In this document: positions 1-64,000 of the stretch, piece after piece
How positions within the stretch are numbered: position 1 is the stretch's first letter
Layout of the letters: each line of letters starts with the position of its first letter
Source of the DNA: Pseudomonadota bacterium
Lineage (GTDB): Bacteria; Desulfobacterota; Binatia; Binatales; Binataceae
DNA: 64,000 bases
Assembly (NCBI GenBank): GCA_021324855.1
Contig: JAJPIG010000015.1
Location: 310,001 to 374,000, forward strand
Direction of reading: 5' to 3'
The notes under the pieces: model-generated
The model's input: only the letters and a program-made list of their open reading frames with translations
Databases searched by the model: none
What the model was told of the DNA's origin: nothing
Position numbers and translations under genes: made by a program

Positions 1-53
1 CCACAGGACATCCATCGGTGGTCGCTCAAGGGCAAGATGCGCTAGGGGACGCT

Positions 54-770
54 ATGCATCCAATCCTCGAAGAGTTTCTCAACGACTGGGTATGGCCGAC
101 GGCTCCCGGAGCGGGCGGCGCGAAATTCCGCCTGCGTCTCACGGAGGAAAAGTGCATCCCGGGATGGCAGGGGCTGGTGACCAGCACCGTGCGCGAACTC
201 GAGGCGGGGCAGGGAGCGGGCGAGGATTGGAAGCGCCGCCTCGCGCTCGAAGGTTACGCGGCCGAAGGCGTGCAGTTTTCGATCAAACAAATGTCGGCGC
301 AGTTGATGTCGATAAGCCTCGAAGATCAGGCGCGCTGGATTGATATCCAGCGGATGCGCGCGCGCCAGGTCTGGGACGAATGCAAACACAGCAAGCTGCA
401 TGTCGATTCGCTGAGCGGCCACGGCTGGATCAAGCGCGAGCGCGAGCTGATGAACGACGTCGAGGCGAATTTCCAGCCGCTATCCTCCTACTTCGGGCAG
501 GGCATGATGTTCGCGCATATCCATCCGCTGGCTCGCAACGCCCAGCATTACTTCATCGAGGCCGGCGCCTACCTAACGATCTGCATCTACGAACGTATGG
601 TCGATGACCGGCTCGTGCGTCATCAGCATCTCAGCCAGAAGGCCGAAGAGCTGATGCATTTCATGGAAGGCAAGTACCAGATCGATACCTACTGCACGAC
701 GCCCGCGACCCAGCAGATCGTCGAGCAGACCTTGGACTGGGTGTTGGGGTTTTTTCAGGGCCGGGTGTAA
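54..770 (+). CDS. Ferritin-like diiron (EXXH) protein, putative oxygenase/oxidase
   Basis: A soluble, mostly helical protein of about 238 residues with two EXXH motifs, E109-x-x-H112 and E199-x-x-H202, about 90 residues apart. That is the spacing expected of a carboxylate-bridged diiron four-helix bundle. I chose the ATG at 54 because an AGGGGA ribosome site lies just upstream; a GTG at 18 is in frame but has no such site. The substrate is unknown. A two-cluster ferredoxin begins 10 bases after the stop, so the pair probably forms an oxygenase plus electron donor. The family-level diiron reading is fairly secure, but oxygenase activity is inference. No signal peptide is seen, so it should be cytoplasmic. 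Confidence 0.6.
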   Translation: MHPILEEFLNDWVWPTAPGAGGAKFRLRLTEEKCIPGWQGLVTSTVRELEAGQGAGEDWKRRLALEGYAAEGVQFSIKQMSAQLMSISLEDQARWIDIQRMRARQVWDECKHSKLHVDSLSGHGWIKRERELMNDVEANFQPLSSYFGQGMMFAHIHPLARNAQHYFIEAGAYLTICIYERMVDDRLVRHQHLSQKAEELMHFMEGKYQIDTYCTTPATQQIVEQTLDWVLGFFQGRV

Positions 771-780
771 GGGCGGCGCG

Positions 781-972
781 ATGAAAGTTGCGATCGATCA
801 GGCGCGATGCAACGCGTGCGGGCTTTGCCGCGAGGTCTGCCCGGAGTCGGCGATCCATCCGAAGTATCTGGAAATCCGGCATCTTTACGAGGTCGACCTT
901 GGTCGCTGCACTGGATGCGGTGATTGTCTCGAATATTGCCCGGCACCGGGCGCGTTGGTGGAGTCAGCCTAA
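781..972 (+). CDS. Small 2[4Fe-4S] ferredoxin
   Basis: A 63-residue ferredoxin with two cysteine clusters: CxxCxxxCP near residues 12-20 and CxxCxxCxxxCP near 44-54. Each would bind a [4Fe-4S] cluster, allowing low-potential electron transfer in the cytoplasm. It follows the diiron protein by 10 bases and is almost certainly co-transcribed with it. It is therefore the likely electron donor of that protein. The family call is secure; the partnership is inferred from gene order. Confidence 0.85.
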   Translation: MKVAIDQARCNACGLCREVCPESAIHPKYLEIRHLYEVDLGRCTGCGDCLEYCPAPGALVESA

Positions 973-1053
973 GGAACGCCCGATTCATGCACCGTTCAAA
1001 GCAGCGGCAAACAAATCTTGACCTGCAGGCCTGCGGGCGTATAAGAAAATGCC

Positions 1054-1488
1054 ATGGAATCATCAACTTGTTTTAACCTGACTTATGCGCTTCGAGGCCT
1101 GAGCCAAACCGTCTTCGCCGCCGCCATCGTGGTGGCGCTTGCGGCCGGGCTGGGAATTTCGATGGCGCCGAGCGCCTGGGCGAAGACTGTCGAGGTCAAA
1201 ATGACTGACACGCCGCCGGTCTTTATCCCCGCCAAGGTCACCATCAACAAAGGCGACACGATCAAGTGGATCAACAATGCGCAGACCTTGCACACCGTCA
1301 CTTTCGACCCCGCCAAGGCGGTCGACAAGTCGAACGTCATCCTGCCCAAGGGCGTTGCGCCGTTCGATTCCGGGTTCATGATGCCCGGTAAGGACTTTAG
1401 TTACACCTTCACGATCCCAGGCCAGTACAAATACTTCTGCATCCCGCACGAAAAGGACGGGATGATTGGTTACGTCACAGTCAAGTAG
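1054..1488 (+). CDS. Secreted cupredoxin (plastocyanin/azurin-like)
   Basis: A 144-residue exported blue-copper protein. A hydrophobic signal segment spans residues about 18-40 and probable cleavage is after AWA at 43. The type 1 copper ligands are visible as H80 (TLHTV) followed by C129, H132 and M137 in the C-terminal C-x2-H-x4-M loop. It would carry single electrons or bind copper in the periplasm. It sits between a ferredoxin gene and a secreted cytochrome c, upstream of a heavy-metal efflux operon, which fits redox or copper work in the periplasm. No clear ribosome site was seen, so the exact start is less sure than the family. Confidence 0.88.
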   Translation: MESSTCFNLTYALRGLSQTVFAAAIVVALAAGLGISMAPSAWAKTVEVKMTDTPPVFIPAKVTINKGDTIKWINNAQTLHTVTFDPAKAVDKSNVILPKGVAPFDSGFMMPGKDFSYTFTIPGQYKYFCIPHEKDGMIGYVTVK

Positions 1489-1572
1489 TTTGCGCAAACT
1501 CACGGTTTGCAGGCGGGGTTGATCGCCCGGCTGCGCACAGCTAAGAGAGACGGAAATCAGCGGGAGTTAGGC

Positions 1573-2163
1573 ATGCACAGAATGAAGCTGCTTACGCGAT
1601 ACGCGTCGCGATTTGAAATCGCGGCCACGGCGCGGCCCTCGATCTTCCTCGCCGCGGCGGGCGCGCTGTGCCTTTGGTTTTCGGCGGCAGCTTCCGTCCA
1701 TGCGTTTCCGTGGAGCACCGATATGTTCGAGGGCGCGGCGGTGCAGCCGCTGGCGGTCGCGCCGCGCGTGATGCCGCAAGGGACGCTACCTATCAACGGC
1801 ATCCAGAAGATGGACCTTGAGCAGATGACGCTCGGCATGAAGAACCCGCTCAAGGAGACGCCCGAGAACCTGGCTCACGGCAAAGAACTCTTCATGAACA
1901 TCTGCCTGCCCTGCCATGGCGAGAACGCCGATGGCAATGGACCGGTTGCCCATCTGCTGCAACATAAGCCGACCAATCTCCGCACCGGCGTCAGTAAAAA
2001 CCTCCCCGACGGCTACATTTACGGCTACATCCGCAATGGCGGCATCTGGATGCCTTCCTACGCCGACGCGATGTCCTCGGACGAGCGCTGGGACGTGATC
2101 ATGTACGTGCGCTCGGTCCAGGCGAAGGCCGCCGAAGAGGAGAAGAAAGTCTCTTCGCGTTAA
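1573..2163 (+). CDS. Monohaem cytochrome c, ActE-like
   Basis: An exported class I cytochrome c of 196 residues. There is a signal segment around residues 20-44, one haem-binding CxxCH at 111-115, and a probable axial methionine at M160 in a WMPSYA motif. The segment before the haem domain (DM...QP...P...MPQGT...NG) resembles ActE of alternative complex III. The other act genes are not in the window, so it may serve another membrane complex. The ATG at 1573 is preceded by GGAGTTAG; an upstream TTG at 1507 is less likely. The cytochrome call is firm, the ActE likeness moderate. Confidence 0.8.
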   Translation: MHRMKLLTRYASRFEIAATARPSIFLAAAGALCLWFSAAASVHAFPWSTDMFEGAAVQPLAVAPRVMPQGTLPINGIQKMDLEQMTLGMKNPLKETPENLAHGKELFMNICLPCHGENADGNGPVAHLLQHKPTNLRTGVSKNLPDGYIYGYIRNGGIWMPSYADAMSSDERWDVIMYVRSVQAKAAEEEKKVSSR

Positions 2164-2375
2164 TCAATTTCCGCTTTCGGTTCGATCGCCCGACCGCGCC
2201 GCGGCCCGAATTCGGCTGCTCGTTCCAGAACCCGCATGGGGTATCTTGCCCTCGAACGCGCGGAAGTAGACCATTCTTGGGGATAATCGGTAACTGGTCC
2301 GTAATCGGCTTGTGATGTGAGGATGCGACGATAGCAGGCAGGGATTGACGATCTGGCCAGGAGAACGAGGTAGCC
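2164..2375. other. Intergenic leader of metal-efflux operon
   Basis: These 212 bases separate the cytochrome stop from the efflux operon. I see no open reading frame with coding character. An AGGAG ribosome site lies just before the ATG at 2376. A promoter for the efflux operon probably lies here, but no convincing operator or -35/-10 pair stands out. Confidence 0.4.
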
Positions 2376-3650
2376 ATGCAGCCCATGAAGCCGATTCTGG
2401 CCGCAATCCTGACGATCGCCGGGCTGGCGATGCCCGCGACGCAAGCGTCGGCTGACACCCCTCTTACGCTGGCGCAAATTGTCGATGCGGCGCTAGAAGC
2501 GAATCCGCAAGTGCGGGCCGCGCGCGCCCGATGGTCTGCGGCGATCCATTCGATCAAGCAGAACTATGCGCCGAACGATCCGATCTTCAACTACTTCAAC
2601 ACCGACAGCCCGACCAACGGTTTTGATCACGCGGCGACGCATACGATCAACGTTACTGACTCGTTTCAGTTCCCTGGCAAGGCGCTGTATCAGGCCGATA
2701 TCGCGCGGCGCAATGCCGACGTGGCGCGGCTCACATACGAGGCCGCGTTGCGCGATATCCGCGCGCAAGTGGAGACCGCCTTTTATCAGGATCAGCTCGA
2801 TACGGCGCTCGGCGTCGTCGCCGACGAAACGCTGGTTAATCTGAAACGCGTGCTCGAAGTCACACAGGTCGCCTATTCCGCGAATCAGGTAACCCAGACC
2901 GATTTCATCAGCGCCGAACTCGATCTCTCCGCCGAACAACTCGAGCGCGACCGTCTGAAGGTGGCAGTTGCAAATGATCTTACGACCATCAATCAGCTAC
3001 TGAACCGGATTCCGGATGCTCCGCTGCAGCTCGATCAGACGCTCAAGCTCGAGCCGCTGAATATCCGCCTCGATACGCTCGTCGAGCGTGCCTTCAAATT
3101 GCGCCAGGAGATTCTCGAATCAGCGCTGGCCCAGAAGAACTCGGAGGACTCGGTGACGCTCGCCCGCATGGAGTATCTGCCCGATTACTCGGTCGGGTAT
3201 ACTTTCGACAACTACATGATTCCGAGCGCCGGCCCGACAGTGAATTCGTTGCAGGATCACGGCTGGAATATCGGGTTCAACCTGCCCGTCTTTTTTTGGA
3301 TCAAGCAGCGTGAGGATGTCACCCGGGCGGGCTTCGATCTCGATGCGGCGCGCAACGACCTTGCGTCGATCCGCAGCCAGACCGCCGCATCCGTCACCGC
3401 GCTGTATCGCTCGGCGCAATACTCCTATCGGACGGCCGCCACCTATCGCGACACTCTGACCCCGCTGGCGCGGCAGAATTTCGAGGTTGCGCTTACGGCC
3501 TATACTTCGGGCAAGATCGATTTTGTGACGCTTTCGACCACATTACGTAGCTACTACGGGGCGCGAATCAGCTATCTCACGGCCGCGAACCAGTATCTGG
3601 CCGGGCGGGTCGCGCTCGAACAGGCCATCGGGGAGCCGCTCGCGAAATGA
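2376..3650 (+). CDS. TolC-family outer-membrane factor of metal efflux pump (CusC/CzcC-type)
   Basis: A 424-residue outer-membrane efflux protein. A cleavable signal peptide ends near the ASA at residues 24-26, followed by the two-repeat helical barrel typical of the family. Length is normal. It would form the outer-membrane exit channel of a tripartite RND pump. Its stop overlaps the start of the adaptor gene by four bases (ATGA), which indicates translational coupling. A good ribosome site precedes the ATG. The metal specificity cannot be read from this subunit. Confidence 0.88.
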   Translation: MQPMKPILAAILTIAGLAMPATQASADTPLTLAQIVDAALEANPQVRAARARWSAAIHSIKQNYAPNDPIFNYFNTDSPTNGFDHAATHTINVTDSFQFPGKALYQADIARRNADVARLTYEAALRDIRAQVETAFYQDQLDTALGVVADETLVNLKRVLEVTQVAYSANQVTQTDFISAELDLSAEQLERDRLKVAVANDLTTINQLLNRIPDAPLQLDQTLKLEPLNIRLDTLVERAFKLRQEILESALAQKNSEDSVTLARMEYLPDYSVGYTFDNYMIPSAGPTVNSLQDHGWNIGFNLPVFFWIKQREDVTRAGFDLDAARNDLASIRSQTAASVTALYRSAQYSYRTAATYRDTLTPLARQNFEVALTAYTSGKIDFVTLSTTLRSYYGARISYLTAANQYLAGRVALEQAIGEPLAK

Positions 3651-4789
3651 TTCGCGGATGCAAAATCATCGCGGCTGGTTGCCGTGCGATCCGCGAAGCC
3701 GTCCCTGTCCTGCTCGCGATGCTCATCACACTAGCCGGATGCGACAACACTTCGTCGAGCCGCGCTGCGATCCAGACGCCGAGCTACGTTCCCGAGATCG
3801 TGCATCAGGGCAGCACGGGCCAGGATCTGCTGCGTATCGGCGGCAGCCAGATTCCCGGGATGACCGAGGCCGATGTCCGCCAGGTCGAATTGCCCGGCGT
3901 CATCGAAGCCAACGGTCAGATCGCCTACGACGAACGCAACGTGGCGGAGATCGTCTCGCGGGTCTCGGGCCGGATCGAAACCGCGCGCGCGGTGTTGTGG
4001 GACTACGTGCGCGTCGGCCAGCCGATCGTGCGGCTCTACAGTCCCGACTTCATGACGGCGGAGGCCGAGTATCTCGGCGGGCTCCGGACGCGTGATCTGA
4101 GCCCGACGGGGCAGGTCAAGGTCGCCGATGCGATGGTTGCGGCGGCGCGCCGCAAGCTCGAGCTGCTCGGGATGTCGCCCGCCGACATCGCGGCAATCAA
4201 CACACCCAGCCCATACGTATGGATGCGGGCGCCGATCAGCGGCACCGTGGTCAAGAACACCGCGAGCATCGGCGGTGCGGTGAATCCCGGCGATGTGCTC
4301 TACGTGCTGGGCACGACCGGCGTCGTGTGGATTACCGCCGATCTTTATGAAGACCAGCTCTCGCGCGTCCGGGTCGGCCAGCAACTCGAGGCGGTGACCA
4401 CCGCGTACCCGGGTGAAGTCTTTCACGGAATCATTGCGCGAGTCAGTCCCGAGATCGATCCTGCGACGCACACCGCGAAGATTCGCTGCGAGGTGCGTAA
4501 TCCCGATGGGCGTCTCAAGCCGGAGATGCTCGCGCGCGTCAGGATCATCACAGCGCCGGGTGCTGCGCTGATCGTGCCGCAGGAGGCGCTGGTGTTCGAG
4601 ACCAATGCCTACTACGTCTTCGTCGATCACGGCAACGGATTGTTCGAACGACGCCAGGTTCAAATCGCTGCGTGGCACGAGAGCGGGATGACCCGCGTGA
4701 CGGCCGGGCTCAGTGTCGGCGAAAAGGTCGTGGCTGGCGAATCGCTCCAAGTCAACGAGCTCTGGCATCAGGCGACCGGCACCTCGTAG
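3647..4789 (+). CDS. HlyD/CusB-type periplasmic adaptor lipoprotein of RND pump
   Basis: A 380-residue membrane-fusion protein joining pump and outer-membrane channel. The N-terminus has a hydrophobic stretch ending in the lipobox LAGC, with the acylated cysteine at residue 32. The barrel-sandwich and alpha-hairpin regions follow, including a GxVxxxxxxxGxxVxxGxxL-like block near residues 200-225. It lies between the channel gene (four-base overlap) and the pump gene (nine-base gap), so all three form one operon. There is no Met-rich or His-rich N-terminal tail that would identify the metal. Confidence 0.88.
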   Translation: MIRGCKIIAAGCRAIREAVPVLLAMLITLAGCDNTSSSRAAIQTPSYVPEIVHQGSTGQDLLRIGGSQIPGMTEADVRQVELPGVIEANGQIAYDERNVAEIVSRVSGRIETARAVLWDYVRVGQPIVRLYSPDFMTAEAEYLGGLRTRDLSPTGQVKVADAMVAAARRKLELLGMSPADIAAINTPSPYVWMRAPISGTVVKNTASIGGAVNPGDVLYVLGTTGVVWITADLYEDQLSRVRVGQQLEAVTTAYPGEVFHGIIARVSPEIDPATHTAKIRCEVRNPDGRLKPEMLARVRIITAPGAALIVPQEALVFETNAYYVFVDHGNGLFERRQVQIAAWHESGMTRVTAGLSVGEKVVAGESLQVNELWHQATGTS

Positions 4790-4798
4790 GAAACGGCG

Positions 4799-7700
4799 AT
4801 GATTCGCGGGCTGATGCAACTGGCGCTAAGCCAGCGTGTGGTGGTCCTCGGGATCGCGCTGGTGCTCCTGGCGGCGGGGCTCTATTCGTTTCACGAACTC
4901 GACATCGAGGCATATCCGGATCCGGTCCAGCCGTTGGTCGAAGTACTAACGCTACCAATCGGGCTCAGCGCCGAGGAAGTCGAGAAGCTGGTCACGGTGC
5001 CGCTCGAGTATCAACTCGCTTCGACGCGCAACCTGGTGCGGATGGACTCGATTTCGCTGTTCGGCCTCTCCGACATCCGGCTCTATTTCGACTGGGCGAG
5101 CGACTACTACTGGGACCGCGTTGAAACCATCAACCAGCTTCCCTTCGTCACTCTGCCTCAGGGCGTCACGGCCGGCATCTCGCCGGAGAATCCGATCGGC
5201 GAGATCTATCGTTATACGGTCGAAAGTCCCGACCACGACCTGCTCAAGGAGAAGGAAATCGATGACTGGATTGCCGCGCTGCAGTTGACGACCGTGCCGG
5301 GGGTGATCGGCGTGACCACTTTCGGCGGTCCGACCAAGCAGTACCATGTGGATGTTGATCCGCAGAAGCTCACCTATTATCAAATCCCGCTCGCCACGCT
5401 GATTCAGTCGATTCAGAACGCGAACGGCAATGCCGGCGGGAATTATCTGAGCGTCGGCGAGCAGGCATATGACGTACGCGGGATCGGTTTCATCAAGTCG
5501 CTGGACGACATCCGCAACATCGTGCTCGCCAGCAACAAGGCGACGCCGATCACGGTGGGAAACGTCGCCGATGTAGGCATCGGCTATGCGCCGCGGCTCG
5601 GCGTGGTCGGGATGAACCACCGCGACGAAGTCGTCACCGGCATCGTGCTGATGCGCAAATACGAGGACACGCTCAAGACGTTGAGGGGCGTCGAACAGAA
5701 GGTGGCGTGGCTCAACACCTCCGGAATCATGCCCAAGGGCTACCGCATCGTGCCTTATTACGATCGCACCGGACTGGTCAAAATCACGTTGCGTACGGTG
5801 CTCGAGAATCTCTCGATGGGGATGGCGCTGGTGTTCATCGTGCTGGTGGTCTTTCTGGGGGACTTGCGCAGCGCGTTGATTGCAGCGGTCAACATCCCGC
5901 TCGCGCTGTGCGGCGCATTCACCCTGATGCACTTCACCAACACGCCTGCCAACCTGATTTCGCTGGGCGCGATCGACTTCGGCATCATCATCGACTCGAC
6001 CGTGATCGTGATAGAGAACATCCATCGGCATTTGACGATGGCCGAGGTTCCGCAGGAGGCGGTCCGCGCCCGCATCCTGCGCGCCGCCTCGGAAGTGGGC
6101 GGGCCGATCTTCTTCTCGACGCTGATTTTCGTGATCGCCTTTCTGCCGCTGTTCACAATGCGCGGCGTGGAGGGCGCGATTTTCTCGCCGATGTCCCACA
6201 CCTATGCTTACGCGCTCGCGACCGCCATTATCATGGCGATTACGCTGACCCCGGTGTTGAGTTCGATCGGCTTCGCGCACGGTCTTGCCGAGCACATCAG
6301 CTTCTTCTGGCGAATGGTGAGCGGTTTTTATCACGGCCTGTTCATCAGGGTTCTGCGTTGGCCGTGGCTCACCTTGACCTTGATCGTCATTTTGATCGTC
6401 GCCGTCCTGTCACAGTTTCCGCGCCTCGGCGGCGAGTTCATACCGAAGCTCGAAGAGGGGAACATCTGGGCGCGGGCCACGATGCCCACGACCATCTCCC
6501 TTGAGCACGCGGTCAAGCTTGCCAACGGGATGCGCACGGATTTCATGTCATTCCCCGAAGTGACTGATGTAGTTTCGCAGACCGGACGCCCCGACGACGG
6601 CACGGAGTACACCGGCTTCTTCAATGCCGAGTTTTCAGTGGATCTCAAGCCGCAGGATCGATGGCCGCACGGGCTTACCAAACTCGAACTGGTCGATCAG
6701 ATCGATCGCCGGCTGCAGCATGATTTTCCGGGCGTCAGTTTCGGCTTCTCGCAGAATATCGAGGACAACATCGACGAGGCGATGTCCGGGGTGAAGGGCA
6801 CCAACTCGGTCAAGATTTTCGGCCCCGACCTGGACGTCGACGAACGGGTTGCCAACGAAGTGATGGAAGTGATGAACCAAGTGCCCGGTATCGTCGATAC
6901 TGCGGTTTACCGGTCGCTCGGCCAGCCGAACCTGCTGATCACGCCGAACCGCGCAACCTGCGCTCGTTACGGCTTGAATGTCGGCGACGTGAATGCAGTA
7001 GTCCAGGCTGCCATCGGCGGACAAGCGGTCACCCAGGTGCTCGAAGGAGATCGCCGTTTCGACCTCGTGGTGCGATGGCAGAAGCCATATCGCACGAGCC
7101 TTGACGCAATCCGTAGCATTCGGGTTCCCACCCCGAACTCGGGTTCGATCCCGCTCGGCCAGATCGCCGATATCAAAGTTGCGGAGGGCGCCTCGTTCAT
7201 CTATCGCGAAGGCCTCGAACGTTTCGTACCGGTGCGTTTCGCGGTCCGCGGCCGCAGCCTCAAACAGGCGGTGCTAGCCACCCAGCGCGAGGTGGCGCAA
7301 CGGGTCAAGCTGCCCGAGGGGGTCCATCTGGAATGGGCGGGCGAGTATGGCGAACTCGAAGCGGCGAATCGTCGTCTCGAGATCGTAGTGCCGCTCGCGT
7401 TGCTGCTGATCGCCGGCGTGCTGTTCAGCGCGACCACCTCGTTCATCGACACGCTGATCATCATGGCGCAAATCCCGGTGGCCTGTCTCGGCGGCGTGCT
7501 CGCGCTGATTATCACCGGAACGCCGTTCAGCGTCTCGGCCGCCGTCGGCTTCATCTCGATTTTCGGCATCGCCGTGATGGACGGCATCCTGCTGAGCTTC
7601 TATATCCGCCAGCTTTGGCAGGAGGGGCATCCGTTCGTCGAAGCGATCGTGATGGGTTCCGACCGCCGCTTGCGTGCCACGATGATGACCGATCTGGTGG

Positions 7701-7891
7701 ACGCGCTGGGGCTTTTGCCCGCCGCGCTTTCCACGCGCATCGGCGCGCAGACGCAACGTCCGCTCGCGATCGTGGTCATCGGCGGCGCGCTGTCGATACT
7801 GGTGCTCACCCGGATGCTGCAGCCGGTTCTGATCTACCTGTGTCATCGCGGATTACGACTGCGCGAGACCTCGCCGCTCGGCGAGTCGTAA
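4799..7891 (+). CDS. Heavy-metal RND efflux pump (CzcA/CusA family)
   Basis: An inner-membrane proton-driven exporter of 1030 residues, the normal RND length. It has one N-terminal transmembrane helix, a large periplasmic loop, a block of helices near residues 335-540, a second loop and a C-terminal helix block near 860-1010. The transmembrane-4 motif near residues 390-408 reads GAIDFGIIIDS followed by IEN. Its two Asp and one Glu match the proton-relay residues of heavy-metal RND pumps. This motif resembles CzcA-type (Co/Zn/Cd) and related pumps, but copper or silver export is not excluded. It is the last gene of the tripartite operon. Confidence 0.92.
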   Translation: MIRGLMQLALSQRVVVLGIALVLLAAGLYSFHELDIEAYPDPVQPLVEVLTLPIGLSAEEVEKLVTVPLEYQLASTRNLVRMDSISLFGLSDIRLYFDWASDYYWDRVETINQLPFVTLPQGVTAGISPENPIGEIYRYTVESPDHDLLKEKEIDDWIAALQLTTVPGVIGVTTFGGPTKQYHVDVDPQKLTYYQIPLATLIQSIQNANGNAGGNYLSVGEQAYDVRGIGFIKSLDDIRNIVLASNKATPITVGNVADVGIGYAPRLGVVGMNHRDEVVTGIVLMRKYEDTLKTLRGVEQKVAWLNTSGIMPKGYRIVPYYDRTGLVKITLRTVLENLSMGMALVFIVLVVFLGDLRSALIAAVNIPLALCGAFTLMHFTNTPANLISLGAIDFGIIIDSTVIVIENIHRHLTMAEVPQEAVRARILRAASEVGGPIFFSTLIFVIAFLPLFTMRGVEGAIFSPMSHTYAYALATAIIMAITLTPVLSSIGFAHGLAEHISFFWRMVSGFYHGLFIRVLRWPWLTLTLIVILIVAVLSQFPRLGGEFIPKLEEGNIWARATMPTTISLEHAVKLANGMRTDFMSFPEVTDVVSQTGRPDDGTEYTGFFNAEFSVDLKPQDRWPHGLTKLELVDQIDRRLQHDFPGVSFGFSQNIEDNIDEAMSGVKGTNSVKIFGPDLDVDERVANEVMEVMNQVPGIVDTAVYRSLGQPNLLITPNRATCARYGLNVGDVNAVVQAAIGGQAVTQVLEGDRRFDLVVRWQKPYRTSLDAIRSIRVPTPNSGSIPLGQIADIKVAEGASFIYREGLERFVPVRFAVRGRSLKQAVLATQREVAQRVKLPEGVHLEWAGEYGELEAANRRLEIVVPLALLLIAGVLFSATTSFIDTLIIMAQIPVACLGGVLALIITGTPFSVSAAVGFISIFGIAVMDGILLSFYIRQLWQEGHPFVEAIVMGSDRRLRATMMTDLVDALGLLPAALSTRIGAQTQRPLAIVVIGGALSILVLTRMLQPVLIYLCHRGLRLRETSPLGES

Positions 7892-8053
7892 ATCACAAAG
7901 AAACTCTGCACCAACCGGATTGTCGTTCTGCGCCTCGACAACGTCCCGGCTTTTACAGTCCCTCGTTTAGGATGACACCCAACGGTCGGGAGTCGAAGCT
8001 CGGCGTCTTCAGCCATTACGAAAGACGTCGATAATCGATTCGGTGCTGACGCG

Positions 8054-8084
8054 GTTGGAAGGCGGCGAATCGCCGCCTTCCAAC
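8054..8084. terminator. Near-perfect hairpin between convergent genes
   Basis: Two 15-base arms complement each other exactly around a single central base (8054-8068 and 8070-8084). The hairpin lies between the stop of the RND pump gene and the end of the minus-strand GFA-type gene. It has no T-run on either side, so it may be a bidirectional transcript end or an mRNA-stabilising structure. The inverted repeat is seen directly; its role is inferred. Confidence 0.55.
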
Positions 8085-8105
8085 TTGACGCACAATTTCA
8101 GGCGC

Positions 8106-8516
8106 TCACGGCTGCTGCGGCAGCTTGTCGCCGATTTCGTACCACGGCACCTTCGAGTTCACGTAAGCGTGGCGGAGCGTTTGGCGCGGATGCCCCGGAT
8201 CGGCGCCGTTGTCGATCGTTCCGGTCGCGACCACGATCTTGTCCGGCGCCGAGTCGACATCGATCGTGAGCTGGCATCCGCAAGTCTTGCAGAAATGGCG
8301 ATGGAGCTTTTCCGAGCTGTTGAACGTCCCGAGATTGCTGGCGCCCTGGTCGAATTTGAAGCCGGAGCGCGGAAAAGTCGACAGCGTCACGAAGATCGCC
8401 CCGTGCAGCTTGCGGCAGATGCCGCAGTGACAGTGATGGGTATCGACGGCCGGCTCCGTGATCGTGTAGCGCACCGCGCCGCATTGGCATCCGCCGGTCA
8501 GTTTGAAATCCGCCAT
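8106..8516 (-). CDS. GFA/CENP-V-family zinc protein
   Basis: A 136-residue protein of the glutathione-dependent formaldehyde-activating (GFA) fold. Zinc-binding cysteines are visible in GGCQCG near residue 8-13, in HCHCGICRK near 29-37 and in FCKTCGC near 80-86. Many members of this family are carbon-sulphur lyases or are uncharacterised, so formaldehyde activation should not be assumed. I prefer the ATG at 8516 because the GGAGG ribosome site is too close to the ATG at 8525. The gene stands alone on the minus strand, divergent from the RidA-family gene. Confidence 0.85.
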   Translation of the reverse strand: MADFKLTGGCQCGAVRYTITEPAVDTHHCHCGICRKLHGAIFVTLSTFPRSGFKFDQGASNLGTFNSSEKLHRHFCKTCGCQLTIDVDSAPDKIVVATGTIDNGADPGHPRQTLRHAYVNSKVPWYEIGDKLPQQP

Positions 8517-8787
8517 CGTTTCCATTCCTCCCTGACTGATTGACGGCTTTAATCACCGCCGCTGTGGTTCGTGCGGCGATGCTAGCATGATCGGTTTCCT
8601 GAGCAGCAACGGAATTCGATCGCGCTCCCGACCTGGCCCACGTTTGAACCGATCCCGTTGCTTCTGATTCAGCATCGCGAAACGACTGCAGATTGAGCGT
8701 TGGCCCTTTCACGTTTGACCGCACCTGCCCAAAGGGAGTACCGCAAATAATCAATTCGGATTTATCGATTGGCAAAGCGGAGGAATG

Positions 8788-9261
8788 ATGAAGATCGAAC
8801 AGAAGCTCAATGAGATGGGGTTCAAGCTGCCGAATCCGCGCAAGCCCGTAGGCAACTATGTCGGCGCGGTGCGCGTCGGCAACCTCGTCTTCGTTTCCGG
8901 GCATGGTCCGGGGCGCGAGACGGCGAGCGGGGAGCTCGAGCTGGTCAAGGGCAAGGTCGGCCGCGACCTGACCTTGGAGCAGGGTTACGAGGCCGCCAGG
9001 CTCGTCGCGCTCCATCTGCTGCGCGCGCTCAAGGAAGTGATCGGCGATCTCGACAAGGTCGTACGCGTAGTGAAGTTGCTTGGGATGGTCAACACAGCGG
9101 ACGGCTTCAAGGATCAGCCCAAGGTGATAAACGGCGCATCTGATCTGTACGTCGCGCTGTGGGGCGAGGCGGGCCGCCACGCGCGCTCGGCAGTGGGGCT
9201 CTTCGAGCTGCCGATGGGTATCGCGGTCGAGATCGAGGCCATCTTCGAAGTCCGCGACTGA
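8788..9261 (+). CDS. RidA/YjgF-family protein
   Basis: A 157-residue cytoplasmic Rid-family protein. The fold signatures are VGNLVFVSGHGP near residues 28-40 and the C-terminal RSAVGLFELPMG block, whose Arg aligns with the Arg that binds the substrate carboxylate in RidA. Such proteins hydrolyse reactive imines or enamines, although many subfamilies act in catabolic pathways. It is longer than RidA (about 128) and looks like the subfamily that often accompanies aromatic catabolism genes. The ATG at 8788 is four bases after GGAGG; the ATG at 8785 is too close. Confidence 0.82.
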   Translation: MKIEQKLNEMGFKLPNPRKPVGNYVGAVRVGNLVFVSGHGPGRETASGELELVKGKVGRDLTLEQGYEAARLVALHLLRALKEVIGDLDKVVRVVKLLGMVNTADGFKDQPKVINGASDLYVALWGEAGRHARSAVGLFELPMGIAVEIEAIFEVRD

Positions 9262-9316
9262 GTCCGCTCAGGTCTTCGCGGCCGGCCGCGAATTACCGTA
9301 TGGGCCGGCCGCGAAA

Positions 9317-9586
9317 ATGAGCGTAACGCTGGTCGCCTTCATCCGCGGGTTTCTCAAGGCCCGGGCCCAGGCGGAAGAAATCGGATTGGAAACTCGACGC
9401 GGTCAGAAGATCTTGGCCATCGTGCTGGGGCTGCTGTTGTGCGTCGGCGTCGCGCTGCTGGTCTACGGTACCGTGGCTGAAACTGATTCCCTCGCGATTC
9501 TCGGCTACTGCATCGTGCTGCCGGTCTTCTTCGCGCTGATGGTGAATCTCGGGATGCTGTTTGCCTGGTCGGATCGGAACAAGTAG
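9317..9586 (+). CDS. Small two-helix membrane protein, unknown
   Basis: An 89-residue protein I do not recognise. It has a basic amphipathic N-terminus followed by two hydrophobic helices at about residues 31-50 and 57-82, and ends in WSDRNK. It is probably an inner-membrane protein. A 13-base direct repeat (9280-9292 and 9303-9315) lies immediately upstream, and a strong hairpin follows 13 bases after the stop. There is no obvious ribosome site. Compositional regularity supports a real gene, but no function can be offered. Confidence 0.55.
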   Translation: MSVTLVAFIRGFLKARAQAEEIGLETRRGQKILAIVLGLLLCVGVALLVYGTVAETDSLAILGYCIVLPVFFALMVNLGMLFAWSDRNK

Positions 9587-9598
9587 GCGAAACATTAG

Positions 9599-9626
9599 GC
9601 CGGCGGCCCCCCTCCTGGCCGCCGGC
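9599..9626 (+). terminator. GC-rich hairpin after small membrane gene
   Basis: A perfect 10-base stem (9599-9608 with 9617-9626) around an 8-base loop, starting 13 bases after the preceding stop codon. No T-run follows, so it is either a factor-dependent end or a 3' stabilising hairpin. Confidence 0.5.
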
Positions 9627-9777
9627 GAAGAACTCGTCGGTCATTGGGCGGTATCGCGCTACTAGTGCCGCCTACGCACTCCAAGCGCGAGCAGGAACAA
9701 ACAGGCCGCTACGGCAATCAATAGACAGCAAATGCGCCGAAGTCAAATCGTGTCGCGGGCCTGTATCGTCGTTTTGG

Positions 9778-10000
9778 TCACTGCGCCAAGCGATTTTTGC
9801 TTCGCGGGCTGAAGTCGAACGCGTGCAGAAGATCATTTGCCATCCAGTCGCGCATTCCGGTCGGATGTATCCGGAAACGCTCCTCCATGAACCTGATCAG
9901 TGATGAAAAATCCGCCTGCTAATGAATGAAAGATGAAGCCGTGACGCGTGAGTGGCGAGATAATCAGCAGCGGAACCCGGAAATTATTACCTCGTCGACC
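9778..10000 (-). pseudogene. Decayed 3' end of a phosphoesterase (phospholipase C/acid phosphatase family) gene
   Basis: No intact gene lies in this 600-base gap, but translation of the minus strand shows a broken coding remnant. One frame gives RVPLLIISPLTRHGFIFHS, the late motif of PF04185 phosphoesterases. After a frame change near a run of T, a second frame continues SLIRFMEERFRIHPTG, then NDLLHAFDFSP, then a stop at 9778-9780. These blocks occur in this order in the C-terminal part of that family. The N-terminal catalytic part is missing. Further left (about 9660-9730), another minus-strand frame gives a short hydrophobic helix ending RRR, possibly the old C-terminal membrane tail. Confidence 0.6.
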
Positions 10001-10240
10001 TTGGCCATCGTGCGATACGGCATAACAAACTCACAACGTTCGACAAGCAGCGGTGCTGAGCGATGGCGACTGTATCCAATCGCGCCAAAATCGAAGGGAT
10101 GAGAGATAATGAGCGGAGGATACGAACTTTATTCTTATTTATTCTATAGCAGCTAATTTCTATCAACTTGGAATAAATATTGCTTGATTCACCGCCGGAA
10201 GAGACCGAAAGAAGACCGAAAACCCAACGGAGCGGGGGTC
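10001..10240. other. AT-rich promoter-containing leader of REC-HPt gene
   Basis: No gene is visible here. The stretch at about 10115-10183 is strongly AT-rich against a GC-rich background, with several TAT/AAT-type -10-like sequences. It probably holds the promoter for the response-regulator gene. An in-frame TTG at 10184 could extend that gene, but the ATG at 10241 follows GGAGCGGGGG and is preferred. Confidence 0.4.
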
Positions 10241-11053
10241 ATGCAGGTTTCTGAATCAGAAGCAGCCGGGGTGAATCGAAGTCCAATTCCGAAACAGCCC
10301 ATCCTCGTCGCCGAGGATAATCCGATCGCGCGCAAGCTTGCCGTTCGACAACTGGAGCGCCTCGGCTATCGGGTCGATCAGGCGGCCGACGGACGCGAAG
10401 TCGTCGAGGCGATAAAGCGCGAGAACTATGGGGTCATCCTGATGGATTGCGAGATGCCCGGGATGAACGGGTATCAGGCGACCCGCGAGATTCGCCGGAT
10501 GGAGGGCGCGGCGCGGCATACCAGGATCATCGCGCTCACGGCGCATGAAACCGAAAGCGAACACGAGAAATGCCGAGCGGCAGGGATGGACGAATTTGCG
10601 ACCAAGCCTCTCAAGCCGGAATCGCTCGCCCGAATCCTCGAGCAGGCGCAGTCGGCGCCGTCGGCGGGCGTAGCCGCCTCGACGGATGCGAATGATGAGC
10701 CTCGACTCGATCGCGAGATGCTCGCGGAGCTGCGCGACGATCAGGAATTGCTGGATGATCTGATCGACGCTTTTGTCAACAAGCTTCCTGATCGCATCGC
10801 CCAGCTCGCTGACGAATTCGCCCGCGGCGATCTAAAAGCGGCCTCAATGAGCGCACACAGCCTTAAGGGTTCGGCGGCCAACCTGGGCGCGAAACGGATG
10901 CGCTCGATCTGCGCGACGCTTGACATGATGGCGCGCAATAGGGCAGTCGAGAATGTCGCGTCGATCCTCGATGAGCTGCGCGCCGAATATCGCCAGGTCA
11001 GCATCGCGCTGGCCGCTGAGCACAGCGCTCCGACCGAGGACGTCGAGGCATAG
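10241..11053 (+). CDS. Response regulator receiver + HPt phosphotransfer protein
   Basis: A 270-residue cytoplasmic signalling protein. Residues about 19-137 are a receiver domain with the acidic pair E25/D26, phospho-acceptor D69 (LMDCEMPG), T100 and K122. Residues about 158-255 are a histidine-phosphotransfer domain with H206 in AHSLKGSAANLG. There is no kinase or DNA-binding domain, so it resembles the detached C-terminal half of a hybrid sensor kinase. It would relay phosphate between an unlinked kinase and another regulator. No partner kinase lies in the window. Confidence 0.88.
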   Translation: MQVSESEAAGVNRSPIPKQPILVAEDNPIARKLAVRQLERLGYRVDQAADGREVVEAIKRENYGVILMDCEMPGMNGYQATREIRRMEGAARHTRIIALTAHETESEHEKCRAAGMDEFATKPLKPESLARILEQAQSAPSAGVAASTDANDEPRLDREMLAELRDDQELLDDLIDAFVNKLPDRIAQLADEFARGDLKAASMSAHSLKGSAANLGAKRMRSICATLDMMARNRAVENVASILDELRAEYRQVSIALAAEHSAPTEDVEA

Positions 11054-11085
11054 CGGAGTTCGCCGAGTGCGCGGGCTCCTCGGCG

Positions 11086-11616
11086 ATGAGAGTTTTCGAT
11101 CGCATCGAAGAGATAGAGCCGGCGGCTCAGGAGCGAGCGGTTAGTCTCGCCGACTGGGTCGCATTGTTGGGATTCGTCGCGCTCTGCGTCGGCGCGGCGG
11201 CGGGCGGCGGCCTGCTGACGCTACCCGGCCTCGGAACGTGGTACCGCGGGCTTCACAAGCCGGGATGGACGCCGCCCTTTTGGTTTTTCGGTCCTACCTG
11301 GAGCGCGTTTTACCTCATGATGGCACTGGCGGCGTGGCTGGTATGGCGCCGGCGCGACCGGCATCGCGTGGTCGTGCCGCTCCTGCTCTTCGTCTATCAG
11401 CTCATCCTGAATGTCGCGTGGCCGGGGGTCTTCTTCTCGCTGCGTAATCCCGCACTGGCCGCAGCCGAAGTGATTTTGCTGTGGTTCTCGATCATGATTA
11501 CCGTCATAGCCTTCCGCAGTATCAGCGCGGCGGCGGCGCTATTGATGGAACTCTACCTGGTATGGGTGACGTTCGCGGCGGCGCTGACGGTTGCGATTTG
11601 GCGTCTTAACGCTTGA
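11086..11616 (+). CDS. tspO: TspO/MBR-family membrane protein
   Basis: A 176-residue inner-membrane protein with five predicted helices. The family signature is clear: WYRGLHKPGWTPP near residues 47-59, then FGPTW, and LNVAW near residue 106. TspO binds tetrapyrroles, sterols or related ligands and is linked to stress and light or oxygen regulation in bacteria. It starts 32 bases after the REC-HPt gene and could share its transcript. The first 20 residues are an extra acidic tail. Confidence 0.9.
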   Translation: MRVFDRIEEIEPAAQERAVSLADWVALLGFVALCVGAAAGGGLLTLPGLGTWYRGLHKPGWTPPFWFFGPTWSAFYLMMALAAWLVWRRRDRHRVVVPLLLFVYQLILNVAWPGVFFSLRNPALAAAEVILLWFSIMITVIAFRSISAAAALLMELYLVWVTFAAALTVAIWRLNA

Positions 11617-11643
11617 TCAGTTTCAGCAAGTCACCTGGGCCGA

Positions 11644-12525
11644 TTACGACGGGCGGCGTGATTTCTCGCCTGCCGCAAGATGAAGCTCAGCGACGGGATT
11701 CCGGCCCGACATCCAGTTCTGATTGCGCTTGAAGACTTCCATGTCATGGCCGGGCACGATCCGCGGCAGCTTGTCGCCGACGATCGCCTTCATCTTTTCG
11801 AACTGCTGCAGCACGCGCCACGGATTTCCCTGGATGTAACCCGCGGGCCACATCTTTTCGATGTTCACGTACCAGTAGACACAGTCGCCAGCGATGATAT
11901 GCGGGCCGGACGCGGTTTCGATCTCGACCCACTGGGAGCCGAAGGTGTGCGATTCCGAAGCCAGCCGGCAAGTGACGCCCGGCGCGACTTCGCGATCGCC
12001 CTCGAGCAGCGTGACGCGGCCGTCCGCGATCGTCTTGTCGAAGTCGTCGAAGTTGCTCCAGTTCATCGATGAGAGCGCCCACGACCCCGGACCATTGGCG
12101 CTGATTACTTCGCCGGCGCGCACTTTTTTCCAGCCTTCGTACTCCTCGCGCTGAACGTAGACGCGCGCCTTCGGGAACGAGACCACGTTGCCGCAATGGT
12201 CCGCGTGCATATGGGTCAGGATGACGGTGTCGACCTCCTCGGGACGAAAGCCGATCTTGCCGAGCACCATGTCGGGCCATTCGATGTCCGTGAAGAGATC
12301 GCTCAGCGTGCCTTCGGCGGCGGCAAAGCCCGTCACGCCGAAGCCAGTGTCAATCGCGATTACGCGGCGCTGTTTGGTTCCGGGCGCCGAGACCGCGAGC
12401 GAGTAGAGCATCGGAATCTCAAACATCCCGGTGTTGCTCGCGATCGGCGAGCCACCCATGAAATCGCCGGAGACCTTGGTCCGCGCGTAGCCGAGCACCC
12501 AGATCGAGTAATCGTTCCCCGCCAT
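11644..12525 (-). CDS. Metallo-beta-lactamase-fold hydrolase (lactonase-like)
   Basis: A 293-residue enzyme with the dinuclear zinc motif THMHADH near residues 116-122. Later metal ligands lie in SESH, IAGD and PGHD contexts. The overall pattern is like N-acyl-homoserine lactonases and other small lactone or ester hydrolases. The ATG at 12525 follows an AGGAG site; an upstream extension reads as low-complexity shadow. It is the last gene of the minus-strand operon with the AmnA/AmnB-like dioxygenase. A job hydrolysing a lactone or ester ring-cleavage intermediate is plausible inference, as is quorum quenching. Confidence 0.82.
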   Translation of the reverse strand: MAGNDYSIWVLGYARTKVSGDFMGGSPIASNTGMFEIPMLYSLAVSAPGTKQRRVIAIDTGFGVTGFAAAEGTLSDLFTDIEWPDMVLGKIGFRPEEVDTVILTHMHADHCGNVVSFPKARVYVQREEYEGWKKVRAGEVISANGPGSWALSSMNWSNFDDFDKTIADGRVTLLEGDREVAPGVTCRLASESHTFGSQWVEIETASGPHIIAGDCVYWYVNIEKMWPAGYIQGNPWRVLQQFEKMKAIVGDKLPRIVPGHDMEVFKRNQNWMSGRNPVAELHLAAGEKSRRPS

Positions 12526-12557
12526 CGAAAAATTCTCCTGAGGACAGACCGGCCGAA

Positions 12558-13379
12558 TCAGACCGCAAACTCGACCACTGCCGCGCCGCTTCCCCAAATG
12601 GGACCGTAGGCGAGCACCTTGCCCTTCGCGGTTTCGGAGCCGAGTGCACCGAGCAGCCAGTAGAAGGCCTTGAACTGCATGTCGGCTCCCGTCTTTCGCG
12701 CGTAGTCTGGCGCCGCGTCCATTGCGGTTGCGCACTTGCCCTGCGCGATTAGATCGAGCATGCGGCGATTCTCAGCGTCATCGACGTCCCCGACGATCCG
12801 ATCCTCGTTGTCTTTGATGTCCTTGGTGAACCAATGGCCCGATAATCCCGTGCACGCTATCACTGCCGCACGCCGTCCGAGCGCGCGCACCGCATCGCCG
12901 ACCGCCTTCCCGAGCTTCAGCTCCTCGTCGCGGCCGGCGTAGATGTTGCACGACATCCCAACTACCGGCAGCTCATGCTTGGGATCGAAGAAGTCGAGCG
13001 TCACCAGCATCCCGGTGTCGACCGGGAAGCCTTCGTAATCGACCGGACGCACCTGCAATCCAGCAGCGTTGCTCAGCTCGATCGTGCGCCTGGCTAGCTC
13101 GAGATCAGTGCGGAAGTCGTAGGGAAGATCGCCAAGGTCATACCAGTTCTCGTCGACGTGGACTCCCTTGGGGTTCGGCCGGGTCTGCACCAGGTGGCCG
13201 AGCACGGAAATCCATTGCGTGCTGAAAATCACCAGCACATCAGGACGCGCCGCGCGCGCATTCGCACCGGCCGTGCGAAACGCATTGCGCAGCTCGGCGC
13301 GGCTCGTCGAGTCTCGCGGCAGCACGAGATGCGGCAGGCCGGGGACGATGTAGCCGCCGACGATTTGCCCGTCAGGCAT
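12558..13379 (-). CDS. LigB-family dioxygenase, non-catalytic (AmnA-like) subunit
   Basis: A 273-residue class III extradiol dioxygenase-fold protein. It aligns with its upstream neighbour around GYIVPGLPHLV and IFSTQWISV. The two metal-ligand histidines of the catalytic subunit are replaced here by G14 and Q55. That loss is what one expects of the alpha subunit of 2-aminophenol 1,6-dioxygenase, which is structural only. Its start overlaps the end of the catalytic gene by eight bases. It should form a heteromer with that protein. Substrate identity is inferred from family likeness. Confidence 0.78.
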   Translation of the reverse strand: MPDGQIVGGYIVPGLPHLVLPRDSTSRAELRNAFRTAGANARAARPDVLVIFSTQWISVLGHLVQTRPNPKGVHVDENWYDLGDLPYDFRTDLELARRTIELSNAAGLQVRPVDYEGFPVDTGMLVTLDFFDPKHELPVVGMSCNIYAGRDEELKLGKAVGDAVRALGRRAAVIACTGLSGHWFTKDIKDNEDRIVGDVDDAENRRMLDLIAQGKCATAMDAAPDYARKTGADMQFKAFYWLLGALGSETAKGKVLAYGPIWGSGAAVVEFAV

Positions 13380-14304
13380 GGGCGCGCATCTCCTGATGAC
13401 CGTTGCCGGCGGCGTCGCTCAGATCCCATTCGACGACTGCATTGCCTGTCGCGATGACGCTCCAGTAGCCGTGCACCTTGGCAGGGATGGTCGGAAAATC
13501 CATCGCGGCAAGCATCCAGAAGAGCCCGCCCGATTTGACCTCGGCGCTGGTTGCATCGATGAACTCCGGCAGCACCTTCAAAAGCTCGTCCATCCTGCCT
13601 TCGCGCATCAACTGCAGCACCCGCATATCCCACAGGTAGTTGGTGTGGCTGAAAACGTGTTCCTTGCTCATGTCTTCGGGAAGCGAAGGGTCCGGCTCGC
13701 GATCGAAATGGAAGTGCGAGAGCGTGTTGCTGGCGGCGAGCACGGCGCGCCGTCCGCTCTTCTCGATAGCGCGTCGCGTCGCGCGTCCGAGCTTGAACAT
13801 CTCTTCGATCCCGACGCCCAGCGAGAAATAGTATGGCGAGTTGTTCGCCGAGAGGCTGACGATCGGGATATCCCAGTCAGGGTTGAGCATGTGCGCGGTG
13901 ACGATGGTGCCGTAGTCGAGCCGGAAGTTGGGATTGGTCATCTTCCTCGCGGTCAGACCTTCGCCGATCGCCTCGTCGTAGATCGCGTCGGCCATCTCGC
14001 AATCTATCGCAGTATCGAAGTTGTAGCGGAACAGATGCGGAAAGATCGGATCGACCGAGAGGCCCTTGAGCCGCGGCACACGCGTGATGTGATGGCCTAC
14101 GAGCGTCATCCAGTGCGGAGTGTGGATAAGGATCACGTCCGGCTTCTGCGCTTTAATTTTTGCGCGGCAATTGTCGTAGGCCCAACGCAGCACTTCCCAT
14201 CCGCCCGTAGAGCGCGGAATGTTCTGTGGCGGGTTCTCGCCGTAAACCAGATGGGGAGGATGCGGCGCAATGTAACCGCTGACTATCTTGCCCTTGCCGG
14301 CCAT
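13372..14304 (-). CDS. LigB-family extradiol dioxygenase, catalytic (AmnB-like) subunit
   Basis: A 310-residue iron(II) ring-cleaving dioxygenase. The APHPPHLVYGENPPQ start and HTPHW block closely match what I recall of 2-aminophenol 1,6-dioxygenase beta. Probable Fe ligands are H15, H64 and E255 (SAEVKSG). It would insert dioxygen next to the hydroxyl or amino carbon of an aminophenol- or catechol-like ring. The ATG at 14304 has a GGAGG site. It lies between a luciferase-like oxidoreductase gene (51 bases upstream) and its paired subunit. Family and catalytic residues are secure; whether the true substrate is 2-aminophenol, a catechol or a larger ring is open. Confidence 0.82.
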   Translation of the reverse strand: MAGKGKIVSGYIAPHPPHLVYGENPPQNIPRSTGGWEVLRWAYDNCRAKIKAQKPDVILIHTPHWMTLVGHHITRVPRLKGLSVDPIFPHLFRYNFDTAIDCEMADAIYDEAIGEGLTARKMTNPNFRLDYGTIVTAHMLNPDWDIPIVSLSANNSPYYFSLGVGIEEMFKLGRATRRAIEKSGRRAVLAASNTLSHFHFDREPDPSLPEDMSKEHVFSHTNYLWDMRVLQLMREGRMDELLKVLPEFIDATSAEVKSGGLFWMLAAMDFPTIPAKVHGYWSVIATGNAVVEWDLSDAAGNGHQEMRAHA

Positions 14305-14355
14305 GATGTTTGCCTCCGATAGATTTTCAGAGCGGGCATCACGATATTCGCGCAT

Positions 14356-15273
14356 CTACTGGACCGCACGCAACTGCTCCATCTGCTCGAACATTTTCTT
14401 GATGGTCATCCCGGGCGTGAAGCCCAGCTCGAAAAACAGGTGATCGACTCCGTGTTCGCGCGCCGCCCTCACATCGGCCTTCACCTGCTCGAAAGTGCCG
14501 TCGAAGATGCGCCCGTTGGCGGGCCGCGGATGCTCGGCGAGGTCGACATGCGCGCGCATCACGACCTTTAGCTTTTCAGCCTCGCGTCCGGCCGATTTCG
14601 CGGTCTCGCGAATGAACGCCCAGTGCCGATCGAATGCCTCCCAACTCTCCGGGTTGGGCGGCTGCCATCCGTCGCAATAGAGCGCCGCGCGGCGCATCGC
14701 CTTCTCCGTGAACGCCGCCTGATAGATAGGCGGATGCGGCTTCTGGATCGGCTTCGGCCCGATCTTGCTGGGCGCGATTTGATAATACTTGCCGTGGAAT
14801 TCGACGGTCTCCTGCGTCCAGATCGCGACCATCGCCTGCAACACCTCGACCATCCGGGCCTCCAGCCCGCGTTTCGTCATCCCGCAGGCCTCGTACTCGT
14901 CGCTGGACCATCCGATGCCGATTCCGCAGATGACGCGTCCGTTCGAGAGGACATCGAGCGTGGCGAGCCGGCGCGCGAGCAGCAACGGGCCGTGATATGG
15001 CCCCACGACGACGCTGGTGCCGAGCTGGACGCGACGGGTGAGCGGCGCGACGAAGGTCAGCGTCTCGATTGCGTCGAAGATTCGTTGATAGACCGCCGGC
15101 AGCCGTCCGTCGGGCGTGTCGCTGTAGGGCTCGCGCGGGTTGAGCGGCCACATCAGGCGCTCGTTGGTCCAGAGCGAATCGTAGCCGAGCTTTTCGGCGG
15201 CCTCGGCGAAGCGCGCGATCGACTCCGGGCCAGCCTCATCGCCCATCTGCGGGAGACAGATTCCGAGCTTCAT
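14356..15273 (-). CDS. LLM-class flavin/F420-dependent oxidoreductase
   Basis: A 305-residue luciferase-like monooxygenase-fold protein. The TIM-barrel landmarks are present: MKLGICLPQ start, RVQLGTSVVV near residue 83, GIGIGWSSDEYEACG near 118-131, and the PPIYQAAF block near 183. The GxGxGW-E pattern is typical of probable F420-dependent members. It would oxidise or hydroxylate an organic substrate in the cytoplasm. It sits 21 bases downstream of a second LLM gene and just before the AmnB-like gene, so it belongs to the ring-degradation operon. A cofactor preference of F420 over FMN is only suggested. Confidence 0.85.
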   Translation of the reverse strand: MKLGICLPQMGDEAGPESIARFAEAAEKLGYDSLWTNERLMWPLNPREPYSDTPDGRLPAVYQRIFDAIETLTFVAPLTRRVQLGTSVVVGPYHGPLLLARRLATLDVLSNGRVICGIGIGWSSDEYEACGMTKRGLEARMVEVLQAMVAIWTQETVEFHGKYYQIAPSKIGPKPIQKPHPPIYQAAFTEKAMRRAALYCDGWQPPNPESWEAFDRHWAFIRETAKSAGREAEKLKVVMRAHVDLAEHPRPANGRIFDGTFEQVKADVRAAREHGVDHLFFELGFTPGMTIKKMFEQMEQLRAVQ

Positions 15274-15293
15274 AAGATCCTCTCGGCGTAGCG

Positions 15294-16367
15294 TCAGCGG
15301 CTAAGATGCGGCCGCACTTCGCGCGCAAACAGTTCCTGCGCGCGCGCCGCCTTCCACAATTCGATGTTCCCGTAGTGAGTGATGATCAACAGCTCGTCGA
15401 TATCGACCTGTTTCAGCAGCGCGCCGCATTGATCAAGCACCTTGCGCGGCGTGCCGACGAAAGCATAGTCCTCGTTGACAATCTGCTCGTAGGTGAGCCG
15501 CGGCAGCAGCTCCATCATGTCGCTCGCATAAAAGGCGTAGTTGCTGTTGAGCAGGCGTTGCTTGATCTCGGCGCTGCCGCGCAGCGTCGGCACCGCGCTC
15601 GAATTATAAGCGAAGAACTTTTTCAGCACCGCTTCGGATTCCGCGCGCAGGTTGCGGTCATCGTCGGTGATGTAGACGGCGCGGACGGCCGCGACTGTCG
15701 GCTTGGTGCCGTACTTCGCGCAGGCTTCGCGATAGCGATCGACGCCCGGTTTGAACGCCGCGACAGGCGCGGGGCCGCCGAACGCGAGCGCCCATCCCTT
15801 GCGCGCGCCGATCTCGAACGCTGCGCCGCTCGTCCCGACCATGTAGACCGGCGGATAGGGCTTCTGCACTGGCTTCGGCACCACCGCAACGTCCTTCATC
15901 TTGTAGAACCTGCCGTCGTACGAAAATCGATCGCGCGTCCAGGCAAGTTCGATGATATCGAGCGATTCCTCGTAGCGGCCCTGCGTCTCCTCCATCGGGA
16001 TGCCGGCCGGCGGATATTCCCAGGCATGGCCGCGGCCGACGCCGATATCGATCCGGCCGTTTGTGATGATGTCGGCGAAGGCGGCCTCGCTCGCGAACAC
16101 CGCCGGGTTACGCAGCGGCAGTGTATGGCAAAGCGTGCGGAAGCGGATGTTGCGGGTTCGTTGTGCGGCGGCGGAAAACAGCGCCAGCGGATTAGCCGAG
16201 ATGCTGAACTCCTGGAAGAAAAAATGCTCGATGACGCTAAAGATGTCGTAGCCGAGCTGGTCGGCATTCTCGATCAGCCGGACGACGTCCCATACGGTCT
16301 TGGTGTAATCGGCGTCGTAGCCGTTCTGGATCTCGCTGTAGATTCCGAAGCGCAAATTTTTCGCCAT
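15294..16367 (-). CDS. LLM-class flavin-dependent monooxygenase-like protein
   Basis: A 357-residue bacterial-luciferase-family protein. Landmarks are FGIYSEIQ at the start, HTLPLRNP near residue 84, RIDIGVGRGHAWEY near 108-121 and PPVYMVGTS near 181. Its closest look is to FMNH2-dependent monooxygenases such as alkanal or alkanesulphonate types. The ATG at 16367 is preferred over a GTG four codons upstream. It leads the run of enzymes LLM-LLM-AmnB-AmnA-MBL. Two different LLM enzymes in one operon suggest two successive oxidations or a two-component monooxygenase. Confidence 0.83.
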   Translation of the reverse strand: MAKNLRFGIYSEIQNGYDADYTKTVWDVVRLIENADQLGYDIFSVIEHFFFQEFSISANPLALFSAAAQRTRNIRFRTLCHTLPLRNPAVFASEAAFADIITNGRIDIGVGRGHAWEYPPAGIPMEETQGRYEESLDIIELAWTRDRFSYDGRFYKMKDVAVVPKPVQKPYPPVYMVGTSGAAFEIGARKGWALAFGGPAPVAAFKPGVDRYREACAKYGTKPTVAAVRAVYITDDDRNLRAESEAVLKKFFAYNSSAVPTLRGSAEIKQRLLNSNYAFYASDMMELLPRLTYEQIVNEDYAFVGTPRKVLDQCGALLKQVDIDELLIITHYGNIELWKAARAQELFAREVRPHLSR

Positions 16368-16461
16368 TCTAGGCCGCACCGTCCCTGTATATTGTTGCCC
16401 ACGCAGGGCGCGGGCATTCTAACATCACTTGCAGGATAACCCAGCAGGGCAACGATCCCCA

Positions 16462-16830
16462 CTAATGCGGCGCTACGGCGACGCAATTCCCCGGTCCCTC
16501 TTCGGCTTTGGTCTCCAGCAGGTCGGCGAGCGTGAGAGTATCCAGCAGGTCGCGATGGACCGCGGTGAGCCGGCCGATAAGCGCGCGGATGCGTAGGTCG
16601 GCGATCGACTCCATGCTGCCCGCCGTCATCGTACCAAGCGCGTCGCTCAGCCGAATTCCGGAAGGCGCGCGACTCAGCACCAGCCCGTGCCGACTGGCTT
16701 TGGGCTCGCCCCCTGCTTCGGTCGCGAACCCGTTGTCGCAGAGCCGCGCGATGATGGGCGCGATCGCCCCCTGAGCGACGCCGAGTTCAGCCGCGAGGCT
16801 GCCGACGGTCACCGGCAGCGCGCCGCGCAC
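16462..16830 (-). CDS. Rrf2-like winged-helix regulator, start uncertain
   Basis: At least 122 residues of a winged-helix regulator. SLAAELGVAQGAIAPIIARLCDNG is split here as the recognition helix pair, and the C-terminal LTLADLL is common in Rrf2 proteins. The same frame stays open upstream to a stop at 16912-16914 and adds residues like TSRAS...RYVAALDILLRLA. These are the usual first helix of the family. That stretch has no ATG, GTG or TTG, so translation begins at GTG 16830, at a CTG, or the gene has suffered a frameshift. An ATG at 16915 lies in another frame. It is probably the local regulator of the operon that follows. Confidence 0.6.
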   Translation of the reverse strand: MRGALPVTVGSLAAELGVAQGAIAPIIARLCDNGFATEAGGEPKASRHGLVLSRAPSGIRLSDALGTMTAGSMESIADLRIRALIGRLTAVHRDLLDTLTLADLLETKAEEGPGNCVAVAPH

Positions 16831-16911
16831 ATGCTGATCGGCCAGGCGGAGCAGGATGTCGAGCGCTGCAACATAGCGGAAACCGATAGATGCGCGAGAG
16901 GTCAGGAGCAG

Positions 16912-17144
16912 TCATGTTGCTGCGTCGCCAGTTGATATCGGGCATTTGCTGATGAATTCAGCAGTGCCCTCACCTGTTTCGCATTGCAATTAAGCAATTG
17001 TTGACATTTTTTTCAGCGGATGTTAACGAAACCGGCTAAACTTGTTTGGTCGCAAGCCGGGCAGTAACCAGCGAGATGGCCGCTTGGATCTCGCACAAAA
17101 AAGCCGGGGTGGAACGCCTCCGGAGGGGAAAGGAAGTAGGGGAG
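16912..17144. other. Divergent intergenic region with operator-like repeats
   Basis: Between the regulator (minus) and the DUF1329 gene (plus). It holds an ATTGC-aattaa-GCAAT inverted repeat at about 16983-16998, directly before TTGACA at 17001-17006. A good -10 at 17 bases is not evident (TAACGA at 17024). The layout suggests a regulated promoter, but this is weak. Confidence 0.3.
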
Positions 17145-18440
17145 ATGCGTAAAGTAGTCGGTCTGTTGTTTGCCGTCCTGCTGATCTCCGTGCCCATCAG
17201 CACGAGCTGGGCTGCCGAGTCCGAAGGAGGTATCGCTCCGGGCACGGTAATCACCGAAAAGAACTGGGAACAGTACAAGCAGTTCATGACGCCAGGGCTG
17301 CAGGCACTCTGGGCCGGCACCTATGAATGGAAGCTCGGTCCGGAGTTCTCGATGGAAATCGGGCCGACGCGCCATTACCCCGCGCCGCCGACTTATCAGA
17401 AGCTGACCGAGCAGTATGCCTCGCAGGTGAAAATCGAAACCCTGCCCGACGGCCGCCATATCCTCCAGAACTACGTCGCCGGCCTGCCGTTCCCCAATCC
17501 GCAGGAGCCGATGAAGGGCTGGAAAATTCTCGCCAACGACTGGTACGCGTATGTCCCGCATATCATCTGTAATGACACCTCGGGTCAGGTGTTTCGTGAT
17601 CGGATGGGCAACGTGACCAGCAACGAGATCATCATCGTGCTGCGCATCTACGATCATATCGCGGATGCCGGCGTGCCGGTGAGCGATCCCTCGCAGGCGG
17701 GCGTCTATTACACCGAGTATTTTGAACTGACCAAGCCGGAGCAGGCGCGCTACACGGCGGTCCTCACTGTCTATTATCGTGATCAGACGCGCAACGAGGA
17801 TACCTTCCTGTTCGTGCCGGCGCTCAGGCGCACACTGCGCCTGTCATCGGCGGCGCGATGCAGCCCGGTATTCGGTTCCGATGCGACCAACGACGACACG
17901 CGCCACGGGGCCTTCAACGGCAACATCACGAAGTTCGATGCGACGTGGCTCGGCGACGCGAGGGTCATCGCGCAGCCTGATCCGGACGTGATCAAGTCGG
18001 GCGACATGAGCCAGTTCATCCCGCCGCTCTACTTCCCGAAGCCGGACATCGGCAAATGGGAAGTGCGCGATGTCGACGTGATCGATGCGCGGCATATTCC
18101 GTCGCTGCGCGCGGGGTATTGTTATGGCAAGCGCGTACTTTACTGCGACAAGGAATCGCACAACGCGAAGTGGGCCGAGCTGTACGACGAAAACATGAAG
18201 CTGTGGAAGATCTTTTATGATCCACAGGGCCTGGTGAAGACCAACGAGGGCAACTACTGGACCAATGCTGGGTGGGGCAACATCATCGACGTGCAGAACA
18301 TCCACGAGACCTTCGTGCATCTCTCGGGTCCGAGCGGACCGTTCCGCGCTAATGCAGATTGCCAGAACGTGAGCGGTCTTAATCTGACGGATTCGGGCCG
18401 CTACGGCAGCGTGCGTGGACTGTCGGAAATCATGCGCTGA
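17145..18440 (+). CDS. Secreted DUF1329 protein
   Basis: A 431-residue exported protein with a signal peptide ending near residue 24 (SWAA) and the DUF1329 pattern throughout. This includes FVPALRRTLRLSS near 253-265 and the following DDT...FNGNI segment. The family lies in the periplasm or outer membrane of many aromatic- or lipid-degrading bacteria, and its function is not established. A beta-rich lipid-binding role is often supposed. The ATG at 17145 follows AGGAAGTAGGGGAG. The gene is flanked by the regulator and, after a terminator, by a CarAa-like oxygenase on the other strand. Confidence 0.82.
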   Translation: MRKVVGLLFAVLLISVPISTSWAAESEGGIAPGTVITEKNWEQYKQFMTPGLQALWAGTYEWKLGPEFSMEIGPTRHYPAPPTYQKLTEQYASQVKIETLPDGRHILQNYVAGLPFPNPQEPMKGWKILANDWYAYVPHIICNDTSGQVFRDRMGNVTSNEIIIVLRIYDHIADAGVPVSDPSQAGVYYTEYFELTKPEQARYTAVLTVYYRDQTRNEDTFLFVPALRRTLRLSSAARCSPVFGSDATNDDTRHGAFNGNITKFDATWLGDARVIAQPDPDVIKSGDMSQFIPPLYFPKPDIGKWEVRDVDVIDARHIPSLRAGYCYGKRVLYCDKESHNAKWAELYDENMKLWKIFYDPQGLVKTNEGNYWTNAGWGNIIDVQNIHETFVHLSGPSGPFRANADCQNVSGLNLTDSGRYGSVRGLSEIMR

Positions 18441-18464
18441 CGATTGGTAGTGATGGGAACGTAG

Positions 18465-18500
18465 AAAAATGGCGCGCCGCTTAAGCGGCGCGCCATTTTT
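18465..18500. terminator. Perfect 36-base bidirectional terminator
   Basis: An exact palindrome with an AAAAAT start, a GC core and an ATTTTT end. It can form an 18-base-pair hairpin flanked by A-run and T-run, a classic intrinsic terminator in both directions. It lies between the convergent DUF1329 gene (ends 18440) and the Rieske gene (ends 18521). Confidence 0.95.
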
Positions 18501-18520
18501 CGTTGGTGCCGTTATGACGC

Positions 18521-19750
18521 TTAGCCGCGTTGCTGGATGCCGCGATTGACGCGGCTCGCCAGTTCGCGCCAGCGCGTGATCACCACGTCAGGACCGAACA
18601 GCCGTTCCTTGTACCAGCCGCCTTTGGATGCGTAGAACTCGTGAATCGCTTCGCGCGCCTGTTCATCCTCGTTGGTGAACGTAGTCGGCACCAGCGGCTT
18701 CCACAGCGTCGTACATTCGTCGAAGAATCGATCTTTCTCTTCCGCCGAACTTGCCTTACGCCCCCACGTCATGATGTACCGGTAATGGTCCTCGTCGACC
18801 GGCACGTACCATTCGAACATCAGGATTCCCGGCGCCGGGAACGGGTCGACTTTGAGCCCGCCGGGCATCCAGATGCTCACCTCGGGCACCATCTCGTTGT
18901 TGACGCCCTCATCGCCCGGCATAAAGCGCGCCTTGAGCTTGACGCCGTCGATCTCCGCCTCCCACACCGGATTGCCGACGCCGCGAATCAACACCACGCC
19001 CTTCGGACCCGGGCCGTCGATCACTTTCATCCCGCGCGAGTCGCTGAGCCCAGTATCACCGAACACGGTTGGCAGTCGGAATGCGCGCACCAGCGGCGAG
19101 TTGCGATGGATATACGTATGCGCGGGATCGAAGCCGTTCTCCGCGGCCATCCGCCAGTTGCCTTTGGCGACCACGGTCCGGCCCTCGGGAAAGACCGCGA
19201 GCGAGTCATCGAGAAAGCCGGGCTGCACGTCATCTTCGAGCGGCGGCGGCGGATCCAGGTCGCCGACGAACACGAACACCACGCCCTGCCGTTCCTCGAC
19301 CGGGTAGCTCTTGATCGCGACCTTGCCGATCAGCGGACTCTTCGGATCGGTCAGGATGGTCTTGAGGCGGCCATCGCGCAGATCGTAGGTGAAGCCGTGA
19401 TACCAGCAGGTGATGGTCTCCTTCGTGAAGCACTCGGGTTTCACCGAGAACGGCGAGCCCTTGTGGAGACACTGATCTTCGATCGCGCAAACCTTGCCGT
19501 TCACGCGGCGAAACAGAATCCGCTCGCCGAGGATTTCGAGCGTCTTGATTTCGGTGACTGCACCTTCGCCGAGGCCCGGGCTGATGTCGCCCTCTTTCAA
19601 TTCGCTGCCGAAGAAGACTGGGTACCAGTGATTGCGGAACCCGAGCGCCGCATCGATGTACGGCTGCCAGGACCGGGTGCGCGTTGTGTTGGACTTGCGT
19701 TCCTCGGGGATTGAACTCACAGCGCGTTTTTTTGCCGTCGCTCCACTCAT
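18521..19750 (-). CDS. Rieske non-haem iron oxygenase, CarAa-like
   Basis: A 409-residue oxygenase terminal component. The Rieske [2Fe-2S] ligands are C94, H96, C115 and H118 (CLH...CWYH). The mononuclear iron site is marked by NGFDPAHTYIH with H211 and H215. LGFRNHWYP near residue 36, the FEWYVP block and the closing NRGIQ strongly recall carbazole 1,9a-dioxygenase CarAa, a homotrimeric alpha-only type. It would dioxygenate or demethylate an aromatic ring. No ferredoxin or reductase gene adjoins it, so electrons must come from elsewhere. The ATG at 19750 follows GGAGAG. It is probably the last gene of the phosphoketolase group. Confidence 0.85.
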   Translation of the reverse strand: MSGATAKKRAVSSIPEERKSNTTRTRSWQPYIDAALGFRNHWYPVFFGSELKEGDISPGLGEGAVTEIKTLEILGERILFRRVNGKVCAIEDQCLHKGSPFSVKPECFTKETITCWYHGFTYDLRDGRLKTILTDPKSPLIGKVAIKSYPVEERQGVVFVFVGDLDPPPPLEDDVQPGFLDDSLAVFPEGRTVVAKGNWRMAAENGFDPAHTYIHRNSPLVRAFRLPTVFGDTGLSDSRGMKVIDGPGPKGVVLIRGVGNPVWEAEIDGVKLKARFMPGDEGVNNEMVPEVSIWMPGGLKVDPFPAPGILMFEWYVPVDEDHYRYIMTWGRKASSAEEKDRFFDECTTLWKPLVPTTFTNEDEQAREAIHEFYASKGGWYKERLFGPDVVITRWRELASRVNRGIQQRG

Positions 19751-19782
19751 TTTCGGAAACTCTCCAAAGCGATCGATTAAGG

Positions 19783-20865
19783 CTAAATCGCCTCGATGAC
19801 CGCGCGATGGATTCGCAGCAGCTCGCTGAAGCTCTGATCGGGTGGCCGGCGGCCCATCCCGCATTCCGTCGCCACACCGACCACGCCATTGTAATGCTTG
19901 CGCAGCCGTTCGAGCCGGCGCCGGCTGCCCTCGACGCCGTCGGTGTAATGAATCAGCCCGGCGTAAAGCGTTGAATCGCCAATCTTCAGATCCTTGAGCG
20001 GCGCGAAATACTCGTCGTCGTCGCGGGCGCGCGGAATCGGCATATGCACGAAATCGATTCGGCGGCCGGCTTCCCGTGCCGCGGCATTCGCAAGCTGCAC
20101 GCAGGTTTCGAGCGTCCTGGGTTCGAGGAAATGGCGATGATGCAGATCGCCGTAGCAGAGGTGCAACCCGAGCACGACGTCATTCGGCACCGGGCCGCAG
20201 AGTTGCTTGATGAACCCGATGTAACGCTCCATCGGATCGCCGTTGCCCCTGTACTCCATCGGCTCCTCGCCGACGTAATCGTTGAAAGCGACGGCCAGTG
20301 TCTCCCAGTTGATATCCCATTGCAGGACGAGGTCTTTTGCCGGGACATCGCGGAGGATTGATTGAACGTCGCGCACTGCGGCGTCGGCATAGCCGTTCGC
20401 CATGATCTCCATGTCGCGCGCGCCGGCGGCGAAGAGCCGCGCCGCATCTTCGGGGAAAGGGATGCAGACTTGGAAGCGGGTATCCTCCGCGATCACGCCC
20501 GCATCGCGAAGGTTGCGGAAGACGAGGTACGAGGCCTTGGTCTCGATCGGATAGGTGAGCGTCGGCACGTGGATTCTATCGAGACCCGCCCTCACACGGT
20601 ACTTGTAGAGGTCGCCGTAGCCTGACGGCACATAGCGCGGCATCCCAGGCACGCCTCTGGGCCGGCGCACCGATTCGAGATCCGGATGATGCTCCCAGAC
20701 GCGAATCGCGACGAACAGCACCCAGAAACGGCGCTCGTTGGTCTCGCCGTCGGTGAGTCCAATCGCGAGGTCGCCGATGTCTTTTGAGCAGATGCGGAAA
20801 GCTTCTTCCGGAGAATTCGCCGGAATTCCGCCGATCAACAGTACCGGCCGCTTTGCCTTAACCAT
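19783..20865 (-). CDS. UROD/MetE-like zinc-site protein, unknown substrate
   Basis: A 360-residue protein with features of the C-terminal methyltransferase barrel of cobalamin-independent methionine synthase. It has a HLCYGD motif (His-x-Cys) near residue 234 and ATECGMGRR near 336, which match the His, Cys and Cys zinc ligands of MetE. The folate-binding N-terminal half of MetE is absent. Family members are uncharacterised, so methyl transfer or another thiol-zinc reaction is only possible. It lies 34 bases after the phosphoketolase and 32 bases before the CarAa-like oxygenase, on one strand. Confidence 0.6.
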   Translation of the reverse strand: MVKAKRPVLLIGGIPANSPEEAFRICSKDIGDLAIGLTDGETNERRFWVLFVAIRVWEHHPDLESVRRPRGVPGMPRYVPSGYGDLYKYRVRAGLDRIHVPTLTYPIETKASYLVFRNLRDAGVIAEDTRFQVCIPFPEDAARLFAAGARDMEIMANGYADAAVRDVQSILRDVPAKDLVLQWDINWETLAVAFNDYVGEEPMEYRGNGDPMERYIGFIKQLCGPVPNDVVLGLHLCYGDLHHRHFLEPRTLETCVQLANAAAREAGRRIDFVHMPIPRARDDDEYFAPLKDLKIGDSTLYAGLIHYTDGVEGSRRRLERLRKHYNGVVGVATECGMGRRPPDQSFSELLRIHRAVIEAI

Positions 20866-20899
20866 AGTACGAGGCCCTCAGACGGTTGCGGGCTGGTCC

Positions 20900-23302
20900 T
20901 CAGAACGGCCATTTCCAGTCCGTGATTTCCGGCTTGTCCATCCCGTTTTCGAAAGCGAAGGCCAAATTGTCATAAATCTGGTCTTTGAGCCAATCCTTCA
21001 CGTGGGCGCCTTTCGCCAAAAGCTTCGGCACGCGATCTATCGCATCAATCGCGAGACTGAAGCGATCGGTCTGATTGTTGATGGCGAGTTGCAGGGGCGT
21101 GTTGATATTGCCGGTCTCGCGGTAGCCGCGCACGTGAATGTTGTCGTGATTCGTGCGGCGGTAGGCGAGTTTGTGAATCAGCCACGGGTAGCCGTGGAAG
21201 TTGAAGATAATCGGCCGGTCGCGCGTAAAAAGCGCGTCGAAATCGAAATCCGAGAGACCGTGCGGATGCTCGGTCGGCGGCTGCATCACGAACAGATCGA
21301 CCACGTTGACGAAGCGAATCTTGAGGTCGGGGAATTTCTCGCGCAGGATCGCGGTCGCTGCGAGCGCCTCGATCGTTGCGACGTCGCCCGCGCTTGCCAT
21401 CACAAGGTCCGGCTCTTCGCCCTGGTCGTTGGAAGCCCATTCCCACAAGCCCGCGCCCTTTCGGCAATGCCGGATCGCATCGTCCATCGGGAGCATCTGC
21501 GGATGCGGCTGCTTATCGGCGACGATCACGTTGACGTAGTCAGTGCTGCGCAGGCAGTGGTCGGCGACGCTCAACAGGCAGTTCGCATCCGGCGGCAGGT
21601 AGATGCGTGTCACGATCGCGCGCTTGTTGGTGACTACATCGATGAAACCCGGGTCCTGATGCGTGAAGCCGTTATGGTCCTGGCGCCAAACGGTCGAGCT
21701 GATCAGGATGTTGAGCGAGGAGATAGGCGCGCGCCACTGGACCTCGACCCGCGATTTTTCGAGCCACTTCGCGTGCTGGTTGATCATTGAATCGATCACG
21801 TGCGCGAACGCCTCGTAGGTGTTGAGCAGTCCGTGACGCCCGGTGAGCAGGTACCCTTCGAGCCAGCCTTCAAGCGTGTGCTCGCTGAGCATCTCCATCA
21901 CGCGGCCGTCGGGCGCGAGTTCGCCGCCGTCCCTGTCTTCCGGCCGATACTCGGCCAGCCAGGTTTTGGGACTGGCTTCGTAAACTGCTTCGAGGCGGTT
22001 CGACGCGGTTTCATCGGGTCCGAAAAGACGGAAGTTGGTCGGATTCTCACGCATCACGTCGCGTAAAAATTGGCCGAGCACGGCAGTGTTCGAACTCGTT
22101 GTCGCGGTCGGCTTCGAGACCTCGACCGCGTAGCGGCGAAAATCCGGCATCTTGAGCGGCTTGCGAACCGAGCCGCCGTTGGCGAGCGGGTTCGCGAAGA
22201 TTCGCCGCGGGCCTTCGGGCGCCAACTCGCGCAGCTCGGGAACCAAGCGTCCCTGTTGATCGAACAGTTCCTCCGGGCGGTAACTGCGCATCCATTTTTC
22301 GAGAATCTTCAGATGCTTCGGATTCGACGCCACGTCGGTGATCGGCACCTGATGCGCGCGCCAGTAGCCCTCGATGTGGTGGCCGTCGACTTCCTTCGGC
22401 GCGGTCCATCCTTTGGGACTGCGCAGGATGATCATCGGCCACCGGCAGATGCTTGCGTTGGCCGCCGGCTTGCGGCGCGCCTCGGACTGCAACTCGCGAA
22501 TTTCGAGCACGCAGCGTTCGAGGGTCGCCGCCATCTGCTGATGCATCGCTTTCGGATCCTCGCCTTCGACCACGTACGGGGTGTAACCGTATCCGACAAA
22601 GAGGCTTTCGAGGTCGGCGGGCGGGATGCGCGCGAGGATCGTTGGATTCGCGATCTTGTAGCCGTTCAGATGGAGGATCGGCAGCACGGCTCCGTCGCGC
22701 ACGGGGTTGAGAAATTTGTTCGAGTGCCAGGCAGTTGCGAGCGGACCCGTTTCCGCTTCGCCATCGCCGACCACCGGCACAGCCAGGAGATCGGGATGGT
22801 CGAACGCCGCGCCGAACGCATGCGAAAGGCTGTAGCCGAGCTCGCCGCCTTCGTGAATCGAGCCCGGCGTTTCGGGCGTGCAATGCGATCCGATGCCGCC
22901 CGGAAACGAAAACATCTTGAAGAATCTCCGCAGGCCCTGTTCGTCCTGGCTACGATCGGGATAGAACTCGGAATAGGTGCCTTCGAGATAAGCGTTGGCG
23001 AGCACGGCCGGCGCCCCGTGACCCGGACCCGAGATGTAGAGCACGTTGAGGCCGTATTTCTTGATCAGACGATTCAGATGAACGATCACGAAGCTCTGCC
23101 CGGGATCGGAACCCCAATGACCGAGCAGACGGTGCTTGATGTGCGCGGGCCTTAGCGGCTCCCTGAGCAACGGATTCTCGACAAGATAGAGCATCCCGAG
23201 CGAGATGTAATTGCAAGCTCGCCACCACGCGTCGATCTTTCGCAATTCTTCAGCATCGAGCGTCGGACGAGCCACGGTCGGTTTCTTGGTCTGCGCTTTC
23301 AT
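20900..23302 (-). CDS. xfp: Phosphoketolase (xylulose-5-P/fructose-6-P)
   Basis: An 800-residue thiamine-diphosphate enzyme of normal family length. It splits xylulose-5-phosphate or fructose-6-phosphate with phosphate to acetyl phosphate plus a triose or tetrose phosphate. Signatures are GHWGSDPGQ near residue 62, SGPGHGAP near 90, GGIGSH near 135 and GDGEAETGP near 180. The ATG at 23302 follows GGAGGATC with six-base spacing; a GTG one codon upstream is less likely. No acetate kinase or phosphotransacetylase lies beside it. It follows a DUF1614 gene by 90 bases and precedes the MetE-like gene. Confidence 0.93.
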
Positions 23303-23392
23303 CACGATCCTCCAGAAACTACGAGCTCGGTTCGTTGCAACCGGAGCAGGTTACGACAACTACGGGAGCGGCGAATGTCACTCGAAAGCTCC

Positions 23393-24058
23393 TCAGGCGA
23401 GCAGCACCGCGATCAGGCCCGATACGAAGACGCCATCGAAAGTGCCCGCGCCGCCGATCGAGGCGATTGGCGCGTGCATCGCCCCGATTTTCGGCAGATT
23501 CATGATGTCGGCGCCGATCAGGCATCCAAGCGTTCCGGCCGCGAACGCGATCGCCGGCGAGCGACGCCGATCCAGTAGCGAAGCGACCATCGCGGCGAGA
23601 ATACCAGGGATGAGTGTCGGCACCGCGATTCCGACACCGGGTACGATGGTCGCGAAGTGGTAGACCACCACGCTTACGATCGCAACTGCGATCGCGGCTT
23701 TGACGAACACTCCGGTACGCGTCACGACCCATAGCGAGGTGAAAAAAGGAATCAGTGCGCCGCCCACGTTGATCGCGATTTCGGTGCGGCCAACGTGCCG
23801 CACCGTCGGTACGACGTAGGGCACGCCCCAATAGTAGATCACCTGGTCCTGCACGATGCCATGGCTGGCGATCGTCGCGATCGGAATATTGATGTAGCTG
23901 CCGAAGATCATCATTAGCAGCAGCAGCGAGACCGCGCGATGCGAAATACCGAGCCGCTCATAGGCTTTCCTGATCAGCCCAACCTCAACGATCACGAAAA
24001 GTGCAAGCAGCAACGCACCGAGGATCGCGAGCGCGAAGTTTGTGACCGGCGGATACAT
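23393..24058 (-). CDS. DUF1614 membrane protein
   Basis: A 221-residue integral membrane protein with about seven hydrophobic helices. It ends in the family signature IGGAGTFDGVF near residue 201 and GLIAVLLA. DUF1614 proteins have no assigned function. GGAGAAACAATCG precedes the ATG. It is the first gene of the minus-strand set with phosphoketolase, MetE-like protein and Rieske oxygenase. This could be a shared transcript, though a 90-base gap leaves room for a second promoter. Confidence 0.82.
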   Translation of the reverse strand: MYPPVTNFALAILGALLLALFVIVEVGLIRKAYERLGISHRAVSLLLLMMIFGSYINIPIATIASHGIVQDQVIYYWGVPYVVPTVRHVGRTEIAINVGGALIPFFTSLWVVTRTGVFVKAAIAVAIVSVVVYHFATIVPGVGIAVPTLIPGILAAMVASLLDRRRSPAIAFAAGTLGCLIGADIMNLPKIGAMHAPIASIGGAGTFDGVFVSGLIAVLLA

Positions 24059-24235
24059 CGATTGTTTCTCCAGTTCTCCCGGCGCAGGCGTCCGCCGCGC
24101 GAGGGGTGACGTTTCAAAGTCTCCCGAGTGGTCGTTGCATCGCCCCGGCTTTCCCCTCGACGAACGATTCGCGTAGATTATGCCGACACTCGTTCACGGC
24201 CGCGCTGAAAGCCAGCGACACAAAATCGGAATGGT

Positions 24236-25906
24236 ATGCGATCACGACTCCTGATTACGAGCGCATCGACGATGCTTGCGCTGACCCTGGTTGCGTCCTG
24301 CGGCCTCGTCGCCGAGACCCTCAAGACCGGCGGCGAGCAGAAGTTGACCAAGGCCGCGCCGCCGCCGAAGAAAGAAGGTCCGCACGTAATCGTCTTCGCG
24401 CTTGACGGAACTACGCCCGCGCAGTTGATGGAGGCGGTGGGTGGGGGACACGCCCCCAACCTAAGCGGTTTGCTGGGCCCCTATCAGGGCGGAGGTGTTT
24501 TCGAGCATGCTTACGCGGCGCCGCACGCGATGAGCATGCTGCCCTCCAGCACCATCGCCGACTGGTCAGCGATCTTCACGGGCACCGCGCCGGCAGATAA
24601 CGGCGTCCCGGGCGACGAATGGTTCGAACGCGCGAACAATCGCTTTCTCGCGCCAGTGCCGGTCTCGGTCGACGACATCACGGACAACACCAAGACGGTC
24701 GTCGACGATCTGGTCGGACACGAACTGCGCGTCGGGACGCTCTACGAACGGATGCAGGTGCGCTCCTACGTCTCGCTGATGTCGGTGCATCGCGGCGCGA
24801 CCTACTACACGACGGTGTCGCCAGGCTCGTTCGGCGACATGATTACGCAGCTAATCAAGGGCTCGCTGCTCTACGGCGCCGGACCGGAGAAATCGCTGAG
24901 CGGCGCGATCGATCGGGACTCGGCCGACAAGGTCGTGCAGACTATCGAGCAACACGGCATTCCCGATTTACAGGTGGTCTATTTTCCGGGCATCGACATT
25001 TACACGCACGAGGCCAATCCGCCGCTCGAGAAGCAAACTCACTATCTCGAAAGAGTGACCGACCCTGCGATCGGCCGGATTCTCGATGAGTATCGAAAGA
25101 AAGGCGTGCTCGAAGGCACCTACGTGATCATCATTGCCGATCACGCACAAATTCCAACCCTCGATGACGAGCGGCACGAACTCGGCACCGGTGACAATTC
25201 CCCGTTTACCGCCGTCAAGCGCGCCGGCTTTCGGGTCCGCAAGCCGCTGCTCGCGCTGGCCGATCTCGACAAGGATTACCAGGCCGTGCTCGCCTATCAG
25301 GGCTTCATGGCCTACGTTTATCTCGCTGATCGTTCGACTTGCCGCCGCGAGCATCAGCGCTGCGACTGGACCAAACCGCCGCGCTTCGAAGAGGACGTCA
25401 TTCCGGTGCTGAATTCGTTTTATCGGTCGAATCGATGGGGCCGGCCAGTGCCCAAGCTCAAGGGCACCATCGATTTGATCTTCGCGCGTCAGCCGGTCCG
25501 GGCGGGCGGGAAGACGCTGCCCTACGAAATCTTTGACGGTCATCACCTAGTCGCGGTCGACGATTATCTGATCGATCACCCGCGCCCCGATCTGATCGAT
25601 CTCGCGGAGCGGATGGAGTGGCTGTCCGCGGGTCCTTACGGCGATCGCGCCGGGGACATTCTGCTGCTGACGAAAGCCTGCAGCAATCTGCCGATTCAAC
25701 GGCGCTACTACTTCGCTGGGATTACGCACTACACCTGGCACGGCAGCGCCTGCGAGCAGGACAGCCATATCCCATTCATCCTGGCGCAGGTCGGCGGCTC
25801 GGGTCAGCGCATGAAATCGATCATGCAGCGCTTCGGCGGCGACTCGCCCTACGAGCGCGAGCTGACCCCGCTTGTCGAGTCGCTGTTCAAGAACGCAGAG
25901 CAGTAA
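24236..25906 (+). CDS. Secreted lipoprotein phosphodiesterase/alkaline-phosphatase superfamily
   Basis: A 556-residue lipoprotein with lipobox VASC (acylated Cys near residue 22). The type I phosphodiesterase/nucleotide pyrophosphatase fold follows. FALDGTTP near 53-60 gives the first metal Asp, ADWSAIFTG near 105-113 gives the nucleophile region, DIYTHE near 259 supplies Asp/His ligands, and ADHAQ near 302 replaces the usual DHG. It would hydrolyse phosphodiester or phosphomonoester bonds at the outer face of the membrane. The substrate is unknown. It stands alone between divergent and convergent minus-strand genes. Confidence 0.8.
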   Translation: MRSRLLITSASTMLALTLVASCGLVAETLKTGGEQKLTKAAPPPKKEGPHVIVFALDGTTPAQLMEAVGGGHAPNLSGLLGPYQGGGVFEHAYAAPHAMSMLPSSTIADWSAIFTGTAPADNGVPGDEWFERANNRFLAPVPVSVDDITDNTKTVVDDLVGHELRVGTLYERMQVRSYVSLMSVHRGATYYTTVSPGSFGDMITQLIKGSLLYGAGPEKSLSGAIDRDSADKVVQTIEQHGIPDLQVVYFPGIDIYTHEANPPLEKQTHYLERVTDPAIGRILDEYRKKGVLEGTYVIIIADHAQIPTLDDERHELGTGDNSPFTAVKRAGFRVRKPLLALADLDKDYQAVLAYQGFMAYVYLADRSTCRREHQRCDWTKPPRFEEDVIPVLNSFYRSNRWGRPVPKLKGTIDLIFARQPVRAGGKTLPYEIFDGHHLVAVDDYLIDHPRPDLIDLAERMEWLSAGPYGDRAGDILLLTKACSNLPIQRRYYFAGITHYTWHGSACEQDSHIPFILAQVGGSGQRMKSIMQRFGGDSPYERELTPLVESLFKNAEQ

Positions 25907-25915
25907 TCGGCGGCC

Positions 25916-26788
25916 TCACAAAATCCGGCCGGCGCCGGCGGTGAGATCGCGAATCGGCCAGCGGCCCGACTCCACCTGATGAAAGAACTCGCCGACGATG
26001 CGGTTGAACAGCTCCGGTTCCTCGAGGTTCAGAGCATGCCCGGTGCGCGGCAGAATCGCGAGCCCGGCTGACGGGATCGTCCGCTTCAGCATCAGCGCCG
26101 GATCGAGACACGGTTCATCTTCATCGCCGCACATCACCAGCGCCGGCACAACCAGCCGGCTCAGCCGCTCGGTCATCTCATAAAGCGACGGCCGCATCTT
26201 CTGCACGCCGCGCAGCGTCATCGCAGAGCCGACCGGCGAATGCTCGGCAAGATTGCGGACGAACTCGGCGAAGCCGCGCGGGTCCTTGTCGCGCAATTGG
26301 AGGCGTCCCGGACCCTGCGCGTAACGTTCCGCCGACGCGGTCATCGGGAGCGTATCGAAACGCTGTGCGGCAGCCTCGGCTTCGGCCTGGAATTGCGCGC
26401 GCTTGGAGGGCTCCGCGCCGTAGCCGCATCCGCCGATCACCAGCGAGCGCGTGAGCTCCGGGTAGTTAAGGCCGAAATGAAGCGTCGCAAAGCCACCCAT
26501 CGAGATGCCGACCACGTGCGGCCGATCGAGCTCGAGCGCCGCAATCACCGCTTTGATATCGTCGCGCGCGCGATCCTGCGAATAACGCGCGAGGTCATCG
26601 GGGACATCCGAAGGCGGGTAGCCGCGCGCATTGTATGCAATGCATCGATAGCGTCGCGCGAAGCAGCGCATCTGCGGCTCGTAGCTGCGCAGATCGCCGG
26701 CGAACTCGTGCACGAAAACGATCGGGATTCCGCTTCCCGCTTCTTCGTAGTAGAGCCGCACTCCATCGTCGGTCGTGATGTAAGGCAT
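25916..26788 (-). CDS. Alpha/beta hydrolase
   Basis: A 290-residue alpha/beta-hydrolase-fold enzyme. The catalytic triad is visible: Ser in GISMGG near residue 96, Asp in CGDEDEP near 226 and His in RTGHALNLEEP near 252. HEFAGD near 27 supplies the oxyanion hole. The arrangement suits C-C bond, ester or amide hydrolases of aromatic pathways (for example BphD-, PcaD- or NicD-type), but a single substrate cannot be chosen. AGGAGAAAC precedes the ATG. It is monocistronic on the minus strand, divergent from the cyclase-family gene. Confidence 0.85.
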   Translation of the reverse strand: MPYITTDDGVRLYYEEAGSGIPIVFVHEFAGDLRSYEPQMRCFARRYRCIAYNARGYPPSDVPDDLARYSQDRARDDIKAVIAALELDRPHVVGISMGGFATLHFGLNYPELTRSLVIGGCGYGAEPSKRAQFQAEAEAAAQRFDTLPMTASAERYAQGPGRLQLRDKDPRGFAEFVRNLAEHSPVGSAMTLRGVQKMRPSLYEMTERLSRLVVPALVMCGDEDEPCLDPALMLKRTIPSAGLAILPRTGHALNLEEPELFNRIVGEFFHQVESGRWPIRDLTAGAGRIL

Positions 26789-26887
26789 CAGAAGTTTCTC
26801 CTGTCGCGTTGGCGGCTGAGCGCGTGATTATGCGATGATCGCGCTTAAGACATAGTAGCCGATTCTCCAACCGAGGAGGTAATTTCG

Positions 26888-27664
26888 ATGGCGCAAGTGC
26901 TTGCCGATCTCGTCGCAGGTTTGGCTGCCGGGCAGGTGAAGGTCGTCGACCTGACCAAACCTCTCTCGCCCGAGACGCCGATCATCCCGCTGGGTCCGCC
27001 GGCCAAGCAGCCTCCTAATATGGTGATCGAGACCAACAACAAGTACGACTCGCGCGGACCAACCTCGTACTCGAACACGCTCCACGTGTGGGAGCACACG
27101 GGCACGCATTTCGATGCGCCTATCCATTGGGTCACCGGCAAGGACCTGCCGAACAATGCTTGCGACACGATCCTGCCGCAGAAATTCATCGGACCTGCGT
27201 GCGTGCTCGATATGACCGCGGAGGCGGCGAAAAATCCCGATTTCCTGCTCATGCCCGAACACATCCACGAGTGGGAGCGGCGGCACGGCCGGATTCCGGC
27301 GGGCGCGTGGGTGCTGATTCGAACTGATTGGAGCAAGCGTGAAGGCGCGGCGTTTCTCAACGTCGATGCCAATGGCGCGCACAGCCCGGGGCAGCACGTT
27401 TCCGCGTCGAGATTCCTCGCGTATGAGCGCGACGTGATCGGCCTAGGCGTCGAGACGGTCGGCACCGACGCCGGGCAGGCCCATCGCTTCGATCCGCCGC
27501 TGCCGAATCACTACACGATGCACGGCGCGGGCAAGTTCGGTCTCGCGAGCCTTTGCAATCTCGATCAGTTACCGCCGACCGGCGCGGTCGTGATCGCGGC
27601 ACCGCTCAAGATCGTGAATGGAAGCGGCAGCCCGGCGCGGGTGCTGGCTTTGGTCGCGAACTAA
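26888..27664 (+). CDS. Cyclase-family metal hydrolase (kynurenine formamidase-like)
   Basis: A 258-residue PF04199 protein. The defining HTGTHFDAPIHW motif is near residues 71-82, with probable metal-binding His and Asp. Family members include bacterial arylformamidase KynB and isatin hydrolase; many others in catabolic clusters are uncharacterised. It would hydrolyse an amide, lactam or formamide in the cytoplasm. An AGGAGG-type site precedes the ATG. The neighbouring minus-strand hydrolases make this a local hydrolase-rich segment. Confidence 0.83.
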   Translation: MAQVLADLVAGLAAGQVKVVDLTKPLSPETPIIPLGPPAKQPPNMVIETNNKYDSRGPTSYSNTLHVWEHTGTHFDAPIHWVTGKDLPNNACDTILPQKFIGPACVLDMTAEAAKNPDFLLMPEHIHEWERRHGRIPAGAWVLIRTDWSKREGAAFLNVDANGAHSPGQHVSASRFLAYERDVIGLGVETVGTDAGQAHRFDPPLPNHYTMHGAGKFGLASLCNLDQLPPTGAVVIAAPLKIVNGSGSPARVLALVAN

Positions 27665-27671
27665 CCCTGCA

Positions 27672-28499
27672 TCAATGCGCGGCGATCCATCGGAGCGCGT
27701 GCGGCGCCCATGGGCCGTTCGGCTCGCTCGCGATGTAGCAGGCGCTGAAATGATTGCAGCCGGGGAGTACGATCCGCTGGACGTCGCCGCCCGCGGCGCG
27801 CAGCGCCTGCTCCATCAATTCGGCCTGGCGCGACAGATGCGGGAAATCGTCGCTGCCGTGCGAAATCAGGAACGGCGGCGGCGTCCCTTGGATATTGCAA
27901 ATGGGACTGGCCGGCGCGTCATGGCCGGAATCCGCCGGCCCCAAAAAGCGCGGGCGCATCGGAAGTCCGGCGCCTTCGCGGAAATCGTACACGCCCGACA
28001 TCGCCAGGCATCCGCGCACCACATCGCGCGGAAGACCCCGACGCTCCTGCCAATCGCGCCTGACTGCAAGCAAAGCGGTGTAATGACCGCCGGCGGAATG
28101 GCCGCCGATGAAGATGCGCCGCGAGTCACCGCCATAGCGGCTGATGTTTCGAACGAGCCATGCGACCGCATCGGCGACGTCGTCGTAGCCGGCCGGAAAC
28201 AGATGCTGCGGCGCGAGCCGATAGCCGATGCTCGCGAAGATGATCCCAGCCTCGTTGAGAATCGGCGCCATGAAGAGCAGATGCTCCTTGTAACCGCTGA
28301 CCCATCCGCCGCCGTGCGCCATCGCGACCACGCTGCCGTTGGGCTGCTTCGGAATGCATAGCGCGATGCTCTGATAGGGATTGGAGCCGTAGGAGACATC
28401 TTCGGCGATGACGCCGGCGCCGCGCTTCATTACCTCGGCGGCGAAGGCCTGGCCCGGTTCTGAGAGCGGCTCCTGGGGCGGATAGTCTTCTATACGCAT
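27672..28499 (-). CDS. Alpha/beta hydrolase, HSL/arylformamidase-like
   Basis: A 275-residue esterase-type enzyme. HGGGW near residue 63 supplies the oxyanion hole and GGHSAGGH near 129-136 carries the nucleophile Ser. A late Asp (GSDDFPH) and His (GCNHFSA) complete the triad. This layout is that of carboxylesterases and eukaryote-type kynurenine formamidases. The ATG at 28499 has AGGTGA upstream; a longer upstream frame lacks support. It converges on the cyclase-family gene with only seven bases between the stops. Confidence 0.84.
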   Translation of the reverse strand: MRIEDYPPQEPLSEPGQAFAAEVMKRGAGVIAEDVSYGSNPYQSIALCIPKQPNGSVVAMAHGGGWVSGYKEHLLFMAPILNEAGIIFASIGYRLAPQHLFPAGYDDVADAVAWLVRNISRYGGDSRRIFIGGHSAGGHYTALLAVRRDWQERRGLPRDVVRGCLAMSGVYDFREGAGLPMRPRFLGPADSGHDAPASPICNIQGTPPPFLISHGSDDFPHLSRQAELMEQALRAAGGDVQRIVLPGCNHFSACYIASEPNGPWAPHALRWIAAH

Positions 28500-28660
28500 G
28501 ATTTCACCTGCGCGCATTATGCGCCGCAGCTTCCGAAAGGCAAGCGTTGGTGCCTGCGACGCGCTGCGCATCGGAAACCGAGTCGTTGTATCATGGATGC
28601 CGGGGCAGGCGGGTAACTTCGACGGGCCGCGTAGCGGGCGCTTTTAGGAGGCATTGACCA

Positions 28661-29332
28661 ATGTGGCGCACAGGCTGCCTTGCGCTGATTGCCGTCCCTT
28701 TCGCTTTCATCACTACGCTCGCGTTCGGCGCGGTGGCGCAGGGCGCCGAACCGACGATGACCTTTCTGGTCGCGCGTCCCGAGATGCCCGATCCGCTGTT
28801 CGCGCAGACCGTCATTCTAATGCTGCCGCGCGAAACCACGGGCGAGGATTTTCCGCTGGTGGTCGGACTGATCGTCAACAAGCCGATCCGCGAGATCACG
28901 CTGCACAAGCTGTTCCCTAACAGCTCCGCGCTCAAGCAGCGATCCGACCCGGCGTTCTTCGGCGGACCGGTCGATATTGAGACTCCCGCGATCGTGTTTC
29001 GTGCGAACAAACCGATCGACAAGGCGGTCCGCCTGGCTGGAGACATCTATGTGAATCTCGACTCGGATCAGGCGGCCGCGCTGGCGCAGGATCCGAAGCA
29101 GGTCCGCGACTTTCGGCTGATTCTCGGGCGCTCGCAATGGAGCCCCGATCAATTGCATAGCGAGATGATGGAAGGCTCCTGGTACACCGTGAACGCGCCG
29201 GCCGACATTGTATTCAGCACCAACCCGGCGACCTTGTGGCACACGCTTGAGGCGCAGGCGCGGCTGATTCCGGCCTCCGTATCGAGCCAATCGCCGCTCG
29301 CGCCAGGTCTCGTGCTAATCCATGCGCCATGA
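28661..29332 (+). CDS. Secreted YqgE/AlgH-family (UPF0301) protein
   Basis: A 223-residue protein with the UPF0301 core (FLVARPEMPDPLFAQTVILM near residues 35-54, GLIVNKP near 69, FFGGPV near 100, GRSQWSPDQL near 156). Unusually, it begins with a signal peptide-like segment ending near AQGA at residue 28; typical AlgH proteins are cytoplasmic. The export prediction comes from the hydrophobic stretch at residues 5-24. TAGGAGGC precedes the ATG. The function of the family is not settled. Confidence 0.83.
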   Translation: MWRTGCLALIAVPFAFITTLAFGAVAQGAEPTMTFLVARPEMPDPLFAQTVILMLPRETTGEDFPLVVGLIVNKPIREITLHKLFPNSSALKQRSDPAFFGGPVDIETPAIVFRANKPIDKAVRLAGDIYVNLDSDQAAALAQDPKQVRDFRLILGRSQWSPDQLHSEMMEGSWYTVNAPADIVFSTNPATLWHTLEAQARLIPASVSSQSPLAPGLVLIHAP

Positions 29333-29345
29333 GGGGCGCCGTTGA

Positions 29346-29663
29346 TTACTTGCGCCAGGGCTTGCCGTTCGCGATTCCGTAATCGCGGAGCGGGTCGCCG
29401 AAGACCGTGATCCGATAGTCAGCGAAGAACTTATCGCTCGACTTTTGCGCGGCCTGATGCTGCGCGTTGTTGCGCCATGCGTTCAGCGCCTCGTCCGAGG
29501 CGAATTCGACGACCGTAAGCTCCTCGCCGTCGGAGGCGATGAAGGTTTTGGCCGCCACAAACCCGGGCGTTGCGGCCGCAAGCTTGAATAATTCCGAAGC
29601 CGACGCGTAGTACTCGCTGCGGCTGGCCTCGCGCGTATAGGTGCGAAAGATTACGGTGCGCAC
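29346..29663 (-). CDS. Antibiotic-biosynthesis-monooxygenase (ABM) domain protein
   Basis: A 105-residue alpha/beta-barrel protein of the ABM type. The pattern is the usual one: a RTYTREA start, GFVAAKTF near residue 34, ELTVVEFASDEALNAW near 48-63 and a HQAAQ helix. Such proteins can be cofactor-free monooxygenases or simple dimeric accessory proteins. It starts 20 bases after the stop of the NicX-like gene on the same strand, so the two are probably co-transcribed. A role with ring hydroxylation before NicX-type cleavage is a reasonable guess only. Confidence 0.72.
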   Translation of the reverse strand: MRTVIFRTYTREASRSEYYASASELFKLAAATPGFVAAKTFIASDGEELTVVEFASDEALNAWRNNAQHQAAQKSSDKFFADYRITVFGDPLRDYGIANGKPWRK

Positions 29664-29683
29664 AGGCAGGCCGGTCCGTTCCG

Positions 29684-30748
29684 CTAGCGCGCTTCCCGCT
29701 CGACGATCATCTTTTCGTCAACGAACTTGCCGTGATCGATGATTACCTGGTCATCCAAAGTTACCGTGCAATCGCGCATTGGGACATCGTAGTGACCCAG
29801 CGTGTTGCGCGTGCCGCCGCCGAGCGTGTTCGGTCCGGTCGAGAACAGGAAATTGCCCGGAAAGGCGCGCGCTGCGGCCCGCGACCGTTCGGGATCGTCG
29901 CCGTAAAGCGCGAGCGAGTCCCATCGTGCCTGAGGATTGAGCCCCCATCCGAGATGTGAGATCGCGTGGCCGTCCATGTCTTCGGGGAAGCGCCGGTTGT
30001 CCTCGAGCCAGTTGTTCATCAGCTTGGCGTCGAGACCGCCCTCGATGCGCCGGATGAAACCTTCGCGAATCTCGAGTCGGATTTCGTCCTGGACGTAGCG
30101 GCAGTAGGGCAGGATAACGATGTCGCCGCGCTGGATAACGACCGTGCCGTTGGCCGAGCCTTCATTCGGAAATGTGTGCACGTGGCCGCCTCCCCAATGG
30201 TCGAAACGGCCCGGCGCCTCGGAAAATCCATATTGGATCATGGTCGGGTATTCGCCGAGCTGGACGGTGAGATCGGTACCGGCGTCGCTCGTGACGCGCA
30301 TCTTCCTGGCCTGCTCCAGGCGCTTGCCCGCATAGATGGTTGCCTCCTTGAGTCCCGGCGGCGACATCAATTCGGCCAGATCGTCGGGCGCATCGATGAT
30401 CATCAGCACCCGCGTACCGGCATCGCGCACCTCCTTGAGCCACTTCGTGAAGAGCGGCACGTGCATGCAAACCAGCATGTCCGCATGCTTCAAGGCTTCA
30501 AGTGTGCCTTTGCATCGGCCGACCGTCTCGACCCCGACTTTGGTCCAGGTCGGGACCGAGTTGACGCACATTTCATAGACATCGGCGCCTAGGTCCTTGC
30601 CCGCGGCGAACGCAGCCGCGACATAATCGCGTCGCGTGGTGAGGTCGGTGAGCAGGGCAATGGTTTCGCCTTTCTGCACATTGCAGAGCTGGAATTCCTT
30701 GCGATACAGCATCGCCATCGTTGCGGGATTCACGACTTGCGGATTCAT
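29684..30748 (-). CDS. NicX-like 2,5-dihydroxypyridine 5,6-dioxygenase family protein
   Basis: A 354-residue metalloprotein of the M29-aminopeptidase-related dioxygenase group. Long stretches match what I recall of NicX: LGEYP...YGFSEAPGRFDHW near 164-185, ISHLGWGLNP near 263-272 and GNFLFSTGPN near 298-307. The three iron ligands are in place as H265, H319 and D321. NicX opens 2,5-dihydroxypyridine to N-formylmaleamate in nicotinate breakdown. The ATG at 30748 follows GGAG with eight-base spacing. It heads a two-gene unit with the ABM protein. Substrate is inferred by homology and needs proof. Confidence 0.82.
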   Translation of the reverse strand: MNPQVVNPATMAMLYRKEFQLCNVQKGETIALLTDLTTRRDYVAAAFAAGKDLGADVYEMCVNSVPTWTKVGVETVGRCKGTLEALKHADMLVCMHVPLFTKWLKEVRDAGTRVLMIIDAPDDLAELMSPPGLKEATIYAGKRLEQARKMRVTSDAGTDLTVQLGEYPTMIQYGFSEAPGRFDHWGGGHVHTFPNEGSANGTVVIQRGDIVILPYCRYVQDEIRLEIREGFIRRIEGGLDAKLMNNWLEDNRRFPEDMDGHAISHLGWGLNPQARWDSLALYGDDPERSRAAARAFPGNFLFSTGPNTLGGGTRNTLGHYDVPMRDCTVTLDDQVIIDHGKFVDEKMIVEREAR

Positions 30749-30920
30749 GGACCTTGCTCCTTCGCGCGATCGGCGCACCGGCCGGCCGTCGATTTATCCG
30801 AATCTTATCAGACTCAATGATTCCGCTAACATCCCGGAGGCGGGGTGTCAAAGCCGGCGATGTCTTATGTTGGCGCCGCGTCTGGGCTAAACAGTTTCGA
30901 GGGGCACGGCTCGACTGACG

Positions 30921-31331
30921 ATGGCTTACGGAATCAGACCCCGGAGCTTCGCGTTCGCCTTGTGGCGCGCGATCGCGCTCGCTTTAATCGCGGTCGTCGC
31001 GCTCGGGATTATTACGCAACACGTTTCAACCGGATGGCGGATGTTCGTGATCGCTCGCGGCCTGAGATCGGTATGGGCGGCGACGGCCGCGATCGTCGCG
31101 GGAATCGCCGCCGGGCTGGCGCTCGACGCGCTCGTTCCCGCCCGCCGCGTCCGAGTCTCTGCTGGAGGGTTTTTGGCCGGCGTGGTGAAGATCGCGATCG
31201 TGCTGATCACGGCTATCGGGACGCTCGGCTATTTCATGCCGGATTGGACGCCGCTTTCGACAGGACTAGCCGCCGTGGTTCTGATATTCTGGTCGCTGGC
31301 AGCCGCTGTGATGCTGATGCTGCGCGGATGA
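30921..31331 (+). CDS. Four-helix membrane protein, unknown
   Basis: A 136-residue hydrophobic protein I do not recognise, with about four transmembrane helices (roughly 12-32, 52-70, 80-101, 110-133). It is divergent from the NicX-like gene across about 170 bases and lies 98 bases before mlaC. GC-rich third positions match the neighbours. No motif allows a function call. Confidence 0.55.
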   Translation: MAYGIRPRSFAFALWRAIALALIAVVALGIITQHVSTGWRMFVIARGLRSVWAATAAIVAGIAAGLALDALVPARRVRVSAGGFLAGVVKIAIVLITAIGTLGYFMPDWTPLSTGLAAVVLIFWSLAAAVMLMLRG

Positions 31332-31428
31332 CCCGATCGACCGATCCCGCTAAGCTTGAAATGGGTGAAAAGAATCGCCAACCGGTTTTTTCGAGATTGA
31401 TTTCCGACTGAGCGAAAGGAGCGCGCCG

Positions 31429-32151
31429 ATGTTAGTGAAAGGCGCCTGGGTGAAGCGATCAATTGCCCCTGAAGCGCGGCGCCAAACCCGCGGCGTCGTT
31501 GGAATCGCGCTCGGTGCGATTTTCGCAATCGTGATTTCGAGCGCCGGCGCGGGGCTCGCCGCCGCGGTCGCGCCCGAGGATCCGATTCAGGAGGCGCGCG
31601 GGTTGGTTGATCAGGCGATCGCGATTCTCGAAAATCCGCATCTTACCCTTGAAGAAGAGCGGCGCGAACTGCGCGCGCTCGCCGAGCCGCATTTCGATTT
31701 CGAAGGAATGGCGCGCTCGACGCTCGGTTATCATTGGAAGACGCTCACGCCCGATCAACGTCAGCAGTTCGTCACGCTTTTCACCGCGTTCGTCGAGGAT
31801 GCGGCGCTCAGCAAGATCCAGGAATATTCGGGCCAACGCGTTGAATTTACCCGCGAGTTTCCCATCGCGCCCGGCTACGTGCAGGTGCAGGGCCATGCGC
31901 TGACGACGAACCGCGCGGATCCGATCCCGTTCGCCTTCATGTGCCGCCAGGTCGACGGCCAGTGGAAGGTCTATGATTTGACGGTCGACAACATCAGCGT
32001 GATCGCGAATTACCGCAACCAGTTCAATCGCGTGATTAACGATCAGGGCTTCCCGAAGCTGATGGAAGTAATGAAGCAGAAACAGATCGAGCTTGCCGCG
32101 CTGCTTGGCGCCAAGCGAGCCGACGCCGCCGACAATCACTCCTCGGAGTAG
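31429..32151 (+). CDS. mlaC: MlaC/Ttg2D-family periplasmic phospholipid-binding protein
   Basis: A 240-residue secreted protein of the MlaC (tolerance to organic solvents) family. A long signal region runs to about residue 47. Motifs DFEGMARSTLG near 85-95, LTPDQRQQFVTLF near 100-112 and KVYDLTVDNISVIANYRNQF near 177-196 are characteristic. MlaC carries phospholipids between outer and inner membrane with the MlaFEDB ABC complex. None of the other mla genes is adjacent, so this copy is separate from its transporter. AGGAG precedes the ATG. Confidence 0.88.
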   Translation: MLVKGAWVKRSIAPEARRQTRGVVGIALGAIFAIVISSAGAGLAAAVAPEDPIQEARGLVDQAIAILENPHLTLEEERRELRALAEPHFDFEGMARSTLGYHWKTLTPDQRQQFVTLFTAFVEDAALSKIQEYSGQRVEFTREFPIAPGYVQVQGHALTTNRADPIPFAFMCRQVDGQWKVYDLTVDNISVIANYRNQFNRVINDQGFPKLMEVMKQKQIELAALLGAKRADAADNHSSE

Positions 32152-32154
32152 CCT

Positions 32155-32595
32155 ATGAAACCTTTGCCACATCGATATGAAGCCCGTCTGATCGGCGGAC
32201 CCGAAGGTTACGCGACCCTTTCATCCGCCGGCGTGCCCGATCTGCGGAGCGCGCCGCCCGCGGATTTCGACGGCCCGGGCGACGCCTGGAGCCCGGAGCT
32301 GATGCTGATGGGCGCGGTCGAAACCTGCTTTTTGTTCACGTTGCGCGCGGTCGCACGAGCTTCGAAGATGGATTTCAAGTCGCTCGACTTGACCGGAACC
32401 GGCGTGGTCGATCGGGAAGGCGGGGCGACCCGTTTCACCGAAATCGTGCTGCGACCGCGAATCGTGATTGCCTCCGCGGGCGACCGGGAACGGACCGTCA
32501 GAGTGCTCGAGAAGGCCGAGCGCGCCTGTCTGGTTTCGGCCTCGCTTTCGACGCCGGTGCGCCTCGAGCCCGAGGTCATCGTCGAGGCTGCCTGA
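32155..32595 (+). CDS. OsmC-family protein
   Basis: A 146-residue OsmC/Ohr-fold protein. It has the two cysteines expected for a thiol peroxidase: one in VETCFLFTLR near residue 59 and one in ERACLVSAS near 122. OsmC proteins reduce organic hydroperoxides. The start lies three bases after the mlaC stop, so co-transcription is likely. Confidence 0.84.
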   Translation: MKPLPHRYEARLIGGPEGYATLSSAGVPDLRSAPPADFDGPGDAWSPELMLMGAVETCFLFTLRAVARASKMDFKSLDLTGTGVVDREGGATRFTEIVLRPRIVIASAGDRERTVRVLEKAERACLVSASLSTPVRLEPEVIVEAA

Positions 32596-32676
32596 TTCGT
32601 AACGCGGGGTTTCTTGACCGGGAATGAACTCGTGTCGTACTGACCGTTCCCTGACCAGGCCAAACCAGGGAGGACA

Positions 32677-33396
32677 ATGATGGCGATTAATGGCGTGAGA
32701 CCGCGGGAGATGCGCCGCGATCCGTTCAAAGAGACGATTATCTGGGACATCGTGCCCGAACGGACTGCCCTCGTCGTCATCGATATGCAGAACGCCTTCC
32801 TGCACGAGAAGGGCCTTTTCTACGTGCCGGCCGGGATGGGCCTGGTGCCCAAGATCAACCGGGTCGCCCGGCTCTGCCGCGAGCGCGGCATCCTGGTGAA
32901 TTGGGTCGTGCGGCATCCGTATCGCGCCGATGGACTCGACATCGGCTACGAGCGCGACCTCTACCCGATCATGGTCGGGCATCCGGCGGGCTATACCGAG
33001 GACGGATGGGGCGCGCAGCTCGTGCCCGAACTCGACGTCGACAACAACCGCGACCTGATCGTACCGAAGACCCGCTTCAGCGCGCTGATTCCGGGCTCGT
33101 CGAATCTCGATCGGCTGCTTCGCTATCACGGCCGCGACACACTGATCATCATGGGCGTCGCGACCAATATCTGCTGCGGAACGACCGCGCGCGACGCGAT
33201 GATGCTAGATTACAAGGTGATCTTCGCTTCGGACGGCAACGCTGCGTTCGACCAATCGGTGCTCGGCAGCAAGGAACCCAGCATCATCCAGGAAGCCGAG
33301 CTGATGACGCTCCGGGCGTGCTTCGCGATGGTCTGCACGACCGACGAGCTGATCGACGAATTGAACAAGCTGCCGGTGCTCCCTTCCAATGCCTGA
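32677..33396 (+). CDS. Isochorismatase-family cysteine hydrolase
   Basis: A 239-residue amidase-type hydrolase with the D-K-C triad at D36 (VVIDMQNAF), K131 (VPKTRFS) and C166 (GVATNICCG). Family members hydrolyse isochorismate, nicotinamide, N-carbamoyl compounds or maleamate; NicF, the maleamate hydrolase, belongs here. The position two kilobases from the NicX-like gene makes an amide of ring-cleavage origin an attractive substrate. That is inference. GGGAGGACA precedes two adjacent ATGs; the second, at 32680, has slightly better spacing. Confidence 0.85.
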   Translation: MMAINGVRPREMRRDPFKETIIWDIVPERTALVVIDMQNAFLHEKGLFYVPAGMGLVPKINRVARLCRERGILVNWVVRHPYRADGLDIGYERDLYPIMVGHPAGYTEDGWGAQLVPELDVDNNRDLIVPKTRFSALIPGSSNLDRLLRYHGRDTLIIMGVATNICCGTTARDAMMLDYKVIFASDGNAAFDQSVLGSKEPSIIQEAELMTLRACFAMVCTTDELIDELNKLPVLPSNA

Positions 33397-33456
33397 GCGT
33401 ACCGGATTACTCTTCGGGGTCCTTTCCTGCGACATCCAGAGAGTAATAATCACATC

Positions 33457-34344
33457 GTGGGGTTGTCAGCCGCAAAACGCGATTACCTGATCCGCATCCT
33501 TAGGCATCGCTTGTGCGGCCAGGCGCGCGCGTGCCCATACTGCAGAAATACCGGCGGACTGACACTGCTCGGCCGAAAGAAACTGATCATCGAAATCCTG
33601 CGCTGCGATCGTTGCGGTCTGATGTTCCGATATCCGACCGAAGAGGTTGCAGAAAACGAAGCACGCTATCAGGAAATCTACGATGCACCGGAGGTGACCC
33701 GGCTTCCCGATGATTCGGAACTAGCCCGATATCTAAGCGAAGGATTTCCGGGAAATCTCGATTTTAGGGCACGGATTGGCGCGTTGCGCGCGCTCCGATC
33801 GGGCGGACGCATCCTTGATTACGGTTGCTCATGGGGCTACGGCGTGCGTCAGCTTTGCGATGCGGGGTTCGCGGCGACCGGCTTCGAGATTTCGCGGCCA
33901 CGCGCGCGTTTTGGAGCCGAGCGGCTCGGCGTAAGGATCATCGACAGCGAACTTGCGGTTTCCGCGCTCGCAGCGGGTTCATTCGATGTAATCTTCTCCA
34001 ACCATGTCATCGAACATCTGCCCGACCTCGGCAAATCGTTCGAACTGTTCGCGCGTCTGCTGACGCCAGGCGGATTGCTGTTCGCGATCATCCCGAATTT
34101 CACCGGTCGCGCGGCCCGCGAAGGACGGTTTTGGAGTTGGATTGGACAGGATCATCCGATCGCGCCGTCGCATCAGTTCCTTGGACGGGCGCTCCTCGAA
34201 CATGGTTTCGAGGTCGCGCACTTCGGTTCCAGCCCGTTCGATCACTCGATGCTTGCGAAACTGCGCGCGGGTCAGTTCGATCGGCTCGACCGCGATGGCG
34301 ATGAACTCCTCATCCTCGCCTGGACCGCGCAAGCCGCAATCTGA
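33457..34344 (+). CDS. Zinc-ribbon SAM-dependent methyltransferase
   Basis: A 295-residue class I methyltransferase. An N-terminal zinc-ribbon-like CPYC...CDRC pair lies at residues about 26-53, followed by the SAM-binding motif LDYGCSWGYG near 119 and a FSNHVIEHL motif near 180. This layout is common among methyltransferases acting on sugars or secondary metabolites near polysaccharide genes. The start is a GTG at 33457 without a strong ribosome site. An ATTACTCT/AGAGTAAT inverted repeat (33406-33413 and 33440-33447) lies just upstream. Confidence 0.78.
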   Translation: MGLSAAKRDYLIRILRHRLCGQARACPYCRNTGGLTLLGRKKLIIEILRCDRCGLMFRYPTEEVAENEARYQEIYDAPEVTRLPDDSELARYLSEGFPGNLDFRARIGALRALRSGGRILDYGCSWGYGVRQLCDAGFAATGFEISRPRARFGAERLGVRIIDSELAVSALAAGSFDVIFSNHVIEHLPDLGKSFELFARLLTPGGLLFAIIPNFTGRAAREGRFWSWIGQDHPIAPSHQFLGRALLEHGFEVAHFGSSPFDHSMLAKLRAGQFDRLDRDGDELLILAWTAQAAI

Positions 34345-34359
34345 GCACGCAGGTCGGGC

Positions 34360-34881
34360 CTAGGTCGAAACTTTCGTGAGTTCGACGCCGAACTTGCGCA
34401 TCATGTCCGGAAGCGCCGGCGCATCGGGGGCGAACTCGAGCTTGTCCATGCCCATAATCAGCTCGGGATTCTTGGCGACGTCGGCGATCGAGCACGGTTG
34501 ATCGCAGTAAATCTCGACTGTGTAGCCATCGGGGTCGGTCAGGTAGATGCTGTGCGTTAAGCCGTGATCGACCGTGCATTCGACCGGGACGTTTGCGGCG
34601 CGCAGCCGTTTGTAGGCTTCGATCAAATCCTGCTCCGTGGCCATCCGGAACGCGACGTGATTGAGGCCGAGTTGTCCAGGGCGAATCGGTTCGGCGTTTT
34701 CCCCCAGCTCAAGACATCCGATCTCGTGATGGTCGCGCAAGTTGCTTGCGAACAGCATCATCCGTGGCTCCTTCAGATCGACCGTCACATCGAGCCCGAG
34801 CACGCCGTGATAAAAGGCCTTGGCTCGCTCGACATTGCGGACCCCGATGATGAGATGACCCAGTCGTTGCGGCTTAACCAC
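34360..34881 (-). CDS. VOC-family (type I extradiol dioxygenase-like) protein
   Basis: A 173-residue vicinal-oxygen-chelate protein. The two paired modules carry the H-H-E metal triad: H9 (LGHLIIGV), H75 (LNHVAF) and E123 (DGYTVEIY). This matches catechol-2,3-dioxygenase-like and glyoxalase-type members, so ring cleavage is possible but not certain. A GTG at 34881 is the start, placed five bases after GGGGAGG. The gene converges on the methyltransferase. Confidence 0.82.
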   Translation of the reverse strand: MVKPQRLGHLIIGVRNVERAKAFYHGVLGLDVTVDLKEPRMMLFASNLRDHHEIGCLELGENAEPIRPGQLGLNHVAFRMATEQDLIEAYKRLRAANVPVECTVDHGLTHSIYLTDPDGYTVEIYCDQPCSIADVAKNPELIMGMDKLEFAPDAPALPDMMRKFGVELTKVST

Positions 34882-35020
34882 GGTCGCCTCCCCAATCCAA
34901 GATCGCGCTATCCTTAGCACAAACCATCCCCACAATTCTGCCCCATTTTTTGGAAATGAGCGTCGCCAGACGCCTAAGGCTTTATTTTGTAGTTTTATCT
35001 AATTTTATCTTAAAACACTG

Positions 35021-35049
35021 TTGACTCATCTTTGTATAGTAGAAATTAT
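35021..35049 (+). promoter_or_regulatory. Probable sigma-70-type promoter before TadG-like gene
   Basis: TTGACT (35021-35026), then 17 bases, then AATTAT (35044-35049), within a markedly AT-rich stretch (34978-35075). It lies 66 bases before the ATG at 35115. Four of six -10 positions match the consensus. Confidence 0.5.
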
Positions 35050-35114
35050 CTTTATATGGAAATAACTTGTAATTCAGGCTTAAACCAAAATCTGCTGGTC
35101 AAAGAGGTATTCTG

Positions 35115-36047
35115 ATGGGTCCCAAACGGTTCAAACGCGGACAAATCCTGGTGATCTTTTCCTTGGCGCTGCCGGTCCTCATCGGCAGCATCGGGCTGGG
35201 CGCGGATGTCGCCGCGCTTTATTTCAACTGGGTTGAGATGCAAAAGGCGGCCGATGCGGCCGCGATCGCAGGCGCCAATTATCTGCCGGGCGATCCCGCG
35301 CAGGCGCAAAGCGTCGCCGATACTTACGCCGAAAACAACGGCATCGCACAGAACGAGATCGCATCGACCACGGTGGCGCCGGACGATCTCTCGATTACGA
35401 TCACGGTGCAGCGCAGCGTCGCCTACAGTTTCGCACGCGTCCTGGGGCTGACCAATGCCAATATCAAAGCGGCGGCGACCGCGGGCCTGCAACCGAATCC
35501 CGATGCGGCGCGCGGTGTGATGCCGGTCGGATTGCCTTGCTCATCGGGCAACTGCTCGTACAACGTCGGCAAACATTACACGCTCAAACCCGGACCGAAC
35601 GGGCAGCTCGGGCCCGGCAACTTCGCGCCGCTGTCATTGGGGGGCAACGGCGCAAATGTCTACCGAAACAACATCGTGCTCGGCTACATGGGAAAGTTGT
35701 CCATAGGTCAGAACATTTATCCTGAAACGGGCAATCTCGTCGGTCCGACGACGCAGGGCTTCACGACTCGAATCGATCTAGGGCAGACGATTTATCCGGG
35801 TGCGAATCCCTCCAGCCCCTCGCAGTATGATCCGCGGCTCGTGATTGTTCCGATGGTGAATTACTCCGGGGCTCAGGGTAAATCGCAGCAGGTGACGATC
35901 GTCAATTTCGCCCTGATGTTTGTCGATTCCGTCAATGGCAGCAGCGCGAATATCGATGCGGTCTATCTCGGCACGGTGCCCAGCACCGATCTCACCGGAT
36001 CGGCGCCGAGCGATTTCGGGCTCCTGACCCCAATTCTCCTGCAATAA
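35115..36047 (+). CDS. TadG-like (Flp pilus-associated) membrane protein
   Basis: A 310-residue protein with the N-terminal TadG/TadE pattern: basic start, RGQILVIFSLALPVLIGSIG helix near residues 8-27, then the conserved MQKAADAAAIAGA near 42-54. The remainder is an exported, Gly/Asn/Pro-rich region of unknown fold. TadG-type proteins accompany Flp pilus systems, but no other tad gene lies here. It may be a stand-alone surface protein. An AT-rich promoter region precedes it and a strong terminator follows, so it is a single-gene unit. Confidence 0.8.
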   Translation: MGPKRFKRGQILVIFSLALPVLIGSIGLGADVAALYFNWVEMQKAADAAAIAGANYLPGDPAQAQSVADTYAENNGIAQNEIASTTVAPDDLSITITVQRSVAYSFARVLGLTNANIKAAATAGLQPNPDAARGVMPVGLPCSSGNCSYNVGKHYTLKPGPNGQLGPGNFAPLSLGGNGANVYRNNIVLGYMGKLSIGQNIYPETGNLVGPTTQGFTTRIDLGQTIYPGANPSSPSQYDPRLVIVPMVNYSGAQGKSQQVTIVNFALMFVDSVNGSSANIDAVYLGTVPSTDLTGSAPSDFGLLTPILLQ

Positions 36048-36061
36048 GTTCCCCCCGGTGC

Positions 36062-36110
36062 GCGCGGGCGGGGCCCGATTTTTTGGTCGGCCCCGCCCGC
36101 GCATTTTTTT
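36062..36110 (+). terminator. Strong intrinsic terminator after TadG-like gene
   Basis: A 14-base-pair GC-rich stem (36062-36075 with 36089-36102), a 13-base loop and then seven T (36104-36110). It begins 14 bases after the stop codon. Confidence 0.95.
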
Positions 36111-36160
36111 CAAACTCTTTGCCAAGCCGAGCATCGCCACCATGCTATGCTAGATGATCG

Positions 36161-37180
36161 ATGCGGCTTGATGAGCTTGATTACGAGTTGCCGCCGGAGC
36201 TAATCGCGCAGCATCCGGCTGCTGAACGCGATGATTCGCGCCTGATGGTGCTCGACCGCCGCTCCGGCGCGCTCGAGCATTCGCGCTTCCGCAGGCTCGG
36301 CCGTCATCTGAGCGAAGGCGACCTGCTGGTCATCAACGATACCCGCGTCTTTCCCGCGCGTCTTTTCGCGCGCAAGGAATCTGGCGGCAGGGTCGAACTG
36401 CTGATGGTTCGTCCGGTGACCGATCCGCCCGGCGGATGGATCGCGCTGATGCGCGCCCATCACGCGCCCAAGCCCGGCTCGCACCTCGTGCTCGATTCCG
36501 GCGCGAGACTGCGAATTATCCGCTATGATCGACCGGGACGCCCGGTGCTGGCGGGCGAGAACGGCCGTTCGGTCGACGATCTCATCTGGACGCACGGGCG
36601 GCTCGCCCTGCCGCATTACATCGAACGCGAGCCGGAACCCGAGGATTTCGGCGCTTATCAGACCGTCTACGCAGCGCAAACCGGCGCGATCGCCGCGCCC
36701 ACGGCGGGACTCCATTTCACGCCCGCTCTGCTCGATGAACTGCAAGCGGCCGGAATCCGCGTCGCGCGTCTGACGCTGCATATAGGGCCGGGCACATTCG
36801 TACCGATCCGCAGCGTTGAGGTCGAGGCGCATTCGATGGAAGCCGAGTGGTACACGATTCCCGATGCTGCTCGCGGCGCGATAGAGCTGGCGCGGCGCAC
36901 GGGCGGACGCATTATCGCGGTCGGCACCAGCAGCGTCCGCGCGCTCGAATCGTTCGCCATCACCGGCGATTCCGAGGGCGAGACCGGGCTCTTCATCGCG
37001 CCGGGCTTCCGTTTCCGGCTGGTCGACGCGATGATCACGAACTTCCACATGCCGCGCAGCACCGTGCTCGCGATGGTGATGGCGTTTGCCGGCCGCGATC
37101 TGGTTCTGAACGCCTATCGCGAGGCAATTCGCCGCCGGTATCGATTTCTAAGCTACGGCGACGCGATGCTGATTCTCTGA
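36161..37180 (+). CDS. queA: tRNA preQ1(34) S-adenosylmethionine ribosyltransferase-isomerase
   Basis: A 339-residue QueA. It transfers the ribosyl part of SAM to preQ1 in tRNA, giving epoxyqueuosine. Signatures are YELPPELIAQHPA near the start, VINDTRVFPARL near residues 57-68, APTAGLHFT near 178-187, GPGTFVPI near 208 and GTSSVRALES near 255. The stop overlaps the tgt start by one base, the usual queA-tgt operon. Confidence 0.97.
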   Translation: MRLDELDYELPPELIAQHPAAERDDSRLMVLDRRSGALEHSRFRRLGRHLSEGDLLVINDTRVFPARLFARKESGGRVELLMVRPVTDPPGGWIALMRAHHAPKPGSHLVLDSGARLRIIRYDRPGRPVLAGENGRSVDDLIWTHGRLALPHYIEREPEPEDFGAYQTVYAAQTGAIAAPTAGLHFTPALLDELQAAGIRVARLTLHIGPGTFVPIRSVEVEAHSMEAEWYTIPDAARGAIELARRTGGRIIAVGTSSVRALESFAITGDSEGETGLFIAPGFRFRLVDAMITNFHMPRSTVLAMVMAFAGRDLVLNAYREAIRRRYRFLSYGDAMLIL

Positions 37181-38328
37181 TGGAGGGCGCGGTAAGCATC
37201 GCGATCGAAGCGCGCGACGGCGCCGCGCGCGCCGGTTGTCTGAGCACGCCGCACGGCGAGGTACAGACCCCGGCCTTCATGCCGGTCGGTACGCGGGCGG
37301 CTGTCAAAGCCATGAGCCCCGACGAGCTTTGGTCGCTCGGCTATCGGCTGGTCCTCGCCAATGCCTATCATCTCGCGGTGCGTCCCGGCCCTGAGCTGGT
37401 CCAGGAGATGGGCGGGGTGGGGCGCTTCATGGGCTTCCCCGGCGCGGTGCTCACCGATTCGGGGGGCTTCCAGGCGATGAGCCTCGCGAAGATCAATTCG
37501 ATCGACGAAAACGGCATCCGCTTTCGATCGCATCTCGACGGCGCGCCGGTTGCGCTCACGCCCGAGAGCGCGATCGAGCTCCAGGAACGGCTCGGCTCCG
37601 ACATGATGATGGCGCTCGACGAATGCACGCCTTATCCGATCGATCGCGAGCGTGCCCGCGCGTCGGCCGAGATGACCGCGCGATGGGCCGAGCGCAGTCT
37701 ACGCGCGCATCGAAGCCCGACTCAAGCGTTGTTCGGGATCGTCCAAGGGAGCATCTATTCTGATCTTCGCGCCATGAGTGCGCGCCAAATAACGGCCCTG
37801 GGTTTCGACGGCTTTGCAACCGGCGGGCTCTCAGTCGGCGAGCCGAAGGAGGCGATGCTCGGGATGGCAGAGCTGGTGGTTTCGATGCTGCCGGAAGCAA
37901 AGCCGCGCTACCTGATGGGTGTCGGCACGCCCGAGGATCTGCTGGCGGCGATTGCGATGGGGTACGATCTGTTCGATTGCGTGCTGCCGACCCGCAATGC
38001 GCGCAACGGCGGCGCATTCACGAGCCGCGGACGCATCGCGATCAAACGCGCAATCTACGCGCGCGACGCGCGTCCGCTGGATCCGGACTGCGGATGCCGC
38101 GGTTGCGCGACCCTGACGCGCGCCTATTTACGCCATCTTTATCTGAGCGGCGAGATTCTGGCGGCGCGCGCCCTGACCGAGCATAATCTATTCTTCTACG
38201 CTCGGTTGATGAGCCAGGCGCGAACTGCTATCGCATCGGGCGCTTACAGGGAATTCCAGCGGGCGATGATCGACCGGATTTCCGCTGCCGAAGGCGAAAC
38301 CGGCGGAGCGAAAAGCAATGTGGTTTGA
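37180..38328 (+). CDS. tgt: Queuine/7-deazaguanine tRNA-guanine transglycosylase
   Basis: A 382-residue Tgt that exchanges guanine 34 for preQ1 in GUN-anticodon tRNAs. Motifs are TPAFMPVGTRAAVK near residues 29-42, LTDSGGFQ (catalytic Asp) near 90, GIVQGS near 188, the FDCVLPTRNARNG block near 263-275 and the CxCxxC zinc site (CGCRGC) near 304-309. Start at the ATG overlapping the queA stop. It is translationally coupled and followed by yajC with an 11-base overlap. Confidence 0.97.
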   Translation: MEGAVSIAIEARDGAARAGCLSTPHGEVQTPAFMPVGTRAAVKAMSPDELWSLGYRLVLANAYHLAVRPGPELVQEMGGVGRFMGFPGAVLTDSGGFQAMSLAKINSIDENGIRFRSHLDGAPVALTPESAIELQERLGSDMMMALDECTPYPIDRERARASAEMTARWAERSLRAHRSPTQALFGIVQGSIYSDLRAMSARQITALGFDGFATGGLSVGEPKEAMLGMAELVVSMLPEAKPRYLMGVGTPEDLLAAIAMGYDLFDCVLPTRNARNGGAFTSRGRIAIKRAIYARDARPLDPDCGCRGCATLTRAYLRHLYLSGEILAARALTEHNLFFYARLMSQARTAIASGAYREFQRAMIDRISAAEGETGGAKSNVV

Positions 38329-38671
38329 AGGCATAGCATGGGCCGCCGATGCGCCGGCGCAGGGCGGGATGGATCAGATCCTGTGGACGATGATCATTCC
38401 GTTCGCGATGATTTTCGGCATCGCATACTTTCTTTTGATCCGGCCGCAGACGCAGAAAGCGAGCGAGCATCAGAAGATGCTGAGCAATCTCAAGCGCAAT
38501 GACGAGGTGGTGACCTCGGGCGGCATTTTGGGCAAGATCGTGGAACTCGGCGATCGCGTAGTGACGCTCGAGATCGCGCCCAACGTGCGCATCAGGATCG
38601 AGCGGGCGCAGATCGGATCGCTGTCGTCCTACGGCAAGGGCGCGTCGTCGAAGAAAGAGCAGAGCGGGTAA
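38318..38671 (+). CDS. yajC: Preprotein translocase accessory protein YajC
   Basis: A 117-residue single-pass membrane protein. It has the YajC signature: a helix IIPFAMIFGIAYFLLIRPQ near 27-45, then KMLSNLKRNDEVVTSGGILGK near 53-73 split across two strands. YajC associates with SecDF and the Sec channel. It overlaps tgt by 11 bases and precedes secD, the standard order. Confidence 0.95.
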   Translation: MWFEGIAWAADAPAQGGMDQILWTMIIPFAMIFGIAYFLLIRPQTQKASEHQKMLSNLKRNDEVVTSGGILGKIVELGDRVVTLEIAPNVRIRIERAQIGSLSSYGKGASSKKEQSG

Positions 38672-38708
38672 TGCCGGCCCGGCTACGGGAGACGGGGACT
38701 AAAGTTTC

Positions 38709-40367
38709 GTGGCGGCACAGAATCAAAACCTGGCACCAATTCTAATCCTGCTCGCGATCGCGATCGCGATTCTCTACCTTCATCTGACCGGCGGCAGCGG
38801 CAAAACCCGGCTTTACCTCGCCGCGGCGCTGACCGTGGTTGGTGTCCTGCTCCTCCTGCCGAGCCTCGCCGTGCCGTTGCCCTCGTGGTACACGAGCTGG
38901 TTCCCGACCCCGAAAATCCAGCTTGGACTCGACCTTCAGGGCGGAAGCCATCTGTTGCTGGAGGTGAAACTCGATGACGCTGTGAAGAACGCGCTCAAAC
39001 GGCGCGGCGAGGATTTCAAGCGCGAACTTGCAAGCAACAAGATCGATGCCGAGGTTACGCAGGATCCTTCGGGCGCGGTGCTGATCAAGCTCAAGGATCC
39101 GAGCCAGCGTTCGCAGTTCCTCGACCTTGCCGGACGTCTTTACAACGATCTCACGATAAGCCAGCAAAGCAGCGAGGGTGGCGCGGTCTACGCGATCAAT
39201 TTCACTCCGCACGAGCTTGCGCAGGTGCGATCGTCCGCGATGGATCAGGCCTTGGAGACGATCCGCAACCGGATCGATCAGCTCGGCGTGCGTGAAACAA
39301 CCGTTCAGCGCGAGGGCGAAGATCGCATCCTGGTACAGCTCCCGGGCATCCAGGACCCCGAACGCGCGAAGGAGCTGATCGGCAAAACGGCAGTGCTCGA
39401 GTTCAAGTTGGTCGACGATACGCACAGCGTCGCCGACGCGCAGCGCAACGGACCGCCGCCGGGCGATCAGATCCTCTACGGACGCCCGGAGGAGGGCGGC
39501 CGGCAGGCCTACCTGGTTGAATCGCCGGTGCTGATGACCGGCGATGTTGTGACTGATGCGCGTGTGCGTCCGGGTGGCCGGCTCGAGGGACCGTACGTGA
39601 CGGTCGACCTGGACCGGCGCGGCGCGGAGATGTTCGACGCGATTACGGCGGCCAACGTCGGACGAAGAATTGCGATCATCCTCGATAACACCGTGTACAT
39701 GGCGCCGGTGATCAAGGAGCGCATCCCCGAGGGGCGCGTGCAGATCACCGGCAGCTTCACGATCGAAGAAGCGCACGACCTCGCAATCGTGCTGCGGTCG
39801 GGCGCGCTGCCCGCGCCGGTCAATATCATCGAGGAGCGCACGGTCGGACCATCGCTCGGGCGTGATTCGATTCGCGATGGTGAGCTTTCGTTCATAATCG
39901 GCGCACTCGCGGTGCTGATCTTCATGGTAGTCTATTACAGCGGCGCGGGGCTGCTCGCCGACTTCGGACTTTCGCTGAACATCCTGTTACTGGTGTGCGT
40001 GATGGCGGCCCTGGAAGCGACTTTGACGCTACCCGGCATTGCCGGCATCGTGCTGACGCTGGGTATGTCGGTCGACGCCAATGTGCTTATCAACGAACGG
40101 ATGCGCGAGGAGTTGCGCGCAGGCAAGAGTCCCCGCGAGGCGGTGAAGCTCGGCTACGAACGGGCATGGTCGGCGGTGCGCGACTCGAACATCTCGACGT
40201 TTGCCGCCGGGCTGATTCTGTTCGAGTTCGGAACCGGACCGGTCAAGGGCTTCGCGGTCACGCTCTGCGTCGGCATCCTGACCGGCCTTTTTTCGTGCAT
40301 CGTGGTGACCCGAGCTTGGTACGATTACCTCATCAGCCAACGCCGGCTGACCACAATTAGCGTGTGA
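38709..40367 (+). CDS. secD: Protein translocase subunit SecD
   Basis: A 552-residue inner-membrane protein that, with SecF, uses the proton gradient to finish Sec-dependent export. LGLDLQGGSHLLLEV near residues 78-92, the RIDQLGVRE motif near 191 and the second block of five helices from about 400 are typical. GMSVDANVLINER near 455 is the conserved TM4 proton-path region. The start is GTG. No secF follows, nor is SecF fused, since length and end are normal for SecD. secF must lie elsewhere. Confidence 0.95.
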   Translation: MAAQNQNLAPILILLAIAIAILYLHLTGGSGKTRLYLAAALTVVGVLLLLPSLAVPLPSWYTSWFPTPKIQLGLDLQGGSHLLLEVKLDDAVKNALKRRGEDFKRELASNKIDAEVTQDPSGAVLIKLKDPSQRSQFLDLAGRLYNDLTISQQSSEGGAVYAINFTPHELAQVRSSAMDQALETIRNRIDQLGVRETTVQREGEDRILVQLPGIQDPERAKELIGKTAVLEFKLVDDTHSVADAQRNGPPPGDQILYGRPEEGGRQAYLVESPVLMTGDVVTDARVRPGGRLEGPYVTVDLDRRGAEMFDAITAANVGRRIAIILDNTVYMAPVIKERIPEGRVQITGSFTIEEAHDLAIVLRSGALPAPVNIIEERTVGPSLGRDSIRDGELSFIIGALAVLIFMVVYYSGAGLLADFGLSLNILLLVCVMAALEATLTLPGIAGIVLTLGMSVDANVLINERMREELRAGKSPREAVKLGYERAWSAVRDSNISTFAAGLILFEFGTGPVKGFAVTLCVGILTGLFSCIVVTRAWYDYLISQRRLTTISV

Positions 40368-40424
40368 TATAAAGTGATTTTCTTCGCTTAACGCGCGGTT
40401 ATATACTGGTGGGAAGGGCTTAAC

Positions 40425-40453
40425 TTGACTTGCCGGATGACGGCGTAATAAGA
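40425..40453 (+). promoter_or_regulatory. Possible promoter before HTH gene
   Basis: TTGACT (40425-40430), 17 bases, then ATAAGA (40448-40453), 42 bases before the ATG of the small HTH gene. The 128-base gap after secD suggests a separate transcript. Only the -35 is a good match. Confidence 0.35.
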
Positions 40454-40495
40454 AAGTTTGTTCATACCTGACAGCGAAAGGGGCCTCCTTTCCGG

Positions 40496-40696
40496 ATGGC
40501 GATCACAGAAAAAGACGACGTGCTGCTGAACTCGCGAGAAGTCGCCTTCCTGCTTGACCTGAGCCCCGATACGGTCAATGAGTTCGCACGTCGCAATGTC
40601 ATTCCCGCCTTCAAGAAAGGCCGCCAATGGCGATTTCGCAAGCGCGATATCGCCTCTTTCAAGCGCCAGATGAGGGGCATCAACGCGGCTGCGTAG
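40496..40696 (+). CDS. Small helix-turn-helix DNA-binding protein (MerR-like/excisionase-type fold)
   Basis: A 66-residue winged-helix protein with LNSREVAFLLDLSPDTVNEF near 11-30 as the HTH and GRQWRFRKRDI near 42-52 as the wing. This is the 'helix-turn-helix domain 17' or BldC-like pattern. No integrase or attachment site is near, so a regulatory role is more likely than excision. It stands alone between secD and pmtA. Confidence 0.8.
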   Translation: MAITEKDDVLLNSREVAFLLDLSPDTVNEFARRNVIPAFKKGRQWRFRKRDIASFKRQMRGINAAA

Positions 40697-40800
40697 GCGC
40701 GTGAGCGCGCAATGCCCGTGGGGGACAACGACTTTGTTGCGTGGCGGCGTTGATCAGGCTCTGAACTATTATTTTGACCGCGATCGGAGAGGTGTGAGCG

Positions 40801-41430
40801 ATGGGTGAACCGCATGAGAGCCGGATCTACTCGGATTTTGCCCGCTTTTACGATTCGGTTTTCGGTCGAGTCTTCGTCGACCACGAGCACGAAGTAATCG
40901 AATCTCTGAATTTTCGCCCCGGTCACCGGGTGCTGGAAGTCGGCGTCGGCACCGGCATCACCCTCGATGCGTACCCGCCCTACGTGCATATCGTCGGCAT
41001 CGATCCCTCCGCCGACATGCTTGCGCAGGCCGCGGCCAAGGCGCGTGAGAACGACTGGGGCCATATCGAGCTGCGACAAGGCGACGCGCAGAATCTCGAT
41101 TTCCCCGACAACAGTTTCGATTTCATCACTTCATTCCACGTGATGACGGTAGTGCCCGACCCGGTGCGCAAGATGAAAGAGATGGTTCGGGTGTGCAAGC
41201 CGGGCGGCAAAATCGTGGTCATCAATCATTTCTCGAGCCCGCATCCGGTGCTCTACGCGCTCAACACCATGATCAATCCGATCACGAAGCATCTTGGATG
41301 GACCACGCGGCTTCGCGTAAGCGATGTGCTCAACGGCCAGCCGATCAAGCTTGAGCGCAATGACCGGGTCTCGACCTTTTCAGTGCATCACGTGATCGTG
41401 GCCCGCAAGGAGGACAGTGCGGGCGCTTGA
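40801..41430 (+). CDS. pmtA: Phosphatidylethanolamine N-methyltransferase, PmtA (Rhodobacter type)
   Basis: A 209-residue SAM-dependent methyltransferase. SRIYSDFARFYDSVFGRVF near residues 6-24 and VLEVGVGTGITL near 43-54 are typical of the Rhodobacter-type PmtA. This enzyme methylates phosphatidylethanolamine towards phosphatidylcholine at the inner membrane. GIDPSADML near 66 and the SFHVMTVVPDP segment near 108 agree. GGAGAGGT precedes the ATG. The closest alternative is a generic phospholipid or ubiquinone-type methyltransferase. Confidence 0.82.
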   Translation: MGEPHESRIYSDFARFYDSVFGRVFVDHEHEVIESLNFRPGHRVLEVGVGTGITLDAYPPYVHIVGIDPSADMLAQAAAKARENDWGHIELRQGDAQNLDFPDNSFDFITSFHVMTVVPDPVRKMKEMVRVCKPGGKIVVINHFSSPHPVLYALNTMINPITKHLGWTTRLRVSDVLNGQPIKLERNDRVSTFSVHHVIVARKEDSAGA

Positions 41431-41494
41431 GCATCGCCTGGGTTCGGCGCCGCGATCGAAGTTCTTTCGCGCCGCCTTCGTCTGATCTTCCAAG

Positions 41495-42247
41495 ATGTCA
41501 ATTCGGAAGCACGCCGCCACCGGACTGCTCGCTACCGTCCTGATGCCTTTCGTGGTGGCGATCTCATTTGTGCCGGTGCTCGCATATCAGACCGAGACGG
41601 TGAGCAATCCCGGTACCATCGTCGGAACAGTCAGGTTCGTCGGCGCGCCGCCGAAGCCCGCGAAAATCGATGTGACCAAGGATGTCGAGGTGTGCGGCAA
41701 GGAGCCGCATTACGATCAGTCCCTCGTCGTCGGTCCGACTGGGGGCATCGCGAATGCCGTCGTCGCCCTGGCCGACATCCGGAAGGGCAAGCCGTTTCCG
41801 GCCGCGCATCAAAATTACAAATTCGATCAGGCTGGATGCGAATATCGGCCGCACGTGCTCGCCTTCCCTGCCGGCGCGGCCCTCGACGTCATCAACTCCG
41901 ACGGCATCCTGCACAACGTGCACGACTTTCCGACCAACAACCCGCAGATCAACATGGCGCAGCCGGGGTTCAAGAAATCGATCACGATTCATGTCAAAAA
42001 TCCGGACCTCATCCGGGTCGAATGCGATGCGCATAACTGGATGCGCGGATGGTGGTACGTCGCGGGGAATCCCTACTACGCTGTCACGGGTCCCGACGGT
42101 CATTTCGAGTTGACCGGCGTGCCGCCCGGGACCTACACGCTCCGCGTCTGGCAGGAAAAGCTCGGCACGCAGGAACGCAAGGTGACGGTCAAGCCGGGGG
42201 AGAGCGTCACGGTCGATTTCAACCTCACGGAAAAGGCGGGTTCATGA
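41495..42247 (+). CDS. Secreted cupredoxin-like protein with C-terminal carboxypeptidase-regulatory-type domain
   Basis: A 250-residue exported protein with a signal peptide near residues 8-31. A beta-sandwich segment with candidate copper ligands follows (His residues in ILHNVHDF near 134-139, then C-x2-H-x2-M in ECDAHNWM near 169-176). A C-terminal GHFELTGVPPGTYTLRVW module near 204-221 is of the carboxypeptidase regulatory-like type. Such fusions occur near periplasmic redox or multihaem systems. The stop overlaps the next start (ATGA), so the two genes are coupled. Confidence 0.7.
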   Translation: MSIRKHAATGLLATVLMPFVVAISFVPVLAYQTETVSNPGTIVGTVRFVGAPPKPAKIDVTKDVEVCGKEPHYDQSLVVGPTGGIANAVVALADIRKGKPFPAAHQNYKFDQAGCEYRPHVLAFPAGAALDVINSDGILHNVHDFPTNNPQINMAQPGFKKSITIHVKNPDLIRVECDAHNWMRGWWYVAGNPYYAVTGPDGHFELTGVPPGTYTLRVWQEKLGTQERKVTVKPGESVTVDFNLTEKAGS

Positions 42248-42615
42248 CGATGAGCAGCCCCCTCGCGGCCTTGGTGAACAAGCTGGAGCAGCTCGAAGTC
42301 GCCGCGGCAACCCCGCGCGACGCCGCAGCGACATATCAGCGGAACTTCGGCTTTCAGGTTCGCGATTCAGGCGCGGGCGAGGCGACGGTGGTCGTCGGCG
42401 ATGCCGAGATTCACCTTTCTCCGGCGGGCACGGGGCGCGAAGGGATGACCGCATTGCGGCTTGCCACCAATGATCTTGATCGTCTAATCGACGCGCTCCG
42501 CCGCACCGGCATCGAATCCGAATCGATTGCCGACGACCCCGAAGGCCGCGCAATCAGAATCCCGCCGCACGCCACCGGCAACGTCCCGCTGATCGTAATC
42601 GAACGTAAATCCTAG
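42244..42615 (+). CDS. Small VOC/glyoxalase-like protein
   Basis: A 123-residue cytoplasmic protein resembling a single VOC module: LEQLEVAAATPRDAAATYQRNFGF near the N-terminus is split between first strand and helix, then VGDAEIHLSP and LRLATNDLDRLIDALRRTGI. The first-strand metal His is not conserved, so catalytic metal binding is doubtful. Its ATG overlaps the TGA of the cupredoxin-like gene, indicating co-translation of a cytoplasmic protein with a secreted one. Function is unknown. Confidence 0.65.
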   Translation: MTMSSPLAALVNKLEQLEVAAATPRDAAATYQRNFGFQVRDSGAGEATVVVGDAEIHLSPAGTGREGMTALRLATNDLDRLIDALRRTGIESESIADDPEGRAIRIPPHATGNVPLIVIERKS

Positions 42616-42688
42616 GTGTCCGCGACCATCCGAACCTCTGCCAGCGCTCAAACGGAGCAGGCCGGCAAAGCAGCCGGTTTACGCGAGT

Positions 42689-43198
42689 TCATTTCGCGGT
42701 GAGCGCATCGACGTCGACTTCGAGCATCATCGGCGGCCATGCGAGGCGGCTGATGATCAGCAGGGTCTCCGCCGGTAGCCTGGCGTTTGCGGCTTTGAAG
42801 GCCGCGTTGCGGCATGCGATGTAGCTGCCGATGTTCTTCGCGCTGGTAAGATACGAAGTCATCTTCGTGATGTCGTTAAGCGTCGCGCCATTGTAGCCGA
42901 GCACGCGCACGATCTTTTCGAACGTGTACTTGCACTGTCCGTTGAAATTTTTCGGCGAACGAATATCGCCAGGCTTGCCTTTCTCCTCTTCCGCGCCGAT
43001 GCCGCCCAGGTAAATCAATTTGCCGCTGCCGAAGCCGGTCACCGTTACCGCTTCCGAAAACAACCCCTTCGTCCATCCGTTGTAGTTATAACGATGCATT
43101 TCGAGCGGTGGCGCGGAACTTTCACCGAACGTCACGACAGCGGAGCCGATAAAGGCAAACGTCAAGGCAGTGATGATGATCAATCGCGATTTCACCAT
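42689..43198 (-). CDS. RidA-family protein with signal peptide
   Basis: A 169-residue Rid-fold protein. Residues 5-25 form a hydrophobic signal segment, unusual for a family that normally works in the cytoplasm. The fold landmarks are LIYLGGIGAEE near 62-72, TFEKIVRVLGYNGATLNDITKMTSYL near 92-117 (split by a loop) and RLPAETLL near 140. The usual Arg is present there. AGGAAAAAG precedes the ATG. It is alone on the minus strand and divergent from the beta-propeller gene. Confidence 0.75.
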   Translation of the reverse strand: MVKSRLIIITALTFAFIGSAVVTFGESSAPPLEMHRYNYNGWTKGLFSEAVTVTGFGSGKLIYLGGIGAEEEKGKPGDIRSPKNFNGQCKYTFEKIVRVLGYNGATLNDITKMTSYLTSAKNIGSYIACRNAAFKAANARLPAETLLIISRLAWPPMMLEVDVDALTAK

Positions 43199-43395
43199 TT
43201 CTTTTTCCTGCTGATCTTATTCATCTTGAAACGAGCATTGCGAATTTACGGGCGCTCGAGTTTTCTCTCAAGCTCCGCGGCGGCCTCCGACTGTTGCTGC
43301 CGCGCAATAAAGCCGCGTCTTACGTTTGACATCTACGACGTATCCGCACACTATCGCGATACGCCTGACATATCGTCAACAAAGGGGAGGCAGCC

Positions 43396-44607
43396 ATGAT
43401 GCAACGCGTAACACTCGTGCTTTTCGCTGCGCTGATGATGCTTGGCTTCGCAGGCTCTGTCGCCTGGTCTGCCGGCGGTTCGGAGTTCGGTGTACAGAAG
43501 ACGATGCAGCTGGCGACCGGGAAGTTGACCTTTTTTGATCTCACCTGGGTCGACCAGAAACAGCAGGTGGTCTATGTCGCCGATTCAGGCAACGGCGCGA
43601 TCGACATCTTTGATGCGAAGAAGAACAAGTTCATTACCCAGTTTATTCCGACGCCGCACTTCAATACCGGGCCGAACGGCATGATGGTGACGCCGGATAC
43701 GCATCAGGCCTACGTGGGCGATACGGTTAGCCTCGCCTGGCATATCGACGTCAGCAAACCATCCGCGCCAAAGGTCGTCGCGATGATCAACACGGGCGGC
43801 TCAGCGGATTGCGACGAGGAGTCTTACGATCCGACGGATGGCCTGGTGCTGATCACCAACCCGCACGAGACCGTGCCGTTCGTCTCGTTGATCGGGACCA
43901 CCGGCACGAACGCTGACAAGGTGGTTAAGAAGATCGATTTTCCAAATGCTGCTCCCGGCTTCGGTCCGTTCGGCAGCGCGCTCGAGCAATCGGTCTACGA
44001 TTCGCAGACCGGACTGTTTTATATACAGCTACAACAGACGGTGGCCGGGCCCGGCGAAATCGATTCAATCGATCCGAAGACCTTCGCAGTGCAGACCGTG
44101 GTTTCAACCGGGAATTGTGTCGGTACGGGACTTGCGCTCGACGAGAAGCATCAGCGGCTCTTCCTTGGATGCAGCGGCGAGGTGGCGACTCCGACGCCCG
44201 CAAATTCCGACCTGTTTATGATTTATGATCTAAGCGGCGGCGAGCTGACCACCATCGCGGGTCCGACCGGCAACAGCGACGAGACCTGGTTCGATCCGCA
44301 CAACGGCTTCGCCTACGTCGCCAATGCCTTCTACATCACCAATTTCGCGCCCGACGCGATCAACGCCTCGGTGGGCATAATCGATACGGTCCATAATGAT
44401 ACCGTGCTCAATTTCCTGACCGGCGACACCACCGGCGCAACGATACTGCACAGCATCGCAGTCGATCAAAAGAACAATCACGTGTTCGTGCCGCTCGCGC
44501 CGAACAGTCTCGCGTTCGACAACGACGCGAAGAAAAAGACCTCCTGTACCAACGGCTGCGTGGCCGTCCTGTATGGCAAAACGCCGAAGGATACCGACGG
44601 CGATTAG
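43396..44607 (+). CDS. Secreted beta-propeller (YncE-like) protein
   Basis: A 403-residue exported protein with a signal peptide ending near AWSA (residue 26). Repeats of the YVADSGNGAIDIFD type near 53-66, AYVGDTVSLAWHIDV near 99 and AYVANAFYI near 309 fit a seven-bladed YVTN/YncE propeller. It has no haem or quinone motif. The role in the periplasm is unknown, perhaps binding. GGGGAGG lies before two adjacent ATGs. Confidence 0.75.
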   Translation: MMQRVTLVLFAALMMLGFAGSVAWSAGGSEFGVQKTMQLATGKLTFFDLTWVDQKQQVVYVADSGNGAIDIFDAKKNKFITQFIPTPHFNTGPNGMMVTPDTHQAYVGDTVSLAWHIDVSKPSAPKVVAMINTGGSADCDEESYDPTDGLVLITNPHETVPFVSLIGTTGTNADKVVKKIDFPNAAPGFGPFGSALEQSVYDSQTGLFYIQLQQTVAGPGEIDSIDPKTFAVQTVVSTGNCVGTGLALDEKHQRLFLGCSGEVATPTPANSDLFMIYDLSGGELTTIAGPTGNSDETWFDPHNGFAYVANAFYITNFAPDAINASVGIIDTVHNDTVLNFLTGDTTGATILHSIAVDQKNNHVFVPLAPNSLAFDNDAKKKTSCTNGCVAVLYGKTPKDTDGD

Positions 44608-44637
44608 GAATCTTTAAAATACACGCCGCGCCTCGTT

Positions 44638-44865
44638 TCAGCACAAGGCAGGGGCGCGGCGGCTCGGTCCTTCGCCATTGATGAGCCGCATGCGCAAGCC
44701 TTCGGGCGAGTCACGCAGCGCGTCGATGCCCGAGTAGACCGCCTCGGGTGGCGCGGGGCATTGTTCGAATAGATGTCGTGGCTGGTGAATGCAGATATGG
44801 TCGGGATGCAGGGTCGACCGGGGATCCCACTCCTGCAACATATCGAGGGCGCGGTGGAGCCGCAT
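44638..44865 (-). CDS. Possible small protein, unknown
   Basis: A 75-residue frame beginning MRLHRALDMLQEW with GAGG six bases upstream, rich in charged and His residues and with a plausible soluble composition. I do not recognise it. The competing overlapping frame (44604-45005) has an unnatural Arg/Ser/Cys composition and is rejected. It lies between the convergent propeller and acyltransferase regions, and evidence for expression is only the ribosome site. Confidence 0.35.
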   Translation of the reverse strand: MRLHRALDMLQEWDPRSTLHPDHICIHQPRHLFEQCPAPPEAVYSGIDALRDSPEGLRMRLINGEGPSRRAPALC

Positions 44866-45034
44866 AAATACCTCGCTCTGATGTAAAAAAGTAATTCCCC
44901 TCGCAAGCGATTAGACGTAACTCGCGGAATTCGGTTACACGAAATCGCCCCGATCATCGAAGAGAAGTCCGAGGAATCAATCGCGTCGGTACCCGCGATT
45001 CTCAATTCACGGCCGAATAGCCAATGATTCGCCG
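44866..45034. other. Intergenic, no gene seen
   Basis: About 170 bases separate the possible small gene from the acyltransferase stop. They contain no coding frame that I can support. A tRNA-like sequence at 45031-45053 is judged coincidental because it overlaps the acyltransferase C-terminal codons. Confidence 0.5.
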
Positions 45035-45793
45035 TTATAGCTCAGTGGTGAACATCGCGCGGACCGAGTCTTCCAGCCGGCGCGTCAGCGCTGCGCGATC
45101 TTCGCTGCGCAGCCCCTGAGTTTCGATCGGCGTGCCGATTCGGATGCGGATGCGCCGGCCCGGAGCCACCACGCGCGCTCCGCGTGGGAAGATCGTTGCA
45201 CTCCCGCTGATCGCGATTGGCACGCATGGCCGCCGCGTGGCGATCGCTATCCATGCGGCGCCGTCATTGAATTCATGCACCCGGTTGTCCGAAAATCGCG
45301 TCCCCTCGGCAAAGACGCAGATGCTGTAGCCGAGGCGCGAGACCTGGATCGCGCGCCGAATGGTATTACCGCCGCGCTGCCGATCAACCATGATGTGCCC
45401 CGAGCGGCGCATCGCGTACCCCACCAGCGGCACCTTTAACAGCTCTTTCTTGGCGAGAAAACGCGGTTCGCCCGGAAAGAACGCGAGAATCGCGAAGATG
45501 TCGAACATGCTCTGATGATTCGCGACCATCACGCATGGCCCCAGCCCCTCGAGCCGCTCGAGACCTTCGATTTCGACCCGTAGCCCACAGGTTCGTATGA
45601 TCATCCAGGCCCAGAGGCGGCCGATATGGCTGACCGCGTGCCCATCCCGGAACGGCGCGGCTGCGGCGGCCGGAAACGCCAGCACGACCGTATAGAGGAC
45701 GCTAAGCGCCACCGCGACCGCGCCCCATAAACGGTTGAAAAAGCCGGGACGCGGAATGGCGACGATTTCGGGGTCATCGGCTCGAACAGCCAT
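45035..45793 (-). CDS. 1-acyl-sn-glycerol-3-phosphate acyltransferase (PlsC family)
   Basis: A 252-residue membrane-bound acyltransferase. The HX4D catalytic motif is NHQSMFD near residues 92-98, with the substrate motif FAEGTRF near 161 (usually F-P-E-G-T-R) and VPIAISGS near 192. It has an N-terminal membrane helix near 25-47. It acylates lysophosphatidic acid or a similar lysolipid in phospholipid synthesis. It is monocistronic with no strong ribosome site. Confidence 0.88.
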   Translation of the reverse strand: MAVRADDPEIVAIPRPGFFNRLWGAVAVALSVLYTVVLAFPAAAAAPFRDGHAVSHIGRLWAWMIIRTCGLRVEIEGLERLEGLGPCVMVANHQSMFDIFAILAFFPGEPRFLAKKELLKVPLVGYAMRRSGHIMVDRQRGGNTIRRAIQVSRLGYSICVFAEGTRFSDNRVHEFNDGAAWIAIATRRPCVPIAISGSATIFPRGARVVAPGRRIRIRIGTPIETQGLRSEDRAALTRRLEDSVRAMFTTEL

Positions 45794-45874
45794 CCGCCGA
45801 ATTATACGGTAATCTTAAGGGAAGTGGGGGAGGACGGGGGACGACAAGCAAGTAACGGGCGTTAGGTTTTGTCC

Positions 45875-46396
45875 GTGAAGCTTCAGATCGACATTCGGTT
45901 GATCGCGATTGCGATCCTGCTGTTGTTCGGCGTTGCCGCAGCGGCGGAAGAAGCCGCAATCGAGCCGTCCGATGCCTGCCCGCAAATCAGCCGTGCGGTG
46001 AATCGCGTTGCGGCCGCCGAGCATCAGCAGTCTTTCGCGCTCGACCTCTACGCAAAGACCAGCGGGAACCGCGGGCCGAATCGCGGAGCGATCCCGGCGG
46101 TCGAGGCGCGGCTGGCCGACCTTTTGGCGCGCATCGCTGATTTACGGGCCACGCTCAGACGCGTGCGCAACGCGCGCGGCGCATCGACTAATCCGACGAT
46201 TCAGGAATGCCTTCAGGTCGGCGCGGCGGCGCTCGCGCGCGCCGAGCGAGTCAGTTCAGAAGTGGAGCGCATCGTAATCGAGGCGCGGGACTATCCAGTT
46301 CTGCCCCAGGAGTCGATCAAGTTGAGTGTACCTGCGGCGCGCCCGTCTGCGGGGCTAGCTTCGGAACCCGGGCCGCCCGGCGCCGCGGTACGATGA
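45875..46396 (+). CDS. Secreted helical protein, unknown
   Basis: A 173-residue protein with a signal-like hydrophobic start (residues 8-24). It has two cysteines and a long Ala/Arg/Glu-rich helical stretch (about 40-140) suggestive of a coiled coil. I do not recognise it. The GTG at 45875 lies eight bases after AGG; a TTG two codons earlier is possible. Its last 80 bases overlap the end of the FTR1 gene on the opposite strand. Confidence 0.5.
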   Translation: MKLQIDIRLIAIAILLLFGVAAAAEEAAIEPSDACPQISRAVNRVAAAEHQQSFALDLYAKTSGNRGPNRGAIPAVEARLADLLARIADLRATLRRVRNARGASTNPTIQECLQVGAAALARAERVSSEVERIVIEARDYPVLPQESIKLSVPAARPSAGLASEPGPPGAAVR

Positions 46397-47168
46397 ACGC
46401 TGCCGCGGCAATCGCCAGCAACACCGCCTGCGCGGCGATCGTCTGGACCGTTGGGAAGAAGCCGAGCACCTGGATCGTCGGTAGATGCGGTATGAACGTC
46501 GCTGTGATCCATCCCGATTCCTGGAAGCTCGAGACGCCTTGTCCGACGAACACCACCGCGAGCGCGTAGAGCAGCACGGTCGTAGCCGAGAAGAATGATC
46601 CGATCGGAATCCGGATCGCCGCGCCCGTGAGCACGATAAACACGATCACAAGCGCAACTGCGCCCGCAGCGACACCGGCCATCACGGCATGCTGCTCGGC
46701 GGCGGCAGTTGCCCCGGCCATCAGGGCTTGAAAGAACACGATGGTTTCGGCGCCCTCGCGCATCACGGCCAAAAACGCTGTCAAGCCGAGTGCGACTGAC
46801 GGCAGGATACTCTGGTCGGCGCTTCGGATTTGCGAGCGGATGAAGCCCATCCACTGATCCGACTGGGCTTTCGAAGTCAGCCATGAACTGACATAGAAGA
46901 GCGTCCCGGCGGCGAAAATCTGGAAGATGCCTTCGAGCGTGTCGCTGGTGTTGTCGCCCAGGAAATGATTAACCGACCATGCGAGCGCGATGCTGACGCC
47001 GATCGCGAGCGCGGCCCCGGCGTAGATGCCGCGGGCCTTGCCGGTTTCGCCAGCTTCGCGGGTGCCGGCGACCAGCGCGACCACCACGATCAAAGCCTCG
47101 AAGCCTTCGCGGAACAGAATTCCGAAGGAATAGAGAAAATAAGGAAGGATGGTGGATGAGCCACTCAT
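46317..47168 (-). CDS. FTR1-family iron permease
   Basis: A 283-residue inner-membrane iron transporter with seven helices. Both REXXE iron-binding motifs are present: REGFE at residues 20-24 and REGAE at 137-141. It takes up ferrous/ferric iron, usually with a partner oxidase or EfeO/cupredoxin. The ATG at 47168 is only four bases from a Fur-box palindrome and has no ribosome site, so the mRNA may be leaderless or very short-leadered. An in-frame TTG at 47189 lies inside the palindrome. Confidence 0.9.
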   Translation of the reverse strand: MSGSSTILPYFLYSFGILFREGFEALIVVVALVAGTREAGETGKARGIYAGAALAIGVSIALAWSVNHFLGDNTSDTLEGIFQIFAAGTLFYVSSWLTSKAQSDQWMGFIRSQIRSADQSILPSVALGLTAFLAVMREGAETIVFFQALMAGATAAAEQHAVMAGVAAGAVALVIVFIVLTGAAIRIPIGSFFSATTVLLYALAVVFVGQGVSSFQESGWITATFIPHLPTIQVLGFFPTVQTIAAQAVLLAIAAAAFIVPRRRAARVPKLAPQTGAPQVHST

Positions 47169-47172
47169 GATT

Positions 47173-47189
47173 TTGAGAATTATTCTCAA
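47173..47189. promoter_or_regulatory. Fur-box-like operator
   Basis: A perfect 17-base palindrome, TTGAGAAT-T-ATTCTCAA. It matches the 7-1-7 Fur consensus TGATAAT-N-ATTATCA at all but two symmetric positions. It covers the expected transcription start of the iron permease gene, a classic place for repression by iron-loaded Fur. Confidence 0.85.
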
Positions 47190-47192
47190 CTC

Positions 47193-47222
47193 AGCCTAGG
47201 CCGCCGTCTCCAATGATGTCAA
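47193..47222 (-). promoter_or_regulatory. Promoter of the FTR1 gene
   Basis: On the minus strand a perfect TTGACA -35 (47217-47222) is followed, after 18 bases, by TAGGCT (47193-47198). The transcription start would fall in or beside the Fur-box palindrome at 47173-47189. Confidence 0.6.
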
Positions 47223-47333
47223 GTCTGGTGAAGCGCCTTGCGGAAATTCTTGCCGTCGGCGGTCCGGGTGCGATAGTTATAACTTGAAGCGTGGCCCGGC
47301 TCGGACCGTCGCTTTATTTTTTTAGCTTTGGCG

Positions 47334-48203
47334 ATGGCAATCAAAACCATAGGCGTGATCGGCGCAGGGCAGATGGGCGCGGGAATCGCGCAGGTCGCCG
47401 CGCAGGCCGGCATCGGCGTGATTCTGGGCGATGTCTCCGAAGCACTCGCCCAGCGCGGAGTTGAGGGAATCCGGCGCAACCTCGAGCGCGCGGTCGAAGG
47501 CGGACGCCTCGATGCAGCGGACCGGGCAGCCACGCTTGAGCGCTTGCGGGTCGCGGCCGGGATCGAGGATTTTGCCGGCGCGGATTTCGCGATCGAGGCG
47601 ATTATCGAACGCGAGGATGCGAAGCTCGCGCTTTTCCGCCGTCTCGATGAAATCTGTCCGCCCGAGGCGATTCTAGCCTCAAACACCTCTTCGATTTCGA
47701 TCACCCGGATGGCGGCGGCGACGCGGCGGCCCGAACGGTTCATCGGGATGCATTTCATGAACCCGGTCCCGATCATGAAACTGGTCGAAATCGTGCGCGG
47801 TCTTGTCACCTCGGACGAAACTCTCGCCGCCACGCGCGAGCTTGCGGCGCGCCTCGGCAAAGAGACCATCATCGTCAACGATGCGCCCGGCTTCGCTGTC
47901 AATCGCGTGCTGCTTCCGATGATTAACGAGGCGATTTTCGCCCTACATGAAGGTGTCGCGAGCCCTGCCGACATCGACCTCGGGATGAAGCTCGGCACCA
48001 ACCATCCGATGGGACCGTTGGAACTCGCCGACTTAATCGGCCTCGATACCTGTCTCTACATCATGGAAGTGCTGCATTCGGGGCTGGGCGAGGACAAATA
48101 TCGTCCCTGTCCGCTGCTGCGGAAGTACGTCGATGCGGGGCTTCTGGGACGCAAGACCGGGCGTGGATTTTATGTCTACGATCGCGGCGGCAAGGCGCGC
48201 TGA
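47334..48203 (+). CDS. 3-hydroxyacyl/3-hydroxybutyryl-CoA dehydrogenase
   Basis: A 289-residue NAD-dependent dehydrogenase. The Rossmann motif [13 protein letters not shown] is near 8-20, SNTSSISIT near 116 and the catalytic His in [15 protein letters not shown] near 138-152. It oxidises 3-hydroxyacyl-CoA or reduces acetoacetyl-CoA. I chose the ATG at 47334 over the TTG two codons earlier. It is followed after 30 bases by a RAM-domain gene. The cell may use it in fatty acid or phenylacetate-type oxidation. Confidence 0.93.
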
Positions 48204-48233
48204 GCCCGCCGTCCGCAAAGGGAGGCAGCGACC

Positions 48234-48464
48234 ATGGTCAAGGCATTTATCCTCATCGACACCTCTCCGGGAAAGGCCAAGGAAGTAACCGGCAAGCTTC
48301 GCCAGGTGGCGGGCGTTTCAGCGGCACACGCCGTCACGGGCCCGCACGATATCATCGCGGTGGTCGAGGCCGCCGATGTCTCGGCACTGGGCGAACTGGT
48401 CGTGCAGAAAATCCAGAGCGTTACGGGCGTGAATCGGAGCCTGACCTCGATCGTTGCCGATTGA
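48234..48464 (+). CDS. Stand-alone Lrp/AsnC-type ligand-binding (RAM) domain protein
   Basis: A 76-residue protein equal to the C-terminal RAM domain of Lrp regulators, with no DNA-binding part. Marks are AFILIDTSPGKAKEV, the VSAAHAVTGPHDIIAVVEA strand pair near 27-46 and GVNRSLTSIV. Such proteins bind amino acids or related effectors as dimers. It probably shares a transcript with the dehydrogenase gene. Confidence 0.85.
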   Translation: MVKAFILIDTSPGKAKEVTGKLRQVAGVSAAHAVTGPHDIIAVVEAADVSALGELVVQKIQSVTGVNRSLTSIVAD

Positions 48465-48591
48465 GCGGCCCATTTCGGAACCTGTCGATCGTCCTCGTCG
48501 GACCAACTTGCAGGCTGTCCGCCGCGCGCTTAACGTGGAATTAAGGACGGCGCCCCCATTCTGAACGGGGACGCGTGCTGAAAGAGATTTC

Positions 48592-49095
48592 ATGGCTGAG
48601 CTACCCGTAATCAAGCGGCTGCGGAAGGAACTCGAGACGCTCAAGCGTGAGCTCACCGTCGATCTGCCCAAGGAGCTGGAACGCGCCCGCGCCCACGGCG
48701 ATCTGTCCGAAAACGCCGAATGGGCGATGGCCAAGCAGCGCCAGGAATTCCTCCGCGCCCGCGTCTCCAACCTGGAGGCGCGGATCGCCGAACTCTCGAT
48801 GATCAACCTCGATTCTATCCCTCGCGACACGGTCGGCCTCGGCAGCCGCGTCGAGCTCGAGGACCTCGATGAGGGTGGACGGATTTCGTTCGAAATTGTC
48901 GTGCCCGAAGAGGTCGATGGCAACCAGAACCGCATCTCGCTGTCATCGCCGCTGGGACGCGCGCTGCTCGGCAAGTCGAGCGATGACGATATCGAAGTTC
49001 AGACACCCAAAGGCAAGCGTTCCTATCTCATCCGGAAGCTGGTCACGATTCACGAGCTGATCGCCGCCAACGGCGACGGGAACAGCGAGACCTAG
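48592..49095 (+). CDS. GreA/GreB-family transcription elongation factor
   Basis: A 167-residue Gre factor. The N-terminal coiled coil (about 1-76) carries the acidic tip residues (GDLSENAEW near 40-48) that act in the RNA polymerase channel, and the C-terminal FKBP-like domain includes ISLSSPLGRALLGK near 122-135. It restarts backtracked RNA polymerase by transcript cleavage. GreA is the better fit, since the ENAEY-type motif is read here with W. Confidence 0.93.
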   Translation: MAELPVIKRLRKELETLKRELTVDLPKELERARAHGDLSENAEWAMAKQRQEFLRARVSNLEARIAELSMINLDSIPRDTVGLGSRVELEDLDEGGRISFEIVVPEEVDGNQNRISLSSPLGRALLGKSSDDDIEVQTPKGKRSYLIRKLVTIHELIAANGDGNSET

Positions 49096-49104
49096 TCCGC
49101 AGCT

Positions 49105-50919
49105 TCAATCGCGGTACATCGCTTCGATCTGCTCGTGGTAATGAGCCACGACCACGCGTCGGCGCAGCTTAAGCGTCGGCGTAAGCTCGCCGTTCTCTTG
49201 GGTGAACGGGTGCGCGATCAGCGTGAATGCGGCGATTGCCTCAAAATCCGCGAGCGTGCGATTGATGTCGCGCAGACGGCGATGGAAGAGCGCGCGCAGC
49301 GCCGGGTGGGTAACCAGTTCTTCGGGCGGCTTCGCGGCGAGCCCGTCGCGCTCGAGTTCACCCGAGAGATTCTCGAAATGCGGCACGATTAAAGCCGCCA
49401 GATGCTTGCGGCGATCGCCGACGACGCAGGCCTGCGCGATGTATGGGTCGGCGGTCAGTCGGTTCTCCAGGTTCGCCGCGGAGACGTTTTTGCCGCCGGA
49501 GAGCACGATAATCTCCTTCTTGCGGTCGGTGATCGTGATGTAGCCGTCACCATCGATCCGCGCGATGTCTCCGGTATGAAGCCATCCGTCGGCGTCGAGC
49601 GACTCGCGCGTTTCCTGGTCGCGTCCGAGGTAGCCGCACATGATGCTCGGGCCGCGCAGCAGAAGCTCGCCATCCGCCGCGGTCCGCGCCTCGACATTCA
49701 CCAACGGCCGTCCAACGGTGCCGAGTTTCGTGCGCCCCGGCAGATTCACGGACACCACAGGGCTCGCCTCGGTCAGCCCGTAACCCTCGAAGATCGGCAC
49801 TTCGGCCGCCGACAGCATCGCGCAAATCTCGACCGGCAGCGGCGCACCGCCCGAGATGAGGTAGCGCATCCGATTCCCGAAGATCGCGCGCACCCGCCCG
49901 AACACGATGCGTCGGAATGCCGCCATGGCAATCGCAAGCGGCACCGGCACGGCGGCCCCACGATTGCGATAGGTGGCCGCACGCTTGCCGGTCGCCAGCG
50001 CTATCTCGAACAACCGCCGACGCCATGGCGGCGCTTCCTCGACCGTGCGCATCACGCGGTTGTAGACCACTTCGAGCAGGCGCGGCACGACCAGGAAGAC
50101 GGTGGGGTTGATCTCGCGCAGGTCCTGCGCGATCTGCGTAAGGCCCTGCGTGTACGCGATCGTCCCGCCGCACATCGTGACCGTGTAATAGCCGGCCGTG
50201 CGTTCGAAGGAATGCGCGATGGGCAGGAAGGAGAGGACCACATCGCGATCGTCGAGCACGAGCGCGTTGAGCGAGCCTTCGCAGTTGGCAAGCAGGTTTC
50301 CGTGCGTGAGCATCGCGCCCTTGCTCGGGCCGGTCGTGCCCGACGTGTAGATGAGCGTTGCGAGGCTGTCGCGATCGCCTTCGATCGCCGGCATCGGCGC
50401 GCCCGCGCTGGCCTCTGCGAGCGATGAGATCGGGATGTCCCGCGCGCCGCTCTCGGGAACGTTTTCGGAATCGAGCACGATAATCCGCTCGAGCATCCGA
50501 ATTGAGGGCGCGAGCGCGAGGATCTTATTGAGCGACTCCGTTCCCTTAACTGCGATCAGCCGCGCGCCGGAATCGTTCAGGATGTGCGCGGTCTCTTCCG
50601 CTGCGATGGTTGTGTAGAGCGGGACAACCACCGCGCCTATCCCCAGCGCCGCCTGATCGGCAATCACCCACTGCGGAGAATTCTCAGCCAGGATCGCAAC
50701 CCGATCACCGGCCTTGAGGCCCGCCGCGGCGAGACCGCCGCGCAACCGCGCCGCCGCATCGCCGATTTCGTTCCAGGTGTGCCCTTTCCATCGCTTGCCG
50801 ACCTTCTCTTTCAGAAAAACCCGATCGCCGAAGCGCCTGACCCGCTCCTCGAAGGCCAGCGCCAGCGTTCGATCGTTCAAAATGACCCGGCGCGCGCCGC
50901 TCATTGCTCCCGTATCCAT
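49105..50919 (-). CDS. Long-chain acyl-CoA synthetase (AMP-forming)
   Basis: A 604-residue AMP-binding enzyme of the FadD15/Faa type. Motifs are LIYTSGTTGPSKGAM near 188-202, YGLTEASPV near 378 and GWLHTGD near 436-442, then DRKKEIIVLSGGKN near 454-467. It activates a fatty or aryl acid with ATP and CoA. It may supply acyl-CoA to the adjacent 3-hydroxyacyl-CoA dehydrogenase, but the two are convergent and not in one operon. The exact start is uncertain, since an internal ATG at 50904 also has GGGAG nearby. Confidence 0.92.
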   Translation of the reverse strand: MDTGAMSGARRVILNDRTLALAFEERVRRFGDRVFLKEKVGKRWKGHTWNEIGDAAARLRGGLAAAGLKAGDRVAILAENSPQWVIADQAALGIGAVVVPLYTTIAAEETAHILNDSGARLIAVKGTESLNKILALAPSIRMLERIIVLDSENVPESGARDIPISSLAEASAGAPMPAIEGDRDSLATLIYTSGTTGPSKGAMLTHGNLLANCEGSLNALVLDDRDVVLSFLPIAHSFERTAGYYTVTMCGGTIAYTQGLTQIAQDLREINPTVFLVVPRLLEVVYNRVMRTVEEAPPWRRRLFEIALATGKRAATYRNRGAAVPVPLAIAMAAFRRIVFGRVRAIFGNRMRYLISGGAPLPVEICAMLSAAEVPIFEGYGLTEASPVVSVNLPGRTKLGTVGRPLVNVEARTAADGELLLRGPSIMCGYLGRDQETRESLDADGWLHTGDIARIDGDGYITITDRKKEIIVLSGGKNVSAANLENRLTADPYIAQACVVGDRRKHLAALIVPHFENLSGELERDGLAAKPPEELVTHPALRALFHRRLRDINRTLADFEAIAAFTLIAHPFTQENGELTPTLKLRRRVVVAHYHEQIEAMYRD

Positions 50920-51063
50920 TAGACGGTCTTCAAATCGATCGCTTTCAGTAGCAAACCTGCTTCAGGATTGATATCGTGCTTCTCGAACCAGTTGCGCCAG
51001 CCACAGAGCGAAATCAGGACGAGCTTCAGGCGTGATTCCTGCGGAACGCCGGCGCCTGCCATC

Positions 51064-52089
51064 ATGACAACGCCAACACCGAGCCAAACCATTTCAGCGT
51101 CCGCCGCCCCCGCCACCGGGCTCCATCGCTTCGCGATTCTGGCCGCCACGATGACTTTTATCCTGATCTTTGTCGGCGGGCTTGTCACGTCCACCGGCTC
51201 CGGTCTCGCTGTGCCGGATTGGCCGCTCGCCTTCGGCCGCCTGATACCGCCGCGTTGGATCGGCGGCATCCGCTTCGAATACAGCCATCGCGTGGTCGCA
51301 GGCGTGGTCTCGATCCTGACCTTCGCGCTCGCCGTCTGGTGCTGGTACGCCGAGCCGCGCCGATGGGTCAGAAACCTGGCGCTGGGCGCATTCGGGCTGG
51401 TGATCGTGCAGGCGTTACTAGGTGCGCTGAACGTTGTGTTGGAGCTGCCGCTTGCGACCACCGTCGCGCACGCCGCCACCGCGCAGGTGTTCTTCTGTCT
51501 GATGGTCGGCTTGGCGATGTTCACCAATCCGCGCTGGGAGGCGATGGCGCGCGCGGAGATGGTCGATAATTCGCGTCCCTCGCTGAGGACGCTGACAGTC
51601 TTCACCACCGCTGCGATCTACATCCAGATTCTGATCGGCGCCGTGATGCGGAACGTCGGCGCCGGCCTGGCGATCCCGGATTTTCCCTTGAATTACGGCC
51701 GCGTCATTCCGCCCGGCTGGAGCGGACCGATCGCGGTTAATTTCGCTCATCGATGCGGCGCGCTGGCCGTGACGATCCTCGTTATCTGGACGTTCGCGAC
51801 CGTGATGCGCCGCTATCGCGAAGAGCCGCGGCTGATGCGCCTCGCGAGCGGCCTGCTCGTGCTGCTCGCGCTACAGGTCACGCTCGGCGCGCTGACGATC
51901 TGGACGCATCGCGCGGTGATTCCAACCACCGCCCACGTCGCGGTCGGCGCTGCCGTGCTCGCGACCTCCTTCGCGTTGACGCTCAGGACGTTCCGCCTGA
52001 CCGCCGCGCATTCTGCATCTGGGGCGATACCGGCGCGCGCCTCGTATGCGCATGACCGTTCGATCGCCGGAAGCAGGGTGGTCTCGTGA
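51064..52089 (+). CDS. ctaA: Haem A synthase (CtaA/COX15 family)
   Basis: A 341-residue inner-membrane protein of eight helices. It contains the paired four-helix repeats with conserved histidines in YSHRVVAG near 75, VAHAATAQ near 135, AHRCGAL near 226 and TAHVAVGA near 292. It oxidises haem O to haem A for cytochrome c oxidase. I prefer the ATG at 51064; in-frame sequence from 50968 looks non-coding. It overlaps ctaB by four bases. Confidence 0.92.
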   Translation: MTTPTPSQTISASAAPATGLHRFAILAATMTFILIFVGGLVTSTGSGLAVPDWPLAFGRLIPPRWIGGIRFEYSHRVVAGVVSILTFALAVWCWYAEPRRWVRNLALGAFGLVIVQALLGALNVVLELPLATTVAHAATAQVFFCLMVGLAMFTNPRWEAMARAEMVDNSRPSLRTLTVFTTAAIYIQILIGAVMRNVGAGLAIPDFPLNYGRVIPPGWSGPIAVNFAHRCGALAVTILVIWTFATVMRRYREEPRLMRLASGLLVLLALQVTLGALTIWTHRAVIPTTAHVAVGAAVLATSFALTLRTFRLTAAHSASGAIPARASYAHDRSIAGSRVVS

Positions 52090-52988
52090 GCGCAGAAGCG
52101 GCGGCAGTAGCGGCCTCGCTCGGCGGCGCGCGCCGCCGAATTGCAGATTACATCGCGCTGACGAAGCCGCGCGTCGTCTCGATGATCCTGGTGACGACCT
52201 TCGTCGGCTACTATCTCGGTGCGGCCGGCGCGATGAACCCGTGGATCGGGCTCAATCTGATGGCCGGCATCGCGCTGGCGGCCGGCGGCACGCTCGCTCT
52301 CAACCAGTATTTCGAGCGCGACCTCGACGCGCTGATGGAGCGGACGCGCAGCCGTCCATTACCCGCCGCCCGCCTGCGTCCGATCGAGGGGCTGGTCTTC
52401 GGGCTGCTGCTGGCGATCTTCGGATTCGTCTGGCTGAGCGTTGCAGTCAACTGGATGTCGGCTGCGGTGATCGCGGCGATCGCGGTGCTCTATCTCGGCG
52501 CCTACACGCCCCTGAAGCGCGTTTCGTGGGCCTGCTTTATTATCGGCGCGGTGCCCGGCGCGCTGCCGCCGGTCGCGGGATGGGTCGCGGCGCGTGGCAG
52601 CCTCGATGTCGAGCCGTTCATCCTGTTCGCGATCATGTATCTGTGGCAACTGCCGCATACGCTCGCGATCGCGCGGCTCTACCGGCGTGATTACGAAGCC
52701 GCCGGCATCCATCTCTGTCCGCCGGACGGCCAGCGCGGCCTGATCGTGAACTCGCTGGTTGCGGGCGACTGCATCCTGCTGATCGCGGCAAGCCTGATGC
52801 CGGTGGTGATGGGCTACGCGGGGAGAATCTATCTCGTGCTCGCCGTCCTGCTCGGATTCGGGATGCTATGGTGCGGATGGGACCTGATTCGCACCCCCGA
52901 TCGCGCCGCTTCGACGCGCCGCGTGATCATGGCCTCGCTCGTCTACCTGCCGGTGCTGCTGCTGGCGCTTGCGCTGGATCGGATTTAA
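52086..52988 (+). CDS. ctaB: Protohaem IX farnesyltransferase (haem O synthase, CtaB/CyoE)
   Basis: A 300-residue membrane prenyltransferase that adds farnesyl to haem B. NQYFERDLDALMERTRSRP near 73-91 carries the Asp-rich binding motif, and YTPLKR near 140 and LPHTLAIARLYRRDYEAAGI near 190 are typical. The GTG start overlaps the ctaA stop. The order ctaA-ctaB-DUF420 is a cytochrome oxidase assembly group although oxidase genes are not in the window. Confidence 0.95.
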   Translation: MSAEAAAVAASLGGARRRIADYIALTKPRVVSMILVTTFVGYYLGAAGAMNPWIGLNLMAGIALAAGGTLALNQYFERDLDALMERTRSRPLPAARLRPIEGLVFGLLLAIFGFVWLSVAVNWMSAAVIAAIAVLYLGAYTPLKRVSWACFIIGAVPGALPPVAGWVAARGSLDVEPFILFAIMYLWQLPHTLAIARLYRRDYEAAGIHLCPPDGQRGLIVNSLVAGDCILLIAASLMPVVMGYAGRIYLVLAVLLGFGMLWCGWDLIRTPDRAASTRRVIMASLVYLPVLLLALALDRI

Positions 52989-53012
52989 CGGCTCCGGCAC
53001 GGTGAACCGCGC

Positions 53013-53504
53013 TTGATCGGCTATTCGAGTCTCCCGCTGCTCAACGCGGTATTGAACAGCACGGCTGCGATCCTGCTGATCGCGGGATTGATCTTCATCC
53101 GCAGACGCGCAGTCCGGGCGCATCGCGCCTGCATGCTGGGAGCGTTCACGGTCTCGATCGCGTTTTTGATCTCGTATGTCATCTACCACGCGCACGCCGG
53201 CGACGTGCGCTTCCTGGGCCAGGGTGCGATCCGTCCGGTTTACTTCACCATCCTGATTTCGCACATCTCGCTCGCCTTCGTGATCGTGCCGCTCGCGATC
53301 ATCACGCTGCGCCGCGGACTTGCCGGCCGTTTTGCGGCTCATCGCGTGATCGCGCGCTGGACCTGGCCGATCTGGATGTATGTCTCGATCACCGGGGTTG
53401 TCGTCTACCTGATGGTCTATCGTCTTTATCCGCATTCTCCGGTCGCGGCGATCGCGCACACTCTCATCGCTGCCGGTTCGGGTGTGCCGATGCGCGTTCG
53501 CTAG
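53013..53504 (+). CDS. DUF420 (YozB-like) membrane protein
   Basis: A 163-residue protein with about five transmembrane helices. It has the DUF420 pattern: PLLNAVLNSTAAILL near the start, VRAHRACML near 33-41, SYVIYHAHAGDVRFLGQG near 54-71 and HRVIARWTWPIWMYVSITGVV near 109-129 (split at a loop). Members lie with cox and cta genes and are thought to help oxidase assembly. The start is TTG at 53013, after GGTGAA, 24 bases from the ctaB stop. Confidence 0.82.
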   Translation: MIGYSSLPLLNAVLNSTAAILLIAGLIFIRRRAVRAHRACMLGAFTVSIAFLISYVIYHAHAGDVRFLGQGAIRPVYFTILISHISLAFVIVPLAIITLRRGLAGRFAAHRVIARWTWPIWMYVSITGVVVYLMVYRLYPHSPVAAIAHTLIAAGSGVPMRVR

Positions 53505-53611
53505 ACAGTCCACGACGCGCGCGTTAGGTGGATGCGCCGCCGCTTTGGTAGCATCCGAAATGTAGCGGCCGTTCGGGGAAGCGGCCATCAACCTCTGCGG
53601 GGGTGTCGGTC

Positions 53612-54871
53612 ATGACGGGGACCAACGCGTCGCAAGCGTCGCCTTATCGATGGCTCATCGAAGCGCTGCTCGTGCTGCTGTTGATCGCGCAGGCGATCGC
53701 ATGGCTCGGGCCGGCGCCCCTGCTGGGTCCGATCATCAAGCACCTGCATATCGGACTCGGCGCGGGCGGCCTGCTGGTGTCGATCGTTCCCGCATGCATC
53801 GTGATCTTCTCGCTGGTCGGCGGCATGGTCTCCGAAAAACTCGGCGCGGTGCGCACCGGAATCGTCGGTGCGTGGGCGTTGAGCATCGGCCTCGTCCTGA
53901 GCGCTTACACGCATAGCTACTTCACGCTGCTGCTATGCCGCACTCTGCTGGGACTTGGCTACGGTGTGCTGCTCGCGCCGATCGCGACGCTTGCGATGGG
54001 ATGGTTCCATCCGCGCGAGTGGCCCTACGTCAACATCGCGAACTCGATCGCGCCGTTTGCCGGCGCCACGCTGGTATTCGCAGTGATGCCGTTGGTCTAC
54101 ATCGCCACCGGCCATCAGTGGACGACTTCGATGCTGTACGCAGGATGCGCCCTCGGCGTCATTGCGATCCTGTTCACGGCGCTTGGGCTTGAACCGCGCG
54201 AAGATGGGACGCACGGCGCGGCAGGCGGCCATGGCGGCGGCGCCGTAGGCTCAGCGATGGGTGAAGTGATGGGGATGCGGGGCGTGCGTCTGGTAGGCGT
54301 CGCGCTGTTCGGCAGCCTTTGGACGTTCCAGATTTTCACTGCGTTTCTCCCGCTTTACCTGCACACGACCAATGGCGTCTCGCTCGAGGAAGCGAACGGC
54401 ATCGTCGCGATTTTGCCGCTGACCGCGGCCTTCGCGGCTGCGGCCGGCGGGATCGGTGCGGCTGTCACCGGGCTGCGCCGTCCCTTCATGTGGCCGCTTC
54501 AGTTGTTGATGTTTCTGGGCGCGCTCGGCGCGGTCACGTTCCACGATCCGGCGGCGATTCGGCTCTCGATGGTCGCGTTCGGCGCCGGCACCTCGGGCCC
54601 GCTCGCGGGAATCCTGACCACGATGATGGAGTTGCCCGGGATGACGCCGGTGAAGATGGGCAGCGCATACGGCGTGGTGTGGGCGATCGGTTTCGCGGGC
54701 GCGTTCATCTCGCCGTTTTTGGGCGGCGCGGTCGCGGGCAAGATCGGGCTGGCGCCGGTAATGATCGTCTTCGCGGGCTTCGCGTTGCTCGCCACGGTCG
54801 CACTTTATTTGCTGCCGGAAACCGGTAACGGTCGCCGTCCCGTCGAAGCCCCGGCGGTGGGCCAGGTCTAA
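53612..54871 (+). CDS. Major facilitator superfamily transporter
   Basis: A 419-residue protein with twelve helices in two six-helix halves. The MFS loop motif between helices 2 and 3 appears as GGMVSEKLGAVRTG near 70-83, and a matching GLRRP lies in the second half. The substrate is not evident. The central loop is Gly/His-rich (GTHGAAGGHGGG near 201-212). The ATG at 53612 is preferred over a GTG three codons earlier. It converges on the next gene with a four-base overlap of the stops. Confidence 0.85.
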   Translation: MTGTNASQASPYRWLIEALLVLLLIAQAIAWLGPAPLLGPIIKHLHIGLGAGGLLVSIVPACIVIFSLVGGMVSEKLGAVRTGIVGAWALSIGLVLSAYTHSYFTLLLCRTLLGLGYGVLLAPIATLAMGWFHPREWPYVNIANSIAPFAGATLVFAVMPLVYIATGHQWTTSMLYAGCALGVIAILFTALGLEPREDGTHGAAGGHGGGAVGSAMGEVMGMRGVRLVGVALFGSLWTFQIFTAFLPLYLHTTNGVSLEEANGIVAILPLTAAFAAAAGGIGAAVTGLRRPFMWPLQLLMFLGALGAVTFHDPAAIRLSMVAFGAGTSGPLAGILTTMMELPGMTPVKMGSAYGVVWAIGFAGAFISPFLGGAVAGKIGLAPVMIVFAGFALLATVALYLLPETGNGRRPVEAPAVGQV

Positions 54872-56883
54872 CGCAGCAGCGCAGCCGGGCCGGCGAGGAA
54901 CGGTGTCGTCGTCTCCGGCGGTGGCGATGATCGCAAACGTTCGGCGGCGGCGGCCAGATGCGCGCGATCGAAAGTCAGCAGCAGCATGCGCAATTCTTGC
55001 GGGTTGGGCGGAGGCGCGGCGTCGAGGTTCCACGGTCGATCCATCGGATAACGGATTTCAGCCGCATCGCGATAGCGATCGATCAAGAGCTTCGCGGCCG
55101 GATACGACGCGAGCAGTACGATGGCGATTCTGCCGTCCGGCAGGCTGGACGCGTCCCAATCCCAGAAGGCATTCGTGAGCGGGTCGATGATCCAGCCCGG
55201 CGGTAGCAGGCCCTCGCGTTTGAGATTTGGCGGCGACAGTTCAGCCGGCTCCCGGCCCGTGGTCAGGTACTTCGCAACCGCCGGAAGGATCGTGTCTAAG
55301 CGCAGCGCAACCGCCCGCGCCTCAAGGTAGGCCTGGCTCAGCTTTCCGTACCGGGCGAACGCATCGCGCGGGAGATTGTAGATTAGAAATCCGTCGCGGC
55401 GCAGGGGCGCTATGCCGAGCGAATCCAGCATTTGAGTCCATACCGAAATCAAGCTGTCCTGCTCATCGGCAGCGATGGCTTCGACATGGAAGCGGGCGAG
55501 GTAGGCCTTGAGCTGATCGCCCGCCTCGGGCAGATCGTCCGCGGCGTACAGATACTGCGCGACCGGCATCGGCGCCAGTACCAACTGCCACGGCCCCGTG
55601 TAACCGCCCGCCATCCGGAAATAGAGCCCGGTCAGCGCCTGCCAGTACATCGAAAACCCGCGTTGTCCGAAAGGCAGAACCAGAACCAATTCGTTGGGCT
55701 TGAGTTCCGCGCGATAGGCGTCGGTCGCGAAGAACGCCGGCCGTTCGATAGCGCTTACCCAGTACGCGGCGTGCGGGTTCGGAAAGAACGAGATGACGAT
55801 CGCGGCTGCCGCCATCGACTTCACCGCGATGCTCCGTTCGCCGGCGAACCAGAGCGCGCCGATTACCGCGACGGTCAGCGAGGCGTACATCGTGAAGCGC
55901 GCGGGCAGGGCGCTGGCGAGCGCCGGCACCTTTAGCATCAGCGCCCACGGCAGCGCGATTGTCGGCTTGCCCATGATGCGCAGGCTCGGGCCAAGCGCCA
56001 CGAGCAATGCGAGCAGAAGTAACAGGATGAGAAACTTTCCCGCCGGGTTCACCCAGTTGCGCCGGCGAAAATCTTCGGCCACCACCAGCATCGGGATGCC
56101 GATATAGGCGCTGTTTTCCATCAGGTTCGCTGCAAACCGGTCGGCCACGATTTTGCAAACATGCGCCGTGCCTAGCCACATCGTCGTAGTCGGGACCGCC
56201 AGATTGAGCAGATCGATCGAATAGATTGCGGGGTTCCAGAGCGGCGCGCCGGGGAAGCCCTGGCGGAGAATGAAATAGAGATAGGGCGAGAGTACAGCGG
56301 CCGAAACCGCATAGGCGGCTGCGGTCGGCGCGATCAACCCCGCGATCGCACGGCGCCTTTCGCGCTTGAAGAGACAGAGAGCGAGCAGATACGCGACTGA
56401 GCCGAAGAATGTGAGAGTCGCGTAGAGCTCGATGGCGCATAGGAATTCAATTACCAGCAGCGCGGCCAGCGCCGCGACGTAGCGGGCGGGCGAGATCTCT
56501 CCTTCCATCCGTCGGATCACGACCAGCACGATCAACGGTATCGGAAAGACGGCGATCAGATGCAGATGTGAGAACGCCTGACCAAGCATGTAGGGCGAGA
56601 AACCGAACAGGTAGCCGCCGATGAGTGCAGGCCAGAAGCGATGCGTCAGATGCCGGCAGAGCAGGAATGCACACCATGCCGCGGCCGGCATCGACATTGT
56701 GACCAGTGCGTTGTATGCCGCTACCAGACCGAACATTTTTTGAATCGGTGTGGAGATGATCGCCAGTAGTGGCACGCACGTGGTCCAGGCGACATTAATT
56801 CCCAGCGGCGCCCAGACCATGTAGCTCCAGAAAGGGTTAACCCGATGCGCGATCGCCCAGGGCCACCAATTCAAAAACCACAT
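54868..56883 (-). CDS. Large polytopic membrane protein (GT-C/YfhO-like), N-terminus incomplete as called
   Basis: At least 671 residues with about ten hydrophobic helices up to residue 370, then a roughly 300-residue soluble C-terminal part. It resembles GT-C-type membrane glycosyltransferase-like proteins of unknown function. The frame remains open upstream to a stop at 57055-57057. It adds a typical N-terminal helix and a TGTDPSLFMWFLNWW segment, clearly part of the same protein. That extension has no ATG, GTG or TTG, so the true start is non-canonical or has been lost to a frameshift or sequence error. Confidence 0.7.
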   Translation of the reverse strand: MWFLNWWPWAIAHRVNPFWSYMVWAPLGINVAWTTCVPLLAIISTPIQKMFGLVAAYNALVTMSMPAAAWCAFLLCRHLTHRFWPALIGGYLFGFSPYMLGQAFSHLHLIAVFPIPLIVLVVIRRMEGEISPARYVAALAALLVIEFLCAIELYATLTFFGSVAYLLALCLFKRERRRAIAGLIAPTAAAYAVSAAVLSPYLYFILRQGFPGAPLWNPAIYSIDLLNLAVPTTTMWLGTAHVCKIVADRFAANLMENSAYIGIPMLVVAEDFRRRNWVNPAGKFLILLLLLALLVALGPSLRIMGKPTIALPWALMLKVPALASALPARFTMYASLTVAVIGALWFAGERSIAVKSMAAAAIVISFFPNPHAAYWVSAIERPAFFATDAYRAELKPNELVLVLPFGQRGFSMYWQALTGLYFRMAGGYTGPWQLVLAPMPVAQYLYAADDLPEAGDQLKAYLARFHVEAIAADEQDSLISVWTQMLDSLGIAPLRRDGFLIYNLPRDAFARYGKLSQAYLEARAVALRLDTILPAVAKYLTTGREPAELSPPNLKREGLLPPGWIIDPLTNAFWDWDASSLPDGRIAIVLLASYPAAKLLIDRYRDAAEIRYPMDRPWNLDAAPPPNPQELRMLLLTFDRAHLAAAAERLRSSPPPETTTPFLAGPAALLR

Positions 56884-57162
56884 GAACAGCGACGGGTCGG
56901 TGCCCGTTCCGATGTAGCTGGTGACGCCGGCGGCGAGCAGGCTGCGATCGAGGATCGCGACCGCGATCGCAAGATAGACGACGAAGGCGGCGAGCGATGC
57001 GGCGCGGCGATTGGATGCGATCGTATGATTAGTCCGGCGAAATAGTTGCGAATGTTATTACCGATGCCTGCCGGGCGCGGCAAGTAGCTTCGCGTTCGCA
57101 ACCTTGAATCCGCAAATGGCAGGCGCTTATACTCGCGTCGCGTCGTCACGCACCGATTTGCG

Positions 57163-58533
57163 ATGAAACCGCGCGCCAACGGAATCGATTACGATGCGCT
57201 GGTCGAGACCGACCGCGTCCATTCGCGCGTCTATACCGACCCCGCAATCTTCGCCGACGAAATCGCAAAAATTTTTCATCGCGGATGGGTCTTCGTCGGC
57301 CATGGTTCGGAGGTTCCGAATCCGGGCGATTTCCGCCTTAAGCGCATCGGCGCGATGCCGGTGATCATGGTGCGCGACCACGCGGGTAAAATTCAGCTCC
57401 TTCTCAACCGATGCCGCCATCGCGGCGCCACCGTATGCCAGGACGAACGCGGAACCGCGCGGTCATTTCGATGCGCCTACCACGGATGGACCTACAAACT
57501 CGACGGCGCGCTTGCCGGCGTGCCTTATCCCGAAGCTTACGATGAAAGCTTTCGGCGCGAAGAGCTCGGCCTGGTTCATGTGCCCCGCATCGCCGAGTAT
57601 CGCGGCTTTATCTTCGGCAGCCTTAGCGCGGTCGGCATCCAGCTCGACGAACATCTCGGATGCGCGCGCGAACAGATCGATCTGTTCGTCGAGATGTCGC
57701 CCGAGGGCGAAATCGATCTTTCGCCCGGCGCACAGAAATACAATTTCGCCGGAAACTGGAAGCTGCAGATCGAAAACGGGATGGACGGGTATCATCCGCC
57801 GGTCGTCCATCAGTCGATCGTCGAGGCGCTTGAGAAACGGCTCGGCCGCAAGCTTGAAACCTACACCGGCCAAAGCAGGGCGATGACCCGCGATTTGGGC
57901 GGCGGTCACGTGATGCTCGACTACCGCCAATGCCAGGGTAATCGCAGCCTCAACATGACGACCACCTACAACGGCCCGCCGTCGAACTCGTTCCAAGCGG
58001 AATTCGTCGATGCGATCCGTCGCCGCTATGGCGAACGTCGCGGTGCTGAAATTCTTCAGGCGAGCGGAACACATCTACTGGTCTTTCCAAACTTGATCAT
58101 TCTTGGCGTGCAGCTCCGCGTCATTAACCCGTTGAGCGTTGCCGGGACCGAAGTCACGGTCTATCCGGCGCTGCTTCGCGGCGTCTCCGACGCGATCAAT
58201 CAGCTTCGCCTGCGCGGTCATGAGGCGTTCTTTGGATCGGGCGGGATGGGCAGTCCGGACGATACCGAGATGTTCGAGCGGATGCAGATCGGCTTTGCCG
58301 CCGACGTCGAGCCGTGGGTTTACCTGGGACGCGGGATGCGTACCGAGCGCCGCGATGATGACCGCACGACCGCCGGGCACATCATGGACGAGATCACGCA
58401 GCGCGCAATCTGGCGCCATTGGAAGAAACTTATGGCAGGTGAGGGCGGCGCCGCGAAGCGATCGCGTTCCGCGCGTGGTGCGTACCGACGTGCCGCCGGT
58501 ATCGAAGCGCAACGCGCCGAGCCTCCGACGTAA
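57163..58533 (+). CDS. Rieske aromatic ring-hydroxylating dioxygenase, alpha subunit
   Basis: A 456-residue terminal oxygenase. The Rieske ligands are C84, H86, C104 and H107 (CRHRG...CAYHGW), and the mononuclear iron site is D208-G-Y-H211-x4-H216. The layout is like benzoate or biphenyl dioxygenase alpha subunits. No beta subunit, ferredoxin or reductase is adjacent. It may be alpha-only, or partners lie elsewhere. The last 30 residues are a basic tail not seen in most members. It is divergent from the large membrane protein. Confidence 0.88.
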   Translation: MKPRANGIDYDALVETDRVHSRVYTDPAIFADEIAKIFHRGWVFVGHGSEVPNPGDFRLKRIGAMPVIMVRDHAGKIQLLLNRCRHRGATVCQDERGTARSFRCAYHGWTYKLDGALAGVPYPEAYDESFRREELGLVHVPRIAEYRGFIFGSLSAVGIQLDEHLGCAREQIDLFVEMSPEGEIDLSPGAQKYNFAGNWKLQIENGMDGYHPPVVHQSIVEALEKRLGRKLETYTGQSRAMTRDLGGGHVMLDYRQCQGNRSLNMTTTYNGPPSNSFQAEFVDAIRRRYGERRGAEILQASGTHLLVFPNLIILGVQLRVINPLSVAGTEVTVYPALLRGVSDAINQLRLRGHEAFFGSGGMGSPDDTEMFERMQIGFAADVEPWVYLGRGMRTERRDDDRTTAGHIMDEITQRAIWRHWKKLMAGEGGAAKRSRSARGAYRRAAGIEAQRAEPPT

Positions 58534-58555
58534 GCGTTTTCCCGGCCGCTTTATC

Positions 58556-59422
58556 TTGGAACACTTCGAAATCGATCCCGGATGGCGCGATGAGAGCATC
58601 AGCGCGCCTTCCCGTTCGCGCGGAGTTTCGCCTCACGCGCTCGGCTTTTCGATCGCCGCGCATTTGCTGCTTGCGGGACTGGCGGTTGTTATCCTGCTCC
58701 GTTTCGCCGCGTCGCGGCCGTCGCATCCCGAGTACCTCGTCGCGCGCATCGTCGATCGTCTTCCCGGTGCAGAGGGCGGCCACTCGAAACCGGGCACGGT
58801 TAGCGATGCAGGGCGGCAATCCAAATCCGCGCAGGCAACAAGCAGGGCGGCTCCGCCGTCGACGCCTGCGCATCATCCGCGGAGCGTCCGTAAATGGATT
58901 CAAAATCGCCTCGCTTCCGCGAAAACGACGGCGCGAAAATACGAAGATGAAGTGGACGACAATCCCCAAAAGATTGCGAAGACGGAAACTCCGACGTTCG
59001 CGATGAAAACCGCGGCGGGACTGAATGTTCGCGCCGCGGCGATCGGTGGATCGTCGAGCGCGTCCGGGCGCGGGACTGGCAGTGGCGCGACCGGCCCCGG
59101 CAGCGGCGGGGGCGGATCGGGATCCGATTCGGAAGCACATGCGGCGTATGGTTCCGCGCCGGCGCCCGAGTATCCGAACGAAGCACGCCAGATGGAGCAA
59201 CAGGGGCTCGTGATGCTCCGCGTGTTGGTGAGCGCCGACGGCGCAGCGAAGCGGATCGAGATCGCGCGCAGCTCCGGCTTTCAATCGCTCGACGACGCGG
59301 CGCTGGAAACGGTGCGCGACCGATGGCGGTTTGTCCCGGCGATGCGCGCGGGCGCGGCGATCGAGAGCTGGGTGACGGTACCGATCCGGTTTGCGCTGAC
59401 CGAGGCTGACGCTGCCAACTGA
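58556..59422 (+). CDS. TonB-family energy transducer
   Basis: A protein of about 288 residues with a short cytoplasmic start, one transmembrane helix near 32-55, a Pro/Ser/Lys-rich periplasmic linker and a Gly/Ser-rich stretch (about 160-195). The C-terminal TonB domain (YPNEARQMEQQGLVMLRVLV near 206-225, ...SSGFQSLDDAALETVRDRWRF) follows. It transmits inner-membrane energy to outer-membrane receptors or other partners; no ExbB/ExbD is adjacent. The TTG at 58556 is my choice; a GTG near 58472, overlapping the Rieske gene, is possible. Confidence 0.8.
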   Translation: MEHFEIDPGWRDESISAPSRSRGVSPHALGFSIAAHLLLAGLAVVILLRFAASRPSHPEYLVARIVDRLPGAEGGHSKPGTVSDAGRQSKSAQATSRAAPPSTPAHHPRSVRKWIQNRLASAKTTARKYEDEVDDNPQKIAKTETPTFAMKTAAGLNVRAAAIGGSSSASGRGTGSGATGPGSGGGGSGSDSEAHAAYGSAPAPEYPNEARQMEQQGLVMLRVLVSADGAAKRIEIARSSGFQSLDDAALETVRDRWRFVPAMRAGAAIESWVTVPIRFALTEADAAN

Positions 59423-59453
59423 AGATGGCGACGCGCGCCATCGCGGAGGAGCC

Positions 59454-59894
59454 GTGAAGGAGAAGTTACAGCAAGACTTGAAGATCGCGATGAAGGCGGG
59501 AGAGCAGGAGCGCGCGCGCGTGATGACCCTGCGCGGCATCTTGGCCGAAATCACGCGGCTCGAAAAAGAGGTGATGCACGAGGCGGGCGAGGCCGAGATC
59601 ATCCAGATCATCAAGCGCGAGCGCGCCCGCCGCGACGAAGCGCTCGGGTTCGCGCGCCAGGCCGGGCGGCAGGACTTGATCGATCAGAACGAGCGCGAGG
59701 CGAAGATCCTCGATGCTTATCTGCCGGCGGCGGTCGGCGCTGACGAGGTGAACGCCGTGATCGCCGAGGCGATGGCTGCGGGCGCCAATCAGATCGGACC
59801 GATCATGAAGGCCTTGCGCGATCGCTTCGGACCGCGACTGGACGGGAAGCTGGCGAGCGAGATGGTGAAAAAGGCGCTGGCCGCAAAATCCTGA
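59454..59894 (+). CDS. GatB/YqeY-domain protein
   Basis: A 146-residue YqeY-type protein with the KEKLQQDLKIAMKAGEQERARVMTLRGI start and the later LPAAVGADEVNAVIAEAM region. It resembles the C-terminal tail of GatB that contacts tRNA, but the stand-alone function is not clear. The start is a GTG preceded by GCGGAGGA. It follows the TonB-type gene by 31 bases and stops four bases from the convergent ABC-F gene. Confidence 0.9.
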   Translation: MKEKLQQDLKIAMKAGEQERARVMTLRGILAEITRLEKEVMHEAGEAEIIQIIKRERARRDEALGFARQAGRQDLIDQNEREAKILDAYLPAAVGADEVNAVIAEAMAAGANQIGPIMKALRDRFGPRLDGKLASEMVKKALAAKS

Positions 59895-59898
59895 CCGT

Positions 59899-61857
59899 TC
59901 AACGGGCGTCGTCCGCGCCGCGCTCGAGGCTCATCAGCTCGGCGTACAACCTTTCGATTTCGCGCCCGAGCTTTTCATAACGGCCGATCACTTCGTTGGC
60001 ATCGGACCGTTTCAAGTAGAAACTCGGGTCGTTCATGATGCCGCCGAGGGTCATCTTTTCGGTCTCCTTACGCTCGATCTCGCCCTCGATTCGTTCACGG
60101 GCGCGCGCCGCGGATTCGCGGCGGCGCTCGGCTTCGCGTTCGCGCTTGCGCGCCGCGTTCTGATCGCGGCGCGCCGCCTCCGAGCGTCCATTGCGCTCGG
60201 GCGCCGCGCCGTTGCGCGATGCGCCGGCTGAGGCCGCCGCGGGGCCGGCGGCCTCAGCCGCCTTCTTCGCCAGGTAGTCGTCGTAGTTGCCGAGATAGCG
60301 AATCGCGAGACCCCGGCCGACCTCGATGACCTCGGTCACCAGCTCGTTCAACAGGTAACGATCGTGGCTGACGATCACGACCGTCCCCGGAAAGCGGCGC
60401 AACGCCTCGAGCAGCGTGTCCTTCGCAACGATGTCAAGATTGTTAGTCGGCTCGTCGAGCAGCAGGCAATTGTTGCGATGCGCCAGCACCTTGGCGAGCG
60501 CCAGCCGCGCGCGCTCGCCGCCCGAGAGCACGCCCACGCGCTTTTCGACCTCGTCGCCCGAGAACAGCATCGCGCCGAGCAGTCCGCGAATCTCCGTGGT
60601 CGTCATGCCCTCGGCCGCGTCGCTGAGTTCGTTCAGCACGCGCTTTTCATAGTCGAGCCCCTCGGCAAGATTCTGCGCGAAGTAGCCGATCCGTACGCCG
60701 TCGCCGACCCGTCGTTCCCCGGCGGTCAGCGGTTCGACGCCGGCGAGAATCTTCATCATGGTCGACTTGCCGGCGCCGTTCGGACCGACCAGCGCGATTC
60801 GCGCGCCGCGCTCGATCACCAGGTCGATGCCGTCATAGACCGTGAGCGGTCCGTATTTTTTCACCCCGCCGCGCAGCTCGAACACCCGGCGCGCGCCGCG
60901 TTCGCACACCGGAAAACTGATCGCAGGCGGCTTCTCGATGTTGGCCGGCGGTTCGAGCCGCACGATCTTCTCGAGCTGTTTGATTCGGCTCTGGACGAGG
61001 CTTGCCTTGCTCGCCTGGTAGCGAAAGCGGCTGATGAACGCCTCGATATGCTCGATCTCGTCGCGCTGTTTCTGGTAGGCGGCAAGCTCGGCCGCGAAGC
61101 GTTCGTTCCTCTGCACGAGATATTTCGAGTAACCGCCGATGTATTCCGTGAGCCGGCCGCGCGACACTTCGACAGTGCGGGTCGTGACGCGATCGAGGAA
61201 GTAGCGGTCGTGCGAAACCACGATCAGTCCGCCGGGATAATCCGCCAGGTAATCCTCGAGCCAGTTGCGCGCCTCGATATCGAGATGATTCGTGGGCTCG
61301 TCGAGCATCAGGAATTCCGGCTCGGTGAGCAGCAACTTCGCGAGCGCGATGCGCATCCGGATGCCGCCTGAGAACTCGGCGACATCGCGTCCAAGGTCGA
61401 CGGGCGTGAAGCCGAGCCCGAAGAGCAGCGCCTCGGCGCGGCTCTCGGCAGTGTAGAAACGATGGCGTTCGAGATTGGTCAGGACTTCGCCGAGTTCGGC
61501 GAGCGCCGCGTCGTGCACGGGGCCGGTGTGCTCGCGGGCGAGAATCTGTTCGAGCTCGATCCGCCGCGCGTCCAGCGCGCGCAGCTCGGTCAGCGCGCTG
61601 AGCGTCTCCTCGATGACGCTGCGCCCGGCCATCTCGGGCGCGTCCTGGGCGAGGTAGCCGACGCGGGTGCGCTGGGGCCGGCTGATGCGGCCGGAGTCGG
61701 GCGCGATCTGCTCAGCGATCATTTTGAGCAGCGTCGATTTGCCGGCGCCGTTGAGGCCGACCAGCCCCACGCGCGCGTCATCGGCCATCGACCAGCTCGC
61801 ACCATCGAGGATGGTCTGCCCGCCGTAGGATTTTCTGAGGTTGTCGAGCGTCAGCAC
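59899..61857 (-). CDS. ABC-F family ATPase (EttA/Uup-type)
   Basis: A 652-residue soluble protein with two ABC ATPase domains. Walker A sites are GLNGAGKST near residue 34 and GPNGAGKST near 359, and the signatures are EFSGG near 160 and VLSGGERARLALAK near 454. The linker between the domains is the family's P-site tRNA interaction motif, and the C-terminus is a charged coiled coil near 575-645. Such proteins act on ribosomes. No resistance signature allows a subfamily call. The start is GTG. Confidence 0.93.
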   Translation of the reverse strand: MLTLDNLRKSYGGQTILDGASWSMADDARVGLVGLNGAGKSTLLKMIAEQIAPDSGRISRPQRTRVGYLAQDAPEMAGRSVIEETLSALTELRALDARRIELEQILAREHTGPVHDAALAELGEVLTNLERHRFYTAESRAEALLFGLGFTPVDLGRDVAEFSGGIRMRIALAKLLLTEPEFLMLDEPTNHLDIEARNWLEDYLADYPGGLIVVSHDRYFLDRVTTRTVEVSRGRLTEYIGGYSKYLVQRNERFAAELAAYQKQRDEIEHIEAFISRFRYQASKASLVQSRIKQLEKIVRLEPPANIEKPPAISFPVCERGARRVFELRGGVKKYGPLTVYDGIDLVIERGARIALVGPNGAGKSTMMKILAGVEPLTAGERRVGDGVRIGYFAQNLAEGLDYEKRVLNELSDAAEGMTTTEIRGLLGAMLFSGDEVEKRVGVLSGGERARLALAKVLAHRNNCLLLDEPTNNLDIVAKDTLLEALRRFPGTVVIVSHDRYLLNELVTEVIEVGRGLAIRYLGNYDDYLAKKAAEAAGPAAASAGASRNGAAPERNGRSEAARRDQNAARKREREAERRRESAARARERIEGEIERKETEKMTLGGIMNDPSFYLKRSDANEVIGRYEKLGREIERLYAELMSLERGADDAR

Positions 61858-61919
61858 GAGAGTTTTCCGCGCAGGTCAATCCTTAAATGATACCGGCGCG
61901 GCGTCCGACGCGGAAGCGG

Positions 61920-62089
61920 CTATCGGTTGGGTGGCGGCGGAATCGGCAGGCCGTGCAGGCGCAGGAACGACAACTTGTCCCAGTAACCGCGTTGAAAGAC
62001 GATCCGATCGTTAACGACGTGGAAGAAGCCGCAGCCGCGGAGACCCATCGGATCGCGCCATTCAAGGATTAGTCGCTTTCCTGTGTGCC
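61920..62089 (-). pseudogene. Remnant of an NTF2/SnoaL-like protein C-terminus
   Basis: In one minus-strand frame the region reads GKRLILEWRDPMGLRGCGFF, then HVVNDRIVFQRGYWDKLSF and finally LRLHGLPIPPPPNR before a TAG at 61920-61922. This is the typical end of nuclear-transport-factor-2-like (SnoaL/ester-cyclase-type) proteins. No start codon or upstream domain is present. The fragment runs under the 3' end of the Cys-rich secreted gene. It looks like the 3' part of a gene truncated by rearrangement. Confidence 0.6.
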
Positions 62090-62608
62090 GGTCAGTTTGA
62101 TGACGAGTTTCTGGGTAGCGAGATTCGCCGTGCCATGGAACAGGCCGTTCCCAATCTGGGTGCCGAGCGAGCTGGCGATGCTGAAGCCGCCGCCGATGAT
62201 TTCAATCTGATGATTGCTTAACGACTTGCACAGGGCTCCGACGCTGTTGATCGTCTGAGTGTCCTTCGTGCCCTCGAGTTCGAAAGTCACGAAAACCGGA
62301 TTGCACGTAAAATCAGTGTCGTCCTTGGTTCCGATGCTGGTATCAATGGTGATATCGAAATTCGATACGCCGGTAACTTTACCGACCTCTCCGCCCTTTG
62401 CATTTGCATTGCTGACCGTCACGCATTCGCACGTGTCACCGCTTGGGCATTGATTGGAAAACCCTTGCGTGCACTGACCTGCAACGGGAGCGCTCGCGGT
62501 ACCGCTCACCGTCTCAACGAATTGTTTGGGCGTGCTCGCCAGCGCGATTCCGAAAGGTATCGAAACTGTGAAAGCCATCACCGCAACGACCCGATTCATC
62601 CTACCCAT
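62069..62608 (-). CDS. Cys-rich secreted protein, unknown
   Basis: A 179-residue exported protein with a signal peptide ending near ALAS (residue 25). A cluster of four Cys follows in CTQGFSNQCPSGDTCECV near 46-63, with two more near 102 and 128. The rest is a beta-rich Thr/Ser/Gly region. I do not recognise it. AGGAGG precedes the ATG. Its 3' end overlaps the NTF2-like remnant in another frame, suggesting insertion or rearrangement at this spot. Confidence 0.6.
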   Translation of the reverse strand: MGRMNRVVAVMAFTVSIPFGIALASTPKQFVETVSGTASAPVAGQCTQGFSNQCPSGDTCECVTVSNANAKGGEVGKVTGVSNFDITIDTSIGTKDDTDFTCNPVFVTFELEGTKDTQTINSVGALCKSLSNHQIEIIGGGFSIASSLGTQIGNGLFHGTANLATQKLVIKLTGTQESD

Positions 62609-62971
62609 TGAACCCCTCCTTATTGCGTCGATATCTTGCCTGCTCTAAGCGCTATCAGGATCCCTGCCGCTGACAAGGGCCGCGGCGGCAGGGCATTTCC
62701 TATAACAAAACTCGCTCCCTCGATGATAGCGTCACAAAATGGCAGTGACGGTAACTACCATTTTCACCTCTCACTCAGACTCAGTTCACTTGGAAAATGG
62801 AAAATCCGGGTTCGGGGCGGCTTCTCTCGGCTTCATGGTCGGATCGTCCGCCGGACGCCGCCGGGGATCAATGCTGATTGAGGTATTGAAAAATTTCATC
62901 CTTGCCTGTCGATCTGACCGATCCTCATTCGACTAGCTTGTGAAAACGTGAAACCAACAGGAGGATTTACG
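62609..62971. other. Intergenic region, no gene supported
   Basis: About 360 bases between the divergent secreted-protein gene and the YCII gene. Frames present (for example 62636-62881) lack a ribosome site and have an unconvincing composition. An AGGAGG site lies before the YCII ATG. I see no convincing promoter pair. Confidence 0.5.
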
Positions 62972-63313
62972 ATGCAATACATGCTTCTGATTTACGAAGG
63001 TCAGCGGCCGCCGATGAGCTCGGAAGAGCAGGGCAAGCTGATACAGGAATACGCCGCATTCACGCAGGGAATCGTGCAGAGCGGCCATTTCAAGGCCGGC
63101 GACCCGTTGGAGTCTGCCTCGACCGCGACCTCGGTCAGGGTCCGCAACGGCAAGACGCTGCTGACCGATGGCCCGTTCGTCGAGACCAAGGAACAGGTGA
63201 TTGGCTACTACATCGTGGAAGCCAAGGACCTGGATGAGGCGGCATCGATCGCGAGCCGCATTCCCTCCGCGCGCGTCGGTGGCATCGAGATTCGCCCGCT
63301 TCGCAAGATGTAG
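62972..63313 (+). CDS. YCII/DGPF-family protein
   Basis: A 113-residue protein with [10 protein letters not shown] at the start and the family's [19 protein letters not shown] motif near 71-89. DGPF proteins are often encoded beside ECF42-type sigma factors, as here. The ATG at 62972 follows AGGAGG; the frame open from 62948 is not needed. Function is unknown; a ligand-binding ferredoxin-like fold is the usual inference. Confidence 0.88.
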
Positions 63314-63330
63314 CCGAGGCTGGCTCGTCG

Positions 63331-63363
63331 GCCGCTCTGCGGGTAGCCTGCCCGCAGAGCGGC
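63331..63363. promoter_or_regulatory. Hairpin covering the ribosome-site region of the ECF sigma gene
   Basis: A perfect 13-base stem (63331-63343 with 63351-63363) around a seven-base loop. Its right arm ends two bases before the sigma factor ATG and contains the only purine-rich ribosome-site candidate. No T-run follows, so it could restrain translation of the sigma gene or weaken read-through. The structure is seen; its role is inferred. Confidence 0.55.
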
Positions 63364-63365
63364 TG

Positions 63366-64000
63366 ATGGAGCGCACGGCCATAGAGCAGGTCTATCGCGC
63401 CGATTACGGTCGCATCCTCGCGCGGCTCATTTATCTGCTCGGTGATTTCGCGCTGGCCGAAGATGCCGCGCAGGAGGCTTTCGGCGCGGCCCTCGAACAA
63501 TGGAGCCTCGACGGAATCCCCGCGAATCCCAGCGCCTGGATCATTTCGACCGCCCGTCACAAGGCGATCGATCGTCTCCGGCGGCGCGCGGCGTTCGATT
63601 CAAGACGCGATGAAATCCTGCGCTCGATCGAGAATCAGATGACGTCAGAGGAGACCGGCGAGGATAGTGCGATTCCTGACGAGCGCCTGCGGCTCATCTT
63701 TACGTGCTGTCATCCCGCGCTCGCGCTCGAAGCCCAGGTGGCGCTTTCGCTGCGGACGTTGTGCGGCCTCTCGACCGAGGAGATCGCGCGTGCGTTCCTC
63801 GTTCCGGGACCTACGATGGCGCAGCGGTTGGTGCGTGCGCAGCGCAAGATTCGCGCGGCGCGCATTCCCTACGAGGTGCCGTCGAGCGAACAACTCGCGG
63901 AACGTCTCGACGGGGTGCTGGCGGTAATTTATCTGGTTTTCAACGAGGGCTACTCAGCTACCGCCGGCGATCCGCTCGTGCGACGGGATCTTTGCGCTGA
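63366..64000 (+). CDS. ECF sigma factor with DUF6596-type region (ECF42-like), cut by window end
   Basis: The first 211 codons of a sigma-70 family factor. Region 2 (about 8-70) has [16 protein letters not shown] and [13 protein letters not shown]; region 4 (about 115-165) has [25 protein letters not shown] and [12 protein letters not shown]. The start of the DUF6596 segment ([13 protein letters not shown]) follows. No anti-sigma gene is seen. The long C-terminal extension and YCII neighbour fit ECF42. The 3' end is outside the window. Confidence 0.93.

Follow-up and report, generated by a model that had tools for sequence, protein, structure and literature searches.

The closest described counterpart of the gene analysed here is NicX of Pseudomonas putida KT2440 (structures 7cn3, 7cup and 7cnt), the 2,5-dihydroxypyridine 5,6-dioxygenase reported to be the first pyridine-ring-cleaving enzyme with a solved structure (PMC7910607). 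NicX holds its iron through His265, Ser302, His318 and Asp320 and binds the ring N1 and O1 of its substrate through Glu177, and according to its authors no substrate besides 2,5-dihydroxypyridine has been reported (PMC7910607). In the window, by which we mean the whole stretch of 64,000 nucleotides that was analysed, taken from a genome assembly of 3.75 Mb in 38 contigs, a NicX-like gene is followed by a small gene for an ABM-domain protein and, further on, by an alpha/beta hydrolase gene of the BD-FAE type (Table 1). The reading favoured here, with moderate confidence, is that the NicX-like gene encodes a ring-opening Fe(II) enzyme of an uncharacterised NicX-sister subfamily, with a changed substrate, a BD-FAE hydrolase as partner and hydroxylases that vary between lineages.

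Table 1. Features of the window around the NicX-like dioxygenase gene.
Feature	Coordinates	Strand	Remarks
NicX-sister Fe(II) ring-cleavage dioxygenase (predicted), 354 aa	29684..30748	-	NicX homology, fold, iron site
ABM-domain (YqjZ-like) small protein, 105 aa	29346..29663	-	GTG start; Pfam PF03992
YqgE/AlgH-family (DUF179) gene	28661..29332	+	Between ABM gene and hydrolase; not thought part of the system
BD-FAE/Abhydrolase_3 alpha/beta hydrolase	27672..28571	-	Probable start ATG 28499; recurrent clade partner

The dioxygenase ORF is complete, with GAAGGAGCAAGGTCC 5' of its ATG start as a good to strong ribosome-binding site, and NCBIfam holds no model for it. Its likeness to NicX is far above chance: a sequence search of the PDB returns NicX (7cn3, E 4e-65) as the sole match of note, a profile search of the same database reaches NicX at E 6e-136, and the AlphaFold model used for structural comparison (mean pLDDT 86.8) matches NicX with Z 46.0 and 1.6 A rmsd over 340 residues. 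The next structural matches are the M29 aminopeptidases PepS, AmpS and AmpT (Z 20.8 to 22.2), and the crocagin biosynthesis proteins CgnE/CgnB (6zsu, 6zsv) also have the NicX/M29 fold, with Z of about 13 to the model. The original prediction of a NicX-like enzyme with an intact iron triad, in which H265, H319 and D321 align with the NicX ligands H265, H318 and D320, proved correct, though it had overlooked the fourth published ligand, Ser302 in NicX and Ser303 here. All four ligands are thus present, and the iron site is identical in 88 of 88 aligned homologues. Fold, length, the four ligands (H/S/H/D), His189 and Arg293 are common to both enzymes, whereas the dioxygenase differs from NicX in being only 37% identical, in belonging to a separate clade, in carrying Gln for Glu177 and Phe for His105, and in standing without nicD/E/F neighbours. 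Since the four-residue iron site of NicX is kept, the dioxygenase is most likely a non-haem Fe(II), O2-dependent enzyme that would open a hydroxylated aromatic ring, the cleavage being presumably extradiol-like, at a C-C bond adjoining a ring hydroxyl.

An IQ-TREE analysis of 68 proteins, which is unrooted, so that 'sister' denotes an unrooted split, yields three groups: the dioxygenase's own clade (100/100), the NicX side (99/92) and a third, called the far group here. The authentic nicE-nicD-nicX-nicF clusters of Azospirillum, Shinella, Caballeronia and Agrobacterium belong to the NicX side. Of the 55 members of the dioxygenase's clade, 53 have Gln at the position of NicX Glu177 (Gln172 in the dioxygenase); of the 25 proteins on the NicX side, 22 have Glu, and far-group members have Val or Gly. 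NicX His189 is mostly kept (His184 here). His105 was considered as a specificity marker and set aside: it is replaced by Phe100 in the dioxygenase, but enzymes of bona fide nic clusters usually have Phe there as well, so that Glu177 alone is informative. The far group (L095, L096, L101, L104-L106, L108 and L047:1103-2170) forms a third NicX-like subfamily, with His at position 105 and an intact iron site, and with no nic genes in reach of its loci.

The clade outside the window's genus is almost entirely pseudomonadotan, and within the order the subfamily is present in one of 17 genera; from this distribution, the gene was probably acquired by the genus from Pseudomonadota via horizontal transfer. 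The nearest named relative of the window's genome is a congener, the metagenome assembly Deltaproteobacteria bacterium clean291 (locus L004). In the pair L033 and L031, a dioxygenase encoded on a contig of a Verrucomicrobiales MAG is nearly identical to one from an alphaproteobacterial MAG, a probable case of misbinning.

Gene neighbourhoods were counted within 8 kb in 55 clade loci and 25 NicX-side loci, and the counts should be read as a trend, and Fisher values computed from them as descriptive only, because many loci end at contig ends, relatives were picked by similarity to the dioxygenase and sister loci are non-independent. None of the 55 clade loci has a NicD, NicE or NicF homologue nearby, as against 14 of the 25 on the NicX side. 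A BD-FAE alpha/beta hydrolase is found in 21 of the 55, on the same strand every time, and the large subunit of a CoxL-type molybdo-hydroxylase in 24; a frequent order is TetR, dioxygenase, CoxG, CoxM, CoxS, CoxL, BD-FAE and a branched-chain ABC transporter. Other loci have hydroxylases of other kinds near the dioxygenase: a single-component FAD monooxygenase (L013, L020), an HpaB-like monooxygenase (L006), or a Rieske oxygenase alpha subunit of the benzoate/anthranilate type, followed by a small gene and, 34 nt on, the dioxygenase (L005). In L010 and L015, a bifunctional salicylyl-CoA 5-hydroxylase scoring above the NCBIfam cut-off lies 18 to 53 nt upstream, and such an enzyme is also encoded nearby in L047; loci of the L010/L015 type hold the closest relatives of the dioxygenase outside its genus.

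The separate clade, the change of Glu177 to Gln and the lack of nearby NicD, NicE and NicF mean that 2,5-dihydroxypyridine cannot be assumed as the substrate, and the label 'dihydroxypyridine dioxygenase' first given to the gene is not established. Because Glu177, which in NicX holds the ring nitrogen and the C2 oxygen, has become Gln across the subfamily and nicD/E/F are absent, the substrate is probably not, or not solely, 2,5-dihydroxypyridine, although Gln could still hydrogen-bond a pyridone. The clade's conserved partner is present in the window, outside positions 29346-30748, to which the original prediction had been confined. This BD-FAE hydrolase is 46 to 59% identical to the operonic BD-FAE proteins compared with it directly and is the sole ortholog in the genome, the next best copy reaching 30%; encoded on the same strand as the dioxygenase, it would probably hydrolyse the ring-opened product. 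Against such a partnership, the link is missing from many clade loci, including that of the nearest congener, and in the window the YqgE gene stands between the genes. The ring hydroxyl would be supplied by each lineage's own hydroxylase, of the molybdo-, flavin, Rieske or salicylyl-CoA 5-hydroxylase type; in the window's organism, the gene for it would lie at another place in the genome. What speaks against this supply is that, among ten of the genome's 12 MoCoBD genes, identity to the operonic molybdo-hydroxylase was at most 35%, none of the ten being an ortholog. Both genomes of the genus, the window's own and the congener's, encode a full-length protein that resembles salicylyl-CoA 5-hydroxylase but scores under the cut-off of that family.

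Two further genes of the window were weighed as Nic counterparts and rejected. The isochorismatase at 32677..33396 matches NicF weakly (E 6e-6), is nearer to 3irv and RutB and is found in no other clade locus; the alpha/beta hydrolase at 25916..26788, considered as NicD, has a homologue above threshold in no other clade locus. Adjoining the BD-FAE hydrolase, a PF04199 cyclase gene (26888..27664, plus strand) of the kynurenine formamidase-like family encodes a possible amide hydrolase, and it too is found in no other clade locus.

That the dioxygenase is a diverged NicX, still acting as a 2,5-dihydroxypyridine 5,6-dioxygenase, with the BD-FAE hydrolase deformylating N-formylmaleamate in place of NicD, is a serious contender but on balance rather unlikely. 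Iron site and fold are identical, His189 is kept and Gln at position 177 can still bind an amide. The molybdo-hydroxylase operons of relatives would suit azaarene alpha-hydroxylation, which has been proposed for the conversion of 3-hydroxypyridine to 2,5-dihydroxypyridine (PMC6525221), and a homologue of NicE (69%) as well as a gene resembling NicF (38%) are present in trans in the genome. The separate clade, the near-universal loss of Glu177 and the absence of nic genes from every clade neighbourhood nonetheless argue against it, as does the presence in the same genome of a NicX-side paralog with Glu177. The genome holds three family members, the window's dioxygenase and those at C36:176419 and C36:281246. 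The last of these (C36:281246..282262; L003/L059) resembles the dioxygenase in family and iron site but belongs to the NicX side, is 50% identical to NicX and retains Glu177, and is thus the truer NicX; an alpha/beta hydrolase gene lies directly downstream and the NicF-like gene 9 kb off. With this paralog, NicE and the NicF-like gene at hand, the ordinary 2,5-dihydroxypyridine route could therefore run without the dioxygenase. Genes of the hydantoinase A and ornithine cyclodeaminase types are also found near this paralog. The other paralog (C36:176419-177450; L002/L058), 45% identical to the dioxygenase, is a long-branched member of the dioxygenase's clade, has the unusual substrate site Phe104, His177 and Gln189 (NicX numbering) and stands beside P450, enoyl-CoA hydratase, MFS and luciferase-like genes.

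The variety of the neighbouring hydroxylases, some of them of benzenoid type, raises a more speculative idea, namely that some or all of the clade's enzymes open not pyridines but carbocyclic 2,5-dihydroxylated rings, which may be CoA-bound (e.g. gentisyl-CoA-like). We hold this to be improbable, though it draws on the salicylyl-CoA 5-hydroxylase placed so closely ahead of the dioxygenase in the closest relatives outside the genus, on the Rieske oxygenase of L005 and on the change in the residue by which NicX recognises the nitrogen of the ring. The titles and abstracts searched describe no NicX-like enzyme acting on gentisyl-CoA; if the carbocyclic idea were true, the clade would represent a new class of dioxygenases that cleave benzenoid rings and are built on the NicX/M29 fold. 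A broad and transferable sister clade that shares the iron site of NicX and differs from it in a substrate residue and in its gene partners offers a direct test of what governs substrate choice in the family.

The ABM gene had been proposed to work with the dioxygenase, its product hydroxylating a pyridine whose ring the dioxygenase would then open, and we consider such a functional two-gene unit very unlikely. Both ORFs are present on the same strand, the ABM gene starting, as described, 20 nt after the dioxygenase stop, and spacing and strand make co-transcription plausible. The ABM domain scores above the Pfam cut-off (PF03992, 26.8 bits against a gathering cut-off of 23.1), and other clade members do adjoin ring hydroxylases, though of other families. 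The ABM fold is by itself no proof of monooxygenase activity, however; the protein's nearest solved relative is YqjZ (2go8; 84 residues aligned, E 1e-8), which is functionally uncharacterised, and YqjZ-type proteins are not linked to NicX-like genes elsewhere. Conservation of the pair, on which the original prediction had staked the idea, was not found: a tblastn search of 51 loci from other genomes, the congener's among them, detected no ABM homologue, and neither an order-wide genome search nor a local HMM gave a second dioxygenase-ABM pair. A PF03992 scan of 25 genomes gave about 60 ABM places, among which the window's alone adjoins a NicX-like gene, and ABM homologues occur in relatives without the dioxygenase. 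The congener, whose dioxygenase is 87% identical, keeps the upstream synteny (OsmC, MlaC and a small ORF) but has DUF1329 and UbiD genes on the other strand after the dioxygenase in place of the ABM gene, and its ABM homologue (60%) is encoded on a separate contig, at the contig end and beside a P450-like gene. Since no second case appears in the loci, the congener or the 25-genome scan, the pair seems lineage-specific and may be a chance adjacency; the titles and abstracts searched likewise describe no NicX-ABM pairing. In the route favoured here, from hydroxylase through dioxygenase to BD-FAE hydrolase, the ABM gene would be a lineage-specific neighbour standing outside.

Finally, it is scarcely credible that the dioxygenase is an M29-type aminopeptidase, as a frequent label of its plasmid relatives ('leucyl aminopeptidase') would have it, for although PepS, AmpS and AmpT share the overall fold (Z of about 22), their identity to the dioxygenase is merely 10-15%, Pfam PF02073 scores 10.2 bits against a gathering cut-off of 27, the PDB profile search gives NicX without any M29 chain, the structural match to NicX is far closer and the NicX iron ligands are invariant, so that sequence rules out a placement among these peptidases. 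Recognition of the sister clade would help to mend such labels, which are common in the family: many bona fide NicX-side genes (plasmid matches H9, H12, H17 and others) are labelled 'leucyl aminopeptidase' or 'hypothetical protein', some of them within nicE/nicD/nicF clusters.
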